Source: Aminiphilus circumscriptus DSM 16581
GTDB taxonomy: Bacteria; Synergistota; Synergistia; Synergistales; Aminiphilaceae
Assembly: GCF_000526375.1 (NCBI RefSeq)
Contig: NZ_JAFY01000002.1
Location: 868,001 to 932,000, forward strand
Length of the DNA: 64,000 nucleotides
Direction of reading: 5' to 3'
Shown piece by piece: positions 1-64,000 of the stretch. The notes under the pieces were generated by a model. It was not told where the DNA came from. It worked only from the letters and a program-made list of their open reading frames with translations, and did not search any database. Position 1 is the stretch's first letter; each line of letters starts with the position of its first letter. The position numbers and the translations under genes are program-made.

Positions 1-124
1 CCATCGGAGTTGGGTAAGGTCATGTTTCTCCGGTGAAAACCATGGCGGACTGCAATGAAATGCACAGGTCGGAGGTTTTGTGGATGCAGGATGTTTCTCA
101 TGGAGAAAAGGGAGGCGACGTGTC

Positions 125-1774
125 ATGCCGTTTCGAAAAAATTGTGACGGTTCCCTCCTGAGGAAGGGACAAGCTTCTTCTCGGGCGCTTTGGCTCCGCA
201 AGGGGCGAATCGTCTCTCCTGGAACGGATTTGAGTGAGAGCGAATCCCTTCTGGCCTGGGGGGAACGGATCGTCGCTGTGGGAAAGGATGACGAGGTGGC
301 AAGGCACCCTCTCGCCAACATGGCGGAACAAGTGGACGCGGCGGGGCGACGGGTAATTCCCGGCATCGTTGATGCTCATGTGCATTTTGCCGCCGCCGTG
401 GAGGGGCGGACCGCCGTGGATCTCAGCTCCTGTGCGACACTCGGGGAGGTTGTGGAGCGCTTGTCCCGCAGGGCGGAAACGCTTTCCCCTTCAGCGTGGG
501 TGAGGGGCATGCACTTCGATCACAACCGTTTCGTCGAGAAACGATTGCCCGAGCGACGCGAACTCGACAGGATTTCCAATCCCGTCCTGCTCACCAGGCT
601 CTGTTACCATGCTCATTGCGCCAACACGCCCGCACTGCGTGCCGCGGGGGTGCTGGATGCACCGGACTTGCCCGAGGGGTTTCAGCGCGATGCGGAGGGG
701 GCGCTCACGGGGGTGGTCCTCGAGAGTGGGGCGGACCGCCTGTACCGGGCCTATCGGGCCGCAGGAGGCGACGAGGAAGCGTTGCTCGAAGGAATGGCTC
801 GAATGATGGAGGAATGGGCATCCTTCGGCATCACCTCCTTCAATACCACCTCGGCGGAGCATATCGGCATCGTGGAGTCCCTGGGAGCGTACCAGGAGCT
901 GCAGCGTCGGGGAAGACAGCTCCAGCGCGTGGTGGTCCACACGAACAGCCTTCCGCCTTTCGGCATGCAATCGGGCTTCGGCTCTTCCCTGCTTCGTTTC
1001 GGAGGGCTCAAACTCTTTGCAGACGGTGGCTTCTGCGCTCGCACGGGAGCCATGAGCTTCGTCTATCCCGGAGAGGAGACGAGTGGATATCGGGGCCTGC
1101 TCGCCTACGGCGACGAGGAGCTCTACGCCCTTTTCCGCGACGCCCAGCAGCGGGGGGTGCAGATCGCGGTGCACTGCATCGGTGATCGGGCCCTCGACCA
1201 GATCCTGGACGCTTTCGAGCGTGCCCAACGCACGTTCCCCAGGCCGGAACTGCGGCATCGCGTCATCCACTGCTACGTGGTGCGGCCGGACCAGCGGAAA
1301 CGCATGCGCGCCCTCGGGCTTGCGGCGGACGTGCAGCCACGCTTTCTCGCCGACGAAATCGACATCGCCGAGGCGAATCTTCCCGGGCCGGTGCGTCCCT
1401 TCTCCTACGCCTGGAGATCGCTTCTCGACGAAGGCCTGCTCGTCGCGGGCAGCTCCGACTGTCCCGCCGCCCATCCCAATCCGTGGCTCGGCGTGGAAGC
1501 GGCGGTGAACCGGGTGCGTGCCCTGGAGCGGACGCCCGCAGGAGGGTGGGGGCCGGAGCAGAAACTGACCCTCGACGAGGCGCTCGCCCTGTTCACGAAA
1601 AACGCCGCCGAAGCGGTGGGCCTCGATGAGGCGGGGCGGCTCGAACCGGGTATGCTGGCGGATTTTCTTCTTCTTGAGGATGACCCCTGGGAGATGGAGT
1701 CGGAGAAACTGGGGAATGTGCGTGTCTGGCGCACCTATCGCGGCGGAGAGCTGCTCTTTGATCGCACGCGTTGA
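125..1774 (+). CDS. YtcJ-type metal-dependent amidohydrolase
   Basis: Predicted cytosolic amidohydrolase of the Amidohydro_3/YtcJ family (549 aa); the substrate cannot be read from sequence. The metal-binding motif DAHVH lies at residues 83-87. Later family hallmarks follow in the usual order: a His in AVHCIGD near residue 350, VIHCYV near 380, and an Asp in GSSDCP near 445. The ATG at 125 is chosen because GGGAGG sits 9 bases upstream. A GTG at 80 is also open but adds only a basic leader. The gene converges on the transporter at 1804, 29 bp away, and appears monocistronic. Family assignment is firm, function is not. Confidence 0.85.
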   Translation: MPFRKNCDGSLLRKGQASSRALWLRKGRIVSPGTDLSESESLLAWGERIVAVGKDDEVARHPLANMAEQVDAAGRRVIPGIVDAHVHFAAAVEGRTAVDLSSCATLGEVVERLSRRAETLSPSAWVRGMHFDHNRFVEKRLPERRELDRISNPVLLTRLCYHAHCANTPALRAAGVLDAPDLPEGFQRDAEGALTGVVLESGADRLYRAYRAAGGDEEALLEGMARMMEEWASFGITSFNTTSAEHIGIVESLGAYQELQRRGRQLQRVVVHTNSLPPFGMQSGFGSSLLRFGGLKLFADGGFCARTGAMSFVYPGEETSGYRGLLAYGDEELYALFRDAQQRGVQIAVHCIGDRALDQILDAFERAQRTFPRPELRHRVIHCYVVRPDQRKRMRALGLAADVQPRFLADEIDIAEANLPGPVRPFSYAWRSLLDEGLLVAGSSDCPAAHPNPWLGVEAAVNRVRALERTPAGGWGPEQKLTLDEALALFTKNAAEAVGLDEAGRLEPGMLADFLLLEDDPWEMESEKLGNVRVWRTYRGGELLFDRTR

Positions 1775-1803
1775 CGAGAGGCAAGGGGGACCTTCCCGTG
1801 CGA

Positions 1804-2748
1804 TCAGGGCTCCTTGGACAGCGAGGAGGCTTTCTTCTCCCGGGAAAAGAAGCGTTTCAGGGCATCCAGTGAATTGTCCGATCCCTCGAGAGTGAGCAGG
1901 GCCACGGCGCCGGCGATGGCGGCGGCGCCCAGAATGGTCTGGAGAGAGGCGTGTTCTCCCAGGAGAATACCACTCCAGAAAATGGCGAAAGCCAGCTCTG
2001 CCGTGGAGAGGATGGACGCCACCGTTCCGGGAATGACCTTCAGCGCCGCCAGAAGAATGCCGTAAGCCAAGAGCGTGGGAATGGCCACCACGTAGGCCAG
2101 AAGGAGCCATCCCTTGAGGGGGAGTCCCCGCAGACAGGCGAGGGACCCCGTTGGGACGGCGATGCACCACATGAGCACTGCACCCCAGAAGAACGTGGCG
2201 AAGTAGTTGGCGAAGGGGTCGGTTCTTCCCAGGCCGTATTTTCCGTTCAGGATGAACGCCGCGTAGGAAAACCCCGAGAGAAGCATGCAAAGAATGCCAA
2301 CAAGATCAAGATGTCCCGGTTCGACTCCTCCGACGGCGAACCACACGCCCCCTAGGCCCAGGGCCAGAGCGACGAGACGGATCCGCGTGAGGGACTCCTT
2401 TCCCCAGAGGGCTGCCATGGCGATGACCCAAAGGGGAGAGGTGTAGAAGAGAACGGTGGCAAAGCCGATAGGGATGCGCACCATGCCGATGTTGCTGAGA
2501 AGATAGACGCCGACGACTCCGAAAAGACCGCTGGCAATGCGGTATGGGAGTTGCCGGAACAGTTCTCGAAAAGAATCTCGATGCCGTACCAGGGCGAAGA
2601 TGGCGACGCACAGGGCGGCGCCGGTACCCCGCACGAGTCCCACGGTGATCGGTTCGACGCCGAAGGCGTAGAGGCCGCGGAAAGTGGGACCTATGAGGCC
2701 CCAGATGGCGGCGCTGGTGAGTGCCGCAAGAATGCCCAGCACGTACAT
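1804..2748 (-). CDS. EamA/DMT-family permease
   Basis: Inner-membrane drug/metabolite transporter of the EamA (RhaT) type, 314 aa, with about ten hydrophobic segments arranged as two EamA repeats. It opens directly with a membrane segment (MYVLGILAALTSAAIWG) and ends in a charged tail. The substrate is unknown; family members export amino acids or other metabolites. The start at 2748 is preferred over an ATG 105 bases upstream because GGAGG precedes it by about 10 bases and the protein then begins at the first helix. It is divergent from the SMR-like gene at 3064. Confidence 0.85.
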   Translation of the reverse strand: MYVLGILAALTSAAIWGLIGPTFRGLYAFGVEPITVGLVRGTGAALCVAIFALVRHRDSFRELFRQLPYRIASGLFGVVGVYLLSNIGMVRIPIGFATVLFYTSPLWVIAMAALWGKESLTRIRLVALALGLGGVWFAVGGVEPGHLDLVGILCMLLSGFSYAAFILNGKYGLGRTDPFANYFATFFWGAVLMWCIAVPTGSLACLRGLPLKGWLLLAYVVAIPTLLAYGILLAALKVIPGTVASILSTAELAFAIFWSGILLGEHASLQTILGAAAIAGAVALLTLEGSDNSLDALKRFFSREKKASSLSKEP

Positions 2749-3063
2749 GCAGGTGTTGCCTCCTTCATCGCGTCCGACGAGGGGACGGTTTTGAACGTCT
2801 TCTCTTGTTTCCCCTTCATGATATCGCGTACAATCCATTGTGTCCCGAACCAACAGCCATGATCATGAGAGAGCCATTGTTCCTCCCGCGACGACTTCCA
2901 AAAAAGAGGGACGGGCGCGTTTTTCCCTGGTCGCTCGTGGTACCATGTTTCCGCTCACGGAAGCGATACGATATGCGGGTGGATTCGGAACGAGGTACGG
3001 TGCGCCGTGCCGCCCGGCGCACCGGAGCGGAGTGCGCGGACGCACCCGAGGGAGAAGAGACGT
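2749..3063. other. Divergent intergenic region
   Basis: This 315-bp stretch separates the EamA permease (minus) from the SMR-like gene (plus) and must hold both promoters. No convincing -35/-10 pair, operator or hairpin was found. Short reading frames here lack Shine-Dalgarno sites and recognisable protein features. Confidence 0.5.
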
Positions 3064-3408
3064 ATGATCGTTTTCATGCTCGTTCTCAATTTAATTCTCA
3101 ACATTCTGGCGAGTGTCTTCATCAAGATCGGTATGCGCGGCGCTTCCGGCGAGGTGGGAGGCGCGGTGTTGCACATGCTGCGCACCTGGCAGATCTACGC
3201 GGCGGTGGCCTGTTTCGGCGGCGGCTTCGTTACCTACAGTCTCCTGCTGGCGAGAATGCATCTGAGCGTGGTCTACCCCCTGATGATGGGGAGCATCGCC
3301 GCGGGGCTCTCGTTCGTGGCGGTGTTCTGTTTCGGGGAGACCTTCAGTCTTGTGAAAGGCGTCGGCCTGGTGCTCGTCGTGGCGGGAGTCTGGTGTCTCA
3401 CCAGATAG
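3064..3408 (+). CDS. SMR/EmrE-like small membrane protein
   Basis: A 114-aa protein with four membrane helices, beginning MIVFMLVLNLILNILASVF and carrying a conserved-looking loop LLARMHLSVVYPLMMG. Size and layout match the small multidrug resistance / EamA-half family, which includes ArnE/ArnF-type flippases of lipid-linked sugars. The start at 3064 follows GGGAGAAGAGA. The next gene downstream (206 bp) is an ArnC/DPM1-like glycosyltransferase, so a role in flipping a polyprenyl-phosphate sugar is more attractive than drug efflux. That is context-based inference. Confidence 0.75.
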   Translation: MIVFMLVLNLILNILASVFIKIGMRGASGEVGGAVLHMLRTWQIYAAVACFGGGFVTYSLLLARMHLSVVYPLMMGSIAAGLSFVAVFCFGETFSLVKGVGLVLVVAGVWCLTR

Positions 3409-3614
3409 TCTATGCTTCGGGGATACGTGTTGTCGCCAAAGTCGGAAAAACGGGGTGACGCCTTCGCCCGCACGCGTTCCTCGCGGGAGGGATGGAAGGT
3501 GACTCTTTGCCGAAGAGGGAAGATGTCCGAGGGCGTGGCGTGCAGAAGCGCTGCTAAGGAGAAATACGGCTCCGCAGACCCGAAGGCTTTGGGTTTCGGA
3601 AGGAGGCTCGGGAG

Positions 3615-4565
3615 ATGCGTGAACTCGCCGTCGTGATTCCCGTCTACAACGAGGCCGAACAGATCGCACGAACGGTGGCTGCCGTCGAGGCGGCCCTCGG
3701 GGGGTGTGCCGATCTGCGGTACCGTTTTCTTCTCGTGGACGACGGATCCGAAGATGGTTCGTGGCGGGCCATTTCGGAACTCGCCGATGGCAAGCCGCAC
3801 CTCCGGGGTGTGCGCCTCAGCCGGAACTTCGGCAAGGAGGCGGCGCTCTGCGCCGGGCTCGATCTCGCCGAAGGCGTCTCCTGCCTCATCATGGACGCGG
3901 ACCTGCAGCACCCGCCGGATGTGCTCCCCCGCATGGTCGCCCTCTGGCGGGAGGGATATGACGTGGTGGAGGGCGTGAAGATCAGTCGGGGAAAGGAGAG
4001 CCTTTCCTATCGCCTTCTGGCGGGTTCCTTCTACTGGATTCTCGAGCGCCTCTCGGGGTTTTCCTTCGAAAACGGCTCGGATTTCAAGCTCCTCGATGCC
4101 AAGGTGGTGGCTGCCTGGAAGCGGATGGGCGAGAGCCGAACCTTTTTTCGCGGCATGTCCGCGTGGCTTGGTTTCCGGCGTGCCACTGTCCCCTTTGCCG
4201 TGGGAGAGCGCGGGGCGGGGCGGAGCGGCTGGTCGGCTTTCAAGCTGATCCGGCTCGCCGTGGACGCCATCGCCTCCTTCACCTCGGCGCCGTTGCATGT
4301 CGTCACGATATTGGGCTTTTTTTTCTTCCTCTTCGCCGGAGTTCTCGGCGCGCAGACCTTGGCCAACAAGGTGCGTGGACTTGCCGTGGACGGGTTTACC
4401 ACGGTGATCCTGCTCCAGTTGCTCATCGGAAGCATTCTCATGATGAGCCTGGGCATCATCGGCATCTACATCGCCAGGATCTTCGACGAGGTGAAGCACA
4501 GGCCCCGGTACGTGATCGCCGAGGCCACCGCCTCCACCGGGAAAGATTTCGGGGAACCCGACTGA
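3615..4565 (+). CDS. Polyprenyl-phosphate glycosyltransferase, GT2 (DPM1/GtrB-like)
   Basis: A 316-aa family-2 glycosyltransferase of the DPM1/GtrB/ArnC type, which moves a sugar from a nucleotide donor to a polyprenyl phosphate on the cytosolic face of the membrane. The N-terminal catalytic domain shows VVIPVYNE (residues 6-13), the LVDDGSEDGS loop, and the metal/nucleotide motif MDADLQHPPD near residue 95. Two membrane helices follow near residues 230-255 and 265-290. The frame is open to the end of the upstream gene, but the Met at 3615 matches the family N terminus. The next gene starts one base after its stop, so the two are probably co-translated. Confidence 0.85.
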   Translation: MRELAVVIPVYNEAEQIARTVAAVEAALGGCADLRYRFLLVDDGSEDGSWRAISELADGKPHLRGVRLSRNFGKEAALCAGLDLAEGVSCLIMDADLQHPPDVLPRMVALWREGYDVVEGVKISRGKESLSYRLLAGSFYWILERLSGFSFENGSDFKLLDAKVVAAWKRMGESRTFFRGMSAWLGFRRATVPFAVGERGAGRSGWSAFKLIRLAVDAIASFTSAPLHVVTILGFFFFLFAGVLGAQTLANKVRGLAVDGFTTVILLQLLIGSILMMSLGIIGIYIARIFDEVKHRPRYVIAEATASTGKDFGEPD

Positions 4566-4566
4566 G

Positions 4567-6699
4567 ATGCTGTCCGGTTTTCTTTTTCTCTGCCTCTGTA
4601 CCGCCGTGGGATTCGTCTTTCTCCGGGAAATGCTGCCCTCTCTTTGGGACGACGGCCTGAATGTCCATCGCCTCCTCCGGAGGCGGAGGTGCCGAGAAAG
4701 CGAAACCGGAATGGAAGACCGGGGAGCGGAGAGCGGCCTGTCGAAATACGAAGGCGAAACGGTTCGACGGTGGATGGTGCTCCTTCCGGCGTCATGGATT
4801 TCCGGGACGCTTTGCGTCACCTGGTTCGTCTATCTCGCCGCCTACGCCCTGCGGAGGACCACCGCGCCGCTCCTCTGGGCGAACGTGCTGGCTTTCCTGT
4901 TCTTCGGTACCTTTCTCTCCGTCTGGCTTCTGCGACGGCGGCGGCTCTTTTCCGGAGCCCACGGATGGAGCGTTGGGGACATCCTCGGAGAACTCACGGC
5001 CTCGAAACTTGAGATGGGCGTCCTCCTCGTCGCCGCCCTGGGGATGGGGTATCTGGATTTTCGCACCTGCTTCGAGAGCAGGGGAGATCTGGCTCTCGGC
5101 GTGTCCGCCTTCAGCGATCTCGTGACGCACGTGTCCATGATCCGCTCCTTTTCACTGGGAGCGAATTTCCCCACCGAGTACGTCTATTTCGCCGACGGGA
5201 CCGTGCGCTATCACTTTCTTTTCCAGTTTCTCACGGGGAACCTGGAATATCTGGGCATGCCCCTCGCCCTTGCGCTGAACCTCACGAGCATCCTCGCCTT
5301 CGTCGCCATGATCGCACTTCTTTTCAGTCTTACCGTCGCTCTCTGCGGAGACCGGATTGCGGCTCTCCTCGCCTGCGTTCTCGCCTTCTTCCGAAGCTCC
5401 TGGGCCTTTTTCTCCTTTGCCGGAGAGGCGACATCTTTTTCCGACCTGTGGCATCGCATCCTCCGCGTGAGCGAGCACATCGGAAAAACCCCCTATGAAC
5501 ACTGGGGCCTCTGGAACCAGAACGTCTTCGTGAACCAGAGACACTTTCCCTTCGCGGTGGCGCTGCTGCTGTTCGTCCTGCTCTGCATGCTCCCTCCCTT
5601 CGCGGCCATGATGGATCGGCTTCGGCGGGGGCGCTTCTCCGAACGCGTCGGAGAGCTGCTGCTCGCGAGAGATGTCTGGATCCCCGGCGATCTCCGGAGA
5701 GGGTGCGCTCTGGGGGTGCTCCTGGGAGTGTCCGCCTTCTGGAACGGGGCGGTTTTCATCGCGGCCCTTCTCGTGCTCTTCGTGTTCGCTCTCTTCTCGA
5801 AACATCGTCTGGAATATCTGCTTCTGGCCGCTCTCGCCCTCGCGCTCGCCAAACTGCAGGGGGCGTTCTTTCTGGGCGATGTCCCCGCCGTGGCCCCGAA
5901 ATTCTTTCTCGGCTTCGTCGCGCCGGTCAAGACGAACTACGGTGTCTTCCGGTATTATCTGGAACTCTTCGGCGTTCTCCCCTTCGCCGTGCTCGCGTCA
6001 CTTTCCCTGCCCCTCTCGGGGGTCGCGGTCTTTCTGGCCGCGGCGGGAGCGCCCTTCCTCTTCGCCAACTTCGTGCAACTCACTCCGGACATCGTGGTGA
6101 ACCACAAATATATCCAGATCGCGGTCTTTCTGGCGAACATTCCCGTGGCGTTTCTTCTGGCGACACTCTTCCGTGAACGGGCGACACGCCTTCTCGGGGT
6201 GCTGCTTCTCGCCGTTCTCACCGTGACGGGCGTGGTGGACCTCCGGGCGGTGCACAACATCAACGACCCCGCCCGGGCGGTGCGGATCAGGGAGCAGGAT
6301 CCGGTGAAGCTCTGGGCGCTGGAGCATATCGGACCGAACGAGCTGGTCCTCACGAAGAATTACTACATGCATCCCCTCCTGGCTGCGGGGAGGAAACTCT
6401 ACAATGGCTGGCAGTACTACGCATGGTCGGCGGGGTATCCCACGGCGTCCAGGGATCGGATCGTCAGAAAGATCTTCGAGGGGACCGATCCCGAGGCGGT
6501 GAAGAGGCTTCTTGCGGAAAACCGCATCGGATACGTTCTCGTCGATGGGGAGACCCGGAGGGAGTTCAAGGTGAACGAAGTGCTCCTCAACAGGGTGCTC
6601 GAAAGAGTTTTTTCCCATCCCCCCTCCGGGACGGCCATCTATCGCGTGCCGAAAAACGAGGACTGCGACGTATTGCAGGAAAAGGAATCCGCTGAATAG
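4567..6699 (+). CDS. Large multi-spanning membrane protein, GT-C-like
   Basis: A 710-aa integral membrane protein with roughly a dozen hydrophobic helices and a C-terminal soluble part containing YYMHPLLAAGRKLYNGWQ and NRIGYVLVDGETRR. This layout is typical of GT-C glycosyltransferases that use lipid-linked sugars, but I recognise no single named family. The ATG lies one base after the stop of the upstream GT2 gene with no strong Shine-Dalgarno site, implying translational coupling. It probably takes the polyprenyl-phosphate sugar made by that enzyme (inference). Its C-terminal module resembles the end of the DUF2298 protein at 8347-10662 (IRYIVVGAAERKRF). Confidence 0.7.
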   Translation: MLSGFLFLCLCTAVGFVFLREMLPSLWDDGLNVHRLLRRRRCRESETGMEDRGAESGLSKYEGETVRRWMVLLPASWISGTLCVTWFVYLAAYALRRTTAPLLWANVLAFLFFGTFLSVWLLRRRRLFSGAHGWSVGDILGELTASKLEMGVLLVAALGMGYLDFRTCFESRGDLALGVSAFSDLVTHVSMIRSFSLGANFPTEYVYFADGTVRYHFLFQFLTGNLEYLGMPLALALNLTSILAFVAMIALLFSLTVALCGDRIAALLACVLAFFRSSWAFFSFAGEATSFSDLWHRILRVSEHIGKTPYEHWGLWNQNVFVNQRHFPFAVALLLFVLLCMLPPFAAMMDRLRRGRFSERVGELLLARDVWIPGDLRRGCALGVLLGVSAFWNGAVFIAALLVLFVFALFSKHRLEYLLLAALALALAKLQGAFFLGDVPAVAPKFFLGFVAPVKTNYGVFRYYLELFGVLPFAVLASLSLPLSGVAVFLAAAGAPFLFANFVQLTPDIVVNHKYIQIAVFLANIPVAFLLATLFRERATRLLGVLLLAVLTVTGVVDLRAVHNINDPARAVRIREQDPVKLWALEHIGPNELVLTKNYYMHPLLAAGRKLYNGWQYYAWSAGYPTASRDRIVRKIFEGTDPEAVKRLLAENRIGYVLVDGETRREFKVNEVLLNRVLERVFSHPPSGTAIYRVPKNEDCDVLQEKESAE

Positions 6700-6831
6700 C
6701 AAAGGAGGGAGGAACGGAGAACGGGTGCGGGAAGAGGGCCACGGTCGCTTTCTCCGAGGAGGCGACGTGTCTCGGGACGCCCTTTTCTGCCGGGCCGACG
6801 GCGGAAAATCGAGGACCAGGGAGGAATGAAC

Positions 6832-7869
6832 ATGGCGCGGATCCAGGACAGGAGCGGGCAATCCGAGGCGGAGACGACCTCGGACATCGATCTTTCCGTG
6901 GTCGTACCCGTCTACAACGAACAGGAAGTGCTTCTGGAGAGCTACCGGCGTCTTTCGAAAGTCCTTTCCGGCATGGAGGAGCGCTACGAACTTATCTTTG
7001 TGGACGACGGCAGTCGGGATGCCACCAGAGCCATTCTCCGGGAACTCGCGAGGCGGGATCCCAACGTGCGGTTCATCGGCTTCTCCCGGAACTTCGGGCA
7101 CCAGGCGGCCATCACTGCCGGCGTGGACGCTTCCGCCGGAAAGGCGGTGGTGATCATCGACGCGGACCTCCAGGACCCGCCGGAACTGATCCCTCGCATG
7201 GTGGCGAAATGGAAGGAAGGCTACGAGGTTGTCTACGGAAAGCGCACCAAGCGCAAGGGGGAGACGGCCTTCAAAAAGATCACCGCCGCGCTCTTCTACC
7301 GCGTTCTCCGCGCCATGGCGAACCAGGACATTCCCGTGGACGCGGGGGACTTTCGGCTTCTCGACCGGCGCATCTGCCGCATTCTCCTGGAGAACGTGAA
7401 CGAGCGGTGCCGGTACATGCGGGGGTTGGTGAGCTGGATGGGATTCCGCCAGACCTTCATCGAATACGAGCGGGAGGAACGCTTCGCGGGAGTCACCAAG
7501 TATCCTCTGAAGAAAATGGTTCGTCTCGCCATGGATGCCATCACGGCGTTCACCATGCCGCTCAAGATCGCCACCTGGGTGGGGTTTTCCCTGTCGGGGC
7601 TCAGCTTTCTCTACCTGCTGGTGAACATCTACCTGAAGCTCTTCACAGACGTCACCTGGCCCGGATGGACGTCCCTCATCGTGGTGAGCCTCTTCTTCAA
7701 CGGCGTGATCCTCATCATGCTCGGTCTCATGGGAGAGTACATCGCCCGGATCATCGAGGAGGTGAAGGGACGCCCCCTCTATCTCGTGGCGGAAACGGGC
7801 AACATGGAGGAGCGCGCCTTTCGGGACAACGGAGACCTCCGGCGGGGGGATGGGCGTTATCCTGCCTGA
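6832..7869 (+). CDS. Polyprenyl-phosphate glycosyltransferase, GT2 (DPM1/GtrB-like), second copy
   Basis: A 345-aa GT2 enzyme parallel to the one at 3615: VVVPVYNEQE, FVDDGSRDATR, IIDADLQDPPEL, then two C-terminal membrane helices around VGFSLSGLSFLYLLVNIYL and SLFFNGVILIMLGLMG. It matches the polyprenyl-phosphate sugar synthase/GtrB group. Two in-frame ATGs (6826, 6832) follow GGGAGGA. The second has proper 7-base spacing and is chosen, as the first abuts the ribosome site. Having two such enzymes in one cassette suggests two different lipid-linked sugars. Confidence 0.85.
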   Translation: MARIQDRSGQSEAETTSDIDLSVVVPVYNEQEVLLESYRRLSKVLSGMEERYELIFVDDGSRDATRAILRELARRDPNVRFIGFSRNFGHQAAITAGVDASAGKAVVIIDADLQDPPELIPRMVAKWKEGYEVVYGKRTKRKGETAFKKITAALFYRVLRAMANQDIPVDAGDFRLLDRRICRILLENVNERCRYMRGLVSWMGFRQTFIEYEREERFAGVTKYPLKKMVRLAMDAITAFTMPLKIATWVGFSLSGLSFLYLLVNIYLKLFTDVTWPGWTSLIVVSLFFNGVILIMLGLMGEYIARIIEEVKGRPLYLVAETGNMEERAFRDNGDLRRGDGRYPA

Positions 7870-8346
7870 ACGTTCGCGTTCTCCCGGGTTCTTCCTCCGA
7901 CCGAATGAAGGAAGAACCCGAGAGCGGGAGTTGTGTGCGGTCAAGTTTGCAAAAAGATTTTCCTGGTGTTTGGCGGCCGTCTGCGGCGATTAGCCACACT
8001 TTTCCAGGAGTGCCTGTGCGGTGCCGATGGACAGGCACTTTCGCGGAATCGGATAGAGCGGAGCGCTCCGAGGCAAAGGGCTGGAGCGTCGCGGAAGTTC
8101 CTCGCGAGCGCATACCGTAGCGGAAGCGGCGAAGGAGAGGGAGAGGGAGTATTGCCGTCTCCGGTGCTTGGCGCACGCCCGTACCGCAGCGGTGTCGCGA
8201 AAGCGACTTTCACGTTCAAGGAAGCTCTGAAAAAACGTTACGTCGGCCTCGGAAAAAGGCGATGCGATTAAAAACGAGAGAGGCAAACTCCTTTAAGCAG
8301 AGTTTCCTCAAAGGGGTCCTGCGCTCGTGTCCTTCGGAACGCTCCG
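7870..8346. other. Non-coding convergent stretch with hairpins
   Basis: This 477-bp gap lies between convergent genes. It holds a 12-bp perfect hairpin (arms 7885-7896 and 7909-7920, CGGGTTCTTCCT), a 9-bp hairpin (8009-8017 / 8031-8039, AGTGCCTGT) and the MITE-like repeat listed separately at 8218. None is followed by a clear T-run. No reading frame here has a ribosome site or recognisable protein. Confidence 0.6.
8218..8309. repeat. MITE-like short inverted-repeat element
   Basis: An element of about 92 bp bounded by imperfect inverted repeats: GGAAGCTCTG at 8220-8229 and CAGAGTTTCC at 8298-8307 (9 of 10 bases complementary). Its left end shares GGAAGCTCTGAA with the right end (reverse complement) of the element at 57440-57542. 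It contains no gene. This could be a non-autonomous insertion sequence remnant or a REP-type repeat; the evidence is two copies seen by eye. Confidence 0.4.
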
Positions 8347-10662
8347 TCAGTGGGGCGTCGCTTCTTCCGTTTCGCGTTCTTCCGAGGTGGAAGGGGACGG
8401 AGGCTCCTTCCGCGCCTCCGCGGAGGGTGCCTTTCCGTCGCCGAGTTCGAGAACCACGAGGTCGCCGCTCCGGAAGACCGCGTTTCCAAGGGTGGCAAGC
8501 CCTTCCTCGTCGAGCTTGGGAAAACGCTTTCGCTCCGCCGCGCCCACCACGATGTAGCGAATGCCGTAGTGGGAAAGAAGCGCCTGGGCTTCCCCGCTCT
8601 TCGGCGCCTCGTAGATGGCGCGGACCTCCCGGGACCGGCGGTTCGGAAGGTTCGCGTCGTTCCGCCAGAGCCATTCGTGGGCGTGCCATCCGAGGATGGT
8701 GGGGAGCCCCGTGGCCATGGAGATGCGCCCGAAATCGCTGTAGCTCTCGCCGTCCGCCTCCAGAATGGGAACCTGGCCCGTCACGGTTTCGTTGAACCAG
8801 GCGATGGCGGCCCGGTCGTCCTTGGCGCGGAAATTCATGAAATCCAGGCCGTCCAGCCCTTTCCAGGCTTCCCTGGCGGGGTAGTAGGTGCCCACGGCCT
8901 TGGGAAAATAGAGCAGGGGAAGAAGCACCATGAAATAGAAGAACACGGCGAGTCCCTTGCGGAACAAAAGCCTTCGGGGCAGCTCCGCGAGGCGTACCAT
9001 GACGTATCCCGAGGCGATTCCCAAGAGGATGAAGGCCTGGTAGCCGAGCTTGAACATGGTGTTCGCCCGATGGTAGTCCGGGCCGTAGATGTCCTTCACG
9101 TACACCAGCTCCGGAATGGCCACCAGGCCGATCCCCGCCAGGCAGAGCGCCCCCGCGAAGAGATCCCCCGGCGAGAGAGCCCGCCACCAGAGGACGAACC
9201 CCCTTGCCGGTCCGCGCCGTTTCATGCAGCGCCCGAGGAGAAAGAAGACGAAGCCCAGAAAGAGGGTTGCCGTGAGGAGTTTGTCTCCCCACAGGATGAG
9301 GAGTTGCCATGGCAGCGACCGGGACAGAACGGGAAAAATTCCCTTCACGAAGCTCTGGAAACGGAGCAAAAACGGCAGTGCCACCAAAAGCGACAGCGCT
9401 CCCGTGGCGAGGAGTGCTCCCGTACCCCCCGCGAGGGCGCGGAAGAACCGCCCCTTTCGTCGCCAGAGCCAGACGAAGGTGATGCCGCCGAAGAGCGCCG
9501 TGTGCACGGGGAAATCCCAGGAGTTCGTCATCTGCATGATCCCCACGAGAAATCCTCCCAGGGCGAGCCGGTCCGCCGAAGGCCCTCGTGCCGCCGTGGT
9601 GAGGAGGACTCCCAGTGAAGTCAGTGTCACGGGAATGTCCGACACGTGCCCGTGCAGATCCGCCACCACGAAGGAGTAGAGGGGAAATTCGTGAATGGTC
9701 TTGTCCTTGGCGGGAGGAAAATATCCGATATACCTTGTCGCGTCGGGATACCAGTAGCTCTTGGTCGGGCCCGCGTACACTCCCTGGTTTTTGAGAAAGG
9801 GAAGGGCATGTCCGTGGACGAAGCCGTGGAGGTTGCCTCCGCAGGCGACGAGGAGCGCCGCGATGGTTCCCGCGGCAAGATTTTTCAGGAATGCACTCTT
9901 GTCCGTCGCTGCGGCGGAGCGGACGAAACGGGAACGCCGCACCAGGGAGACGGCGGCCCATCCGAGGGAGAAGGCGAGTGTGACGGTCTGGCCGAAGAGC
10001 GTCGCGAGCATGAGGTTATAGGCCACCTGAGGCGCCACTCCCGTGAGGGTGGTGAGGAAGGCGCAGAGGTAATGTCCGAAATAGTAGTAGTTGATGGGCT
10101 CTCCCGCGAGCCACATGTCTGTGGGGGGCATGGTACCGCTTCGGAGGGCGGCGTTCACGAAGCCGAAATCCATGAATTTTTCCAGGCCGTGGATGGAGGG
10201 CTGGAATCCCCGCACCCAGGCCCAGAAAAGAAAAGCCGCGAGAAAGAGCAGTTCTGAAAAGAGAACCTGTTTCCAGGAAACCACTTTCTCCCCATCGCTT
10301 GTCGGAAGAACCGTCTTCGCGATGTGTTCCGGAGTTTCACCGCGTCGGCCGTGTTGCCACAGGAGGAACAGCGCCCCGAGCAGCGCGACGAGAGCCGTGC
10401 TCCCCAGGACGGAGGTACGGCCGAAGGAGGCGATTCCGAGCGCCGCGGCAAGCCAGCTCAGGTAGCCGGCGAAAAGAATTCCCAGAGCTTTGGCGAAGGG
10501 CCACGCACCGTCCCGGAAGACGGGAAGAAGGCGTTGGGCGAAAGGTGCCGCGGCGAGGGTCAGGAAAAGAAGTGCCACCCACCATCGGAGCGCAAGGAAG
10601 AAGAAGGGGGATTCGAGAAAGACGATCCCCTGCCGGAAAAGATGGGGAGCGTAGTCGATCAC
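8347..10662 (-). CDS. DUF2298 (YYY-motif) membrane protein
   Basis: A 771-aa membrane protein with many helices. The stretch PINYYYFGHYLCAFLTTLTG in the N-terminal half is the tyrosine-rich signature of DUF2298 proteins, a family described from Chloroflexi and archaea and thought to be GT-C-like. A C-terminal soluble domain contains HYGIRYIVVGAAERK. The start is GTG at 10662, overlapping the stop of the upstream flavoprotein gene in a GTGA arrangement, so translation is coupled. Its role in glycan transfer is inferred from neighbours. Confidence 0.75.
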   Translation of the reverse strand: MIDYAPHLFRQGIVFLESPFFFLALRWWVALLFLTLAAAPFAQRLLPVFRDGAWPFAKALGILFAGYLSWLAAALGIASFGRTSVLGSTALVALLGALFLLWQHGRRGETPEHIAKTVLPTSDGEKVVSWKQVLFSELLFLAAFLFWAWVRGFQPSIHGLEKFMDFGFVNAALRSGTMPPTDMWLAGEPINYYYFGHYLCAFLTTLTGVAPQVAYNLMLATLFGQTVTLAFSLGWAAVSLVRRSRFVRSAAATDKSAFLKNLAAGTIAALLVACGGNLHGFVHGHALPFLKNQGVYAGPTKSYWYPDATRYIGYFPPAKDKTIHEFPLYSFVVADLHGHVSDIPVTLTSLGVLLTTAARGPSADRLALGGFLVGIMQMTNSWDFPVHTALFGGITFVWLWRRKGRFFRALAGGTGALLATGALSLLVALPFLLRFQSFVKGIFPVLSRSLPWQLLILWGDKLLTATLFLGFVFFLLGRCMKRRGPARGFVLWWRALSPGDLFAGALCLAGIGLVAIPELVYVKDIYGPDYHRANTMFKLGYQAFILLGIASGYVMVRLAELPRRLLFRKGLAVFFYFMVLLPLLYFPKAVGTYYPAREAWKGLDGLDFMNFRAKDDRAAIAWFNETVTGQVPILEADGESYSDFGRISMATGLPTILGWHAHEWLWRNDANLPNRRSREVRAIYEAPKSGEAQALLSHYGIRYIVVGAAERKRFPKLDEEGLATLGNAVFRSGDLVVLELGDGKAPSAEARKEPPSPSTSEERETEEATPH

Positions 10663-12014
10663 GGCACGCTCCTCCCCGGAAAGTCCAGGATCTCGGGGGA
10701 ACGGAGCCCCCGCTCGATGGCGTAGTTCTGGCCCCGGTCCTCGGGGTAGATCTGGGCCATGCAGTTCAGATAGAGATTGGGAATGGGTGTGTGGTGGGGA
10801 GGAATCCGCTTTCCGTATCCCCTGGTCGCCACATGCTGGGCCGAGTCAGCCCGGAAGATGCGGATCCGTTTCAGAAGGGACGGCTCCCACCGCATCCGGC
10901 CCGGCGAGGTCCGCTCGACGGTCCTGGCGAGACGGGAGAGGCCGTCGAGAAACACTGCCGCCACGGTCTCGTCGTCCGCTCGAAAAAGCGGCGCCGAAGG
11001 GGAGAGATAACGGGAGAGATAGACCACGGAGGAGCCGTATCGGGCCGGAGGAAGCAGGTTTGTGTGCTCGATGAGGGCCACAAAGGGAAACTTCTCGTCC
11101 GCGACGGTGATCCAGTAGTAGGGCGAGAGAGGACGGGAGAGTTCCAGCAAGGCGCAAAGGTTCGCCTGGTGAGGGATGGCCGTGAGCGCTTCCCGGAATT
11201 CCTCGGGAAGCTGGGGTGCCATTCTGGCCAGTTCCGCCGGAGCGGTGGTGACGAGAACCTTGGAGAAGGGTTCTTCTCCTTCGGGGGTTCTTACCAGGAG
11301 CGTTCCTTCTTCCTGGGGTATTGCGGAAAGGGAACGGATCGTGAGGACCGGGGTGTTCAGGCGCACCTCGCCTCCCGCGGCGCGGATGCGTGCGGTGAGC
11401 GTATCGTAGAGTACGCCGAAACTTCCCCGGAAATAGCCGAGAATTTCCCGACCCTGGCCCTTTCCCCTGGTGGATCCCCGGAGTTTGGTCTTGTTCCAGA
11501 GCCAGGTGGCGCCCACCTGATCGGCGTAGTCGTCGAACTTGGAGGCCAGAAGAGGTTTCCAGATCGTCTCGTAGACCCGTTTCCCGCCGGTCTCCACGGC
11601 CCATTCCCGGGCGGTCCGCTCCTCCAGATGTTCCCAGGAACGGACTCGCCGTGCGGCGAGAACGAAGAGCCCCAGACGGATCCTGTCCATCAGGGGAAGG
11701 GCACCGAGCCGGAGAAGATCCCCCGGCGTCGTGAAGGGGTAGAGTCTCTCTCCGCTGTACAAGGCATTCCGGGGTGGGAGCCACTCCAGGCGGTCTCCCA
11801 GGCCGATCTCCTCCGCAAGGGAGACCAGGGCCTCGTCGCTGGTGAAGATGTGATGGTAGAAGGCCTCGATGCGCTCTTCTCCCACGGTGACGGTCCTGGC
11901 CATTCCTCCGGAGACGGAGGTACTCTCGAAGACCACCACGTTCGCTCCCCTTCCGGAGAGCGCGTAGGCGGCGGCGAGGCCCGTCGGGCCTGCGCCGATG
12001 ACGGCGATCCGCAT
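10659..12014 (-). CDS. FAD-dependent amine-oxidase/PPOX-like flavoprotein
   Basis: A 451-aa flavoprotein. An N-terminal Rossmann FAD motif VIGAGPTGLAAAYAL is followed by FESTSVSGGMART, as in protoporphyrinogen-oxidase-like and UDP-galactopyranose-mutase-like NAD(P)/FAD oxidoreductases. The middle contains YHHIFTSDE and WKPLLASKF, common in the family subgroup found in polysaccharide loci. The start at 12014 follows GGAGGTG at good spacing; an upstream start at 12077 lacks one. It is the first gene of a two-gene operon with the DUF2298 protein. The reaction is unknown; sugar-nucleotide or lipid-linked sugar modification is a guess. Confidence 0.8.
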   Translation of the reverse strand: MRIAVIGAGPTGLAAAYALSGRGANVVVFESTSVSGGMARTVTVGEERIEAFYHHIFTSDEALVSLAEEIGLGDRLEWLPPRNALYSGERLYPFTTPGDLLRLGALPLMDRIRLGLFVLAARRVRSWEHLEERTAREWAVETGGKRVYETIWKPLLASKFDDYADQVGATWLWNKTKLRGSTRGKGQGREILGYFRGSFGVLYDTLTARIRAAGGEVRLNTPVLTIRSLSAIPQEEGTLLVRTPEGEEPFSKVLVTTAPAELARMAPQLPEEFREALTAIPHQANLCALLELSRPLSPYYWITVADEKFPFVALIEHTNLLPPARYGSSVVYLSRYLSPSAPLFRADDETVAAVFLDGLSRLARTVERTSPGRMRWEPSLLKRIRIFRADSAQHVATRGYGKRIPPHHTPIPNLYLNCMAQIYPEDRGQNYAIERGLRSPEILDFPGRSVP

Positions 12015-12123
12015 GGTACAGCCACCTCCGAAAATGCACGTCTGACGCGCACAGAAAGCTGAATTCGAGTATATCATGAGAAAACGAGAGATAAAGGGAG
12101 CGTCCCGAAGGGAGGGCGGTGCC

Positions 12124-12399
12124 GTGGAGTTGGAACAGCTTCATCTGTGGCTCTCGGGGCGGGTGCAGGGAGTGGGCTATCGCTTTCAGGTTTTCACCGA
12201 GGCGAATCGGCGTAATCTGCGTGGTTGGGTGCGGAACCTGTCCGACGGGCGGGTGGAGGTGCTCCTCCAGGGAACACGGGAAGACCTGCTCGCAATGCGC
12301 GAATGGTGCGCCCTCCGTGTCCGGAGGGCTATCGTCCTGGATGTGGAGGAACGATGGGAAACTCCCGGAATGGTTCTCGGGGAGTTCGAGATTCGGTAG
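12124..12399 (+). CDS. acyP: Acylphosphatase
   Basis: A 91-aa acylphosphatase, which hydrolyses the carboxyl-phosphate bond of acyl phosphates in the cytosol. The signature LSGRVQGVGYRFQVF holds the catalytic Arg, and a second motif GWVRNLSDGRVEVLLQG holds the catalytic Asn. The GTG start at 12124 is preferred: it follows GGAGGG and gives the family's usual length of about 90 residues, whereas the ATG at 12076 adds 16 basic residues. The gene is divergent from the flavoprotein at 12014. Confidence 0.9.
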   Translation: MELEQLHLWLSGRVQGVGYRFQVFTEANRRNLRGWVRNLSDGRVEVLLQGTREDLLAMREWCALRVRRAIVLDVEERWETPGMVLGEFEIR

Positions 12400-12885
12400 C
12401 TCTTGGAGGCTTCACGGGTTTTCCCGGCGTGCCTTTCGTTTGATGGTGGTGATGTGTGGGTGACATCCCTCCGGAAAGGCCGAAGATGTCTTTTTTCGGC
12501 TTTTCCGGGTATGTTCGGCATCTCCGGAATGCCGGTGCCGGGAACCGGGACGGCGCGTTCTCCGTTCCGCAGCACCGTCGGCGTGTCCTCGAAGAAAAAA
12601 CGGTGGGAGGCGAACCTGGCGAACATCGAGGAGAAGATCGGTTTTTACGAGGAGACACGCTCCGGAGGGATCGGAAAGAATCCGGCGTGACCGGAACGCT
12701 CTCTTTTCATTCCGGAGATGCCGCATGTGGCACGGAGTAGTATCTCTTATAGTCCTTTAGACTCATGTGAACGGGGACGAACTCGTCATTTTTACTCCCT
12801 TGGAGACTGCTCCGCTTTTTTGTTTCAGGCGTTACAATACAAAGAGGAAGCACGAACGCACCAGGAAGCGGGGGGAGTGGAAGCC
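12400..12885 (+). other. Non-coding stretch before ftsZ
   Basis: A 486-bp gap between acyP and ftsZ. It contains a hairpin at 12471-12508 (CCGGAAAGGCCGAA / TTCGGCTTTTCCGG, 13 of 14 pairs), possibly the acyP terminator. An open frame at 12403-12690 (95 aa) has no ribosome site and no recognisable domain, so it is not called. The ftsZ promoter must lie here; a TACAAT at 12834-12839 is a candidate -10, but no good -35 accompanies it. Confidence 0.5.
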
Positions 12886-14142
12886 ATGGGAGATGCGCTC
12901 GATGCCTTCGAAATGGAACGGATGCACCGTCCCTATCGGGAGGTCATCAAGGTCGTGGGCGTGGGCGGTGGCGGTACCAACGCGATCAACCACATCGTTC
13001 GAAGCGGCGTGACGGGTGTGGAATTCCTCGCGGCAAACACCGATATGCCCCATCTGGAGCGTTCCGAGGCATCGATCAAGATCCCTCTCGGGCAGAAGCT
13101 TACCCGGGGGCTCGGAGCGGGTGCCAATCCCGAGATCGGCTTTCAGTCGGCGAAGGAATCCGTGCGGGAAATTTCCGAGGCGCTTGCCGGAGCGGATATG
13201 GTGTTCGTCACCGCAGGCATGGGGGGCGGCACGGGGACTGGGGCCAGCCCCGTCGTGGCGGAGATCGCCCGGGAGCGGGGCGCTCTCGTCGTGGGTGTGG
13301 TGACGCGCCCGTTCACCTTCGAGGGACGCCGAAGGGCTCAGAACGCCGCCGAGGGGATCGAGAAGCTCCGGGGAAAAGTGGATGCCCTCATCGTCATTCC
13401 CAATGACCGCGTTCTCGAACTCGTGGATAAGAAGACCCCTCTCGCCGACGCGTTTCGCCTGGTGGATGAAGTGCTCCGTCAGGCCGTCGCGGGCATCACC
13501 GATCTCATTCTCCGCCCCGGATTGGTCAACGTGGATTTCGCGGATGTACGGACCGTGCTCTCCGGTGCCGGGTCGGCCGTCATGGGCATCGGGACAGGGA
13601 AAGGGCCGGATCGGACCGTCCAGGCCGCACGCATGGCCGTCAGCAGCCCTCTCATGGAGACTCCCGCCTCAGGTGCCAGGGGTATTCTCTTCAACATCGC
13701 CAGCGGTCCCGACATCAGTCTCTGGGAGGTGAACCAGGCCGCCCAGGTGGTGGCCGAGTACGCCGACGAGGATGCGAGCATTTCCTGGGGACATGTACTG
13801 GATCCCTCCCTGGAGGGGATGGTGCACATCACGGTCATCGCCGCGGGATTTGTTCCCGGGGGCAAGGAGCGCGGCTCCGGAAAACCCGCGGAATCTCATC
13901 GGGGAGGACGGGAGCGTCGCCGTATCGAACTGGAGGAAACGGACCTGCAGGGACCTTCGGACGACGGACTGCTCTTTCCCCGCACCGACGAGGCGAGAGG
14001 ACAGGGTGCGTCCGTGGACATTCCTACCATCTTCCGTAACGCCCGCCACGGCGAAAGTGGAAAACCCGTGCAGGGGAAGCGTCTCCCCGGGGGAGTTTCG
14101 AGGCGCGATGGATATACGGAGGAGCGGGGAGATCCCTCATGA
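12886..14142 (+). CDS. ftsZ: Cell division protein FtsZ
   Basis: Tubulin-like GTPase that polymerises into the Z-ring at midcell. This 418-aa protein shows [11 protein letters not shown] (residues 25-35), the tubulin signature GGGTGTGA (about 112-119) and the NxxR/T7-loop region [11 protein letters not shown] variable linker leads to a C-terminal peptide DIPTIFR (about 378-384), the tail that binds FtsA/ZipA-type partners. The ATG at 12886 follows GGGGGAG; longer in-frame starts lack a ribosome site. No ftsA, ftsQ or mur gene is adjacent, so it lies outside a classical dcw cluster, and its stop overlaps the next gene (ATGA). Confidence 0.95.
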
Positions 14143-14519
14143 GTGCTCCGAGAAAAAGGGTTTTTCCCGGAGGAAACCTTTTCGAGTTTTCCCGGGATCT
14201 GATAAGAAGCATCGAAAAAGGCGATCCCCTGGAGAAAGAGTTCATTGAGCCGTTGCTTCCGGACCGGGGAGTTCTGGTGGAGCGCATCGTCTCCTTCGGG
14301 CAGTCCTCTCCGCCCGGTTTCTGGTACGACCAGGAGCGGGACGAGTGGGTGGCGCTTCTCTCCGGCGAGGCCGTTTTGGAATGGGAGGACGGGGGTGTTC
14401 TGGAAGTGCATCCCGGAGACTGGATTTTTCTCCATGCCCACGAGAGGCATCGCGTCGCCCGCACCTCTTCGGAGCCTCCCTGCGTGTGGCTCGCCGTTCA
14501 CGGGAGGATGCGAGGATGA
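14139..14519 (+). CDS. Cupin-domain protein coupled to ftsZ
   Basis: A 126-aa single-domain cupin. Motif 1 is degenerate ([20 protein letters not shown]), followed by [18 protein letters not shown], whose PGD and His residues fit cupin motif 2. Many such proteins bind a metal, but the function is unknown. Its ATG overlaps the ftsZ stop codon by four bases, so it is translationally coupled to ftsZ. A strong intrinsic terminator follows 43 bp downstream. Confidence 0.8.
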
Positions 14520-14561
14520 GGTGTGCGATCACCTTGTACACGACCGTTTCTGGTGGTGTGT

Positions 14562-14607
14562 ACCGGGCGGGTAACTCCCCGAGGGGAGCCTGCCCGGTTT
14601 TTGTTTT
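14562..14607 (+). terminator. Intrinsic terminator after ftsZ-cupin
   Basis: ACCGGGC (14562-14568) pairs with GCCCGGT (14592-14598), with an inner CTCCCC/GGGGAG stem. The hairpin runs directly into TTTTTGTTTTT. A textbook rho-independent terminator ending the ftsZ-cupin transcript. Confidence 0.9.
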
Positions 14608-14627
14608 TCCGGGAAGGCGTTCCGCGA

Positions 14628-14633
14628 TATAAT
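14628..14633 (+). promoter_or_regulatory. Candidate -10 box for the SSB-like gene
   Basis: A perfect TATAAT lies just downstream of the terminator and 137 bases before the next start codon. No good -35 hexamer is placed 16-18 bases upstream, so only the -10 element is supported. Confidence 0.4.
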
Positions 14634-14770
14634 GGTGCACAGAGACGCGAATGCCCGTCCGCCCTTTTCCGCATGCTGCGGAGGGACGGGCGGTGGAAGC
14701 CCTGGGGACGGAGGAACACGGCGGGAAAGGGAGAAAGGGTTGGTTTTCCATGGAGAAGGGAGATGAGGGA

Positions 14771-15067
14771 ATGACACAACCGATCAATGTAGTCCAGCTC
14801 GAGGGGACGCTTCACTTCCTCAAGGGGGAGCAAGTGGGAGAGAACCGGTGCGGCAGGTACTTCCGATTCTCCGTCAGACACGAGAGCAAGGACTACAGGG
14901 GAAATGAACGACACGACTACATACTCGCCCGCGCCTACGATCCGGAGTTGCAGGATCGGCTCCGACAGTGCGGGGAAGGGGACCGGATACTTCTCGAGGG
15001 AAGCGTCCGGTCTTCTGTCGGAAGCGGCGAGATGTATGTTCTCGCCGAAAAACTGGAGCTTTCCTGA
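14771..15067 (+). CDS. SSB-like OB-fold protein
   Basis: A 98-aa protein whose strand pattern (INVVQLEGTLHFL, YFRFSVRHESKD, DYILARAYDPELQ, GDRILLEGSVRSS) resembles the OB fold of single-stranded DNA-binding proteins. It is shorter than a normal SSB and lacks the acidic C-terminal tail, so it may be a PriB-like or accessory paralogue. The start at 14771 has GAGGG 5 bases upstream; an ATG at 14750 is possible. The next gene begins 82 bases after the stop. Confidence 0.6.
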   Translation: MTQPINVVQLEGTLHFLKGEQVGENRCGRYFRFSVRHESKDYRGNERHDYILARAYDPELQDRLRQCGEGDRILLEGSVRSSVGSGEMYVLAEKLELS

Positions 15068-15149
15068 GGGGGAGTTTCATGGGGCAGGCGGGTTGTTTCT
15101 TTCCCGCGTGTCCGGCGGGGGGAGGCGACTCCCTGGAGAGGAAGGGACG

Positions 15150-16724
15150 ATGCGGGTGTTCTCTGTCGCGGGAATGAGTATCCTTCTGATCCTGGGCGTT
15201 CTCGGCGCATGGGATCTGTCTTTTGGGGCACGGAGCGCCTTCGGAGAAGAGCCGGCGCGGTCCGAGGACGTAGCCTCCTCTCCGCCGGAAAGGGTTCACC
15301 TTTATCCAAGCGGCGCCAGAGTGGAGATCCCCGTGCCCGCCGGTGCATTTCTGGTGCGTCTCCCGGGGACCTTCGACGTTTCCCGGATCCGTTTGCAGCT
15401 TCCGGAGGGGAATTCGCCTTCTTCTCCGCCTGATATCGCGTTGCTTCCCCGGGCGGGATGGATTCCGCCTGCTCTGAAGGCTCTGTCGGAAAAAGTCGGT
15501 GAACTTCGGGCCGAGGTGGCGGTTCTCGATGCGGAGGCCGCCGCCCTTCGGCAGTTGACCGGAGCTCTTGAATCCCTGAAGCCCGAAGGCGAGAAGGCCC
15601 TCGATCTGCTCGTCGCCGCCGCCGAGCTCCGCAGAGAGCAGGAACTACGCCTCGCGGAAGTGACGGAAACGCTCCAGCGCAAGCGCCATGAAGCGGAGCT
15701 CTGGAATCGGCAGTTGCAGGAGCGTCTTCAGGAAGGCTACTCCATGGTGATCGAAGTCCGCGGCGACGGTGGGCGCGGCGGCGGCCTCCTCACCGCCTGG
15801 ACGGATCAGGTGCACTGGACGTACAGGTACGTGCTCAACCTCGAAACGAAGAGCGGGAACGTTACGGGCCGTCTGGTCGCTTCGGTGATGCAACGAACCG
15901 GCATCGACTGGGACGGGCCGCTCGTCGTGCATACTGCGGATCCTCCCCGGCTTGTTCGTCCGCCCCGGTTGCGTCCCCTCGTGGTGGACATCGCACAGCC
16001 TCGCCAGGACGATTTCCGTGCGAAAGGCGCCCTTCCCGATGCAGCGCCCGCGCCCTACATGGCCGTTGAGGAGATCGCTCTCGGGAGTGCTCCCGCGCCT
16101 CCCGTCCGGGAGGAGGGCTTGCGGGGCGTGGACATCCTCACGGCAGGGCGCGTGCCTGGAGAGGGCACGTCCACCGAGATTCCTCTGGGCGACCTCGCTC
16201 TTCAGGGGAGCATGGCCATCGTTCTGGTACCGCGTTTCAGCCAGGAAGCATGGCTTCTTGCCGAGGTGGAGACGCTTCCCGAGGCCGTTCTTCCCGGAGA
16301 GGCGGAACTTTCCGTGGACGGCGTCGCCGGGGGCAAAACGACGCTTCCGGCCCGCAGCAAGGGACAGGATCTCACCGTGGCTTTCGGGACCACTCCCCTC
16401 GTCCGCGTGGAGAAGGAAAAGAGTGTTGGTGTGGAGGGAAAAAGCTGGTTGGGCAAGGGACGTCTTGCCGATGGGTACGAGCTGACCGTGACGAACGGCC
16501 TTCCCGCGGACACAGTGGTGCGCATCCTGGAAAGAGTTCCCGTCAGTGCCAACGAGTCGGTGAAGGTGGAGATCAAAACCATGGAGCCGCAGCCCTCCAG
16601 TTCCGACAGGGAAGGGTTGCTCACCTGGGAGATCCCGCTGAAGAGCGGGGAGATCCGCAAGATTGCCGTCCACTATACCCTGACCTATCCGGGGGACAAG
16701 GATCTGGTGTTTCGGGACAAGTGA
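15150..16724 (+). CDS. DUF4139/DUF4140-type secreted protein (MuiA-like)
   Basis: A 524-aa protein with an N-terminal signal peptide (hydrophobic SILLILGVLGAWDLSFGA). A beta-rich segment beginning VHLYPSGARVEIPVPAGA follows, then a coiled coil (about residues 105-200, rich in Glu/Leu/Arg), and a C-terminal region ending LTWEIPLKSGEIRKIAVHYT, typical of DUF4139. Related proteins are annotated as mucoidy-inhibitor-like; the biochemical role is unknown. It is likely exported to the envelope. The start at 15150 follows GAGGAAGGGAC. A bidirectional terminator follows immediately. Confidence 0.8.
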   Translation: MRVFSVAGMSILLILGVLGAWDLSFGARSAFGEEPARSEDVASSPPERVHLYPSGARVEIPVPAGAFLVRLPGTFDVSRIRLQLPEGNSPSSPPDIALLPRAGWIPPALKALSEKVGELRAEVAVLDAEAAALRQLTGALESLKPEGEKALDLLVAAAELRREQELRLAEVTETLQRKRHEAELWNRQLQERLQEGYSMVIEVRGDGGRGGGLLTAWTDQVHWTYRYVLNLETKSGNVTGRLVASVMQRTGIDWDGPLVVHTADPPRLVRPPRLRPLVVDIAQPRQDDFRAKGALPDAAPAPYMAVEEIALGSAPAPPVREEGLRGVDILTAGRVPGEGTSTEIPLGDLALQGSMAIVLVPRFSQEAWLLAEVETLPEAVLPGEAELSVDGVAGGKTTLPARSKGQDLTVAFGTTPLVRVEKEKSVGVEGKSWLGKGRLADGYELTVTNGLPADTVVRILERVPVSANESVKVEIKTMEPQPSSSDREGLLTWEIPLKSGEIRKIAVHYTLTYPGDKDLVFRDK

Positions 16725-16791
16725 AAAAAACCCATGACGTGAAGACGGAAGACTTCCCTGGGGAAGGTTTCGCCATCGCGTCATGGGTTTT
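16725..16791. terminator. Bidirectional terminator between convergent genes
   Basis: AAAACCCATGACG (16727-16739) is perfectly repeated in inverse as CGTCATGGGTTTT (16779-16791). The A-run on one side and T-run on the other let the hairpin stop transcription of both the DUF4139 gene (plus) and the cheY gene (minus). Confidence 0.85.
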
Positions 16792-16792
16792 G

Positions 16793-17230
16793 CTACGCAT
16801 CTTCCCGGGAGGGTGGCGCCGGATCGGGGAATGTTGGAGGTTCCGTGCTCTTGTGAGAAAAGGCCAGCACGTCCCGCACCGTGTCGATTACCTTGATCTT
16901 GTCGAAGGGCTTGACGATGAATCCGAGAGCGCCGCTCTGCAGCGCCTTGAGAACCGTTGATTTCTGCCCCATGGCGGAAATCATGATGACACGTGCTTCG
17001 GGGTCAATGCGGAGAATGCGGTTCAATCCCTCAAGGCCGGAGAGGATCGGCATGGTGATGTCCATGGTCACCACGTCGGGACGCAGGGTCTTATAGAGTT
17101 CCGCTCCCTCGGATCCGTCCGTCGCTTCGCCGACCACGTCGAAGCCTGCATCGGTGAGGATTTTCTGCAACATGAACCGCATGAACGCCGAATCGTCCAC
17201 AATAAGAATTCGGGGTGCTGTCGAGGTCAC
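16793..17230 (-). CDS. cheY: CheY-type single-domain response regulator
   Basis: A 145-aa receiver-only response regulator. It carries the acidic pair D12/D13 in LIVDDSAF, phosphoacceptor D57 in VVTMDITMP, S85 in MISAM and K107 in FIVKPFD, with a short Pro-rich tail. Such proteins relay phosphorylation from CheA to the flagellar motor or another target. The start is GTG at 17230 behind a strong GGGGAGGTGAGG site. No chemotaxis operon is adjacent, but two chemoreceptors occur elsewhere in the window. Confidence 0.85.
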   Translation of the reverse strand: MTSTAPRILIVDDSAFMRFMLQKILTDAGFDVVGEATDGSEGAELYKTLRPDVVTMDITMPILSGLEGLNRILRIDPEARVIMISAMGQKSTVLKALQSGALGFIVKPFDKIKVIDTVRDVLAFSHKSTEPPTFPDPAPPSREDA

Positions 17231-17437
17231 GATTCCTCACCTCCCCTTGGTGCAACGATACCGTGCCGTCTGATGCTATCAGAATACGCGCTCTCCTTCT
17301 TCCAGGCAAGGCCGTAGCGAAAATTTTGCGTGTGTTTTTTAGCAATGGAAGAAAGCGGGAAAGAGAGTTCTTGCGTTTGGTTCGACGGAATGCAAAAGAG
17401 CGAGATGTGCACAGCACTGCGAAAGGGAGTGAAATAT

Positions 17438-17839
17438 GTGGCAGATCAAGTCGTCTACGCAGGAAAAATCAAGGATCTTCCCTCGGTAACCCTCCAAGGA
17501 CACGGGGGCATCGAAAAGCGGATCGTTTTCGGTCCGGAACGCTTCTGGGAGAACTACACGGCCCGCTGTTTCACCCTGGAGGGGGACGCCGCGGTACCCC
17601 TCCATCAACACGACTGGCCCCATTACGTCTTCGTTCTTTCCGGAGAGGGGCGCGTGCGCGTGGAGGACGAGGAGTATCCTCTGGCGCCTCTTTTCTGGGC
17701 CCACGTTCCGGCGGGAAAACCCCACGCCTTCGAAAGAGCCGGCGAGGAGCCCCTCACGTTCATCTGCATCGTTCCCTCCGAGGGAGACATCACGTCCCCC
17801 GCATTCTCCTGTTCTTGCGGGTGCGACTGCGGCGGTTGA
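17438..17839 (+). CDS. Cupin protein with Cys-rich C-terminal tail
   Basis: A 133-aa cupin. Motif 1 is PLHQHDWPHYVFVLSGEG (HxH...E-like) and motif 2 is WAHVPAGKPHAFE. The protein ends in FSCSCGCDCGG, an unusual four-Cys tail that could bind a metal or be redox active. The GTG at 17438 is chosen because AAAGGGAG lies 8 bases upstream; an ATG at 17405 is an alternative. It converges with the next cupin gene across 25 bp. Confidence 0.75.
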   Translation: MADQVVYAGKIKDLPSVTLQGHGGIEKRIVFGPERFWENYTARCFTLEGDAAVPLHQHDWPHYVFVLSGEGRVRVEDEEYPLAPLFWAHVPAGKPHAFERAGEEPLTFICIVPSEGDITSPAFSCSCGCDCGG

Positions 17840-17864
17840 GGAATTCCCCCGGCGGTTTTTGCGG

Positions 17865-18293
17865 TCAGTTCTCGTCGAGGAGTGTTTGGGCGTGATCGTA
17901 GGGGGGACAGCAGACACAGAGGAATCGCAGCGTCTCTTCCGCCGCTACCCAATGATGTGTTTCCGGAGGAATGAGCGCCGCCACTCCGGGGGAGACGACA
18001 TGACATTCCTTTCCAAGGGCGAGGGTTCCCCGTCCGGAGAGGAAATAGTAGATCTCGGTGCTTCGGGTGTGCACGTGGGGAATGGTGCGTTTCCCCGCGT
18101 GCACCGTGGCCTCGGCGAGGCTGTAGGGGAGACCGGGTATCCTGTCGGGATGAAAAATTTCCACGATGTCGCTGGCGTCCTTGGTGACGTAGGAGTCGGT
18201 AACGGTTTCGCTTTCGCCCGGTGAGGTTCCTTCTCTTTGAGAAGGGATGAAAAAGGCTTGCCTGAGGCTCGTTTCGACCTCTCGTCCCGTCAT
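17865..18293 (-). CDS. Cupin-domain protein
   Basis: A 142-aa cupin with TIPHVHTRSTEIYYFLSGRG (metal-binding HxH and E), followed by SPGVAALIPPETHHWVA containing the motif 2 His. It resembles small metal-dependent isomerase or regulator cupins; the substrate is unknown. The ATG at 18293 has GAGGAGA upstream; longer frames lack a ribosome site. Two cupin genes facing each other here, plus one coupled to ftsZ, make three in 4 kb. Confidence 0.8.
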   Translation of the reverse strand: MTGREVETSLRQAFFIPSQREGTSPGESETVTDSYVTKDASDIVEIFHPDRIPGLPYSLAEATVHAGKRTIPHVHTRSTEIYYFLSGRGTLALGKECHVVSPGVAALIPPETHHWVAAEETLRFLCVCCPPYDHAQTLLDEN

Positions 18294-18615
18294 GTGTTTC
18301 GATCTCCTCTCTTCGCAACAACCGATTTCTCTTGATGGCGCCGATTTCGCCGTGAGCCTCCGGGAATATCCTTGCGCACGTTCTCCCATCCGCACGTTTT
18401 CCGGAAAAATCCTTGTTGTGGTCCACATCCCTCCCAAGAAAACATCCGCACAGAGATCCGCGCAGGATATCCCTTCGGGAGGTCTCCTGGAAGAACGCGG
18501 TCGCATTCCGCCGCTGCCGGCTCGGCCTGTCCCCGTTTCGACACACTTCGCTCGGAAAGGGCGCCGGATGTTCGCCTGAGTGCGGGTTCACTGCATGGCA
18601 TCGACGCAGTGAAAA
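18294..18615. other. Non-coding stretch with a small hairpin
   Basis: A 322-bp gap between two minus-strand genes. Near 18587-18613 TTCACTGC and GCAGTGAA form a hairpin downstream of the HD gene without a T-run. The cupin promoter should be here, but no clear -35/-10 pair was found. Confidence 0.4.
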
Positions 18616-19479
18616 TCATTGTTCCGGCGGCGCTGTCAGCGTCTTTTTTCCGAGTTGTTCCTCCCGAAGGAGCGACCTGGGGTTTTCCAGGCGTTCCCAC
18701 GCGTCGGCGATCAGGCGCCGCACTGCGGTATGACCTTTTTCCACACGAATCGCGATGTCCTCCACGATACCCGTCTTCCGGAGTCGTTCCAGGGAAGGCG
18801 GATAGTTCAGGTCGAACACCCAGGTGAGCTGTACGAGGAGGAAGTCCGCAAGGCTCCGCACGTTCGCGTAGGAAGCGAGATGCGCGTTTTCCACTTCCCG
18901 GACAAGCGCATGTGAAAGAGGTCCCGTCTCGTCGATTCCCGGGAGGAGCTGTGTGATGCGCCCCTCCTGCACGTGACGGTGAACGATGTGGAAGACGTCC
19001 AGTTTGTCCGCGTCCCGGATGAGCCGTGCCAGAGGCAGGGCACAGAGCGGGATGGTCTCAGGGAGTGCCTTCTTGTTGTGAAGGGCGACACTCTGCAGCA
19101 GGGCTTCCCGGGTCTCTCCGGAACAGGCCGCGAGGGGTGCTTCGGTGGCGATGACGTCTCTTCCTTTTTCGCCGTGATCCAGTGAGCGCCCGTCGTAAAA
19201 GGTTCCGAAAGAGGCGTACTGGGGAAAACGCCCCACGTCATGGAGCAATCCCGCGGTTTGAGCGGCGCGGATTTCGTCGTCGTCCCATGTCAGAGCTTCC
19301 GCGAGTTCCCGGGCGATGGTGCTTACCCGGAAGCTGTGGAGGCGCTTCAATTCCAGTAGAGGTGACAGAGCGTCCCCATCCGCGAAGGAGGCCGTGAAGG
19401 CGTGAAACCACGTCACAAGTGCCTCCGCTTCGGGAGCGAGGAGTCCCCATCGTCCGAGGGTGTTCACGCTGCGTTCCAT
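18616..19479 (-). CDS. HD-domain phosphohydrolase
   Basis: A 287-aa HD-superfamily metal-dependent phosphohydrolase. It shows H in LKRLHSFRVS, the HD pair in AGLLHDVGRFPQY, and a downstream Asp in LIRDADKLDVFHIV, the H...HD...D set of the fold. The substrate is probably a nucleotide or phosphorylated metabolite. The ATG at 19479 lies 22 bp after the nrdJ stop, so the two genes are likely one operon. That context makes a nucleotide-related role plausible but unproven. Confidence 0.8.
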   Translation of the reverse strand: MERSVNTLGRWGLLAPEAEALVTWFHAFTASFADGDALSPLLELKRLHSFRVSTIARELAEALTWDDDEIRAAQTAGLLHDVGRFPQYASFGTFYDGRSLDHGEKGRDVIATEAPLAACSGETREALLQSVALHNKKALPETIPLCALPLARLIRDADKLDVFHIVHRHVQEGRITQLLPGIDETGPLSHALVREVENAHLASYANVRSLADFLLVQLTWVFDLNYPPSLERLRKTGIVEDIAIRVEKGHTAVRRLIADAWERLENPRSLLREEQLGKKTLTAPPEQ

Positions 19480-19501
19480 CGATGTGCTCCCAAAGGGGGT
19501 T

Positions 19502-21598
19502 TCAACATTTCGAGTAGCCGCAGGCATGGCACGTAACGCATCCCTCTTCCCGGACGAGAACGGCCCCGCAGCCGGGGCACATGTCCGTGGCATTGGTGTG
19601 GACAGGCATCCCGAGGGCACGTTCCAGGCATTTCGCAATGGCGTCGGGGAGAGAGAGAATGACTCCGTCCTCGTCCCACACGGGCTGGCTTCCGCCGATT
19701 CCCTTGAGCTGGTTCACGATTTCCGGTGCGGGGATACCCGTGCGGAGCGCCAGAGAGATGAGACGCCCGAGGGCTTCCGTGTGGGCCTGGGTGTCCTTGC
19801 CACTCTTGCCGAGCGTGGCGAAGACCTCGAAGGGGCGCCCGCCCGTTGTTTCGTTTACCGTGAGGTAGAGATTGCCGTAGGAAGTGGGCATTTTGATGGT
19901 CTTCCCCGTGAGAACCTGAGGGCGATCGAGAGGAAGCGTCCCCTGATTGCCCATGGGCATGACCAGTTGATGCGTCACCGTGTCGTCCTTTTTGCCGGAG
20001 GGCGTCGTGGTGAGGACCTGGCTTGCCTTGCATCCGTCGCGGTAGACGGTGATGCCCTTGCATCCCAGCTCGTAGGCGAGAAGGTAGGCCTTGCGCACGT
20101 CCTCCTTGGTTGCATCCGCCGGAAGATTTACCGTCTTGGAGACCGCATTGTCCGTGAACTTCTGGAACGCCGCCTGCATTCGCACATGCCAGGGATAGTC
20201 GATCTCGTGGGCAGTGACGAAAACCCGTTTCATTTCCAAAGGCAGAGAGTCGAGAGAGGCAAGCCCCCGACGGTGCATCTCCGCCTGGAGCACGTCGTTC
20301 ACGTAGACCAGATCCTCCGTGCCGAAGGCCTTGCGGGTGTGCGTGAGGGCGAAGACCGGCTCGATGCCGGAGGAGCACTCCGCCAGGAGCGCGATGGTTC
20401 CCGTTGGGGCGATGGTGGTCACCGTGGCGTTCCGGAGCGGTTCGCCGACGCAGTTGGGATAGGGGTGCCGTTCCCGGGCGAGGTCTCTGCTCGCCTCCCG
20501 TCCGGTCGCCTGAATGAAGGCCATGACTTTCTCCGCCAGCTCCAGCGCTTCCTCGGAATCATAGGGGATTCCCAGAAGGAAAAGCATCTCCGCCCATCCC
20601 ATGACGCCAAGACCGATCTTCCGGTTTCCCTTCACCATGTCCTCGATCTCCGGAAGAGGATAGCAATTGATGTCGATCACGTCGTCGAGGAAACGCACGG
20701 CGGTGCGCACGGTCTTCTCCAGACGGTCCCAGAGAATTTCTCCGTCCCGGACCATGTTCTTCAGATTGACGGAGCCGAGATTGCACGCTTCGTAGGGAAG
20801 AAGGGGCTGCTCGCCGCAGGGGTTCGTCGACGTGATGCGGCCCACGTGGGGTGTCGGGTTGTCCCTTTCGAGGCGGTCAAGAAAGATCACGCCGGGATCT
20901 CCCGTGGCCCAGGCCGCATGGACGATGCGGTTCCACAGCTCCATGCTCTTCACCGTGTCGGTGGTCTGGCCCGTGCGGGGGTTCACGAGGTGCCAGTCTT
21001 TGCCGTCCGCCAGGGCTTCCATGAATCGGTCGGTGATGCCCACGGAGATGTTGAAATTGGTGAGAATTCCTTCCTCCGTCTTTGCCCGGATGAAGGCGAG
21101 CACGTCCGGATGGTCGCAATTGAGGATGCCCATGTTGGCGCCGCGTCGGGTTCCTCCCTGTTTCACCACGTCCGTGGCGAGGTCGAACATGCGCATGAAG
21201 GAAATCGGTCCTGAGGCGACACCGTTCGTGGTGGACACCACATCTCCCGCTGGGCGGAGTTTCGAGAAGTTGTACCCCGTTCCGCCTCCGGACTTGTGGA
21301 TGAGGGCGGCGCTCCGGAGCGTGGAGAAGATGGAGTCCATGCTGTCCTCGATGGGGAGAACGAAACAGGCTGCGAGCTGTCCCTCCGGGATGCCCGCGTT
21401 CATCAGGGTCGGCGAGTTGGGCAGAAAATCGAGCTGCGCCATGAGATCGGTGAAACGCTCCTCCCAGAGGGCGCGTTCAGCTTCGGGTTCCGCTGCGGCA
21501 ACTGCCTTGGCGACGCGGCGGAGCATCTCCTGCGGCGTTTCGTCGCCCTTGAGGTAACGTTTCTTCAGGATCACCAGAGCGTTCTCGGAAAAAGTCAT
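19502..21598 (-). CDS. nrdJ: Adenosylcobalamin-dependent ribonucleotide reductase (class II)
   Basis: Reduces ribonucleotides to deoxyribonucleotides using a B12-generated thiyl radical, so needs no oxygen. The 698-aa protein carries PNSPTLMNAGIPEGQLAACF, the nucleotide-binding GGGTGYNFSKLRP, the active-site motif NPCGEQPLLPYEACNLGSVNL-like segment, and PTGTIALLAECSSGIEP. A C-terminal zinc-ribbon (CPGCG...CHACGYSKC) regenerates the active-site thiols. The ATG at 21598 follows GAGGAGGTACC; a TTG lies one codon upstream. It is followed by an HD hydrolase gene. Confidence 0.95.
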   Translation of the reverse strand: MTFSENALVILKKRYLKGDETPQEMLRRVAKAVAAAEPEAERALWEERFTDLMAQLDFLPNSPTLMNAGIPEGQLAACFVLPIEDSMDSIFSTLRSAALIHKSGGGTGYNFSKLRPAGDVVSTTNGVASGPISFMRMFDLATDVVKQGGTRRGANMGILNCDHPDVLAFIRAKTEEGILTNFNISVGITDRFMEALADGKDWHLVNPRTGQTTDTVKSMELWNRIVHAAWATGDPGVIFLDRLERDNPTPHVGRITSTNPCGEQPLLPYEACNLGSVNLKNMVRDGEILWDRLEKTVRTAVRFLDDVIDINCYPLPEIEDMVKGNRKIGLGVMGWAEMLFLLGIPYDSEEALELAEKVMAFIQATGREASRDLARERHPYPNCVGEPLRNATVTTIAPTGTIALLAECSSGIEPVFALTHTRKAFGTEDLVYVNDVLQAEMHRRGLASLDSLPLEMKRVFVTAHEIDYPWHVRMQAAFQKFTDNAVSKTVNLPADATKEDVRKAYLLAYELGCKGITVYRDGCKASQVLTTTPSGKKDDTVTHQLVMPMGNQGTLPLDRPQVLTGKTIKMPTSYGNLYLTVNETTGGRPFEVFATLGKSGKDTQAHTEALGRLISLALRTGIPAPEIVNQLKGIGGSQPVWDEDGVILSLPDAIAKCLERALGMPVHTNATDMCPGCGAVLVREEGCVTCHACGYSKC

Positions 21599-21972
21599 CA
21601 ATGGGTACCTCCTCGGAATGGCGATACGAGAAATTCTGCGGGAATATCCTCTTCAGGCTTGTGCGGAACAAACCCATAGCAGACGGCAAGACCGCCAGCC
21701 TTTCGGAGTGCCTGCCGCAGGTTCGAGTTTGTCGCTATATATTGGGAGCGTAGAGAGTATAGCACTCTATATGTGGAAGTGTTTGGGCCTTAGGTCCCGT
21801 TCTCCGGAGGCAGCCTCCGCCTTCCGTCCCTCTTCGGGAAGGGCGAAAAGACCATGGGTGAGGCAAAGAGGAGAAAGTAAGAAAGAAAAGAGGGTGCGAA
21901 CCGGATATACTGGTTGCACCCCACTCCGATGCCGCATGAAGAGGGATCCGGAGGGAAGGATCAGTGAAGGCG
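21599..21972 (-). other. nrdJ upstream region
   Basis: A 374-bp gap between the PHP gene and nrdJ, both minus strand. It contains an AT-rich patch (21731-21776) with the NrdR-like box listed separately and a minus-strand TATACT that may be a -10. Nothing else recognisable; no cobalamin riboswitch motif (B12 box) was seen. Confidence 0.45.
21732..21747 (-). promoter_or_regulatory. NrdR-box-like element upstream of nrdJ
   Basis: TCGCTATATATTGGGA matches 12 of 16 positions of the NrdR consensus ACACTATATATTGTGT. A weaker partner (CACTCTATATGTGG, 21763-21776) lies about 30 bp away, near the three-turn spacing common for paired boxes. NrdR normally represses ribonucleotide reductase genes when dATP is plentiful. 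The match is partial. Confidence 0.4.
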
Positions 21973-22671
21973 TCAGACGGAAAAGCGGTTGTGCTGGAAC
22001 TCCGGGAAGAGCGGCCGTTTTGCCTGGATTTCTCCGTTCTGTGCGAGAACGAAGGGAAGGGCGTCCACATGTTCTCTTCCGTTCCACGCCACCGGTCGAA
22101 AAGCGCCATTGCGGAGTTCCTCCAGGAGATCCCTTTCGTTGCGGAGCGTGTTTCTGAATTCCGTGGCGAAAAGCCCGATCCGCTCGACGAGGTGCGCGTC
22201 GCTTCCGCCGAGACGAGGAAGACAGCATTCCGCGGCAAGCGCTTCCGCCTGGAGATTGTGCTTCGGAAGGGTGCTGCCGTTGAAGCTCTCCACGGCGTGG
22301 AGTGGCACGCGACTGAAAAGGGCTCCCATGCCCCTCCCGTTGTTGCGGAAAGGGTGGGCGGCAACCGAGACGCCGCCTTGGGATGTGACGTGTGCCGCGA
22401 GTTCCGGAGCTGAAAGAGGTCCTCGCGGGACCGAATCGAGACCGAAGACGAGCACGTCCCCATCGGTGGTCAGGTACTCCATGCCGACGAGGACGAGGAG
22501 TCCGAATCGTTCACTCAGGCGCTCCGCCTCGGTACGGAGAGCGAGACTTTCGTGATCCGTGATGCAGAGCCCGGCGAGACCTCGCTCTCTGGCTTTTCTC
22601 AGTGCCTGCTCCACGGGGAGTTCGCTGTCGAACGAGCCCTCTTTCGTGTGAACGTGCATGTCCAGACGCAC
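21973..22671 (-). CDS. PHP-domain phosphoesterase
   Basis: A 232-aa PHP (polymerase and histidinol phosphatase) domain protein. It opens with the metal motif DMHVHTKEGSFDS, then CITDHES, VGMEYLTTDG, VAAHPFRN and the distal GGSDAH, the ordered His/Asp metal ligands of the family. It probably hydrolyses a phosphoester; the substrate is unknown. The start is GTG at 22671 with GGGAGGAATC upstream. It is divergent from the GT2 gene at 22853. Confidence 0.85.
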   Translation of the reverse strand: MRLDMHVHTKEGSFDSELPVEQALRKARERGLAGLCITDHESLALRTEAERLSERFGLLVLVGMEYLTTDGDVLVFGLDSVPRGPLSAPELAAHVTSQGGVSVAAHPFRNNGRGMGALFSRVPLHAVESFNGSTLPKHNLQAEALAAECCLPRLGGSDAHLVERIGLFATEFRNTLRNERDLLEELRNGAFRPVAWNGREHVDALPFVLAQNGEIQAKRPLFPEFQHNRFSV

Positions 22672-22852
22672 ACAGATTCCTCCCGTGTCGGAGTGAAATA
22701 TTTTTATATGGAATTATTTCTATTCCAAAAGAAAGTATCTCCGAAGAAAGCACCTTCGTCAAGATGTCGGATGTCTCCGTTTCCCGGAGAGCGACGCGAG
22801 GAGGCGCGTTTTTCAGGCGACGGACGGAGAGCGACGGAGAAAGGAGATTTTC

Positions 22853-23782
22853 ATGACGCCTCTGCTCTCGGTGGTCCTCCCCCTATTCAATAAAAAGCCT
22901 TTTGTGGAACGGACGATCGCCTCCGTGCTCGCCCAGACGGAGCGGTGCTTTTCTCTGATCGTGGTGGACGACGGCTCCACCGACGGTGGAGCCGATGTGG
23001 TGGAGCGTATTGAAGACGAGAGAATTCGGCTTCTCCGTCTTCGCCACGGCGGTGTTTCGAAAGCCCGCAACGCGGGCGTGCGTGCGGCGGAGACGGAACT
23101 CGTGGCGTTCCTCGACGGGGACGACGAGTGGGATCCAGACCACCTGGAGACGCTTCTGCGTCTCCGGCGGCGTTTTCCGGAGGCGGTCCTCTATGCCACG
23201 GCCTATCGCTTCGTTCTCCCCGGACAGCGGGTGTGTTTTCCGCGACTTGCCGGTGTTCCTTCCTTTCCCTGGGAGGGAGTTCTTTCCCGTTATTTTCGAA
23301 GCGCCGCCCTCGGTCACCCTCCCGTCTGGACTTCCGCGGCGGCGGTCGTGCGTACCGCACTTCAAGGTGTGGGGGGATTCCCCGAGGACTTTTCCCTGGG
23401 AGAAGACCTCGATACCTGGGGGCGTCTTGCCCTTGCCGGTTCCGTCGCGTTCAGCCGCAGAGGGCTTGCGACCTACCACAAGGATGCGACGGATCGTCTC
23501 TGTCTCCGCCTTCGACGGGACAAGCCCCTTCCCTTCGTCGAGACGGCCCGCAACGTGCTGGAGGAGGCACGTTGCGACGAGGTTCTGGAGCGGGACCTTC
23601 GCGCCTACCGCGGTCGCCTTCTCTCTCTTTCCTGCAGGGAGCTGCTTCGCCAGGGACGAATCGACGAAGCCCGGAACCTTCTCTCCGGGTGCGGAAGACT
23701 TCCCTATCTCGTGCCCCATGTCGTGGTAAGCCGTTTGCTCTGTGGAGTCGCACCTGTTGGTACGTTTTTTCGACGGCGTTGA
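22853..23782 (+). CDS. Family 2 glycosyltransferase
   Basis: A 309-aa GT-A fold glycosyltransferase: SVVLPLFNKKPFVERTI, VVDDGSTDGG, SKARNAGVRAA, and the metal-binding FLDGDDEW near residue 90; the later GEDLDTWGRLAL supplies the ED motif. No membrane helices, so it is cytosolic, adding a sugar to a glycan or lipid carrier. The ATG follows AAAGGAGA. The GT4 gene follows, and its probable start is 92 bp downstream. Confidence 0.9.
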   Translation: MTPLLSVVLPLFNKKPFVERTIASVLAQTERCFSLIVVDDGSTDGGADVVERIEDERIRLLRLRHGGVSKARNAGVRAAETELVAFLDGDDEWDPDHLETLLRLRRRFPEAVLYATAYRFVLPGQRVCFPRLAGVPSFPWEGVLSRYFRSAALGHPPVWTSAAAVVRTALQGVGGFPEDFSLGEDLDTWGRLALAGSVAFSRRGLATYHKDATDRLCLRLRRDKPLPFVETARNVLEEARCDEVLERDLRAYRGRLLSLSCRELLRQGRIDEARNLLSGCGRLPYLVPHVVVSRLLCGVAPVGTFFRRR

Positions 23783-23873
23783 ACGGCGTTGCGACGACGG
23801 ACGGTGTGTGCGAACGCAGTGGGCGTACTCGGATGGGACGACGTGTTCTTTTCATGACCGGGAGGGATGTGTG

Positions 23874-25106
23874 GTGCGGATTCTTCTGGTTTTGAGTCAA
23901 CGACCCGAAGCGACGGGAAGCGGAATCTACGTCCGCGCTCTTCTCGAAGAGGCCCGGCGCCGCGGGCATGAGGCGTTTCTCGTGGCGGGCGTTCCTGTTG
24001 GGTGGGAGATCCCCTCCCTTCCCGTATCTCGTGACCGATGCCGGTTCATCACCTTCGGTACCCTGGGCGATCTTCCCTTTCCCGTTCCCGGCATGAGCGA
24101 CGTCATGCCCTATGCTTCCACGCGCTTTCGGGATTTGACGACGAACCAGATCGATGCCTACGAGGAGGCGTTTTCCATCGTCTGCCGCGACGTCGTCTCC
24201 CGTTTCGAACCCCAGGTCATTCACGCGCAGCATCTCTGGCTCGTCACTTCCAGGCTTTGCAAGGACATTCCGGAACTTCCTCTTCTTGCCTCCTGTCATG
24301 GATCCGATCTTCGCCAATTTCTGCAACTTTCCCACTTGCGGGCCCGGGTACGTGCGGGATTTTCGCGTCTCGACGCGGTGGCGGCTCTCACCACGGAACA
24401 GGCGGAGGAGATCGCGACGCTTTTTGAGATTCCGCGGGGGCGTATCGCCGTGACGGGGGCCGGTTTCGACCCACGTCTTTTTTCCCCGGGGAAAACGCGG
24501 TGCGGGACGGTGCGGATTGTCTACGCGGGCAAACTTTCCCGGGCGAAAGGTGTTCCCTGGATGCTCCGCGCCTTGTTCCGTCTCCGTGCTCTTCCGTGGG
24601 AATTGCATCTTGTCGGCAGTGGCGGTTCCGAGGAGGCGGAATGCCGGGCCCTTGCGCATCCCCTGGGAGAGCGCGTCGTTCTGCACGGTCCTCTTCCTCA
24701 AAAAGCACTGGCGTCTCTTTTTCGGTCAAGCACGCTTTTCGTCCTTCCGTCTCTTTTCGAAGGGCTTCCGCTCGTTCTGCTCGAGGCCCTTGCCTCGGGA
24801 TGCTGCGCCGTCGCGACGGATCTTCCTGGAGTACGGAATGTAGCGGCTTCCGTGGGCGACGACGTCCTCACCCTGGTTTCTCTTCCGGAACGAACGTGTG
24901 TTGACCAATTTTCGCCCGAGGAGGAGATCCTTTTCGTCGATGCCCTGGAGAAGTCGTTGGAGGCGATGCTGCGCCGCTGCCTTCTCGGGGACATACCGCC
25001 TCCCCACGAGGTGGCGCGGCGCGTGGAGGGGCGTACATGGGAGAAGGTTTTTTCAGGGATCGAGTCGCTTCTATTGGAGTTGTGTCATCGTCGCCGGGGG
25101 CAGTGA
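23874..25106 (+). CDS. Family 4 glycosyltransferase
   Basis: A 410-aa GT-B fold, retaining GT4 glycosyltransferase. The N-terminal domain has a Gly-rich acceptor loop (SQRPEATGSGIYVRALLEE); the C-terminal domain has VYAGKLSRAKGVPWML and the EX7E motif in LPSLFEGLPLVLLEALASG. GTG at 23874 with GGAGGG 7 bases upstream is the likeliest start. An in-frame start at 23742 would overlap the upstream GT2 gene by 41 bases. The pair probably builds a surface or storage glycan. Confidence 0.85.
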   Translation: MRILLVLSQRPEATGSGIYVRALLEEARRRGHEAFLVAGVPVGWEIPSLPVSRDRCRFITFGTLGDLPFPVPGMSDVMPYASTRFRDLTTNQIDAYEEAFSIVCRDVVSRFEPQVIHAQHLWLVTSRLCKDIPELPLLASCHGSDLRQFLQLSHLRARVRAGFSRLDAVAALTTEQAEEIATLFEIPRGRIAVTGAGFDPRLFSPGKTRCGTVRIVYAGKLSRAKGVPWMLRALFRLRALPWELHLVGSGGSEEAECRALAHPLGERVVLHGPLPQKALASLFRSSTLFVLPSLFEGLPLVLLEALASGCCAVATDLPGVRNVAASVGDDVLTLVSLPERTCVDQFSPEEEILFVDALEKSLEAMLRRCLLGDIPPPHEVARRVEGRTWEKVFSGIESLLLELCHRRRGQ

Positions 25107-25122
25107 AGGGCTCCCCGGCGAC
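25090..25122. terminator. Hairpin at the GT4 stop codon
   Basis: GTCGCCGGGG (25090-25099) and CCCCGGCGAC (25113-25122) form a perfect 10-bp stem spanning the GT4 stop, between convergent genes. A competing stem GAAGGGCTCC / GGAGCCCTTC (25105-25114 / 25147-25156) overlaps it. No T-run follows, so termination is only likely. Confidence 0.45.
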
Positions 25123-25177
25123 GGAAAGCGTGTGAATGAGGAATGAGGAGCCCTTCGCGCGGCGAGGAAGACCGCTC

Positions 25178-26878
25178 TCATACCGCCTTTCGGAGTTCAT
25201 AGGGCCAGGCGAGAATGCCGCCCTCCAAAAGAGCCACGTTGGAGAAACCCAAGCCTTTGAGAATCGAATAGGCATCCCATCCGCGCACGGAGATCTTGCA
25301 GAAGGTGACGATTTCAACATCCCGGGGAAGTTCCCCGGCGCGCTTCCACAGAGCGCCCAGAGGGATGTTCACCTGACTGTCGAAGGGAAGCCTGCCCTGG
25401 GCGGCGACCTCCTCGGGGGTGCGTACATCCAGGAGGAGAAAGCGGTCTCCCCGGGATGCCTTCGTGAGAAGTTCCGAGGGGCTGTAGGACACGAGCAGGC
25501 CGTCCATTTTGTTGCGCAGTACATTTGCCGCGTGGGTGACCGGGTCGAGGGCGGTCGAGAAGGGCGGGGCATAACCCAGATCGAGGTCCGCCAGATCGTC
25601 CACGGTGAGGTGTCCCGTAATGGCCGAAACCAGGGTATCCAGGCGCTTGTCGCCTCGGCCTGGGCCCATGATCTGTGCCCCCAGAATGCGGCGGCTCGTG
25701 CGATCGGCGACGAGGCGAATGTAGAGCGGCGCCGCTCCGGGCATGAAATGGGGAAGGTCGGGGGCGGTCACGGTGACGGCTACGGGGGCGAATCCAGCCT
25801 CGGCGGCGGCTGTCTCGTTCAGGCCGGTACGCCCCGCCGTCCAGTCGAAGGCCTTCATGATCGCCGTTCCGAGCACACCGTTGAATTTCGAATCGTGTCC
25901 CGCGATAGTGTCGGCAATAACTCTTCCCTGGCGATTTGCGGCGGATCCCATGGGTTGACGTACCCGTTTCCCCGTGAGGACATGGGTGGTCTCCACACAG
26001 TCGCCGCCGGCAAGAATATACGGATCACTTGTGCGCATCCGCTCGTCCGTTACAATGCCCCCCGTGGGACCGATGGCGAGTCCCGCCTCACGAGCGATCT
26101 CCACGTTGGGACGCACCCCCACCGCCAGCAGCACGAGATCCGCCGGGATTTCACGTGTGTCCGTCCGGACCGCCGTCACATTGCCTGCGGCGTTCCCCAG
26201 CAGTTCAAGCACACGCTCTCCTCCGAAGAAGGCCACCTGGTGTTGTGCGAGGAGTTTTTTCAGCAGATGACCGAAATCCCGGTCAAAGAGGGTAGCCAAA
26301 GGAGTTTCCAAAAGTTCGGCGATGGACACGTCGTAGCCGTTCGCCACGAGCGCCTCCACGACCTCGAGTCCGATAAGTCCACCACCGATGACGACAGCCT
26401 TCTTGCCCGTTCCGTTTTGGAGGGCCTCCTTCATGACCAAAGCATCATCGATCGTTCCAAGGGTGAAGACTCTGGCGAGATCTGCTCCTGGAAGGTTTGG
26501 CCGGATGGGAGATGCGCCCGTTGCGAGCACAAGCGTGTCGTAGGGGAGGTGTTTTTCTACTCCTGTGTCCAGTTCGAGCACGGTGAGCACACGTTTTTCC
26601 CGATCAATCCGAGTGGCCATGTGCCGTTGAAGAACTTCCACCTGCTTCACCGTTCGGAAGAACGCGCTGTCCCGAGGTACGCCAAGGGGAGTACTCAGGA
26701 GGTCACGGCTGTCCTTTACGACACCCTCGAGGAAATAGGGAAGCCCACATCCCGCGTAACTCAGGTGATTCCCCTTTTCGACGATGGTGATCTCCGCATC
26801 GGGGTCGAGACGGCGTAATCTCGCCGCCGTTTTGGTACCACATGCCACGCCTCCGACGATGACAACCCGTTTTTTCAT
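25178..26878 (-). CDS. CoA-disulfide reductase-like flavoprotein with rhodanese domain
   Basis: A 566-aa pyridine-nucleotide-disulfide oxidoreductase fused to rhodanese (CoADR-RHD type). These enzymes use NAD(P)H to reduce CoA disulfide/persulfide or polysulfide. FAD motif VIVGGVACGTKTAAR at the N terminus; redox Cys44 in SYAGCGLPYFL; NAD(P) motif VVIGGGLIGLEVVEAL; ILAGGDCVET for FAD; a dimerisation domain; then a rhodanese domain (about 455-566) with Cys527 in TFCKISVRG. The start at 26878 follows GGAGGAATCC. It fits sulfur or thiol redox metabolism in an anaerobe. Confidence 0.9.
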   Translation of the reverse strand: MKKRVVIVGGVACGTKTAARLRRLDPDAEITIVEKGNHLSYAGCGLPYFLEGVVKDSRDLLSTPLGVPRDSAFFRTVKQVEVLQRHMATRIDREKRVLTVLELDTGVEKHLPYDTLVLATGASPIRPNLPGADLARVFTLGTIDDALVMKEALQNGTGKKAVVIGGGLIGLEVVEALVANGYDVSIAELLETPLATLFDRDFGHLLKKLLAQHQVAFFGGERVLELLGNAAGNVTAVRTDTREIPADLVLLAVGVRPNVEIAREAGLAIGPTGGIVTDERMRTSDPYILAGGDCVETTHVLTGKRVRQPMGSAANRQGRVIADTIAGHDSKFNGVLGTAIMKAFDWTAGRTGLNETAAAEAGFAPVAVTVTAPDLPHFMPGAAPLYIRLVADRTSRRILGAQIMGPGRGDKRLDTLVSAITGHLTVDDLADLDLGYAPPFSTALDPVTHAANVLRNKMDGLLVSYSPSELLTKASRGDRFLLLDVRTPEEVAAQGRLPFDSQVNIPLGALWKRAGELPRDVEIVTFCKISVRGWDAYSILKGLGFSNVALLEGGILAWPYELRKAV

Positions 26879-27236
26879 GAGGATTCCTCCTTCCAGGATG
26901 GCATACCTTTCCCCGTATGGTATATCGTGGCGCCTCTTTTGTCCAGTGTGCCAACGTTTCGGAAGGATCGGAAACGTTGGCCTTTTTCGTGAAATCAAGC
27001 GAAGGACGGTGCGGACATGCCCGGGGATGGGGGTGTGACGGGCCGTGGATCTTTTCGGTGGCGGTGGGGACGGTAAATCCGGTGGAAATCAAGTGCTCCA
27101 TAGGCGGGGGCGGATGAAGACGCTGTGACGGAAGAGTCGTATCGACCTGATGAAGAACGGATCGGGGGATCTCCTTGTCGGGACTGGACGTGGAGGGGAA
27201 GGAGCAGAAACCCTCCGTTCGACTCGGACAGGCGGT
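26879..27236. other. CoADR upstream region
   Basis: A 358-bp gap. On the minus strand TGGACA (about 26942-26937) and TACCAT (about 26919-26914), 17 bases apart, could form the flavoprotein promoter. The inverted repeat at 26950-26981, listed separately, lies just upstream. The rest is featureless. Confidence 0.4.
26950..26987 (+). terminator. Terminator-like inverted repeat upstream of the flavoprotein gene
   Basis: GCCAACGTTTC (26950-26960) and GAAACGTTGGC (26971-26981) form an 11-bp perfect stem with a 10-base loop, followed on the plus strand by CTTTTT. The form is a plus-strand intrinsic terminator, yet no plus-strand gene ends nearby. It may instead be an operator palindrome for the minus-strand flavoprotein gene. 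Confidence 0.5.
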
Positions 27237-28496
27237 TCACGTGAGGTCGTTTCGACCGGAAACGGCGCAATTGCCGCCTCTTCTCTTCGCTTCGTACAGG
27301 AGAAGATCCGCACGGTGCAAAAGATCCGTGGGTGTTTCGTCCGGGAGCTGTTCCGTCAGGCCGATGCTCAGTGTAAGCGCGTGCCCTTCCTCCTCGATGC
27401 ACTGTTCCTGGAGACATCTGCACAGGCGCTCCGCGATGAGCGTTGCGTCCTCGAGCGCTATGCCCGGAAGGAGCACCACGAATTCATCGCCGCCGAAACG
27501 TCCGACAATGTCCACGGAGCGGGTATTGTTCCGGAGGAGTTCCCCTATCTTCCTTAGGATGGAATCGCCGAAAATATGCCCGCGGAGGTCGTTCATGAGC
27601 TTGAAATTATCCACATCGATCATCATTAGGGAGAGGGGAATTCCGTGGAGTTTTCTCCGGGTCATGTGTTCCGTCAGGGCGTCCATGATGAAACTTCTGT
27701 TGTAGAGTCCCGTGAGAAAATCACGAGTGGCCTGTTCCCGCAGACTTGCCATCGCTCTCTCCAGATCCACCGTGCGCGCCGACACGAGTTCCTCAAGCTG
27801 CCTCTGGTAATGAGCCATTTCTGCATTGGCGCGTTTGATCGTCCTGTACTGGTTCTGATAGATCAGGAAAAAGGGAATGGCAAGAAAGAGGAAGACCACG
27901 GCGGTGACGAATGCCCGAAAGGTTTCGCGGGCGATGATGGTGTTCAGGGCCGAGATGTCCAGGTCGGCGCAGGCCAGGTAGATTCTCCCGCCGGGGGAGC
28001 GCTCAGAAATCGCCACGGAACGGAACGTTCCCCACTGGTCCGTGTACGTCTCATAAACGGTTTTTTTCGTGAGAAAGGCCTCCCGGAAGGATTCGGGCGC
28101 GTCCTCGTAGGGGTAGAAATACCACCGGCTCCGTGCTTCCGCCTCCTCTTCGGTCACCGTTGTCGTCGCGAAGAAAAGCGTTCCGTCCTTCTCTACGAGC
28201 GTGTACAGATAGACGAAGGGCGTCTCCATGGCGTAGGCAGCGAGACGTCGCCTCGTCTCGAGTTCCTCCTCGAGGCTGATGCTGTTTTCATCCAGGACAC
28301 GGTCGTGGAAATCCGTCGGCAGCATGTACTTGAGGCTCTTTGCAGCCAAGGCGAGCGCTTTGTCCGCCTCTCCGAGCGTGCGCTGTTTCTGCTCCGCATA
28401 GGTGAAGAAGACAAATCCCGACACGAAGACGGCGTAGACGAGGAGGAAGAGCAGAAAAATCTCTTTTGAAGGAGTCTGGTGGACTTTTTTGTTCAA
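27237..28496 (-). CDS. Membrane sensor diguanylate cyclase (GGDEF)
   Basis: A 419-aa inner-membrane protein: helix 1 (FLLFLLVYAVFVSGFVFF), a periplasmic sensor region of about 150 residues, helix 2 (AFVTAVVFLFLAIPFFLIY), a coiled linker and a C-terminal GGDEF domain. The catalytic motif RFGGDEF is intact near residue 332, so it should make cyclic di-GMP. No I-site RxxD is evident just upstream, hinting at little product inhibition. The start is TTG at 28496, supported by GGGGAGGAGG nearby. No EAL domain is present. Confidence 0.85.
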   Translation of the reverse strand: MNKKVHQTPSKEIFLLFLLVYAVFVSGFVFFTYAEQKQRTLGEADKALALAAKSLKYMLPTDFHDRVLDENSISLEEELETRRRLAAYAMETPFVYLYTLVEKDGTLFFATTTVTEEEAEARSRWYFYPYEDAPESFREAFLTKKTVYETYTDQWGTFRSVAISERSPGGRIYLACADLDISALNTIIARETFRAFVTAVVFLFLAIPFFLIYQNQYRTIKRANAEMAHYQRQLEELVSARTVDLERAMASLREQATRDFLTGLYNRSFIMDALTEHMTRRKLHGIPLSLMMIDVDNFKLMNDLRGHIFGDSILRKIGELLRNNTRSVDIVGRFGGDEFVVLLPGIALEDATLIAERLCRCLQEQCIEEEGHALTLSIGLTEQLPDETPTDLLHRADLLLYEAKRRGGNCAVSGRNDLT

Positions 28497-28645
28497 AAGC
28501 AGTGTCCTCCTCCCCGGGTTTGATTCTGGAGTGTTTTCTCCGGTCTTGCCGCCTTGCCGGTCAGGAAAAGAGCCTGCGAGAAGTGCGCAAAAATGTATTC
28601 ATAAAATAAAAAGAAACAACAGCATTAGTTTAATTGTTATAAAAC

Positions 28646-28680
28646 GAAAAACCTGAAGCAATTTTTAAATTTACTTCAGG
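28646..28680 (-). terminator. Terminator after the TRAP operon
   Basis: CCTGAAG (28652-28658) and CTTCAGG (28674-28680) form a 7-bp stem. Read on the minus strand it is followed by TTTTTCGTTTT, placing a rho-independent terminator about 80 bases past the dctM stop. The surrounding 28560-28690 is conspicuously AT-rich. Confidence 0.7.
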
Positions 28681-28757
28681 CTTTAATCACTGAAAGTATA
28701 GCAGGTGCACGTAGGGTTGTCGCGTGAGTTTTGGAAATTCTTGTGAGCATTCCCCGG

Positions 28758-30050
28758 CTAGAGGCCCAGAAGCCTCGGTACGGTGACGGTCAGGGACGGA
28801 AAGGAGATGATCACCAGCAAAACTGTCATGGCGACGGCGATAAATGGCCAAATGGCCTTGAAAAGGTCTCCAAGCGGCACCTTCCCCACGGCGGCGACGA
28901 TGTAATTGCAGGCGCCCACGGGAGGAGTGATGAGGGCGATGGTCACGTTGAGGGTCATGACGATGCCGAAATGGAAGGGGTCAATGCCGGCTCTCGTGGC
29001 AAGAGGGGCGAAGATGGGGGTGAGCAGCGTCAGCACTGCCACCTCCTCCATGAACATGCCGATGATGAAGATGATCGCGCTCAGAGTGATCATGAGCAGC
29101 CAGGGGCGTTCGAGAAGTCCCATGCCGACGATGACGGCGGCGAACTGCTGGGTGACCCGCTCCCACTTGAGAAACCACCCCACCACGGTGGCGGCGCCCA
29201 TGATGAGAAAGATAGCGCTGGTGAAGCGCACCGTCTCGTAGATGGCCTCGCCCAGCTCGCGCCATGTGAGCTGTCTGGTGTAGAAAAAACCCGCGAGAAG
29301 GCAGTAGGCCACGGCGAGAGCTCCCGATTCGGTTGGGGTGACGATGCCCGTGACGATGCCTCCGATGATGATGAAAGGCGCGATGAGGGCCGCCACGGAA
29401 CGGATGAGAATCGCTTTCGCCTGAGCGCGGACTGTTTTGGCGTCCGAGACGGGAACCTGATGCACCCGGGAATAATAGGCGTTGAGCAGCATGAATGCCA
29501 GGCCGAGCACAAGGCCGGGCAGTACGCCTGCGGCGAAGAGGCCGCCGATGGAGGTGTTCGTCATGGAAGCGTAGATGATCATGAAGATACTGGGAGGAAT
29601 GATGGGGCCGATGAGCGAACTTCCCGCAGTGAGCCCCGCGGCGTATGCCCGGGGAAATCCTTCCTTCTCCATGGCCGGAATGAGGATGGAGCCGAGCGCG
29701 GAGGCATCCGCAGCGGCGGATCCGTTGACGCCCGCCAGAATGATTCCTCCCACGACGTTGACATACCCCAAGCCTCCTCGAACCGATCCCACCAAAAGGC
29801 GACTGAAATCGATGAGACGGTCCGTCAGGCCCGTCCGGTTCATCAGAATGCCCGAGAGGATGAAGAAAGGGATGGCCATGAGGGAGAACACATCCATGCC
29901 GCCGAAGAACTGCTGCGGAATGACCCGGAGGAGGGTCCAGTCTCCCGTGCCGGCGATGCCGAGAAAACCCGTGAAGAGAAGGGCCACGTAGAGCGGAACG
30001 CCCGTGGCCATCTGGAAGAAGAACAGCAACAGCAGCAGGATACCCGACAT
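28758..30050 (-). CDS. dctM: TRAP transporter large permease, DctM type
   Basis: A 430-aa inner-membrane protein with about twelve helices, the DctM/SiaM ion-transporter subunit that couples sodium or proton flow to uptake of a carboxylate-like solute. Family features: the N-terminal VPLYVALLFTG, a re-entrant region SGSSAADASALGSILIP-like stretch (GSAAADASALGSILIPAM), and PPSIFMIIYA. It begins 9 bases after the dctQ stop and is the last gene of the dctP-dctQ-dctM operon. The substrate is not determined by sequence alone. Confidence 0.93.
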   Translation of the reverse strand: MSGILLLLLFFFQMATGVPLYVALLFTGFLGIAGTGDWTLLRVIPQQFFGGMDVFSLMAIPFFILSGILMNRTGLTDRLIDFSRLLVGSVRGGLGYVNVVGGIILAGVNGSAAADASALGSILIPAMEKEGFPRAYAAGLTAGSSLIGPIIPPSIFMIIYASMTNTSIGGLFAAGVLPGLVLGLAFMLLNAYYSRVHQVPVSDAKTVRAQAKAILIRSVAALIAPFIIIGGIVTGIVTPTESGALAVAYCLLAGFFYTRQLTWRELGEAIYETVRFTSAIFLIMGAATVVGWFLKWERVTQQFAAVIVGMGLLERPWLLMITLSAIIFIIGMFMEEVAVLTLLTPIFAPLATRAGIDPFHFGIVMTLNVTIALITPPVGACNYIVAAVGKVPLGDLFKAIWPFIAVAMTVLLVIISFPSLTVTVPRLLGL

Positions 30051-30059
30051 GAGCAGCCC

Positions 30060-30734
30060 TCACTCTCCCGGAGATGTTGGTGAGCCGCGTTCTTCGGAAG
30101 CGTTGTCCGAAGCGTCCGCGTCCGACGGAATGTTCGTTTTTTCGGGCACAGAGGACGAAGGTACGAGCCCCCGTTCCACCGCCAGGAGCAGGGACAGCAG
30201 GAGGAGCATCCCCATGCCCAGCGGCACCGCCGACAGAGGAATCGCCTTGGGGATGTTCAGCGCCATGGTGCGCATAGTCCACGTGCCCGCAACGTTCTGG
30301 GCGCCGAACCAGACGAGGAGCCCCAGGACGAAGACCGTCACGCCGAGGCGGAAGAGCGCGAGGGGAAGCCATGTCCACCGGGGAAACCGTGGCAGGAGAA
30401 ACTCGATGGCCATATGGTCCCCCCGGTAGAGTGCTCCCGGTGCGCCGAGGAGGACGAGCCACACGAGGGAAAAGCGGGCCACTTCCTCCGTCCAGATGAC
30501 GGAACTTTTGAAGATGTACCGGAAGAGCACTCCCAAAAGAATGTCCCCCACGTTGATCACGAGGAGTGCCCCCGCGAGCCATGCGCTGGTTCTTTCGAGA
30601 AACCGGGTCAGTCCTGCGATGTTTCCGAATCCGCGGCGAGGGTGTTCTTCGGGAGGAACGGAAGGAACGGCCGAGGCCGCCCCTTCCGTATCGGTTCTGT
30701 CGCAACGGGAAGCGTTCGTTTCGTTCACGGTCAC
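30060..30734 (-). CDS. dctQ: TRAP transporter small permease, DctQ type
   Basis: A 224-aa four-helix DctQ subunit that pairs with DctM in the membrane. A polar N terminus of about 45 residues and a Ser/Glu-rich tail flank the helices; the motif WTEEVARFSLVWLVLLGA is diagnostic. The GTG at 30734 overlaps the dctP stop (GTGA), indicating coupled translation; a start 54 bases further upstream would lie deep inside dctP. Confidence 0.9.
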   Translation of the reverse strand: MTVNETNASRCDRTDTEGAASAVPSVPPEEHPRRGFGNIAGLTRFLERTSAWLAGALLVINVGDILLGVLFRYIFKSSVIWTEEVARFSLVWLVLLGAPGALYRGDHMAIEFLLPRFPRWTWLPLALFRLGVTVFVLGLLVWFGAQNVAGTWTMRTMALNIPKAIPLSAVPLGMGMLLLLSLLLAVERGLVPSSSVPEKTNIPSDADASDNASEERGSPTSPGE

Positions 30735-31792
30735 TGAGCGGCTTTCTTGTTGGCTTCCGCGGCGCTTTCCAGGGACAGCTTGAGCCATTCCTCACCCACC
30801 TTGCTCTTGAGCCAGTCCACGTAGGCAGGCTGGCCTTTCTCGCGGAATGCGTCGAGCTCGGTCGGCGTCGGTGCGTAGGCGATCATGCCCTTCTCCTTGA
30901 GGAATTCCACCTGTTTGGCGTCCGCTTCCTCCACCTCCTGGCGGCTGATCTGGTTGGCCTTCTTCGCCGCCTCGACGACCACCTTCTGGTCCTCCGGAGA
31001 GAGAGAGTCGAAGAGGTCGCCGTTCATGACCAGGAACTGGTCGGAGTACTGGATGTTCGCCAGGGTAAGGTACTTCTGTACTTCGAAGAGGCTTCCCATG
31101 ATGATGTACATGGCGGGGTTCATCTGTCCGTCCACGACGCCGGTCTTGAGGGCCATGTAGAGTTCGGTCCAGGGGATTGGCGTGCCGCTGGCGCCGAAGG
31201 CTTTGTAGAGCACTACCTGTCCCTCGTCCATGCCGCGGAACTTGAGGCCTTGGAAGTCCTCGGGACTCTTGATTTCCCTCCTGGAATTCGTGAAGGCGAG
31301 GAATCCTCCCTCTTCGACGGCCTCGAGGAGCAGCGCCCCCGTGCGGGCACGGAACTCCTCCTGGGCTTTCTTCCAGTAGGCGCTCTCGTCATGATAGAGA
31401 TGGGCGGCTCTGTAACTGTTGAACATGAAAGGAATGGCCGAAGCATAGATTTCGGGGAAAACCGGCGCGACTCCCGCGAAGGAGGCCACGTTCATGATAG
31501 GCTGGTTCAAACCCTTCTTCATGAGGAGTTCCATGCGCTCTTCCTCGGTGCCGAGCTGACTGTCGGGGAAGAGTTGGAGCTTGACTCGGCCCTCCGTGCC
31601 TTCCTCCAGGAATTTCTGGAAATTGAGGACAAAGGCATGAACGGCGTTGTTCGCTGCGTCGGGTGGTCCGTTGTAGGAGATCTTCACTGTCACCGGATCT
31701 GCCGTGGCGGGAAGTGCAGTTGCCAGAACCGCCGCGAGGACGAGAAGGAAAAGAAAACTCCACCGGGTGGAAACGCGGGTACTGCATTTCAT
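30731..31792 (-). CDS. dctP: TRAP transporter solute-binding protein, DctP type
   Basis: A 353-aa periplasmic binding protein with a signal peptide (FLFLLVLAAVLATALPATA). Its DctP fold shows LQLFPDSQLGTEEERME near residue 75 and FRGMDEGQVVLYKAFGASG, the region that normally holds the Arg contacting the substrate carboxylate. It delivers solute to DctQM. The ATG at 31792 is preferred over an adjacent TTG because AAGGAGTGATC is well spaced. First gene of the operon. Confidence 0.93.
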   Translation of the reverse strand: MKCSTRVSTRWSFLFLLVLAAVLATALPATADPVTVKISYNGPPDAANNAVHAFVLNFQKFLEEGTEGRVKLQLFPDSQLGTEEERMELLMKKGLNQPIMNVASFAGVAPVFPEIYASAIPFMFNSYRAAHLYHDESAYWKKAQEEFRARTGALLLEAVEEGGFLAFTNSRREIKSPEDFQGLKFRGMDEGQVVLYKAFGASGTPIPWTELYMALKTGVVDGQMNPAMYIIMGSLFEVQKYLTLANIQYSDQFLVMNGDLFDSLSPEDQKVVVEAAKKANQISRQEVEEADAKQVEFLKEKGMIAYAPTPTELDAFREKGQPAYVDWLKSKVGEEWLKLSLESAAEANKKAAQ

Positions 31793-32106
31793 CAAAGATC
31801 ACTCCTTCCCAAAATGAAATCACCGGGTTCCCGGAAACTCAAGGAACACGATGTCATTCTATCCGTGTTTTCCCTTTTTGGGGAGGTGGCTTTCCTTCAA
31901 AAAACTCCCACTTTTCTGCTCGAACAGAAGGAAAAGGAACACATTCCGGGGAAAGTGGAGGGTTCTCTTTCTCAGAAGCTCCTTTCCCCATGGTTATCCC
32001 GGAGAATTTCGAAAGAAATACACTCCATTTCGAAGAAAAAAAGAGGAAAACGGAAAAAATCAACAGGGAAGTTTTCTTCTTTGCGAGCCACGTCGATTCG
32101 TTCCCC

Positions 32107-32134
32107 TTGTCTGAAAAAGCGCAACTCCTATACT
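32107..32134 (+). promoter_or_regulatory. Promoter of the dnaJ-like gene
   Basis: TTGTCT (32107-32112), a 16-base spacer and TATACT (32129-32134) form a sigma-70-type promoter. The arrangement, including the 7-base gap to the following operator, is the same as that of clpB at 37029-37080. Confidence 0.8.
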
Positions 32135-32141
32135 GAGAATA

Positions 32142-32158
32142 GGTCAAATAAGGTCAGA
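32142..32158 (+). promoter_or_regulatory. CtsR-like operator upstream of the dnaJ-like gene
   Basis: GGTCAAATAAGGTCAGA matches the CtsR heptad direct repeat GGTCAAA-NAN-GGTCAAA at all but one fixed base (and the spacer base A is kept). It covers the expected transcription start, so a bound repressor would block initiation. Confidence 0.7.
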
Positions 32159-32238
32159 ATTTCTCGGTGTCTCCGACGAAACCGAAAAAATGTTTCAGGG
32201 TGTGTGGATCGGAGGCCCCGGAAGGGGAGGGAAAAACC

Positions 32239-33252
32239 ATGCCGGTCGCCTACAAAGACTACTATGCCATTCTGGGTGTGGACAGAAAGGCGTCGGAGGC
32301 GGAAATCCGGAAAGCTTTCCGTCGGCTTGCCAAGGAATGGCATCCCGACGTGAATAAAAAAACGGGAGCGGACGAGCGTTATCGTGAAATCAACGAGGCC
32401 TACGAGGTTCTCAAGGATCCGGAGAAACGCGCCCGGTACGATGCGCTGGGCGCAGACTGGCAGAATGGCGCGGACTTTTCGCCGCCTCCGGGTTGGAGTG
32501 GATTCCACGGAGGAGCGGGAGATCCGTGGCAGAACGTGGAAATTCACTTCTCTTCCTCCGATGAGAACGCTTCCTTCGGAGATTTCAGCGACTTTTTCCG
32601 TGCCGTTTTCGGAGGAGGAGCCTTCGGCGGCGGAGCGGATCGCTTTGCCGCTTCCGGGCGAAACCGGCATCGTTCCGGCGCTTCTGCGGGAGACGGTGCG
32701 GAATTTTTCGGGGAAAAACGAGGAGAGCGGAGTGACAACGGTACGGTGGAACTTACCCTGGAGGAAGCCGCCAAGGGATGCACGAAAAATTTCCTTGTGG
32801 AGACGGCTTCGGGGGGACGACGCTCGCTCGAAGTCCGCATTCCGCCCGGTGTGACCGAGGGGTCCAGGGTGCGCATCGCAGGGCAGGGGGACCCCCGCTC
32901 CGGTGGTGATCTCTTTCTTCGAGTGCATCTTCTGCCGCACCGTCACTTCACTCTAGAGGGACATGACCTTATCACTACGGTGGATATTTCTCCATGGGAG
33001 GCTGCTCTCGGAAGTGACGTTGCCGTTCCCACGTTGAACGGACCTGTTCGGGTGAAGGTTCCGGCGGGTAGTTCCAGTGGCCGGCGTCTTCGCCTTCGCG
33101 GCAAGGGCATGCCCAAGCGGAGAGGAGAGCCGGGGGATCTCTTCGTGGTGCTTCGCATCGTGGTTCCCAAATCGCTCTCCGCCAAAGAGCGGGAGCTTTT
33201 CGAGCGTCTTTCCCGGGAGTCCACCTTCGATCCCCGGGGAGAGCACAGATGA
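32239..33252 (+). CDS. DnaJ-class co-chaperone, zinc-finger-less (CbpA-like)
   Basis: A 337-aa J-domain protein that stimulates DnaK ATPase and binds unfolded substrates. The J domain occupies residues 1-70 with H35-P36-D37. A Gly/Phe-rich linker (FSDFFRAVFGGGAFGGGAD) follows, and the C-terminal substrate domains run to the end, including RIPPGVTEGSRVRIAGQGDP. The CxxCxGxG zinc fingers of true DnaJ are absent, as in CbpA/DnaJB1. ATG at 32239 follows GGGAGGG. The CtsR-like operator suggests heat or proteotoxic-stress control; no dnaK or grpE is adjacent. Confidence 0.9.
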   Translation: MPVAYKDYYAILGVDRKASEAEIRKAFRRLAKEWHPDVNKKTGADERYREINEAYEVLKDPEKRARYDALGADWQNGADFSPPPGWSGFHGGAGDPWQNVEIHFSSSDENASFGDFSDFFRAVFGGGAFGGGADRFAASGRNRHRSGASAGDGAEFFGEKRGERSDNGTVELTLEEAAKGCTKNFLVETASGGRRSLEVRIPPGVTEGSRVRIAGQGDPRSGGDLFLRVHLLPHRHFTLEGHDLITTVDISPWEAALGSDVAVPTLNGPVRVKVPAGSSSGRRLRLRGKGMPKRRGEPGDLFVVLRIVVPKSLSAKERELFERLSRESTFDPRGEHR

Positions 33253-33320
33253 TGCGCGTGAAGAAACGGGAATGCTTGCCCCGCAGGTTTTCGTTCTTTT
33301 GTCCGACCTCTTTGAGCGAA

Positions 33321-33346
33321 GGGCGTCCGCATGGGACGCCCTTTTG
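33321..33346 (+). terminator. Intrinsic terminator after the dnaJ-like gene
   Basis: GGGCGTCC (33321-33328) pairs with GGACGCCC (33334-33341) over a 5-base loop and is followed by TTTTGT. It lies about 70 bases after the stop codon. Confidence 0.9.
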
Positions 33347-33534
33347 TCTGTGGACCATTCCGTGTGATCCGCGGTTTTTAAACTGTCCTGGGACGTAAAT
33401 CGAGCAAAAAATCAAAACATGGCAAGGCGTGAAATCCACTGAAATGTTTCTGCCGCCGTTAGTATAAGTTGCTATAATGCAAAAAGAGTTGCAGGAGGCG
33501 GTGGAACAGAAAAAAGGAAAGGTGGGGGGGAAGC

Positions 33535-34590
33535 ATGGATATCTCCAAGGTGGAACTGAAGGATGTCATGGACCTAGAGTTCATCCAGAAATTCCAGGAT
33601 TGCTTTGCCAAAGCCATGGGAATGGCGAGCATCACCGTGGACATGAAGGGCCCCGTGACGAAGCCGTCGAACTTCACGGAATTCTGCATAGATATCACGC
33701 GGAAGAGTCCGGAGGGATTCAAACGGTGCAACGAATGCGACATCAAGGGGGGGCAGGAGGCTGCCCGCACTGGAAAGCCCTCGGTGTACTTCTGCCACGG
33801 GGGACTCATGGACATGGCGGCTCCCATCATGCTCAAGGGGCGCCAGATCGGCAGCATGCTCGCCGGTCAGGTTCTTCCGGAGCCTCCCGACGAGGAGAAG
33901 TTTCGGCGTATCGCTCGGGAGATCGGGGTGGATCCCGATGACTACATCCGTGCGCTCAGGAAGATCCGTATCGTTCCTGAAGCAAGCATCCGTGCCGCTG
34001 CGGACCTTCTTTTCCTCGTTACCAACGCCCTTTCGGAGATCGGCTACCAGCGCCTCCTCAATCGGGACAACGCGGCTCATTTCGAGGGACTTTCGGAGGA
34101 ATTGCACGGCGATGTGTCGTCCATGGCGGACATGTCGAAGCGTCTTTCCGACCAGGTTGCTTCTCTCGTCACCACCTCCGAGAAACTTCTGCAGGCGTCC
34201 TCCGAAGCGCGGTCCAAGGTCTCCGAGACGGACGAAATCCTTGGCTTCATCCGGAACGTGGCGAACCAGACGAAACTACTGGGGCTCAACGCTGCCATCG
34301 AGGCGGCCCGGGCGGGTGTCCACGGCAAGGGATTCGCCGTAGTGGCCGATGAAGTGCGCAAGCTCGCCGACGTGAGCGTCAACTCCGCCGGCAAGATCGA
34401 GAGCATTCTCCAGAGTATCACCGGAGGCATGGACGCCATCGAGGACGGCATCGGCCAAACCCGAAGCGTTGTGGAGAGCCACACCGCCCACATGGCGGAG
34501 ATGGCTTCGGTCATCGATCACCTCAAGGAACTCACCACCCGAATCGAGGCTGTGGTTACCACCCTTCGGGAGACTGCCACCCTGCGATAG
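33535..34590 (+). CDS. Cytosolic chemoreceptor with N-terminal PocR domain
   Basis: A 351-aa protein without membrane helices. Residues 1-165 form a PocR sensory domain ([19 protein letters not shown]; Cys-containing RCNECDIKG and [15 protein letters not shown]), a ligand-binding module first seen in the propanediol regulator PocR. Residues from about 200 onward are a methyl-accepting signalling domain with the conserved hairpin tip [18 protein letters not shown]. It should signal to CheA/CheW from the cytosol. The ATG at 33535 follows AAGGTGGGGGGG. A terminator follows. Confidence 0.88.
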
Positions 34591-34635
34591 AGAGGCGAGC
34601 CCGCTACTCCTGTTGACAGCTTTTTGTTTTCACGA

Positions 34636-34669
34636 AGAAAGGGCGGTTCCGGAAGGGGCCGCCCTTTCT
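34636..34669. terminator. Bidirectional terminator between convergent genes
   Basis: AGAAAGGGCGG (34636-34646) pairs perfectly with CCGCCCTTTCT (34659-34669), 11 bp with a 12-base loop. It touches the stop codon of the dehydratase gene and follows the chemoreceptor gene, so can serve both. Confidence 0.7.
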
Positions 34670-35637
34670 CATGCGCAGGGGACGAGTTTCTTGGCGGAGG
34701 CCGGAAGGCTGTTCGCGCAGAAGCGCCGTTCCCAGTCGGAGAGGATGCTCAAGGAGACGCCCGTGCCACCGCAGACCACCACGAGGACGCGCCGGGCGTC
34801 TTCGAGGGCGGGAGCGTTGTCGTAGAGAACGGAGAGGGAGGCGCCGCAGGCGGGCTCCACCAGGACGCGGTGGTCGTCGGCGAAGGCCAGGCAGGCCCGG
34901 ACCGCCGCCGCATCGCTCACGATGCAGGAACGGACGGGGTGCAGGGCGTTCACTTCGAGTGCTCGAGGTGTCACCTGTCTTACCGCCAACGTGGCCGCGA
35001 TGGTATGGATCGTCTCCAGGCGAACGAGATGCCCAGCCTGGAGGGATGCCGCGAAGGAGGCCGCGCCTTCGGTTTCGACGGCCACGATGGGAATGTCGTT
35101 CCAGTTGTGTTTGTGGAGCCCTTCCACGATGCCCGAGAGCAGACCGCCGCCGCCGACGGAGAGAACGAGCGCGTCGGGTTTGTCCATCTGCGCGGTCAGT
35201 TCGTCCACGAGGGTGGTGTAGCCTTTCCAGAGCGAGGGATGGTCGAAGGGAGGAATGTAGGCACACCCTTCTTCCCTGGCCAGTTTCAGGGCATGGCGTT
35301 CCGCATCGTCCCAGACGTCACCCGCCGCGATGACCCGCGCCCCCTCCGAGGCGATGCGCTCCTGGGCTACCTCCGACGTGGTCACGGGAACGACGACGGT
35401 GACGGGGACGCCGAGTCTGCGTCCCGCATAAGCTACGGCGTATCCCGCGTTACCGCCGGAGGAGGAAACGAGATGGCGTTTTCCCGTCGCCACGGATTCG
35501 CTGCAGAGGCGTCCGATGCCGCGAATTTTGTAGGATCCGGCGTTCTGGAAGCATTCCATCTTGAGAAAGACGCTTCGTCCCGTGCGTTGGCTCAGAGGTT
35601 TCGACTCTACGGTGGGTGTCGTGCAGTGCAGTTTCAT
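34669..35637 (-). CDS. PLP-dependent serine/threonine dehydratase
   Basis: A 322-aa fold-type II PLP enzyme that deaminates threonine (to 2-oxobutanoate) or serine (to pyruvate). K37 in GSYKIRG is the Schiff-base lysine. SSSGGNAG (58-65) is the substrate/cofactor loop, VGGGGLLSG binds the PLP phosphate and CGGTG lies near the C terminus. There is no ACT regulatory domain, as in SDH/TdcB-size proteins. The ATG at 35637 follows GGGAGG. Upstream lies an attenuator with four consecutive Ile codons, which argues for an isoleucine-biosynthetic threonine deaminase role. An in-frame extension upstream crosses the attenuator and is rejected. Confidence 0.85.
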   Translation of the reverse strand: MKLHCTTPTVESKPLSQRTGRSVFLKMECFQNAGSYKIRGIGRLCSESVATGKRHLVSSSGGNAGYAVAYAGRRLGVPVTVVVPVTTSEVAQERIASEGARVIAAGDVWDDAERHALKLAREEGCAYIPPFDHPSLWKGYTTLVDELTAQMDKPDALVLSVGGGGLLSGIVEGLHKHNWNDIPIVAVETEGAASFAASLQAGHLVRLETIHTIAATLAVRQVTPRALEVNALHPVRSCIVSDAAAVRACLAFADDHRVLVEPACGASLSVLYDNAPALEDARRVLVVVCGGTGVSLSILSDWERRFCANSLPASAKKLVPCA

Positions 35638-35690
35638 GGCTCTCGTCCTCCCTGTCTCTGTCGAATCAGCGTTCTGGATCGTCCCTCCGG

Positions 35691-35737
35691 AAAAACAAAA
35701 AAAGAGGCCGGGGCCCCTTGGTACGGGCCCCGGCCTC
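35691..35737 (-). terminator. Attenuator terminator in the dehydratase leader
   Basis: On the minus strand GAGGCCGGGGCCC (35737-35725) pairs perfectly with GGGCCCCGGCCTC (35716-35704), a 13-bp GC-rich stem, followed by TTTTTTTGTTTTT. It sits inside the transcript leader, 50 bases before the dehydratase start. The competing antiterminator pairs 35783-35771 (GGCTCCTCCTCGC) with 35739-35726 (GCGAGGCCGGGGCC) over 12 base pairs. Confidence 0.85.
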
Positions 35738-35755
35738 GCTTTCGACCATATGGCG

Positions 35756-35857
35756 CTAAGCGCCGGTCCTGCGAGGAGGAGCCGCGCTCGTAATAATAAT
35801 GATGGCGGAGCAGAAGGAACACGTGAAAGGTGCTGTGTCGTGGTGCATGTCACTCAT
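35756..35857 (-). CDS. Leader peptide with four Ile codons (attenuation)
   Basis: A 33-codon open frame starting ATG at 35857 with GGAAGGAG 9 bases upstream and ending TAG at 35758-35756, 18 bases before the attenuator stem. Residues 18-23 read A-I-I-I-I-T (ATC ATT ATT ATT ACG), the kind of regulatory codon run seen in ilv leader peptides. Ribosome stalling at the Ile codons when charged isoleucyl-tRNA is scarce would leave segment 35783-35771 free to form the antiterminator and allow dehydratase transcription. Confidence 0.75.
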   Translation of the reverse strand: MSDMHHDTAPFTCSFCSAIIIITSAAPPRRTGA

Positions 35858-35889
35858 GTCCGTCCGCTCCTTCCGAAAAGATTTGTGCG

Positions 35890-35918
35890 TTTATACCACG
35901 GAATGCGCGGGAGGTCAA
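35890..35918 (-). promoter_or_regulatory. Promoter of the attenuated dehydratase transcript
   Basis: Minus strand: TTGACC (35918-35913), a 17-base spacer and TATAAA (35895-35890). The predicted start near 35883 lies about 25 bases before the leader peptide ATG. The -35 overlaps the last codons of hepT. Confidence 0.8.
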
Positions 35919-36367
35919 AGGGTTGATTTTTCTCCGAAATTCTTTGCTCTGGTTTCGTCCCACCTGAGCACGGCGTCACCATATCTGCGAAAGTCCTCAA
36001 GGTGATGTGTGGCGATGGCAAAGACCACGTTCCAATCGACGGATTTATATTCATGGATGGCGATGTTCCGAAAACCAACGGCTTTCTTCATCCGGAGCGC
36101 GAGTTCTTCCGAGAGGATGCCGAGTCCGAGGAGTCCTTCGAAGGATCCTGCCATAGACGAGGGAACTGGGGCTTTCGGCTCTTCGGAGAGGATGTGTGCT
36201 GCAATGTCTACGCAGATTTGGACGCTTCTTTGGAGGTTGAGGGCAATGATGTCCTGTGCGTCGAGGTCGTTTTTCAGCTCGGAGGCACTCTTCGGCCGTT
36301 TCAACTCGATACGGTCGATGCATCGGCGGAGGGATTCGAGTTTGACGAGGACCAGATCACGATCCAT
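35915..36367 (-). CDS. hepT: HepT-type HEPN toxin (DUF86)
   Basis: A 150-aa all-alpha HEPN protein. The RNase motif RX4HXY is intact (R100, H105, Y107 in FRNIAIHEYK). HepT toxins cleave RNA, and the motif tyrosine is the residue that the partner MntA AMPylates. It starts with an ATG behind GGAGG and overlaps the end of mntA by 11 bases, the usual operon order for type VII HepT-MntA modules. Confidence 0.88.
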   Translation of the reverse strand: MDRDLVLVKLESLRRCIDRIELKRPKSASELKNDLDAQDIIALNLQRSVQICVDIAAHILSEEPKAPVPSSMAGSFEGLLGLGILSEELALRMKKAVGFRNIAIHEYKSVDWNVVFAIATHHLEDFRRYGDAVLRWDETRAKNFGEKSTL

Positions 36368-36830
36368 GGAAAAACCTCCTTGCGCGGGTCGTGAGAATGC
36401 GGCGAAGCAGGGGGAGTTCGTCTTCCTGAAAGGCGAGCATGGCGAGTGTCAGCTTTGTCCGTAGCTCGGGGGATTTGTTGCACAGCACGATGCCTTTCGT
36501 GAGCACCTGCGTAAGAATGAGTCCCTTGGCCGCTCCCAGATCCACCAGATCGACGTCTCGCCCCATAAGGTCCATCAGCTCTAGACGCAAGGCCTCGAGG
36601 GTATCTTGGGAAAAGGGGGTGGAAGCCGCCACGGCGAGGTCGATGTCGCTGTCGGGGCGCAACGAGGATGATGTGGCGGATCCGAAGAGGAGGGCAAGCG
36701 CAACATCGGTCCTTGCGGCAAAATAGTCCTCAAGGTGCGCGACAAGGGCCTGGAGCGTCGGAAAACGTTCCGAAAAACTCGTTTGCAGCGGGTCTAAAGG
36801 CTGGATGCTGGAATGATCGTTCTTGAGCAT
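36357..36830 (-). CDS. mntA: MntA-type nucleotidyltransferase antitoxin
   Basis: A 157-aa minimal nucleotidyltransferase. The motif GSX10DXD is exact: G50-S51 ... D62-I-D64 in LLFGSATSSSLRPDSDID. MntA antitoxins transfer AMP to a tyrosine in HepT and so neutralise it. The ATG at 36830 follows GGAGGAACAC; longer frames have no ribosome site. A minus-strand TATACT near 36903 and the small palindrome ACACTGTGT upstream could be its promoter and operator. Confidence 0.85.
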   Translation of the reverse strand: MLKNDHSSIQPLDPLQTSFSERFPTLQALVAHLEDYFAARTDVALALLFGSATSSSLRPDSDIDLAVAASTPFSQDTLEALRLELMDLMGRDVDLVDLGAAKGLILTQVLTKGIVLCNKSPELRTKLTLAMLAFQEDELPLLRRILTTRARRFFHGS

Positions 36831-37028
36831 GTGTTCCTCCTGAGGCGGCGCGTCTGTCCCGGTGGCGGGATTGTGCGCGTCGAATCCCCTGTGAGGAAAG
36901 TATACCAGAGGGCACACTGTGTCCACGTGTTTCAAGGATAAAACGAAGCAATGCGGCGAATGAGAGAGAAAGATGGCCTTTTCAGCGAATATATTTCTGT
37001 GACGTCGAATTTTCAAGTTTGGGAGCAC

Positions 37029-37056
37029 TTGTTTGTCCTTTACTGACCTTTATACT
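37029..37056 (+). promoter_or_regulatory. clpB promoter
   Basis: TTGTTT (37029-37034), a 16-base spacer and TATACT (37051-37056). The spacing and the 7-base gap to the operator repeat the dnaJ-like promoter at 32107. Confidence 0.8.
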
Positions 37057-37063
37057 GGATGAA

Positions 37064-37080
37064 GATCAAAAAAGGTCAAA
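37064..37080 (+). promoter_or_regulatory. CtsR-like operator upstream of clpB
   Basis: GATCAAAAAAGGTCAAA matches the CtsR consensus GGTCAAA-NAN-GGTCAAA except one G-to-A change. It begins 7 bases after the -10 box, over the transcription start. Confidence 0.75.
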
Positions 37081-37191
37081 AACATCTCCGTAAAGTTGTC
37101 GAGTGTCCGCCGACGAAGGCGAGGTGCGCCGAGAAACCGGACGGAAACGTTCGGGCGAGGCGCGCGAGAAACGACACGTGAAAGGATGCTG

Positions 37192-39900
37192 ATGCACATG
37201 GATCTGAACAGGTTGACCCAGAAATCTCAGGAGGCGCTTCTGACGGCACAGAATCTGGCCGTTTCGTCGGGGCATCAGGAAGTGGACGGGGAGCATCTGC
37301 TCCTATCGTTGCTCCGCCAGGAGGGAGGGCTCGTCCCCAGGCTTCTGCACCGCATGGAGATTCCCGTGGAGACGCTGGCCTCCGGGGTGGAACGCGAGCT
37401 CTCTCGGCGGCCCCGTGTGTCGGGCCGGGGCGTCGAGCCGGGAAAGATCTACATCTCCCAGCGTTTGCAGCGACTGTTGGTGGATGCGGAAGAACGGGCG
37501 TCGCGTCTGAAGGATGAGTATGTCTCAGTGGAACACCTCTTCGCTGCGCTCGTCGCCGAGGGGACGAACACGGCGGCGGGGCGTCTTCTCAAGGATGCGG
37601 GGATCACGGAAGAACGCTTTCTGAGTGTCCTCGCGGAGGTACGCGGGCGGGTGCGCGTGCAGAGCGCCACGCCGGAAGGAACCTACGAGGCGCTTTCCCG
37701 ATACGGGCGGGACCTGGTGGAGCTCGCCAAAAGCGGCAAGCTCGATCCCGTCATCGGCCGAGACGAGGAAATCCGTTCGGTGATCCGCATTCTGAGCCGC
37801 AAGACAAAGAACAACCCCGTGCTCATCGGAGAGCCCGGTGTCGGAAAAACCGCCATCGCCGAGGGATTGGCCCACCGCATCGTCCGTGGCGATGTTCCTG
37901 AGGGGCTCAAGGATCGCTCCATCTTCGCCCTCGACATGGGGGCCCTCGTCGCGGGGGCAAAGTACCGTGGCGAATTTGAGGAGCGTCTCAAGGCGGTGCT
38001 CAACGAGGTGAAGGAATCCGACGGAAGGGTCATTCTCTTCATCGACGAACTGCACACCATCGTCGGCGCCGGCAAGGCCGAGGGCTCCCTCGACGCGGGA
38101 AACATGCTCAAACCCATGCTCGCCCGGGGTGAGCTGCACTGTATCGGTGCCACCACCCTCGACGAATACCGGGAGCACATCGAGAAGGACGCCGCGCTGG
38201 AGCGGCGCTTCCAACCCGTCTACGTGGAGCAACCCTCGGTGGAAGACACGGTGTCCATTCTCCGGGGCCTGCGGGAGCGTTTCGAGGTGCACCACGGCGT
38301 GCACATTCAGGACAATGCGCTCGTGGCTGCGGCGGTGCTGTCGAACCGCTACATCACGGAGCGTTTTCTGCCCGACAAGGCCATCGATCTCGTCGACGAG
38401 GCCTGTGCCATGATCCGCACCGAAATCGACTCGTTGCCGGCGGAACTGGACGCGGCGGCACGGAAGGTGATGCAGCTCGAGATCGAAGAGGCGGCGCTGA
38501 AGAAGGAGACGGACAGGGCCTCGGAAGCCCGGCTCAAGGTACTCCAGAAAGAGCTTGCGGAGGCTCGGGCGGCAGCGGACGCCCTGCGCGCCCAGTACGA
38601 AGCGGAAAAACAGGCCATTGCCAAGGTGCAGGCCCTGCGCGAGCAGATCGAGAAAGTGCGGCGGGAAATCGAGCAGGCCGAGCGGGCCTACGATCTGAAC
38701 CGGGCGGCGGAACTCCGCCATGGTGCGTTGCCCGATCTGGAGCGGCGTCTCGCCGCGGAGGAGGAACAGCTCCGCCACAACCAGGGGACGTCTCACCTGC
38801 TTCGGGAGAAGGTCACGGAGGACGAGATCGCCGCCATCGTGAGCAAGTGGACAGGTATTCCCGTGTCGCGCCTTGTGGAGGGGGAGCGGGAAAAGCTGCT
38901 CCGCCTGGGGGACATCCTCCACCAAAGGGTGGTCGGTCAGGACGAGGCCGTGGAGGCTGTGGTGGATGCGGTGCACCGGGCCCGGAGCGGTCTGAAGGAT
39001 CCCCGGCGCCCCATCGGCTCCTTTCTCTTTCTCGGTCCCACGGGGGTGGGCAAGACGGAGCTGGCCAAGACGCTCAGTGCGGCTCTCTTCGACAGCGAAG
39101 AGAACTTGGTGCGTCTGGACATGTCGGAGTATATGGAAAAGTTTTCCGTCTCCCGTCTCATCGGAGCGCCTCCGGGATACGTGGGGTATGACGAGGGGGG
39201 GCAGCTCACTGAGGCGGTACGACGCCGTCCCTATGCGGTGATTCTCTTTGACGAGATCGAAAAGGCCCATCCGGACGTCTGGAGCATCCTGCTCCAGATT
39301 CTCGATGACGGGCGCATTACCGACAGCCACGGGCGGACGGTGAACTTCAAGAACACCGTGCTCATTCTCACGAGCAACTTGGGTGCATCCCTTCTGTTGG
39401 ATGGTATTTCCGACGACGGGCGCATCCGGGAGGAGGTGCGCGAGGCCGTGCTCGGGGAGGTGCGGCGCACCTTCCGTCCGGAGTTCCTGAACCGCCTCGA
39501 CGAGATGGTGCTCTTCAAACCTCTCACGATTACAGAGGTGGAGCGCATCGTGGAACTCCTTGTGAACGATCTGCGGGCTCGTCTCGCCGAACGGAACGTG
39601 ACGCTCGAAATGACACCCGAGGCAGTGCGATGGATCGCCCGGGAGGCTTACGATCCCGTCTACGGAGCTCGGCCGCTCAAGCGCTTTCTGGCCCGGGAGC
39701 TGGAGACGCGCCTTGCCCGGAAGATTCTCTCCGGCGAGATCCCGGATGGCGCTGCAGTGACGGTGGCGCTGGACCAGGACCGGGGGCTGACGCTCCGGGT
39801 GGCCCCTTTCGAGGCCCCCGGGAGAGAGGACGCCGGAATCAGGGAAGATGGAGGAGATGGCGCGCCTACCGTGTCCGTCGAGGGAGAGATTGTGGACTGA
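37192..39900 (+). CDS. clpB: ATP-dependent disaggregase ClpB
   Basis: A 902-aa AAA+ hexameric chaperone that, with the DnaK system, pulls proteins out of aggregates. Domains: two N-terminal Clp repeats (about 1-150), NBD1 with Walker A GEPGVGKT (about 213) and Walker [10 protein letters not shown], the long coiled-coil middle domain (about 400-530) that distinguishes ClpB from ClpA/C, and NBD2 with GPTGVGKT (about 615). The ATG at 37192 has AAGGA at 5 bases; starts at 37186 and 37198 are also possible. CtsR-like control is seen upstream. Confidence 0.96.
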
Positions 39901-39939
39901 CCCTAGCCCAAAGCTCCGGGGCGGTCCGGAGTGGGGTCA
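39898..39939. terminator. Hairpin between clpB and rarD
   Basis: Outer TGACC/GGTCA and inner CTCCGG/CCGGAG stems span the two convergent stop codons. There is no T-run, so its role as a terminator is uncertain. Confidence 0.4.
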
Positions 39940-40866
39940 TGCCGCGGCCCGCCTGCGAAGGGCATCCGCGCTGTAAAGCACCAGAGCCGCCCAGATGAAG
40001 AGAAACGTCACGAGACGTTTCGCCGAGAAAGGTTCGGCAAAGAGGAAGATGCCGAGACAGAAGGAGATGGTGGGCGACACGTATTGGAGGATGCCCACGG
40101 TGGCGAGGTTGATCCGCCGGGCGCCGAAAGTGAAGAGGAGAAGCGGCACGGAGGTGACAATGCCCGATCCCGCCAGAAGGAGCAGGCGGAGAGGGGTACC
40201 TGTGCCAAGGGCTCCGGCGCCGCCGGACTCAAAGAGGACGATGGCGCCGAGAGCGGGAATTCCGAGGAACAGGGTCTCCACGAAAAGCCCCGCGGTGGAA
40301 CCGATGGGGGCTTTTTTGCGCAGCAGGCCGTAGGTGCCGAAGGAAAGGGCGAGCCCGAGGGAAATCCACGGAAGAGTGCCGAGGAGGAGGATCTGATAGC
40401 CTACTCCGACAGCGGCCAGAGCGACTGCAAGCGCCTGGAGTCGTCCGAGGCGTTCCCCGAGGAAGAGCATGCCCAGAAGAACGTTCACGAGGGGCGTGAT
40501 GAAGTAGCCGAGGCTGGCCTCGAGGACGTGTCCCGTGTTGACCGCCCAGATGTAGATCAGCCAGTTCGCGCAAAGGGCAAGGCTGCTCGCCAGGAGAAGG
40601 AGCCGTGTCGGCCTCTGTGCGAGTCCTTGGCGGATCTCTCCCAGGTTTTTCGAAAAGGCGACCAGTCCCGTGAGGAAGAGGAGGGACCAGACGATGCGGT
40701 GACAGAGAATTTCAAGGGCCGGAACATCCTGCATGGCTTTCCAGTACACGGGGAGCAATCCCCAGGCGACGAAGGCCGCCGTTGTGGCGCATCCACCCCG
40801 AATGGCCTCGGAGAGGCCCGGTTCTGCCGCTGACGCAGTGTTGTGCGTGTTCTCCGATGCGTTCAT
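39937..40866 (-). CDS. rarD: RarD-type EamA permease
   Basis: A 309-aa ten-helix inner-membrane protein of the RarD subgroup of EamA transporters. The N-terminal helix with AAFVAWGLLPVYWKAM and EILCHRIVWSLLFL is characteristic. The substrate is unknown. The ATG at 40866 follows AAGGAGA at longish spacing; upstream in-frame starts would run into the divergent phosphoesterase gene. Divergent from that gene across about 180 bp. Confidence 0.88.
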   Translation of the reverse strand: MNASENTHNTASAAEPGLSEAIRGGCATTAAFVAWGLLPVYWKAMQDVPALEILCHRIVWSLLFLTGLVAFSKNLGEIRQGLAQRPTRLLLLASSLALCANWLIYIWAVNTGHVLEASLGYFITPLVNVLLGMLFLGERLGRLQALAVALAAVGVGYQILLLGTLPWISLGLALSFGTYGLLRKKAPIGSTAGLFVETLFLGIPALGAIVLFESGGAGALGTGTPLRLLLLAGSGIVTSVPLLLFTFGARRINLATVGILQYVSPTISFCLGIFLFAEPFSAKRLVTFLFIWAALVLYSADALRRRAAA

Positions 40867-41047
40867 TTTGCGGTGAGTCTCCTTCCCGGTCTGTCCCGTG
40901 GTAGAATAGCAAATGGTGGGAATGTCGCCAATCCTCCATAGAGAAGGCGGTTTTTCCCGCCAATGGGCTGTTCCGCGGCGGTCGTGCGACCCGCCGGGAG
41001 AAATGTTGCGAAGGATTTGGCGCAAGTGCGAAAGAAAGGACACGGCG

Positions 41048-41599
41048 ATGGAAGGGCGACTCGGAATCATTTCCGACACGCACGGTAACCTGCGAGCCTG
41101 GCAGGCCGCTCTGAAAATCTGGGGACGGGTGGACATGATTCTCCATGCAGGGGATGTGCTTTATCACGGTCCGAAGAACCCGCTTCCCGAGGAATATGGC
41201 CCTCGGGAGCTCGCGGAGGCCATGAACGCGTCTCCCGTGCCGCTTTTTTTCGCCCAGGGCAATTGCGATGCCGAAGAGGACGCTCGAATGCTCCGCTGGC
41301 CTTTGGACGCAAGGACGGTAACGGTTTGGTGGCGCGATATGCTTGTCCTGATGCGGCACGGCGAAAATTTCAGCGCCTTTCGCGACCTGGCGCTGCGCTG
41401 CGGGGCCCGGCTTGCGGTGAGCGGACACACCCACGTCGGTTCCGTGGTCCGCGAGGAAGGGACGATCTTTCTCAACCCTGGCTCCGCGAGCCTCCCCAAG
41501 GGGCGGGATCCGGCGAGCTGCGCCATTGCCGACGGCGAAGGCATATCCATTCTCACCCTTGAGGGAACGCTCCTGCACCGCGAACCCTGGAATCTCTGA
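41048..41599 (+). CDS. YfcE/MJ0936-type phosphodiesterase
   Basis: A 183-aa calcineurin-like metallophosphoesterase of the YfcE family. Metal ligands appear in order: ISDTHGN (residues 6-12), HAGDVLY, QGNCDAE, MRHGE and SGHTHVG. Family members hydrolyse phosphodiesters in vitro; the physiological substrate is unknown. The start at 41048 follows AAAGGA. It converges on the FAD-linked oxidase gene, with a 19-bp hairpin in the gap. Confidence 0.88.
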   Translation: MEGRLGIISDTHGNLRAWQAALKIWGRVDMILHAGDVLYHGPKNPLPEEYGPRELAEAMNASPVPLFFAQGNCDAEEDARMLRWPLDARTVTVWWRDMLVLMRHGENFSAFRDLALRCGARLAVSGHTHVGSVVREEGTIFLNPGSASLPKGRDPASCAIADGEGISILTLEGTLLHREPWNL

Positions 41600-41713
41600 G
41601 GTTCCTCCTGGAAAAGGGGTGACGCGGCGGGCCGATATGGTAGCATGGTGTCTCCGGCCAGGTCCGTGGAAAAAATGCCCTTTGCAGCAATGAAGCTTGG
41701 GCGCCATCGTAGA

Positions 41714-41767
41714 AACGACAAGGCACCCGGCCTTGGAGATGCTTCCAGGGCCGGGTGCCTTGTCGTT
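41714..41767. terminator. Perfect 19-bp hairpin between convergent genes
   Basis: AACGACAAGGCACCCGGCC (41714-41732) is exactly complementary to 41749-41767, with a 16-base loop. It lies between two converging stop codons, so a bidirectional terminator is likely, though no T-run follows. The length and perfection of the stem are unusual. Confidence 0.5.
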
Positions 41768-41837
41768 ACGGAAGCGCGGCATTGCGTGCAAGACGAAAGC
41801 GGTTCTCGCGGACTCTTCCGAGGCGTGCAGATGCGTT

Positions 41838-43331
41838 TCAGACCACGAGCTTCCCCGGGTTCAGAATGCCCTTGGGGTCGAAGGCCAGCTTTATCCGTTT
41901 CATCAGGGCGATCTGGGCCTCGTCGAGGAAGTGGCTGACGTATTTCTTGCGTTTGAGGCCGATGCCGTGTTCTCCCGAGAGAGTGCCGCCGAGCTGTTGC
42001 GTCACGGTGTAGAGTTCCCGGCGGGCCTCTTCCATGGTTTCCTTCCAGTTCTGCCGGTCCTCGCCGAAGAGCAGGTTCACGTGCATGTTCCCGTCTCCCA
42101 CGTGGCCGAAGGTGACGGTCTCCAACCCGCGGCGCGCACAGATGTCTCCCAGGGCCTTCAGCAGTTCCGGCACGGCGCTGGTGGGAACCACCACGTCCTC
42201 CTTGGAGTACTTGCTGTAGAAGGCGATCACCGCCTCGGCGATGGATTTCCGGGCTTTCCAGAGCTTGTCCCGGCTGTTCCGGTTGTCCGCCACGAAAACC
42301 TCCAGCGCTCCCCATTTGCGGCAGAGATCGCCCACCCGTTCGTATTCGTCGGCGAGCAGTTCCGCGGAATTTCCCTCGAGTTGGATGATGAGATGCGCTC
42401 CCGCGTCGCTTCCGGGAAGCCTGGTGTTGAGAAAACGCTCCGTCAGGGAAATGGAACGATGGTCCATGAGTTCCACCGAGGCGGGAAGGATTTTCCCCTC
42501 GGTCATGATTTTCGACGCGCAGGTGACGGCACTCTCCGTGTCGGGGAAGGGAACGAGGAGATCCACCACTCTGGCGGGAAGGGGAAGGAGCTTGAGGATG
42601 ATCTTGGTTATCACCGCGAGCGTTCCCTCGGAGCCCACGAGGAGGTGCGCGAAGTCGTAGCCCGTCACGTCCTTGCGGCGTTTGCCTCCGAACCAGGTGA
42701 CGGAACCGTCCGCGAGCACCGCCTCCAGGGCAAGAACAGAGGCGCCGGTGGGGCCGTACTTGATCACCTTGTTGCCTCCGGCGTTCTCCGCCACGTTGCC
42801 GCCGATGAAGGAGGCGTCGCCGCTGCAGGGATCTCCCGCGTAGAGCAGCCCTTCCCGTGCGGCGGCTTTGGTGATTTCCGCCGTCACCACCCCGGGTTCG
42901 ACGGTGATGGTGAGGTTCTCCGTGTCCACCTCGAGGATGCGGTTCATCCTCTCGAAGGAGAGGACGATGCCACCGCAGGCGGGAACGGCGCCGCCGGAGA
43001 GCCCCGTGCCGGCCCCCCGGGGCGTCACGGGAATATGCCGTTCGTTCGCGAAAGAGAGAAGAGCGCTCACCTGCTCGGTGGTCTCGGGGAAAACGACCAC
43101 TTCCGCCAGGTGCGGTTCCTCCCAGAACTGTTTCGCCACCTCGTCGTAGGAATAGGCCTCACGCTTCTCCAGATCCGTCGCGACGTTCCGGCTTCCCAGG
43201 ATCGCTTCCAGCGCGGTCGTCACCTCCGGCGTTACCGGTGCGTAGTTCATTCCCTCCCACGCGTGGGGTGTCTGTCCCCCTGAATCGTTGCCGATGCCGG
43301 TTGACGGTGCATCGCGATGAAGAACGTGCAT
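41838..43331 (-). CDS. FAD-linked lactate/glycolate-type dehydrogenase (GlcD-like)
   Basis: A 497-aa FAD-binding PCMH/GlcD-type oxidase of D-2-hydroxy acids such as D-lactate or glycolate. FAD-binding segments: PVTPRGAGTGLSGGAV, GGNVAENAGGNKVIKYG and VTGYDFAHLLVGSEGTLAVI; C-terminal FGHVGDGNMHVNLL and LSGEHGIGLKRKKYV complete the fold. The start at 43331 follows GGAGGAACC; a Met at 43250 is possible. Genes for EtfA, EtfB and a GntR regulator lie upstream on the same strand, suggesting an Etf-coupled lactate dehydrogenase like LctBCD. Confidence 0.88.
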   Translation of the reverse strand: MHVLHRDAPSTGIGNDSGGQTPHAWEGMNYAPVTPEVTTALEAILGSRNVATDLEKREAYSYDEVAKQFWEEPHLAEVVVFPETTEQVSALLSFANERHIPVTPRGAGTGLSGGAVPACGGIVLSFERMNRILEVDTENLTITVEPGVVTAEITKAAAREGLLYAGDPCSGDASFIGGNVAENAGGNKVIKYGPTGASVLALEAVLADGSVTWFGGKRRKDVTGYDFAHLLVGSEGTLAVITKIILKLLPLPARVVDLLVPFPDTESAVTCASKIMTEGKILPASVELMDHRSISLTERFLNTRLPGSDAGAHLIIQLEGNSAELLADEYERVGDLCRKWGALEVFVADNRNSRDKLWKARKSIAEAVIAFYSKYSKEDVVVPTSAVPELLKALGDICARRGLETVTFGHVGDGNMHVNLLFGEDRQNWKETMEEARRELYTVTQQLGGTLSGEHGIGLKRKKYVSHFLDEAQIALMKRIKLAFDPKGILNPGKLVV

Positions 43332-43850
43332 GACGGGTTCCTCCTCAAACACCGGACCCCCTTCCGCCCTCAAGGAAGCCCTGCGGTTTCTTCTCTTCGA
43401 ACGGAGATCGCCTCTCGGGTTTCGCGGTTGCCCGAAGAAGCTCTTGGCGGGCATGACAATGTTGTTCTCTTTCCGTTCCTGAACGAGAAAAAGTCTCCAT
43501 TGTCTATCGTATATCTATCGTAGCGGGAGCGCGTTACGAAGCTGGTTCGCGGAATCTCTTCACCTCGAACTCGATAGCCCCTCTGGGTAGTCCGGAATTC
43601 GTGCCGTGAGAGAATTCCGGATGCTGCTGCCTGCGCTTGACAAGATCGGCTTCGGTGGGTCCTGCCCAAGGAAGCTTTGCTTCGCTCCATCCCCGGGCGC
43701 GGATAGCCCGGCCGCATCGAGCCAGGCGGAGCTTCTTCTGTGTTTATAGAGCGCAGCGATCCTTCACGAATCTGATCGACAAACCACCTGTCGTTGGCAG
43801 GAAAGCGGAAACGGCCACGCACGCCCTCTCTCTTCGTGCTCCCGTGAACC
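43332..43850. other. Intergenic region upstream of the FAD-linked oxidase
   Basis: A 519-bp gap between etfA and the oxidase gene. It contains the 11-bp-phased direct repeat at 43503-43522 and three hairpins: CCGGAATTC/GAATTCCGG (about 43592-43620), GAAGC/GCTTC (about 43671-43683) and CCGGGC/GCCCGG (about 43693-43711). I checked for a tRNA and found no acceptor/T-arm pattern. Confidence 0.5.
43503..43522. promoter_or_regulatory. Direct-repeat operator candidate upstream of the oxidase
   Basis: TCTATCGTA occurs twice (43503-43511 and 43514-43522), spaced 11 bases start to start, on one face of the helix. It lies about 170 bases upstream of the oxidase start. The cognate regulator is unknown; the GntR protein nearby is one candidate. 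Confidence 0.4.
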
Positions 43851-44864
43851 CTAGGAGCGTTTTTCCTTTTTGATGCGCTCGATGAGGCGAGGCACGATGT
43901 CGAAGAGGTCGCCGCAGAGGGCCACGTCCGCCACGCGGAAAATGGGGGCTTCGGGGTCCTTGTTGACCGCCACGATGGTCTGGGCGGTCTGCATGCCCGC
44001 CAGGTGCTGCACTGCTCCGGAGATGCCCACCGCCATGTAGAGCTTTGGCGCCACGACCTTTCCCGAGAGCCCTACCTGGTGGGGATAGGGGATCCATTTG
44101 GCCTCGACGGTGGGGCGGCTTGCGCCCACGCCGCCATCCAGGAGATCCGCCAGTTCCTGGAGGAGTCTGAACGATTCGGGGCGCTTGAGCCCCTTGCCGC
44201 CGGAGATCACCACGTCCAGGTCCTGGATGTTGGCTCCCTGTTCCTCGAGATATTCCATGCCGTCGTTGCGGATGCGGCTGGAGAAGAGATGCTCGGGCAC
44301 GGCGGGATGGAGCACCTCGCCGGTTCTGCTCTCGGGGTCTGGAATGCGGAAGGTGCGTGGGCGCACGGTGGACATCTGGGGGCGGTGGTTCGGTGTCTTG
44401 ATGGTGGCCATGACATTGCCGCCGATGGCGGGTCTGGTCTGGAGGAGCAGTCCCGTCTCGGGATCGATGTCCAGGCCGGTGCAGTCGGCGGTGAGACCCG
44501 TGTTCACCAGGGCGGCCACGGCGGGGAGATAGGTGCGTCCCGCCGTGGTGGCCGGGGCGAGGACGATCTCCGGTTTCTCCGTCTCGATGAGATGGGCGGT
44601 CACTTTGGCGATGATCTCCTGGTCGAAGTGTTCCAGAGAGGGATGGTTCACCGCGAGAATTCGATCCGCGCCGTAGCGGATCGGATCGGCGGGGTCATCC
44701 TTGAACTCGCCCCCGAGAAGTACGGTGGTGACGGTGCATCCACGCGCCGCAGCCAGCTCGCGGCCCTTTCCGGTCAGTTCGAGAGTGACGGAGTGGATGT
44801 GCCCGTTTCTCATTTCACCGAGGACGAAAATGCCCGAGGGCGTTCTTGTCGTTTCTGTCTGCAT
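43851..44864 (-). CDS. etfA: Electron-transfer flavoprotein alpha subunit
   Basis: A 337-aa EtfA. The N-terminal Rossmann-like part is followed by the FAD-binding C-terminal domain: [49 protein letters not shown] and [12 protein letters not shown]. It pairs with EtfB to carry electrons between dehydrogenases and the membrane or NAD. There is no N-terminal ferredoxin domain, unlike LctC of Acetobacterium. It starts 18 bases after the etfB stop, behind GGGAGGAGAG. Confidence 0.95.
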
Positions 44865-44882
44865 GGTTCTCTCCTCCCTTCT

Positions 44883-45674
44883 TTAGAGAAGTGCCTGTTC
44901 CTTGAGAAGCGTCACCACGCGCTCGATGCCCTCGTCGAGGCGGCTGCCGCTGAAATGTTCCGTGTTGCGGGTGATCTTCGGATAGGAGATGCGCACCACC
45001 CGCGTGGGGGAACCCGAAAGCCCCAATTCCTCCTTCGGCAGGTCTAGAGCCTCGTTTCCGGCCGTTTCCAACGAAAAGCGCCGGGCCTTTTTCTTGCCCG
45101 CCAGGGTGGGCATGGAGGGTTCGTTGAGGTCCGAGAGTACCGTGAGCAGACAGGGGAAGGAAAGAATCTGGTACTGATAGCCTTCCTCGATGGTGCGGCG
45201 CACCCGGATCTCCGTGGAGGAAATCCGTTCGAGAGCGCTCACGTAGGTGGAAAACGGGAGGTCCAGCATGGCCGCAACCTCGGGTCCCACTTGTCCCGTT
45301 TCGCCGTCGGTGGCCTTTTCTCCCGCGAGGATCAGGTCGAAGGGGCCTGTTCTGCGGATCGCCTCGGCGAGTACCCGGGAGGTGGCCCATGTGTCGGCTC
45401 CGGCGAAGGCCCGGTCGGTGAGGAGGAGGGCCTTGTCCGCGCCCAGAGCGATGGCTTCCCGGAGAGCCTCCTCCGTCTGGGGTGGCCCCATGGAGAGGAC
45501 TGTCACCTCTCCGTCCCCGGCTCCTCGTTTGAGGGCGAGTGCCGCCTCCAGGGCGTTCATGTCAAGCGGATTCATGATGGCTCCCACACCCTCCCGGACC
45601 ATCGTTCCCTTTTCCGGATCCATCTTCACTTCATCCGTGTCCGGAACCTGTTTGACGAGGACTGCGATCTTCAT
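44883..45674 (-). CDS. etfB: Electron-transfer flavoprotein beta subunit
   Basis: A 263-aa EtfB beginning MKIAVLVKQVPDTDEVKMD. The segments DGEVTVLSMGPPQTEEALRE and ALGADKALLLTDRAFAGADT resemble the extra nucleotide-binding region of electron-bifurcating Etf proteins (by-eye comparison). The start at 45674 follows GGAGGGAAGG. It is followed by etfA and preceded by the GntR gene, 75 bp away. Confidence 0.93.
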   Translation of the reverse strand: MKIAVLVKQVPDTDEVKMDPEKGTMVREGVGAIMNPLDMNALEAALALKRGAGDGEVTVLSMGPPQTEEALREAIALGADKALLLTDRAFAGADTWATSRVLAEAIRRTGPFDLILAGEKATDGETGQVGPEVAAMLDLPFSTYVSALERISSTEIRVRRTIEEGYQYQILSFPCLLTVLSDLNEPSMPTLAGKKKARRFSLETAGNEALDLPKEELGLSGSPTRVVRISYPKITRNTEHFSGSRLDEGIERVVTLLKEQALL

Positions 45675-45749
45675 GAACCTTCCCTCCTTGTGGCGTACAG
45701 CCTGGACGAGCTTCCGCAAGTATACGGAATTTCGCCCCCCGGGCAATCC

Positions 45750-46508
45750 TTATTTTTCGCTTCCCGGAAAGAGTGGCTGTTCCGGCAGCGCGTAGAGAGC
45801 CCTGGCGGTTTCGTCCAGATGGGTTCCCATGGCCTTGCGGGCAGTTTCGGGATCCCTGTTCCGGATGGCCAGGAGAATGCGGCGATGTTCCTCGACGATA
45901 AGATGCGACCAGCGCCGTGACGGCTCCCGGACATGGAAGCGGCGCATGTGCGCGGTGATCCGTCCCATGACGACGGAGAATCCCTCGTAGCTCCGGAGCA
46001 GGACCCTGTTTCCCGATGCCTGGACCAGCGTGGTGTGAAAGAGCGTGTTCCAGAGCGATCCCTGGATGGCCTCGTCCGTTTCGTCCCGGGCGCCTTGTTC
46101 GCGATGGTCCTGGAGATGGAGTTGTTCCATGTGCTCCAGGCATTCCTCCATGCGGCGGAGATCCTCCTCCGAACGCCGCAGGGCGGCCAGTTCCGCCGCG
46201 GGAAGTTCAAGAACTCGTCGCATCTCCAGCATTTCCGGAAGCATTTCCTTCGGCCAGGCCAGAAGGCTCTCCAGACTTCCCGTCAGCTCCTCCAAAGGGA
46301 GACGGCGCACGAAGATCCCCTGTCGTTCCCGCACCTCGAGTTCTCCCAGCGCTTCCAGAGTGATGAGGGCTTCCCGAAGCAGAGGGCGTCCCAGTGCCAG
46401 CAGATCCGCCAATTCCCGCTCCGTGGGGAGTTTTTCTCCGGGGTGCAGGCGTCTGGAACGGACGAACTCACGGACCCGAAAGACGGTTTCCATCCTCTTG
46501 GCGTTCAT
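45750..46508 (-). CDS. GntR-family regulator, FadR subgroup
   Basis: A 252-aa transcription factor. The N-terminal winged helix (residues 10-75) contains GEKLPTERELADLLALGRP and the wing RQGIFVRRL; the C-terminal all-helical FCD ligand-binding domain includes MLEMRRVLE, HTTLVQASGN and EEHRRILLAI. FadR-type regulators sense organic acids; LctA, LldR and GlcC are relatives. The perfect palindrome at 46629-46640 is a likely operator between it and the divergent oxidoreductase operon. Confidence 0.9.
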   Translation of the reverse strand: MNAKRMETVFRVREFVRSRRLHPGEKLPTERELADLLALGRPLLREALITLEALGELEVRERQGIFVRRLPLEELTGSLESLLAWPKEMLPEMLEMRRVLELPAAELAALRRSEEDLRRMEECLEHMEQLHLQDHREQGARDETDEAIQGSLWNTLFHTTLVQASGNRVLLRSYEGFSVVMGRITAHMRRFHVREPSRRWSHLIVEEHRRILLAIRNRDPETARKAMGTHLDETARALYALPEQPLFPGSEK

Positions 46509-46590
46509 GGTCGGTCTCCCTTTCCACCGGTTCTCTCACACTCCGGCGGGATATGGTTCGCAATATTGTCTGAAAAATGCGTCAACAGAG

Positions 46591-46619
46591 TTGTCCTTGT
46601 TTCTTCTTCATGGTACAAT
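46591..46619 (+). promoter_or_regulatory. Promoter of the GlpA-like operon
   Basis: TTGTCC (46591-46596), a 17-base spacer and TACAAT (46614-46619) form a good sigma-70 promoter facing the oxidoreductase operon. Confidence 0.75.
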
Positions 46620-46628
46620 GCGACATGA

Positions 46629-46640
46629 TTGGTATACCAA
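46629..46640. promoter_or_regulatory. GntR-type operator palindrome
   Basis: TTGGTATACCAA is a perfect 12-bp palindrome at the predicted transcription start, followed by a second TATACCA ten bases on. Its GT...AC core fits FadR-subgroup operators, and the divergent gene encodes such a regulator. Confidence 0.6.
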
Positions 46641-46764
46641 GATATACCACAAAACCGAAAAAAGCGCATCATTGAATTTCTTCCTTGGTTTCCGGGAGAA
46701 ACGGGCGCGGAATTTTCGCGTTTTCTCCGGAGGAACGCTGCGGAGGACGAAGGAGGGAGCCTCT

Positions 46765-48285
46765 GTGGAAAGGCGGTACGATGTGCTCATTGTCGGTGGC
46801 GGTGTCGTGGGGTGCGCCATTGCACGGGAGCTGTCCCGGTACAGGGTGCGCACGGCACTGCTCGACAGGGAGAGGGATGTGGGTCTCGGCACGAGCTGCC
46901 GGAACAGCGGGGTTCTCCACTCGGGCATCAATTACACGCCGGGTACGCTTCGTGCCCGGCTCGCGGTGGAGGGGAACCGGCGCATGCATGCCCTCTGTCG
47001 GGATCTGCGCGTCAAATGCCGTACCATCGGCAAACTCACCGTGGCCCAGGATGAGGAAGATACGGCAACGCTTGCCCGTCTCCTCGAACAGGGCATCGCC
47101 AACGGCGTTCCGGGTCTCCGAATTCTCTGGCCGGAGGAGATGCGGCGTCTTCAGCCCGGTGTGGAGGGAATTCGAGCGCTCCACTCACCTTCCAGCGGCA
47201 TCGTCTCTCCCTATGCGCTCACGGTTGCGCTCGCGGAAAACGCCGTGACCAACGGCGTCCATGTGCATCTGGGGCAGGAGGTGCTGGATATTCGGCCTCG
47301 TTTGCCCGAAGAGGGCGGCGGGTTCGTGGTGCGCACCGCCGCGGGAGACCGTTTCATCGCCCTTGTGGTGGTCAATGCCGCGGGGGTTTTTGCCGATCGC
47401 GTTGCGGCTCTCGCGGGTATCCCGGGCTTTCGGATCTATCCCTGCCGGGGCGAATACTACGTTCTGGACAAGCGTTTCAACGGCGTTCTCCGCACCCTCG
47501 TCTATCCCGCTCCCCGCCCCCGTCACCCTGGTCTCGGCATTCATCTGACACCCACCGTGGACGGCAACATTCTCATCGGACCCAGCGCGGAATATGTGGA
47601 GGACCCGGGAAATCTGGCCTGCACCGCGGCCATTCTCCGGAAGCTCCAGGAGAAAGGACGCGGTCTTCTGCCCGACCTTGCCGGGGCGGATTTCATCCGC
47701 AGTTTCGCAGGAATCCGGGCCAAGCAGTCCCCGCCGGAAGAAGGCGGCACGCGGGATTACATCATCGAAGACCGCAAGGACGTGAAGGGGTTCATCAATC
47801 TCGTGGGGATCGAGAGTCCGGGTCTTACCGCCTCGCCCGCCATTGCCAGCATGGTGGCGGAGATGGTGGGACGCCATCTGCCGCTTGAGGAAAAGGAAAC
47901 CTTCGTCTCCTGCAGGGAAGGGAGACGGGAATTCTTCTGCGAACTCTCGCCGGAGGAGAAGGCGGCTCTCGTGGCGGAAGATCCGGACTACGGCGAGGTG
48001 GTGTGTCGCTGCGAGGGCGTCACCCGGCGGGAAGTGCTGGACGCTCTGGCGAATCCCCTTGGAGCGAGAACACTGGTGAGTCTCAAGTACCGCGCCCGGG
48101 TCACCATGGGTCGTTGTCAGGGAGGATTCTGTCTTCCCCGGATCGTGCGCATTCTCCGGGACGAATTCGGCTACGATCCGGAGGACTACCTTCTTCGGGG
48201 CGATTCCTCTCCGCTCTTCGTGGGAAAGGTCCGGGAGGACGCGGTACTCCGCGCGTCCGTTCCTGCGGAAGGGGTGCGGCCATGA
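46765..48285 (+). CDS. GlpA/LhgO-like FAD oxidoreductase with BFD-type 2Fe-2S domain
   Basis: A 506-aa flavoprotein of the DAO family: FAD motif DVLIVGGGVVGCAIAREL, then GTSCRNSGVLHSGINYTPGT as in 2-hydroxyglutarate and glycerol-3-phosphate dehydrogenases. The C-terminal BFD-like domain carries CRC near residue 415 and MGRCQGGFC (CxC...CxxxxC), likely a 2Fe-2S cluster. GTG at 46765 has AGGAGGGAG at 8 bases. Its stop overlaps the next gene (ATGA). The substrate is uncertain: glycerol-3-phosphate or a 2-hydroxy acid. Confidence 0.85.
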   Translation: MERRYDVLIVGGGVVGCAIARELSRYRVRTALLDRERDVGLGTSCRNSGVLHSGINYTPGTLRARLAVEGNRRMHALCRDLRVKCRTIGKLTVAQDEEDTATLARLLEQGIANGVPGLRILWPEEMRRLQPGVEGIRALHSPSSGIVSPYALTVALAENAVTNGVHVHLGQEVLDIRPRLPEEGGGFVVRTAAGDRFIALVVVNAAGVFADRVAALAGIPGFRIYPCRGEYYVLDKRFNGVLRTLVYPAPRPRHPGLGIHLTPTVDGNILIGPSAEYVEDPGNLACTAAILRKLQEKGRGLLPDLAGADFIRSFAGIRAKQSPPEEGGTRDYIIEDRKDVKGFINLVGIESPGLTASPAIASMVAEMVGRHLPLEEKETFVSCREGRREFFCELSPEEKAALVAEDPDYGEVVCRCEGVTRREVLDALANPLGARTLVSLKYRARVTMGRCQGGFCLPRIVRILRDEFGYDPEDYLLRGDSSPLFVGKVREDAVLRASVPAEGVRP

Positions 48286-49535
48286 AGCGCGAAACCCGTG
48301 GCGTGGTGGTCGTCGGCGGTGGTCCCGCGGGGCTTGCGGCGGCTCTTTCCGCGGTGGAAGCGGGATGTGGTGATGTGCTTCTCCTTGAACGGGACATCCG
48401 TCTTGGAGGCATTTTGAATCAGTGCATCCATGACGGCTTCGGTTTGCATGCTTTCGGCGAGGCTCTTTCTGGTCCGGAATACGCGGCTCGCTCTATCGAC
48501 AGGGTGCGAACGCACGACATCGAGGTGCGCACGGGAAGCATGGTCCTCTCCCTGTCGCGGGACAGAGTTCTCGAGGTCAGTTCCCGAAACGGCTACGGTA
48601 TGATTCGGGCCGACGCAGTGGTCCTTGCCATGGGCTGTCGGGAGCGGACCCGGGAGGCCCTGTCCATTCCGGGGTCTCGTCCCTCGGGGATTTACACGGC
48701 GGGGGCCGCCCAGAATCTCATGAACCTGGAGAACATTCTTCCGGGGAGGCGCGCGGTGATCTTGGGCTCCGGCGACATCGGTCTCATCATGGCCCGGCGC
48801 ATGGTCCTGGAGGGCGCTTCCGTGGAGGGGGTCTACGAAGTGCTGCCCTATGCGAGCGGTCTTCCTCGGAACCTGCGGCAGTGTCTCGACGACTACGGCA
48901 TTCCTCTGCACCTGTCCACCACTGTTACGGAAATCCTGGGTAAGGGACGCCTCGAAGGAGTTGTGGTCTCCCGGGTGGACGAGAGCCGCTCTCCAATTCC
49001 GGGGACGGAGCGGGAGGTTCCCTGTGACGTGCTGCTCCTCTCCGTGGGACTGATTCCGGAGAACGAACTCTCCAGGGGGTGCGGCATCTCGCTGGATTCC
49101 CGGACCGGCGGCGCCGTGGTGGACGAGACGTTCATGACGGATGTTCCCGGTGTGTTTGCCTGCGGCAACGCACTTCACGTGCACGACCTGGTGGACTGGG
49201 TCTCCGTCGAAGCCGCCGAGGCCGGTCGCGAAGCGGCAAATTGGGCGGCGAGCTTCCGGAGAGGCAAGGAACCGGAGGTGCCTGCCTCTCTTCCCGTAAA
49301 GGCAGGCGAGGGAGTCCGGTACGTTCTTCCCGGACGTCTCCGGGGTGGGCGGGATACCGTTTTTTCTCTGCGGGTGCTTGCTCCCGGAAGGAATCGGGAT
49401 GTGGTTCTGCGCGTGGACGGCAGGGACGTGCTGCGGCGAACCTTTCCCAGGGTGCACCCGGCGGAAATGCTACGCCTTGCTGTCCCTGGAAAAGATCTTC
49501 CTCCGGGGGGGCTTGTGGAGGTGGTGTCCTCATGA
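48282..49535 (+). CDS. GlpB/sarcosine-oxidase-alpha-like NAD(P)/FAD oxidoreductase
   Basis: A 417-aa two-dinucleotide flavoprotein: FAD motif VVVGGGPAGLAAALSAV, GGILNQCIHDGFGLH, NAD-binding AVILGSGDIGLIMARRM, and the distal FAD motif VPGVFACGNALHVHDLVD. It probably passes electrons between the GlpA-like subunit and NAD(P). It overlaps both neighbours by four bases (ATGA at each end), so the three-gene operon is tightly coupled. Confidence 0.87.
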   Translation: MKRETRGVVVVGGGPAGLAAALSAVEAGCGDVLLLERDIRLGGILNQCIHDGFGLHAFGEALSGPEYAARSIDRVRTHDIEVRTGSMVLSLSRDRVLEVSSRNGYGMIRADAVVLAMGCRERTREALSIPGSRPSGIYTAGAAQNLMNLENILPGRRAVILGSGDIGLIMARRMVLEGASVEGVYEVLPYASGLPRNLRQCLDDYGIPLHLSTTVTEILGKGRLEGVVVSRVDESRSPIPGTEREVPCDVLLLSVGLIPENELSRGCGISLDSRTGGAVVDETFMTDVPGVFACGNALHVHDLVDWVSVEAAEAGREAANWAASFRRGKEPEVPASLPVKAGEGVRYVLPGRLRGGRDTVFSLRVLAPGRNRDVVLRVDGRDVLRRTFPRVHPAEMLRLAVPGKDLPPGGLVEVVSS

Positions 49536-49948
49536 GCGGGTCCCGGCTTTCGTCGCGCCTGGAATTTCTCTGTGTGGTCTGCCCGAATGGCTGTGATCTG
49601 GTCGTCGCCGTGGAGGGAGCGTCGCCGCCGAAAGTACTGGAGGTGACAGGGCATCGTTGTCCCCGGGGTGTGGACTATGCTGTCTCGGAAGTGGAGCGCC
49701 CTCTGCGGAGCATTGCGAGCAGTGTTCGGGTCCGGGGTGGAGAGATGCCTCTCGCGAGCGTTCGCACGGATCGCCCCATTCCTCTGGAAGCGGTCTTCGG
49801 CGTGATGGAGGAAATCCGGCGATGTGTCGCGGAAGCTCCCGTCCGAATCGGGGACGTGCTTCTGGAGAATCCCGCCGGAACAGTCTGCCGCATCCTGGCG
49901 ACGCGGAATGTGGAGCATCTGGAGAAGGGTGGGTGTCAAAGGGGCTGA
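49532..49948 (+). CDS. DUF1667 protein
   Basis: A 138-aa DUF1667 protein with CVVCPNGCDL near the N terminus and a later HRCPRG, a Cys set that may hold a metal centre. The family recurs with GlpA-like and GlpB-like genes (for example in Thermotoga), so it is probably a small subunit of the complex. It starts inside the stop of the upstream gene. The 100 bases before the next gene contain no terminator. Confidence 0.82.
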   Translation: MSGSRLSSRLEFLCVVCPNGCDLVVAVEGASPPKVLEVTGHRCPRGVDYAVSEVERPLRSIASSVRVRGGEMPLASVRTDRPIPLEAVFGVMEEIRRCVAEAPVRIGDVLLENPAGTVCRILATRNVEHLEKGGCQRG

Positions 49949-50048
49949 ATCTGAAGGAGGCACCGCTGGAGAACACCCGGGCAACGAAGAAGTGCCGTGC
50001 GGTTTCGGGATGAGAGACGTGAGAGATCTCGAAAGGAGGACGTGTTTC

Positions 50049-51074
50049 ATGCGGAAAAGCATTCTGTGGGCATTTGTGTTGCTCTTCTGCGCAGCGGTGC
50101 TTCTGGCGCCTCTTCATGGTGCGGCGGAAGCGCGGACGTATCGGGTGAACATTGCCACGGCCACGACTGGCGGGGCCTATTACCCCATCGGGAACGCCAT
50201 GGCCCAGATCTGGACGAAGAAGCTCGATGGCGTCAAGGCCGCCGCACAGTCCACTGCGGGGACGCCGCAGAACGTGGAACTTCTGATGAACGGCGAAGTG
50301 CAGATCGCCTTCGGACAGAATGGCGTCTGTTTCTACGCTTTTAACGGAAAGGGCGTCTACGAAGGGAAACCGGGCTTTCCCTTCACCGATATTCGAGGTG
50401 TTCTCTCCCTCTATCCCAACGTGATGCATTTCATCGCTCTGAAGGACGCAGGGGTTACGAGCATTGCGGACTTCAAAGGCAAAAAGGTCGTTCCCGGACA
50501 AGTTGCAAGCGCCACAGAGATCAACACCCGCGAAATTCTTGGCATCTACGGTCTCAATTACATTAAGGACGCGAAGGACGCGGGGGAGGCGAACGTGAAT
50601 GCCGACTTCGTGGGCTACAACGAAGCGGTGGACCTGCTGAAGAACCGCCAGGTCCAGGGAGCCCAGATCGCCGGAGGAGTTCCCACCGCTGCGGTGCTTG
50701 ATCTCCTTTCCTCCGGGGAAATGGTCCTCGTGGACATCGAGGAGGAGAAGGCAAAGGAAATCACCGCGAAGTATCCCTGGTATTTCCCCTACACCATCAA
50801 GGCCGGAACGTATCCCAATCAGGACAAGGATGTCCACACTGTAGCCCTTGCGAACATTCTCTTCACCCGGGCGGATGTCCCTGACGAACTCGTCTATATG
50901 CTCACAAAGGCCGTTTACGACTATCATGACGACCTTGTCCGCGCTCACAAGGCCACTGAGGCGACCACCCTCGAAAACGCCATGAACGGCATGACCATCC
51001 CTGTCCACCCGGGTGCAGTCAAGTACTTTGAGGAACAAGGTATCGCCGTTCCCGACATCAAACCGGCTCAGTAA
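50049..51074 (+). CDS. TAXI-family TRAP solute-binding protein
   Basis: A 341-aa periplasmic binding protein of the TAXI group. A signal peptide (ILWAFVLLFCAAVLLAPLHG) precedes the mature start, which reads NIATATTGGAYYPIGNAMAQ, the family signature. It further contains TAGTPQNVELLMNGEVQIAF. The solute is likely an amino acid or dicarboxylate (family knowledge, not shown here). ATG at 50049 follows AAAGGAGG. The fused TRAP permease follows 99 bp downstream. Confidence 0.92.
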   Translation: MRKSILWAFVLLFCAAVLLAPLHGAAEARTYRVNIATATTGGAYYPIGNAMAQIWTKKLDGVKAAAQSTAGTPQNVELLMNGEVQIAFGQNGVCFYAFNGKGVYEGKPGFPFTDIRGVLSLYPNVMHFIALKDAGVTSIADFKGKKVVPGQVASATEINTREILGIYGLNYIKDAKDAGEANVNADFVGYNEAVDLLKNRQVQGAQIAGGVPTAAVLDLLSSGEMVLVDIEEEKAKEITAKYPWYFPYTIKAGTYPNQDKDVHTVALANILFTRADVPDELVYMLTKAVYDYHDDLVRAHKATEATTLENAMNGMTIPVHPGAVKYFEEQGIAVPDIKPAQ

Positions 51075-51173
51075 GGTTTTCCTTTCCTCGGGGGTGGCGT
51101 TCTCCTCGGGGCGCCGCCCTCACGAATCTGCAGGAACGGTCTTTCATGCCGAGGGGTCGAAGAGAGGTGATCA

Positions 51174-53212
51174 ATGATGGCCGATGCAAGACAATCGTCA
51201 GAGATGGCGGAAAATTCCTCCCGAGCGGCAACCGGGACGATGGAGCCGGAAGCGCGGGAGATTCTCGAAGAAAAAGCGCTGGAGGAAAAAGCCGAGCGCG
51301 TTCTCGAAAAAGTCGAAGCGGAATCACGGTTCCGCCGCTACACGGGCAAGTGGGCACTCGCGGTTTCCGTCGTGGCCGTGGCCATGTCCTGTTTCCATCT
51401 CTACACGTCGGGATTCGGCGTACTCATGGCCATGAAACAGCGCAGCATCCACCTTGCGTTTCTGTTCGTGCTGACTTTTCTGCTCTATCCAGGGTCAAAG
51501 AATGCGCCGAAAAAGCGCCCCTCCGTGATGGACATGCTCTGGCTGGCCGTTTCCGTTTCGTCGGCACTGTACATCACGTTCATGTTCGATGCCTTCAGCA
51601 TCCGCGGTTCCGCCGTTCTGTCCGACTACGTCATGGGGACCGTCCTCATCGTCTGCATCCTCGAAGCGACGCGGCGGTCCGTGGGAAAGGAACTCATGCT
51701 GTTGGCCATCGTCTTTCTCCTCTATGGCTTTTTCGGGGACTACATCCCCGGTGTGTTGGGGCATACGGGTTTCACCTTCAAGCGCATCATCTATCAATTG
51801 TACCTGTCGTCGGAGGGAATCTTCGGTGTTGCCCTGGGCGTCTCCTCCACGTACATCTTTCTGTTCATCCTTTTCGGCGCCTTTCTCAACGCCACGGGGA
51901 TGGGGCAGTTCATCAAGGATATCTCTCTCACCTTGGCGGGGCGTACCATCGGCGGTGAGGCGAAGGTGGCCATCATCGCCAGCGGGCTCATGGGCATGAT
52001 CAACGGCAGTGCCGTGGGCAACGTGGCCGCCACGGGAACGTTCACGATTCCTCTGATGGTGCAGAAGGGATTCCGCCCTGTCTTTTCCGCGGCGGTGGTG
52101 GCCGTGGCGGGAACGGGAGGCATGATCTGCCCCCCGTCATGGGCGCGGCGTCGTTCATCATGGCGGAGTTCCTGGGAATCCATTACGCCAAGATCATGCT
52201 CGCTGCCGCCATTCCTGCCGTGCTCTACTACCTGGCGGAATATGCGGTGGTCCACATCGAGGCAGTGCGGCTGGGGATGCGCAAGCTCTCCGCCGAGGAA
52301 ATTCCCAGCCCGTGGAAAGTCCTGCGCGAGCGGGGTCAGCTTCTCGTTCCCATCGTGGTGATCGTCTATCTGCTTCTCGTGGGACGCACGCCTCTCTACG
52401 CGGCGTTTTACGGCATCGTAACCTCCGTGGCGGTGAGTTTCCTCAGCAAAGCCACCCGCATGTCCCTGAAGACCTTCCTTGGCGCGCTGGAACAGGGAGC
52501 CCGGGGAGCTGTTGCGGTGGGCATGGCCTGCGCGGTGGTGGGCAACGTCATCGGCGTGGTGAACCTCACGGGGCTCGGACTGGTTCTCGGGGACAACATC
52601 GTCTCCCTCGCGGGAGGCAACGTGCTTTTCACGGTCTTTCTCACCATGGTGGTGAGCGTCATCCTTGGCATGGGGCTGCCCACCACGGCATGCTACATCG
52701 TCACCGCCACCATCGCGGCCCCCGCCCTGCTGCAGCTCGGCGTGGAACCCCTGGCGGCCCACATGTTCGTCTACTATTTCGCCTGTCTCTCCAATGTGAC
52801 GCCCCCCGTTGCCATCGCCTCCTACGGTGCGGCGGGTATTTCGAACCAGAAACCCGCCGAGGTGGGATGGACGGGGTTCCGTATTTCCCTCGCAGCCTTT
52901 CTTATTCCCTTCACCTTCGTGTACAATCCGCAGCTCCTTCTCGTCGGGGGCAACGCCGTCTCCATTGCCATGGCCACCGGGACGAGCATTGTCGGTGTGA
53001 TCGCCCTCGCGGCGTCGCTCCAGAACTTTCTCCTCGCACCCCTTTCGCTGCTCCAGCGGGCCATGCTCTTTACTGGGGCGGTGTTGCTCATCTTCCCAGG
53101 GATCGAGACCGACGCGGCGGGGACGATTCTCGCCATTGCGGTCTGGCTCTGGCAGCGCCGGAATGTTTCCCGGGGAAGGAGTGCGCCGGAGGGCATTCCC
53201 GTCGAGGGATAA
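51174..53212 (+). pseudogene. Fused TRAP permease (DctQM-type 4TM-12TM), frameshifted
   Basis: Encodes the membrane part of the TAXI-TRAP transporter, about 679 aa if intact: a charged N terminus, a 4-helix DctQ-like part and a DctM-like part with GLMGMINGSAVGNVAATGTF and GMGLPTTACYIVTATIAAPA. The reading frame breaks in a run of six C (52130-52135). Before it the protein reads GTGGMICPP and continues out of frame to a stop at 52361; after it the sequence MGAASFIMAEFLG resumes one frame over to 53212. Restoring one C gives a continuous family sequence. It is either a recent single-base deletion or a sequencing error. Confidence 0.85.
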
Positions 53213-53414
53213 CGGGTCAATGGCGCGGCAAATGTGTATACGTGTATAAATGAGTACAATGGAAGGAGCGACACTCCTTCGAGGTGCGGTGATGCTGAAG
53301 AAATTCGACACCGCGCTTCGAAGGGTTTTCAGGCTGCGAGAAACACTGTTTGAGGAGGGGCTCCGAAGGTGCTGTATTTCTTACGGTCGAGTCGGAAGAA
53401 AGGGGCGATGGTGT

Positions 53415-55429
53415 GTGCGGATCGGCGCGAAACTGACAGGCGCTTTTGCCGCGGTGACGCTCGTGTGTGCCGTGGTGGGATTTCTCGGATCCTTCGGTAT
53501 CCAGCGGACGGCCGGGCAGGTGGAGGACATGGCGGAGGTGCGCCTGCCCCGTGTTCGCTGCCTTCTCCTGCTTCAGGAAAGCCAGCAAGGTATTCGGGCG
53601 GCGGAGCGGAGCCTCTTGAACCTCGCCGCATCGGCGGACGAACGCCGCCGGGCTTACCAGGACCTGGAGATCCAACGGAAGAAGACCGGGGAGAATCTGG
53701 AGACGCTTGCAGCTCTTCTGGGGCGCGCCACCGAGGAAGACGCGCTCTTTCAGGCTTTTCGCAGCGCCGAGGCGGAACGCACCAAGGGGATCGAGGATTT
53801 CCTTACCCTGTCCGGGAAACTCGACGAGACGGGCATTGGCAATCCCGCGGCGTTCGAGGCGGAACTTGCCGTTCTCGAGGTGGCTCATCAGAAATGGCTC
53901 CTGGACCTGAGCCGGGCGGTCATGACGGAAATGCCCTTCCGCGGCAACGTGGATGCGGCGGAAAGTGCCATGGGGAAATGGCTTGCCTCCTTCAGTGTGA
54001 AGAACCCCGCACTGGTGGATCTCTTCGGACCGCGCATCCTTGAACAATACAAGATTCTTTATGCTGCGGCGGAGGGCATTCGGGAACAGCTTAACAGGGA
54101 CGACATCACCGACGAAGACATGGGCGACATCCGCTTCGCTTTCGCCTATGAATGTCTTCCTGCGGCGGATGCCATCGGGGATATCTTCGACCGGGCGCGG
54201 AAGATCGTGGGCGATGCGGTGGCGATCCAGAATGTGATGAACAAACAGGTGCTCGAAACGAACGGTGCAGCCTTCGATACCGCGATTGCCGCGCTGGATG
54301 CTCTTGTGAGCGCCGAGCTACAGGCGGTGGATGCCGCGAGGGTGGAGGCGGCTGCGGTTTCTTCCGGAGCGGGGCGTCTCGTTTTTGTGGGCATTGCCGT
54401 GGGTGCCGGACTCTCCATCCTGCTGGGATTTCTTCTCACTCGGAGCATTACGAGACGGCTGGGACGTGTCATGGCATGGCTCTGGCGAACCGTGTAAGAG
54501 AGAAGGATCTCTCCGCAACAGCGGATGCGGAGGGCGCAGCGGGGAGCGATGAACTGGGCGACCTGAGCCGGACCTTTGGCGACATGACGCTTTCCCTTCG
54601 GGACATCGTGTCGGGTATCGCCGTTGAGGCGGACGAGGCGGGGGGACGTTCCGAGGCCTTGGCTGCCCTTGCCATGGATGCGGTGACCGAGATGGTCCGG
54701 AACGCTTCCGTGTCCCTGGCCGGTACGGTGAAGGAGATGCACGCCCTCGAGGAACGGAACCGCGCGATCGTCGGTCATATGGAGCGCCTCGACGGGGCCG
54801 TGGCGGAAGTCTCTTCCTTCGTAACCACCATCACGGGGATTGCGGACCAGACAAACCTTCTGGCCCTGAACGCCGCCATCGAGGCGGCCAGGGCAGGGGA
54901 GGCGGGACGCGGTTTCGCCGTTGTCGCCGAGGAAGTGCGGAAGCTCGCCGAGGAATCCGCCCAGGCGGCCAAGCGGGTGCAGGATCTCATCGGCTCCCTG
55001 GGAACATCCGCCAAGACCTCTGTTGCCGCCACGGGAGAAATGGCGGAGGTTCTCAAGAGAACCCTGGCGGATTCCGCCGCATCAGGAGAGCGGCTCGATC
55101 TCTCGATGGAACGCATCATCCGCACGAGCGACCTGATTCGGAACATGGCTGCCGCTGCGGCGGAACAGTCCGCAGCCAGCAGTGAGATGACCGAGGCTCT
55201 CGGTGCGGTGACCCGTTCCACCGAGGCCATGGTGGAAGCCATCCGGGGCATCGAACGTGCCTCGGAGGAGACCGCGGCGGCGGCGGAGAGTGTTGCCACC
55301 GAATCCCAAGCGCTGGCGGAAAGCTCGGGGCGAATGACCGCCCACGTCTCTCAGTTCCGCCTTACCGGGGTGGAGGCACCTCGCGTCGCGCTGCCGGGTG
55401 GCAAGAGGAACGACGTGCGGACAGCGTGA
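53415..55429 (+). pseudogene. Methyl-accepting chemotaxis protein, frameshifted in the HAMP region
   Basis: A transmembrane chemoreceptor: helix 1 (AFAAVTLVCAVVGFLGSFGI), a periplasmic helical sensor of about 280 residues, helix 2 ([19 protein letters not shown]), HAMP, then a signalling domain with [18 protein letters not shown]. The first frame ends at 54497 shortly after [12 protein letters not shown]. The HAMP continues one frame over ([20 protein letters not shown]) and runs to 55429. The shift lies near 54470-54485. The GTG at 53415 is the likely start, with an open extension to 53250. Either a decayed gene or a base-calling error. Confidence 0.8.
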
Positions 55430-55438
55430 GTTCGTGTC

Positions 55439-56143
55439 TCATCCGTCCGGAGCTTCCTCCGAATACGCCTCGACCGATGCGATGTTGCCGATGATGTAGA
55501 GTCTGGAATAGATGCGGGGGAAAAAATTGAGGCACATCAGTTCGGAGTAGATGGATCCGATCCTGCCGGGGTAGACGTTCAGATTGTAGTGGATGCCGTC
55601 GTGCATGAAGCCGGTCGCGAGTTCGGGCAACTCGTTGAGAAGGTATCGGGAAAGCGTTTCGATTGCGTCCTCGTCGAGACGGCTGACGATGCTCCCGAGA
55701 TTTTTTTTCGTTATCGCGATGAGCGCGTTTCTGAAGTCGTCATTCTCGGCGTATTCTTCCTTGAAGATCTGGAGGTTGTGGCAGAAAAAAGGGTCGTAGA
55801 CGATGTCCGTCCAGTCGAGGAGAACGATCTTTTCGGAGAGTTGCGGGGGAAGCGCCGACATGGCCTGATCGCACAGGAGGCGCACCTCCTCCGCTTTCCG
55901 GAAGGCCTTGTCGATTGCCGAAATCGGCTTGCTCCTGTCGAAGACAAGGTTGTTGATATGCTGAATGATGTCGACGATCACGATGGCTACGCGTTCCTTT
56001 GTTCGCACGGCGGCCCATGCCATGAAGTCGTACAGATATTCCCTCGTGAATTTTTTGTTATTGATGCTGATGCCGAGGTAGGGGTTCCACCTTCGGGATT
56101 CGATGTGTTCGAGAGTGGTATTGAAGAGCGAAGCGATTCGCAT
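55439..56143 (-). CDS. tRNA-dependent cyclodipeptide synthase (CDPS)
   Basis: CDPSs take two aminoacyl-tRNAs and release a cyclic dipeptide (2,5-diketopiperazine). This 234-aa protein fits: YLGISINNKKF holds the nucleophile Ser26, and YLLNE gives Y167 and E171. V-Y-P gives Y191-P192. The spacings Ser-Tyr 141, Tyr-Glu 4 and Tyr-Tyr 24 equal those of AlbC (S37, Y178, E182, Y202). The YP pair suggests the XYP subfamily. ATG at 56143 follows GGAGGTGAGG and gives the usual length. It is last in a minus-strand group with a GNAT and an NTF2-like gene. The product dipeptide cannot be predicted. Confidence 0.82.
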   Translation of the reverse strand: MRIASLFNTTLEHIESRRWNPYLGISINNKKFTREYLYDFMAWAAVRTKERVAIVIVDIIQHINNLVFDRSKPISAIDKAFRKAEEVRLLCDQAMSALPPQLSEKIVLLDWTDIVYDPFFCHNLQIFKEEYAENDDFRNALIAITKKNLGSIVSRLDEDAIETLSRYLLNELPELATGFMHDGIHYNLNVYPGRIGSIYSELMCLNFFPRIYSRLYIIGNIASVEAYSEEAPDG

Positions 56144-56282
56144 TGCCCTCACCTCCGGCTTTTCGGTTGGCGAAACGAATTCTTCGTCGGAGTGTCCGTC
56201 GAACGGGAAACGGTAGGTTCTCGCCGGGCACGCCTCATCCTCATCATGGGTTTCGCGCACGGAGTTCGGATGGGACGGTCTC

Positions 56283-56738
56283 TTAAGAGGAGGTGTCGAA
56301 GTCCATTCCCAGCAAAAGGTACTCCGTCGAAAGCCCATGACGCTGGTAAAAACTGCGCGCTCTTTCGTTTGCCTGCATGACTCCCACTTCAATCTCGTCC
56401 ATGCTGTGTTCTCTGGCCCTGCCGACGGCATATTTCAGCAAGGAGGCGCCTGCGTTTCTGCCCCTGTGTTTTTCGGAGACGATCAGTTCGTTGATGAGGA
56501 CTGTGCCGTTTCTGTGGTACAGGCTTCGGTAGAACAGGAGCGAAAGAAATCCGATTACCTCGTCCTCGTGCTCGCACACGTAGTTTTCGTATGTTTCGTC
56601 CTGTGCGTCCATGTTCGCGAAGTGACGCCGCAGGTCGTTTTCGTCGAGGGGACGGTCCTCTCCGAGGGCTGTGCTGAGTTCCTCAAGGAGCAATGCTACG
56701 CGAGGCAGGTCCGCTTCGATCATTTTTCTGACGCGCAT
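56283..56738 (-). CDS. GNAT-family N-acetyltransferase
   Basis: A 151-aa GNAT acetyltransferase: MRVRKMIEADLPRVALLLEE opens the fold, and ELIVSEKHRGRNAGASLL holds the acetyl-CoA-binding Q/RxxGxG/A loop. VMQANERARSFYQRHGL is motif B. The start at 56738 has GGAGG 6 bases upstream; an alternative ATG at 56822 overlaps the NTF2-like stop (ATGA) but lacks a ribosome site. 139 bp separate it from the CDPS gene. It may acetylate the cyclodipeptide or a precursor (inference). Confidence 0.83.
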   Translation of the reverse strand: MRVRKMIEADLPRVALLLEELSTALGEDRPLDENDLRRHFANMDAQDETYENYVCEHEDEVIGFLSLLFYRSLYHRNGTVLINELIVSEKHRGRNAGASLLKYAVGRAREHSMDEIEVGVMQANERARSFYQRHGLSTEYLLLGMDFDTSS

Positions 56739-56818
56739 GTTTGCCTCCACGGTGATCAGGTCTCCCGTGCGTTTTTCGATATGTACTCTCCGGGGGATTC
56801 TTTCTGTCGAGTTCCGGT

Positions 56819-57187
56819 TCATGTCCGTTCTTTGGGGATCGGAAAGTTCTGTTGTCTGCAAAAGGTCAGCCTGTCCCAGCAACCTCGCTGAAAAACGATT
56901 TTCGAATCGACGATCCGGAAAAAAACACACCCCCGCAGCCCCAGAGGGTCGCGCCATTCCATGATTGCCCATTTTCCATCCTTGAACATGTTTTCGACGA
57001 TACAGGTCATGTTTGCGGCGGCGAAACCGTCCGTGAACATTTTTCGGATGGCCTCGCGCCCCTTGATGGGGTCTCCTGCCGCGACCTGGTGGTTGACGGT
57101 GTCATCGCTGTACAGGTTAGCCAGGGAATCCGGGTCCGCGTTGTTGAATGCCTCCACGAATTTTTGCAACACATATTTAGGGGTCAT
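56819..57187 (-). CDS. NTF2/SnoaL-like small protein
   Basis: A 122-aa cone-fold protein of the NTF2/SnoaL-like superfamily: TPKYVLQKFVEAFNNADPDS, LYSDDTVNHQVAAGDPIKG, then GREAIRKMFTDGF and MEWRDPLGLRGCVFFRI. Members are small-molecule isomerases, cyclases or binding proteins. The start at 57187 follows AGGAGA; an ATG at 57214 is possible. First gene of the group that ends in the CDPS, so a tailoring or binding role is conceivable. Confidence 0.75.
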   Translation of the reverse strand: MTPKYVLQKFVEAFNNADPDSLANLYSDDTVNHQVAAGDPIKGREAIRKMFTDGFAAANMTCIVENMFKDGKWAIMEWRDPLGLRGCVFFRIVDSKIVFQRGCWDRLTFCRQQNFPIPKERT

Positions 57188-57861
57188 TATGCGTTTCTCC
57201 TGTGAGAGAGGCATTTCCCCTCCGGGTGATTCGTGCCGTTTTCGGCTTGACGCCGATTTGTGGTGGTGCGAATGGCACAGCATGCATGCTCAACCTGGTT
57301 CAATGGTCTGAAATAAAAGTTATCTTGTTCGCTTTATGATCACACAGCTTGCAAGGTAGAATAAAACAATGCCTACGCGTGCGTCAAGCATCAGGGATTT
57401 CAGTGGGGCTTATTGGATACATGTAGACTTCGAGATCTGAGGGATCTCTGAATAAGGCTGCGTCAGCTCCGCAAGGCGCCTCGCAGAGCCTGACGCGACC
57501 CGAGTCAAGGGAAAGTGAAAGGCCTTTATTCAGAGCTTCCCTGAAGTTGAGAAAGTTTTCGAAAGCGGAGACAGTGACAATCTCCCTCTGAAGCGGAAAG
57601 TACTCTCACAAGAGGTTCACCCCAAATACTTAATAATAAATTTAAATTTATTTTCTTAAAGATTCAATCAAGAGAGAAAGAATCCCTTGTCCTGTCTGTA
57701 TAACTGGCGTACCATGGGAAAAAAGAACGCGGTTTTTCGGTGAGGGAACGGCTGACGTTGTTCTTTCCGGAAACGGCGCCAGTATTTTGTCGTCGAAGGC
57801 GATGTGTCGATTCGGTTTTCCTTCGGAAAATGTGTAATGTGTTAGGAGGTGAGCGCTGTTC
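57188..57861. other. AT-rich divergent intergenic region
   Basis: A 674-bp gap separating the CDPS group from the acyl-reduction group, unusually AT-rich for this window. It contains the MITE-like element at 57440-57542 and an 18-bp perfect palindrome AATAAATTTAAATTTATT at 57635-57652. Both divergent promoters must be here, but none was clear. Confidence 0.55.
57440..57542. repeat. MITE-like palindromic element
   Basis: A 103-bp element with imperfect terminal inverted repeats: left AGGGATCTCTGAATAAGGC (57440-57458), right reading AGGGAAGCTCTGAATAAAGG in reverse complement. Inside, GCGTCAG (57460-57466) and CTGACGC (57490-57496) form a second stem. The ends share GGAAGCTCTGAA with the element at 8218. 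It contains no gene and looks like a non-autonomous insertion sequence. Confidence 0.5.
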
Positions 57862-59427
57862 ATGCGTCAGGGAGACGAGTTGCGCATCGTGGTGCCCGAT
57901 TCCATTGAGTATCTTGCTCCACTTCAGCGGCTGGTGGATGAGCTGGCCGCGAAGATCGGTTTTGAAGAAATGGCCCGGAGAGAGATACAGCTCGGTTTCG
58001 AGGAGGCGTTCGTAAATGTGGTGGAACACGCCTTCGATCCCGGCGAACAGGCCTCTTTCGAGGTATGCCTTCGGGCGGTTCCTTTGGGGATGGAGGTCGT
58101 GGTGCACGACGAGGGGCTTCCCTTCGACCCCGGCCTGGTGCCGGAGTACGCTCCGGAACATCTCAAGGCAGGAACACTTTCCGAGGGACAGGGAGAAGGC
58201 GGACTCGGCATCTTCCTCATGCGGCACCTCATGGACGAGGCGACCTTCGTCAACCTCGGAAGAAAGGGAAAGGAAACCAGACTGATCAAGTATCTGCCGA
58301 GAAAATCCGTGCAAGAACTCTCGCATGGAGAGGAATTGGCCGCCTGGGAGATGCCCGTCGAGGAAAAAACCGCAGTCTCCGTCTCGCCGCCGGAGCGGAT
58401 CGCCTATTCCATCCGTCTTCTCGAACCTCGGGACGCGGTGGAGGTGGCTCGTTGCGCCTACCGGGCCTATGGATATTCCTACCCGAACCCTCACATCTTC
58501 TTTCCCGACCGGGTGGTTGACCTGAACGCCCGAGGAAGCCTCGTCTCCGCCCTTGCGGTGACCCCGGAGGGGGACATCATGGGCCATGCCGCGCTTGAGG
58601 TGCCTTCCGACGACCCCGGGGCCCCCGTCGAGATCGGCATGGCTTTCGTGAAACCTGCTTATCGAGGGCAGGGGTGTCTGCATGATCTGACCACCTTTCT
58701 TCTTGACGAGGCGCGCCAGAGAGGATTTGGCGGAGCGTACGTCCAGTCCGTGACCACCCATCCGGCTTCCCAGAAGGCGGGCCGTTCCGTGGGATTTCGC
58801 GAGTGCGGACTCTTCGTCGGTGCCTACCCCGAGACCATGAATTTCAAGAAGCTCGGTGGCGAGGTGGGGCAACGCCTGAGTCTGGTTCTGGCCTTCCTGC
58901 CGCTGGTTGTCTTTCCCGCTGAAACACTGCACTGTCCTCTGCGGCACCGGCGCATGCTCGAGCGCCTTTTCGTGGAACTGGACATGCACCCGCGCATGGT
59001 TTTTCCACGTGGTCTGCGCCCGGAGCTGCCCCCGGGACAGGGCGAAATGCGCGTGTCCGTCACGGAGACGACGGCGACGGCGGAGATCAACCTCGTTGCT
59101 TTCGGAATGGAGACGAAAGCGGCGGTACAGGCGGTGGTGCGGCAGCTTTGCCGAAAAAAAATCGAGTTCATCTCCCTGCGGCTTCCTCTCAGAGATCCTA
59201 CGACTCCCTTCTTCTGCGACGTCCTGGAGGAAGAGGGATTTTTCTTCGCCGGAGTTCTTCCCCACGCTTCCCGGGGGCCTTTTCTTCTTTTGCAGTACCT
59301 GAACAATCAGATCATCGACTACGGCAGAATCAGGATTGCCTCGGACGTTGCGGGAGAACTGCTGGCCTACGTTCGCTCCTGCGATCCCGGTGAGGACGTG
59401 CCGTCGCCTTCCGCTGGAAACGCCTGA
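57862..59427 (+). CDS. HATPase (anti-sigma-kinase-like) fused to GNAT
   Basis: A 521-aa two-domain protein. Residues 1-150 form a GHKL ATPase of the RsbW/SpoIIAB type: N-box LGFEEAFVNVVEHAF (about 44-58), VVHDEGLPFDP and the G-loop GEGGLGIFLMRHL (about 111-123). From about 180 to 340 is a GNAT domain with EIGMAFVKPAYRGQG. The remaining C-terminal part contains FCDVLEEEGFFFAGV and may be a second GNAT-like fold. ATG at 57862 follows TAGGAGG. It heads the acyl-reduction group; regulation or acetylation of those enzymes is possible. Confidence 0.78.
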   Translation: MRQGDELRIVVPDSIEYLAPLQRLVDELAAKIGFEEMARREIQLGFEEAFVNVVEHAFDPGEQASFEVCLRAVPLGMEVVVHDEGLPFDPGLVPEYAPEHLKAGTLSEGQGEGGLGIFLMRHLMDEATFVNLGRKGKETRLIKYLPRKSVQELSHGEELAAWEMPVEEKTAVSVSPPERIAYSIRLLEPRDAVEVARCAYRAYGYSYPNPHIFFPDRVVDLNARGSLVSALAVTPEGDIMGHAALEVPSDDPGAPVEIGMAFVKPAYRGQGCLHDLTTFLLDEARQRGFGGAYVQSVTTHPASQKAGRSVGFRECGLFVGAYPETMNFKKLGGEVGQRLSLVLAFLPLVVFPAETLHCPLRHRRMLERLFVELDMHPRMVFPRGLRPELPPGQGEMRVSVTETTATAEINLVAFGMETKAAVQAVVRQLCRKKIEFISLRLPLRDPTTPFFCDVLEEEGFFFAGVLPHASRGPFLLLQYLNNQIIDYGRIRIASDVAGELLAYVRSCDPGEDVPSPSAGNA

Positions 59428-59542
59428 AATGTCTGTTGCCGGAGAGCGCGTGGTGGTGCTCCGTGCCTCGCCTTTCAGCGGGTGAGCCGGCGGGGCAATG
59501 TGTTGTGCGCCGCTATAACGGGTATTGCGAGGAGGAATGGCT

Positions 59543-60835
59543 ATGGCGCGATGTATGGGATGTATGGAACGCCCCGAGGAGGACGCTTCCCGGAAGCGGA
59601 AGCACGGAGAGGATGCCGTTGAAATGCCTGAAGAAACAGGAAAGGATGGACTGAGAGCGTTCACCCCCGGGAACGGCGCAGAGTACGAGCGTGACGGAGG
59701 GCTTTTCCCCGTCGCGGATGCCCTCTGTTCCCTCGAGGACGCCTTTGCTTTTTCTCCGGAGAGGGATTCGCTTTTTACGGAGGCACTTTTCGAGAATTAC
59801 CGGTACCAGTACGAGCGACACCCCTTTCTGCGCTTTCTTGCGGTCCGCGGCGGGTTTTCTCCGGAACGGGCGAAAGCCTCGGGAGACATCTACGACATTC
59901 CCCCCCTTTTCGTGGGAACGCTCAAGCTCCATCGTTTCTGCTCCGTTCCGGACGAGGAGGTTGTCCTAACGCTCACCAGTTCGGGGACGAGTGGTCAGAA
60001 AACACAGCTTTTGCTGGACACGCCCTCTCTCGCCAGGCTTGAGGCGCTCTCCCGGTCTGTCTTCCGGGGGCTCGGTTTTGAGAGTACCGAACCTGTGCAC
60101 TATCTGCTCTTCGGCTACGAACGGGAGCACGCCGGAGCGGTGGGAACGAGCTGGAGCACCGAACAGAAGATGGTCTGTGCTCCGGCCAAGACCGTGTCCT
60201 GGCTTATCCGATGGGACGATGCCTCGCAGGAGTTCGAGTTCGACGCCGTTGCCGCGGCCCGGCGCATTGCCGAATTGGCCGAGGACGCGCCGCTCCGGTT
60301 TCTCGGCTTTCCCGCCTTCATGTACCGTGCGGTGGAAGAGCTGCGGAAGATCGCTCCCGGACTCCGGGTCGATCCCCGGAGCTTCGTCATCGCCGGAGGC
60401 GGATGGAAGAACTACGCGGGAGTTCCCCTGAGCCAGGAGGTATTTGCCCGTTTCCTCGAGGAATCCCTGGGGCTGCCGAGGGAGAACGTGCGGGACGTGT
60501 TCGGCATGGCGGAGCACGGTGTTCCCTATGGAGCGTGCCGCTATGGGCATCATCACGTACCCATCTTCGGGCGGCTCTCCGTCCGGGATCCCAGAACGCT
60601 GGAGGTGCTTCCTCCCGGTGTCGAGGGGCTCTTGCATCTGCTCACTCCCTACAACACCGCCCAGCCGAACTGCTCTCTTCTTGCCACCGACGTGGCCCGC
60701 CTCGAGGAGGACTGCCCCTGTGGTCTTCCCGGAACATACATCGCTTCGGTCCGGCGGGGAGGTACGTCCAAGCACAAGGGATGCGCCATCGCGGCTCAGG
60801 AGATCCTGGATCGCATGGCTCGTACGGGCGCGTGA
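59543..60835 (+). CDS. LuxE-like acyl-protein synthetase
   Basis: A 430-aa adenylate-forming enzyme of the LuxE family, which activates a carboxylic acid as acyl-AMP and passes it to a cysteine for reduction by LuxC. The AMP-binding P-loop LTSSGTSGQKTQLLLD lies near residue 143. FVIAGGGWKNY and DVFGMAEHGVPYGACRYG are later family motifs. The N-terminal 35 residues are Cys-, Lys- and Glu-rich. ATG at 59543 has GGAGGA at 6 bases; an ATG at 59537 abuts that site. The LuxC-type gene follows after 135 bp. Confidence 0.85.
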   Translation: MARCMGCMERPEEDASRKRKHGEDAVEMPEETGKDGLRAFTPGNGAEYERDGGLFPVADALCSLEDAFAFSPERDSLFTEALFENYRYQYERHPFLRFLAVRGGFSPERAKASGDIYDIPPLFVGTLKLHRFCSVPDEEVVLTLTSSGTSGQKTQLLLDTPSLARLEALSRSVFRGLGFESTEPVHYLLFGYEREHAGAVGTSWSTEQKMVCAPAKTVSWLIRWDDASQEFEFDAVAAARRIAELAEDAPLRFLGFPAFMYRAVEELRKIAPGLRVDPRSFVIAGGGWKNYAGVPLSQEVFARFLEESLGLPRENVRDVFGMAEHGVPYGACRYGHHHVPIFGRLSVRDPRTLEVLPPGVEGLLHLLTPYNTAQPNCSLLATDVARLEEDCPCGLPGTYIASVRRGGTSKHKGCAIAAQEILDRMARTGA

Positions 60836-60970
60836 GCGGAGGCATTCCTGCCCGGTGTTTCATGGATGGCTCGATGTGGGCACCGGTGTTTCGCCGTCGG
60901 GTTCCCTGTTCCGCGGTGCTGCATAGACCGTGAGAGTTCCGACAAAGACGAAATGTGAGGAGAGAGGATC

Positions 60971-63685
60971 ATGGAAGCGACCCAGCGCCACTACTTGTTC
61001 GGTGAGTTTCTCGAGCTGCCCCAGGACCTGCCCGAGGCGACGGCGGCCCGATTTTTCAATGAGACGTTTCTGGCGGAACGATCCCGTGCCTTCGCGGCGG
61101 TTCCCGTGGACGATGTGCTTGGAGTGCTGCACCGCACGGGAAGGTTGCTCGTCGATCCCAAAGGTTCCTATCGCAGGCGCATTCTGGAGAACATGCCCGC
61201 CGTGACGGGCTATTCCCCGGCGCTCGTGGAGAAGGGTGTGGAGGTACTGGGGACGCTGCTCTCCCGGACGTTTCTCCAGGAGCGCCTCTCTTGTCTTGGG
61301 AACTACCGGGCGCTGGACTGTTTCGTCCCCTGGGGGCGGGGGAAGCTCTCCCGGGCGGTTCCGCTTGGGGCGGTCTGTCACGTCGCCGCGGGAAACATCT
61401 TCCTCGGCTCCGTGGATTCCCTCGTGCTCGGCATTTCGACGAAGAACGTGAATGTTCTCAAGATCTCCCGCCAGGATCCGCTTTTCCCGTTTCTTTTTCT
61501 CGAGGCACTTCTCGAAGCCGATCCGAAGGGGCTGGTTGCGCCCTACCTGGCTGTCACGTCCTGGAGCAGGCGCAATGCGGCGGTCGTGTCCCTCGTGAAG
61601 CGGGTTTTCGACGGCATTCTGCTTTTCGGCGGCGAGGATGCCGTGCGGGAATACAAGAAGGACCTCGCTCCGAAGACGCAGCTTCTCGCCTTCGGTCCGA
61701 AGATCAGTTTCGGCGTCGTGACGGAAGGGCTCGACGACGAGGAACTCCGGGAGGCCGCGAAGGGGTTCGCCCTCGATGTCACGCTCTGGGAGCAGAGAGC
61801 CTGCACGAGTTGCCAGAATGTCTTCGTGGAGGATGCCGGAGCGGACGCATCGGATCTCTTCGGGGACGACTCCTCCTACGTGGTGCGTTTTTCCCGCTAT
61901 TTCGCGGACGCCCTGGCGGAGCAGGCGAAGGTCTTTCCGCCCGGAAGGGCGGAGCTGGACGAGCTGGTGGAGATCCGCAAGGAACGGGAACTGGCTGCGT
62001 GGAAAAGCTTTCAGGGGAAGGCGCGGTTGTTCGAGGTCGCCGGCGGTGACGCTACGGTGATTCTCCAGGAGGGGGCGGACGTGGTGCCCTCTCCGCTCAA
62101 CCGGACGGTCTACGTGAACCGTGTGCGGCGGCTCGAGGATGTGACTGAAGGCAATCTCCGCGTCATGGGTTACTACATGTCCACCGTGGGTCTTGCGGCG
62201 CCGGAGGAGCGGCTGCAAAGTTCTCTGGAGGCCATGCTCGGTCTGGGCGTGCTCCGTTTCTGTCGTCCCGGCACGATGGGTCTCGGTGCCGATCCGTCCG
62301 CGCCTCACGACGGCGTTTTCATTCCTCTGCAGCTCGTGCGCTTCGTGAACCGGGAGGACATCTCCCCGGATCTGCTCGGCCAGGATTTCCTCTTTCGGGA
62401 GAGCCGGGACCGGGAGCTGCTCGCCCGGATCAACGCCATTCTGGAGACCGCCACGGCGAGTCCCTTCTATCGGGAGCGCTATGCTTCGCGTGCGCTTTCT
62501 CTTCCTCTCGCATCACTCGACGACCTGAAAAACGTTCCCTTTCTCGAAAAGGCGGACCTGGCGGCCCATTGCCCTCCCTTCGACATGACCATGCTCACCC
62601 GGGAGCCCCGGGGAGCCTATTTCTTCGCCTCCGGAGGAACTTCGGGAAAACCTCGCTATGTCGCATGGTCCGCTGAGGAGTTTGACCTTGCGGGACATCT
62701 CACGGGGCGGGGATTTCGGATGCTTGGGATCGGCCCGGAGGACACGGTGGCGAATCTCCTCCGGGCGGGGGCGCTCTGGACGGGATTTCTCGCCTTCGAT
62801 CGGGCGCTCGAGGAGACGGGGTGCCGCATTCTCTCCATGACCTACAACCAAAGTGACGAGGAAACCCTGGAGATGCTCGCCACGTTTCGCCCCACGGCGA
62901 TCATGGCCATGTCCAGTGCCCTCGTCTCTCTCGCGGAGGCGGTGGAGCGAACGGGCTGGAGCGGTTCGGTGCCGAAGGTTTTCTTTACGGGAGAGCCTCT
63001 TCCCGAGTCGGCCCGGGAGTACGTGTCGCGGCTCTTCCGGAGCGAGTGCATCGCCTCGCCGCTCTATGGCGCCGTGGAGATCGGTCCCATGGGATACCAG
63101 TGTCCCCACTGCAGCCCCACGGAATTCCACGTCACCGATGAATGGTGTTACATGGAACTTATGGAGGACGGAGAAATCGTGGCCACCACACTAGAGAGGC
63201 ACCTTCACCCTCTGATCCGCTATCGTCTTGGAGACCGGGCGGAGTGGGTCGCGGGGGCATGTGCATGCGGCTCCCGGTCACCCCGGTTCCGCCTTCTCGG
63301 CAGGACCGACGACTACGTGCGGGTTCACTTCGGAAAACTGTATCTGGAGGAGGTCGCCCAGGCACTTCGCGCCTTTCCGGAGCTCTCCTCGGATTTTCAG
63401 ATCGTTGTGGACCCGTTGGGAGAGCGTGCTCGGGTGACCTTCACCGTGGAAAGCCTTCCGGGACGCCTTTCCGGGCTTCCCAGGACTCAGGAGTCCAGGG
63501 ATACGAGGGATACGGTGGAACTGGAGCGGCGCATCTGCGACGCCATCATTGCCAAGGCGAAGGTCTACGCGGATCCGCGCAATCTCAAGCTCGAGGAACT
63601 GGTAGCTCGGGTCGTTCCGCCCCAGTCCATTCCCCGGGTGGAGCGCACGGGGAAAATCCGTCGTATCGTGGACAGAAGGGTTTAA
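60971..63685 (+). CDS. LuxC acyl reductase fused to PaaK-like adenylate-forming domain
   Basis: A 904-aa fusion. The N-terminal 470 residues match LuxC, an NADPH-dependent acyl reductase producing aldehydes: GAVCHVAAGNIFLGS (about 133-147) and WEQRACTSCQNVFVE, with probable catalytic Cys278. The C-terminal 420 residues are a PaaK/phenylacetate-CoA-ligase-like adenylating domain: ASGGTSGKPRYVAWS (about 553), YGAVEIGPMGYQCPHC and RYRLGDRAEW, then GRTDDYVRVHFGKLYLEEV. ATG at 60971 follows GAGGAGAGAGG. With the upstream LuxE-like gene it could activate an acid twice or use two substrates. Confidence 0.88.
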   Translation: MEATQRHYLFGEFLELPQDLPEATAARFFNETFLAERSRAFAAVPVDDVLGVLHRTGRLLVDPKGSYRRRILENMPAVTGYSPALVEKGVEVLGTLLSRTFLQERLSCLGNYRALDCFVPWGRGKLSRAVPLGAVCHVAAGNIFLGSVDSLVLGISTKNVNVLKISRQDPLFPFLFLEALLEADPKGLVAPYLAVTSWSRRNAAVVSLVKRVFDGILLFGGEDAVREYKKDLAPKTQLLAFGPKISFGVVTEGLDDEELREAAKGFALDVTLWEQRACTSCQNVFVEDAGADASDLFGDDSSYVVRFSRYFADALAEQAKVFPPGRAELDELVEIRKERELAAWKSFQGKARLFEVAGGDATVILQEGADVVPSPLNRTVYVNRVRRLEDVTEGNLRVMGYYMSTVGLAAPEERLQSSLEAMLGLGVLRFCRPGTMGLGADPSAPHDGVFIPLQLVRFVNREDISPDLLGQDFLFRESRDRELLARINAILETATASPFYRERYASRALSLPLASLDDLKNVPFLEKADLAAHCPPFDMTMLTREPRGAYFFASGGTSGKPRYVAWSAEEFDLAGHLTGRGFRMLGIGPEDTVANLLRAGALWTGFLAFDRALEETGCRILSMTYNQSDEETLEMLATFRPTAIMAMSSALVSLAEAVERTGWSGSVPKVFFTGEPLPESAREYVSRLFRSECIASPLYGAVEIGPMGYQCPHCSPTEFHVTDEWCYMELMEDGEIVATTLERHLHPLIRYRLGDRAEWVAGACACGSRSPRFRLLGRTDDYVRVHFGKLYLEEVAQALRAFPELSSDFQIVVDPLGERARVTFTVESLPGRLSGLPRTQESRDTRDTVELERRICDAIIAKAKVYADPRNLKLEELVARVVPPQSIPRVERTGKIRRIVDRRV

Positions 63686-64000
63686 GAGAAGCCTTTTGAC
63701 CTTCCTGTAAAAAATTAGTTTGGTGTGCCCAGGGGAAAATGGATTGATGGAAAGAGAGGTGTCTGATATATTACGGGACAGAGGCATCAATCCAGGCGGT
63801 TTCTTCACGAGTGATCTCATGCGTGTGCTGTGGAAAACTCGTTGTTTCAGAGAGCATTTCCTTTCTTCCTCATGGTAAAGAGGATCGTTGTTGTTTCCCG
63901 CGAGGCGGAACGTTTCTTTTTCTCGTTTGGATTCCAAGATGCGGCCGTCTCCGGTTGCTCGCATCGCGGATGTTCTTTTCATGGAATCTTTGGTGGCATG
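63686..64000. other. Non-coding end of window
   Basis: A 315-bp stretch to the window edge. TGGATTGATG (63740-63749) and CATCAATCCA (63785-63794) form perfect 10-bp inverted arms with a 35-base loop, possibly a terminator or a cruciform. No gene is supported within the window. Confidence 0.45.

Follow-up and report, generated by a model that had tools for sequence, protein, structure and literature searches.

Cyclodipeptide synthases (CDPSs) build a small ring from two amino acids that they take off charged tRNAs. The XYP subfamily of these enzymes is defined by Tyr202 followed by Pro203 (AlbC numbering), instead of His203, and in ParcuCDPS from Parcubacteria RAAC4_OD1_1 (PDB 7QB8), which makes cyclo(His-Pro) and cyclo(His-Glu), mutants of S26, D58, Y167 or E171 have reduced or no activity, and E174 is considered to direct histidine into pocket P1 (PMC7613923). 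An XYP enzyme from Aminiphilus circumscriptus, CDPS 92, was one of 42 sequences expressed in E. coli in 2018; according to the main text of that paper no cyclodipeptide was detected, and for XYP enzymes without activity its authors suggest that the tRNAs of E. coli do not suit them or that their start codons were mis-called, and in the same main text we found no discussion of the gene neighbourhood of CDPS 92 (PMC5816076). Around CDPSs in general, N-acetyltransferases and sulfotransferases are reported to be the commonest biosynthetic domains within 2.5 kb, based on 721 CDPS clusters (PMC5767969), and a GNAT-fold gene adjoining the CDPS of Rickettsiella grylli was reported in 2010 (PMC2922099).

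The window, the whole stretch of 64,000 nucleotides analysed here, comes from the genome of A. circumscriptus and contains on its minus strand the genes of a SnoaL-like protein, a GNAT-family acetyltransferase and a 234-aa protein (Table 1). The host belongs to the Synergistota, in the same genus as Synergistaceae bacterium UBA5560, so that an earlier note, written from the letters of the window, was right to take it for an anaerobe. We hold with considerable confidence that the gene encodes a working XYP-type CDPS, that its clade is small, horizontally spread and often lost, and that GNAT and SnoaL are no obligate tailoring set.

Table 1. Features of the CDPS locus (positions in the window).
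Feature	Position	Strand	Basis
XYP-subfamily cyclodipeptide synthase, 234 aa	55439..56143	-	S26, D58, Y167, E171, Y191-P192
Shine-Dalgarno sequence GGAGGTGAG, directly upstream of the CDPS ATG	56144..56156	-	read from sequence
GNAT-family N-acetyltransferase, 151 aa, upstream of CDPS	56283..56738	-	PF00583, 1.8e-16
SnoaL-like (NTF2 fold) protein, 122 aa, upstream of CDPS	56819..57187	-	SnoaL_2, 4e-15

The 234-aa product, whose start was set at M1 by the position of the Shine-Dalgarno sequence, is a genuine CDPS of the known XYP subfamily. It scores above the curated cut-offs of both Pfam PF16715 (42.7 bits, E 7e-11; cut-off 27) and NCBIfam TIGR04539 (61.1 bits; cut-off 45), and its closest solved relative in the PDB is ParcuCDPS (E 9e-14 with the single protein sequence), whose entries are reached at 5e-27, best in a mutant entry, by a profile built from six clade members. 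The protein carries S26, N29, Y167, E171, Y191 and P192, the distances from the serine to the first tyrosine (141), the glutamate (145) and the second tyrosine (165) equal the S37/Y178/E182/Y202 spacings of AlbC, and S26, D58, Y167, E171 and Y191 are invariant in the alignment of the six clade members. Tyr191-Pro192 is the Tyr-Pro pair of the XYP subfamily. Asn29 occupies AlbC position 40, where ParcuCDPS likewise aligns an Asn; X denotes a non-conserved residue and Asn is permitted, and given this residue the XYP placement relies on the Pro203 equivalent and the kinship to ParcuCDPS. Foldseek, run on an AlphaFold2 model whose confidence is moderate (pLDDT 66, pTM 0.60, from a three-row alignment), ranked CDPS crystal structures highest, AlbC (3oqv) among them (E 5e-8 to 5e-6, TM 0.5-0.65), in agreement with a predicted class-I aaRS-like Rossmann fold. 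The CDPS assignment of the earlier note, which had named Ser26, Tyr167, Glu171 and Tyr191-Pro192 with AlbC-like spacing, is therefore upheld by the profiles, the complete catalytic set and the structure comparison.

Exactly one CDPS is present in the host genome. The window CDPS is therefore very probably CDPS 92, likewise an XYP enzyme of A. circumscriptus, and hence would already have been catalogued and assayed without a product. The suggestion that the family is little explored in anaerobes is weakened accordingly, an A. circumscriptus CDPS having been assayed in 2018 as described in the main text of PMC5816076.

Judged by sequence matches, the clade of the window CDPS is small and patchily distributed over Synergistota, Desulfovibrionia and Verrucomicrobia. 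Its nearest members are L006 of Desulfonatronum (63% identity), L038 of genome G218, probably Pseudodesulfovibrio aespoeensis (63%), L007 of a Spartobacteria MAG (61%) and, from the same phylum as the window, L011 of the Synergistota genus g30 (55%), which contributes L012 as a second copy; further Desulfovibrionia relatives are L039 (40%), L040 (44% across half the length) and the remnant L041. CDPS profile matches occur in 3 of 188 Synergistota genomes, to which the broken copy of the sister species G001 has to be added, in 5 of 347 genomes in the class of L006 and in 1 of 346 in that of L007. The 61-63% identity and the patchy distribution point to horizontal transfer of the clade between phyla, as our preferred explanation has it. 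For Aminiphilus in particular such a transfer is no more than suggested, since a tree test did not reject the grouping of the two Synergistota copies as one clade (p-AU 0.18). No CDPS relatives were found in phage records and IMG/VR, and a plasmid search returned only one distant Streptomyces match (21%). The G+C contents of the CDPS (53%), GNAT (55%) and SnoaL (53%) genes are below that of the window (61%). The third-position G+C of the CDPS gene (75%) is ordinary, however, and we do not take the low overall values as evidence that the genes are foreign.

By analogy with AlbC and ParcuCDPS, Ser26, oriented by Asp58, would accept, in pocket P1, the aminoacyl group that the first aminoacyl-tRNA delivers, the substrate amine would be dealt with by Glu171 and Tyr167, another aminoacyl-tRNA would donate the second residue, and Tyr191 would help ring closure to a 2,5-diketopiperazine. 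The P1 residues, located via ParcuCDPS and mapped by hand, are Y22, G24, V55, L109, W111, E174, L175 and N189 (YGVLWELN) and are identical in five core copies (window, L006, L007, L038 and L011), whereas the pocket of L039 differs (YGLVWEFC). The pocket comparison covers P1, the alignment around P2 being ambiguous. In Table 2 of PMC5816076 no motif equals YGVLWELN, and its W-E-L part is found in that table only in ParcuCDPS. The two enzymes are about 23% identical in the fold match, number S26, D58, Y167, E171 and Y191 identically and have W111, E174 and L175 of P1 in common, but Y55 and Y189 of ParcuCDPS are V55 and N189 in the window, and Y22, G24 and L109 differ as well, so that the ParcuCDPS substrate is not transferable to the window CDPS. 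From the invariant Glu174 and Asn189 and the role of E174 in ParcuCDPS, our best guess, and only a guess, is that the first residue of the product might be polar or basic, for example histidine. We give a low probability to the combined reading in which this horizontally spread and repeatedly lost group, an XYP specificity group with YGVLWELN conserved across the three phyla, makes a cyclodipeptide that no CDPS has been reported to make and whose first residue is polar or basic, and in which the GNAT acetylates the product in Aminiphilus.

Of the ten clade loci that we found, five are broken. The CDPS of L005, in the sister species G001, is dead, with a deletion at the YLGIS strand, stops, a frameshift and Y191S; G001 is a MAG and its frameshifts might partly be assembly error. 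In L006 a TAA stands at codon 5 after a Shine-Dalgarno sequence and ATG, and the adjacent downstream TTG is a possible start. L012 has frameshifts and missing segments between an intact transporter and an intact kynureninase, the L040 CDPS (9014-10488, +; single-contig Desulfovibrionia genome) ends after residue 135, its C-terminal half being gone and a transposase gene beginning about 50 nt further on, and of L041 only the final 25-28 residues remain. L007, L011 and L038 are intact, as is L039 (genome G417), where a flagged TGA is the gene's own stop codon. The assemblies behind L005, L006, L007, L011 and L012 are drafts; L038, L040 and L041 are on long single contigs.

The window copy itself is under purifying selection and not decaying: it differs from the G001 CDPS in 33 amino acids, and the outgroups have the residue of the window copy in 26 of these cases and that of G001 in 3 (binomial p 1.5e-5). 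This constraint relative to the dead sister copy, together with the catalytic and P1 residues that are all invariant across the core copies, makes it very unlikely that the proteins have kept the fold but lost cyclodipeptide synthesis, or act on aminoacyl-tRNA in another way, in a clade that is dying out, as could be read from the broken loci and from the missing product of CDPS 92, the probable same protein, in E. coli (main text of PMC5816076).

On the minus strand the gene order is SnoaL, GNAT, CDPS; the genes are spaced 80 and 139 nt apart, and a good Shine-Dalgarno sequence stands ahead of each; a promoter and terminator scan of this region yielded nothing above chance. From strand and spacing, the three genes may be co-transcribed in Aminiphilus. 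The neighbours are indeed an acetyltransferase and an NTF2-like protein, as the earlier note had described them, but the proposal of a dedicated and unusual tailoring set is not supported, since N-acetyltransferases are reported as the commonest biosynthetic domains near CDPSs (see above) and the pair is uncoupled from the CDPS. The GNAT is present in 2 of the 188 Synergistota genomes, both of the genus, and beside one of them the CDPS is dead: in G001 the GNAT is intact (85% identity, Ka/Ks 0.26), and so is SnoaL (91% identity, Ka/Ks 0.61 from few changes). Outside the genus the GNAT did not recur beside the CDPS in related genomes, and neither GNAT nor SnoaL was found in the fetched flanks of L006 (cut just upstream of the CDPS), L007, L011, L012, L038, L039 and L040. 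SnoaL homologues of 58-62% identity occur in three Synergistota genomes with no CDPS match. Partners that related genomes do not conserve, named in the earlier note as what would refute the proposal, are thus largely what was found.

A dedicated three-gene pathway could nevertheless be imagined. Its CDPS product would be a diketopiperazine whose side chain offers a free amine, imidazole or hydroxyl; the GNAT would acetylate this product, either to tailor it or for self-protection, and the SnoaL-like protein would bind or isomerise it. The common strand, the short gaps and the order retained in the sister species would fit this, as would the frequency of N-acetyltransferases next to CDPSs (PMC5767969), a different NTF2-fold gene (DUF4440) downstream of the CDPS in L039, and the acidic P1 residue, which would suit a basic, acetylatable residue. 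The NTF2-like protein of L039 is, however, remote from the window SnoaL (24% over 70 aa), and with both partners unseen in the seven fetched flanks, both retained in G001 although the CDPS is dead, and SnoaL present in three genomes without a CDPS, we regard such a pathway as unlikely. GNAT and SnoaL are better read as no obligate tailoring set.

The settings of the relatives differ from that of the window. The g30 copies lie in an operon of TAXI receptor, TRAP permease, CDPS and kynureninase (L011, 6685-12395, -; L012, 6188-11381, +). L038 is accompanied by a flavodoxin/ferredoxin protein and folC-selA-...-selB-like genes, with no GNAT or SnoaL; for the Desulfovibrio aespoeensis CDPS, work of 2010 gave a Mur ligase and a SelA-like protein as partners (PMC2922099), and in L038 (9927-16640, +) these genes resemble folC, selA and, further on, selB, and so would be housekeeping genes and no peptide pathway. 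In L039 (8306-12679, -) the CDPS stands last after several polyamine-type genes, among them one of the deoxyhypusine synthase family and one of the agmatine deiminase type, and the DUF4440 gene is next, and the CDPS of L007 is adjoined by a mechanosensitive channel gene. Within the window, next to the CDPS, a TAXI-TRAP permease (51174-53212, +) is split by a frameshift from a 1-nt deletion near 52128 and a chemotaxis receptor (53250-55429, +) by one from a 5-nt insertion near 54470, each of which may be genuine or a sequencing error; both genes are intact in G001, where the CDPS is broken, the reverse of the window. Three consecutive genes of the window at 57862-63685 (+) resemble a lux set and show an unusual fusion: they encode an RsbW-like ATPase-GNAT fusion (521 aa), a LuxE-type acyl-protein synthetase (436 aa) and a protein that joins a LuxC acyl-CoA reductase to a PaaK-like CoA ligase (904 aa).

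In summary, the enzyme assignment stands and the partner claim does not. The new element is a modest one, a small and defined clade of CDPSs in anaerobes whose core members have one common P1 pocket. It gives grounds to retest the enzyme found inactive in 2018, either with charged tRNAs of its own host or by way of an intact homologue from a sulfate reducer.
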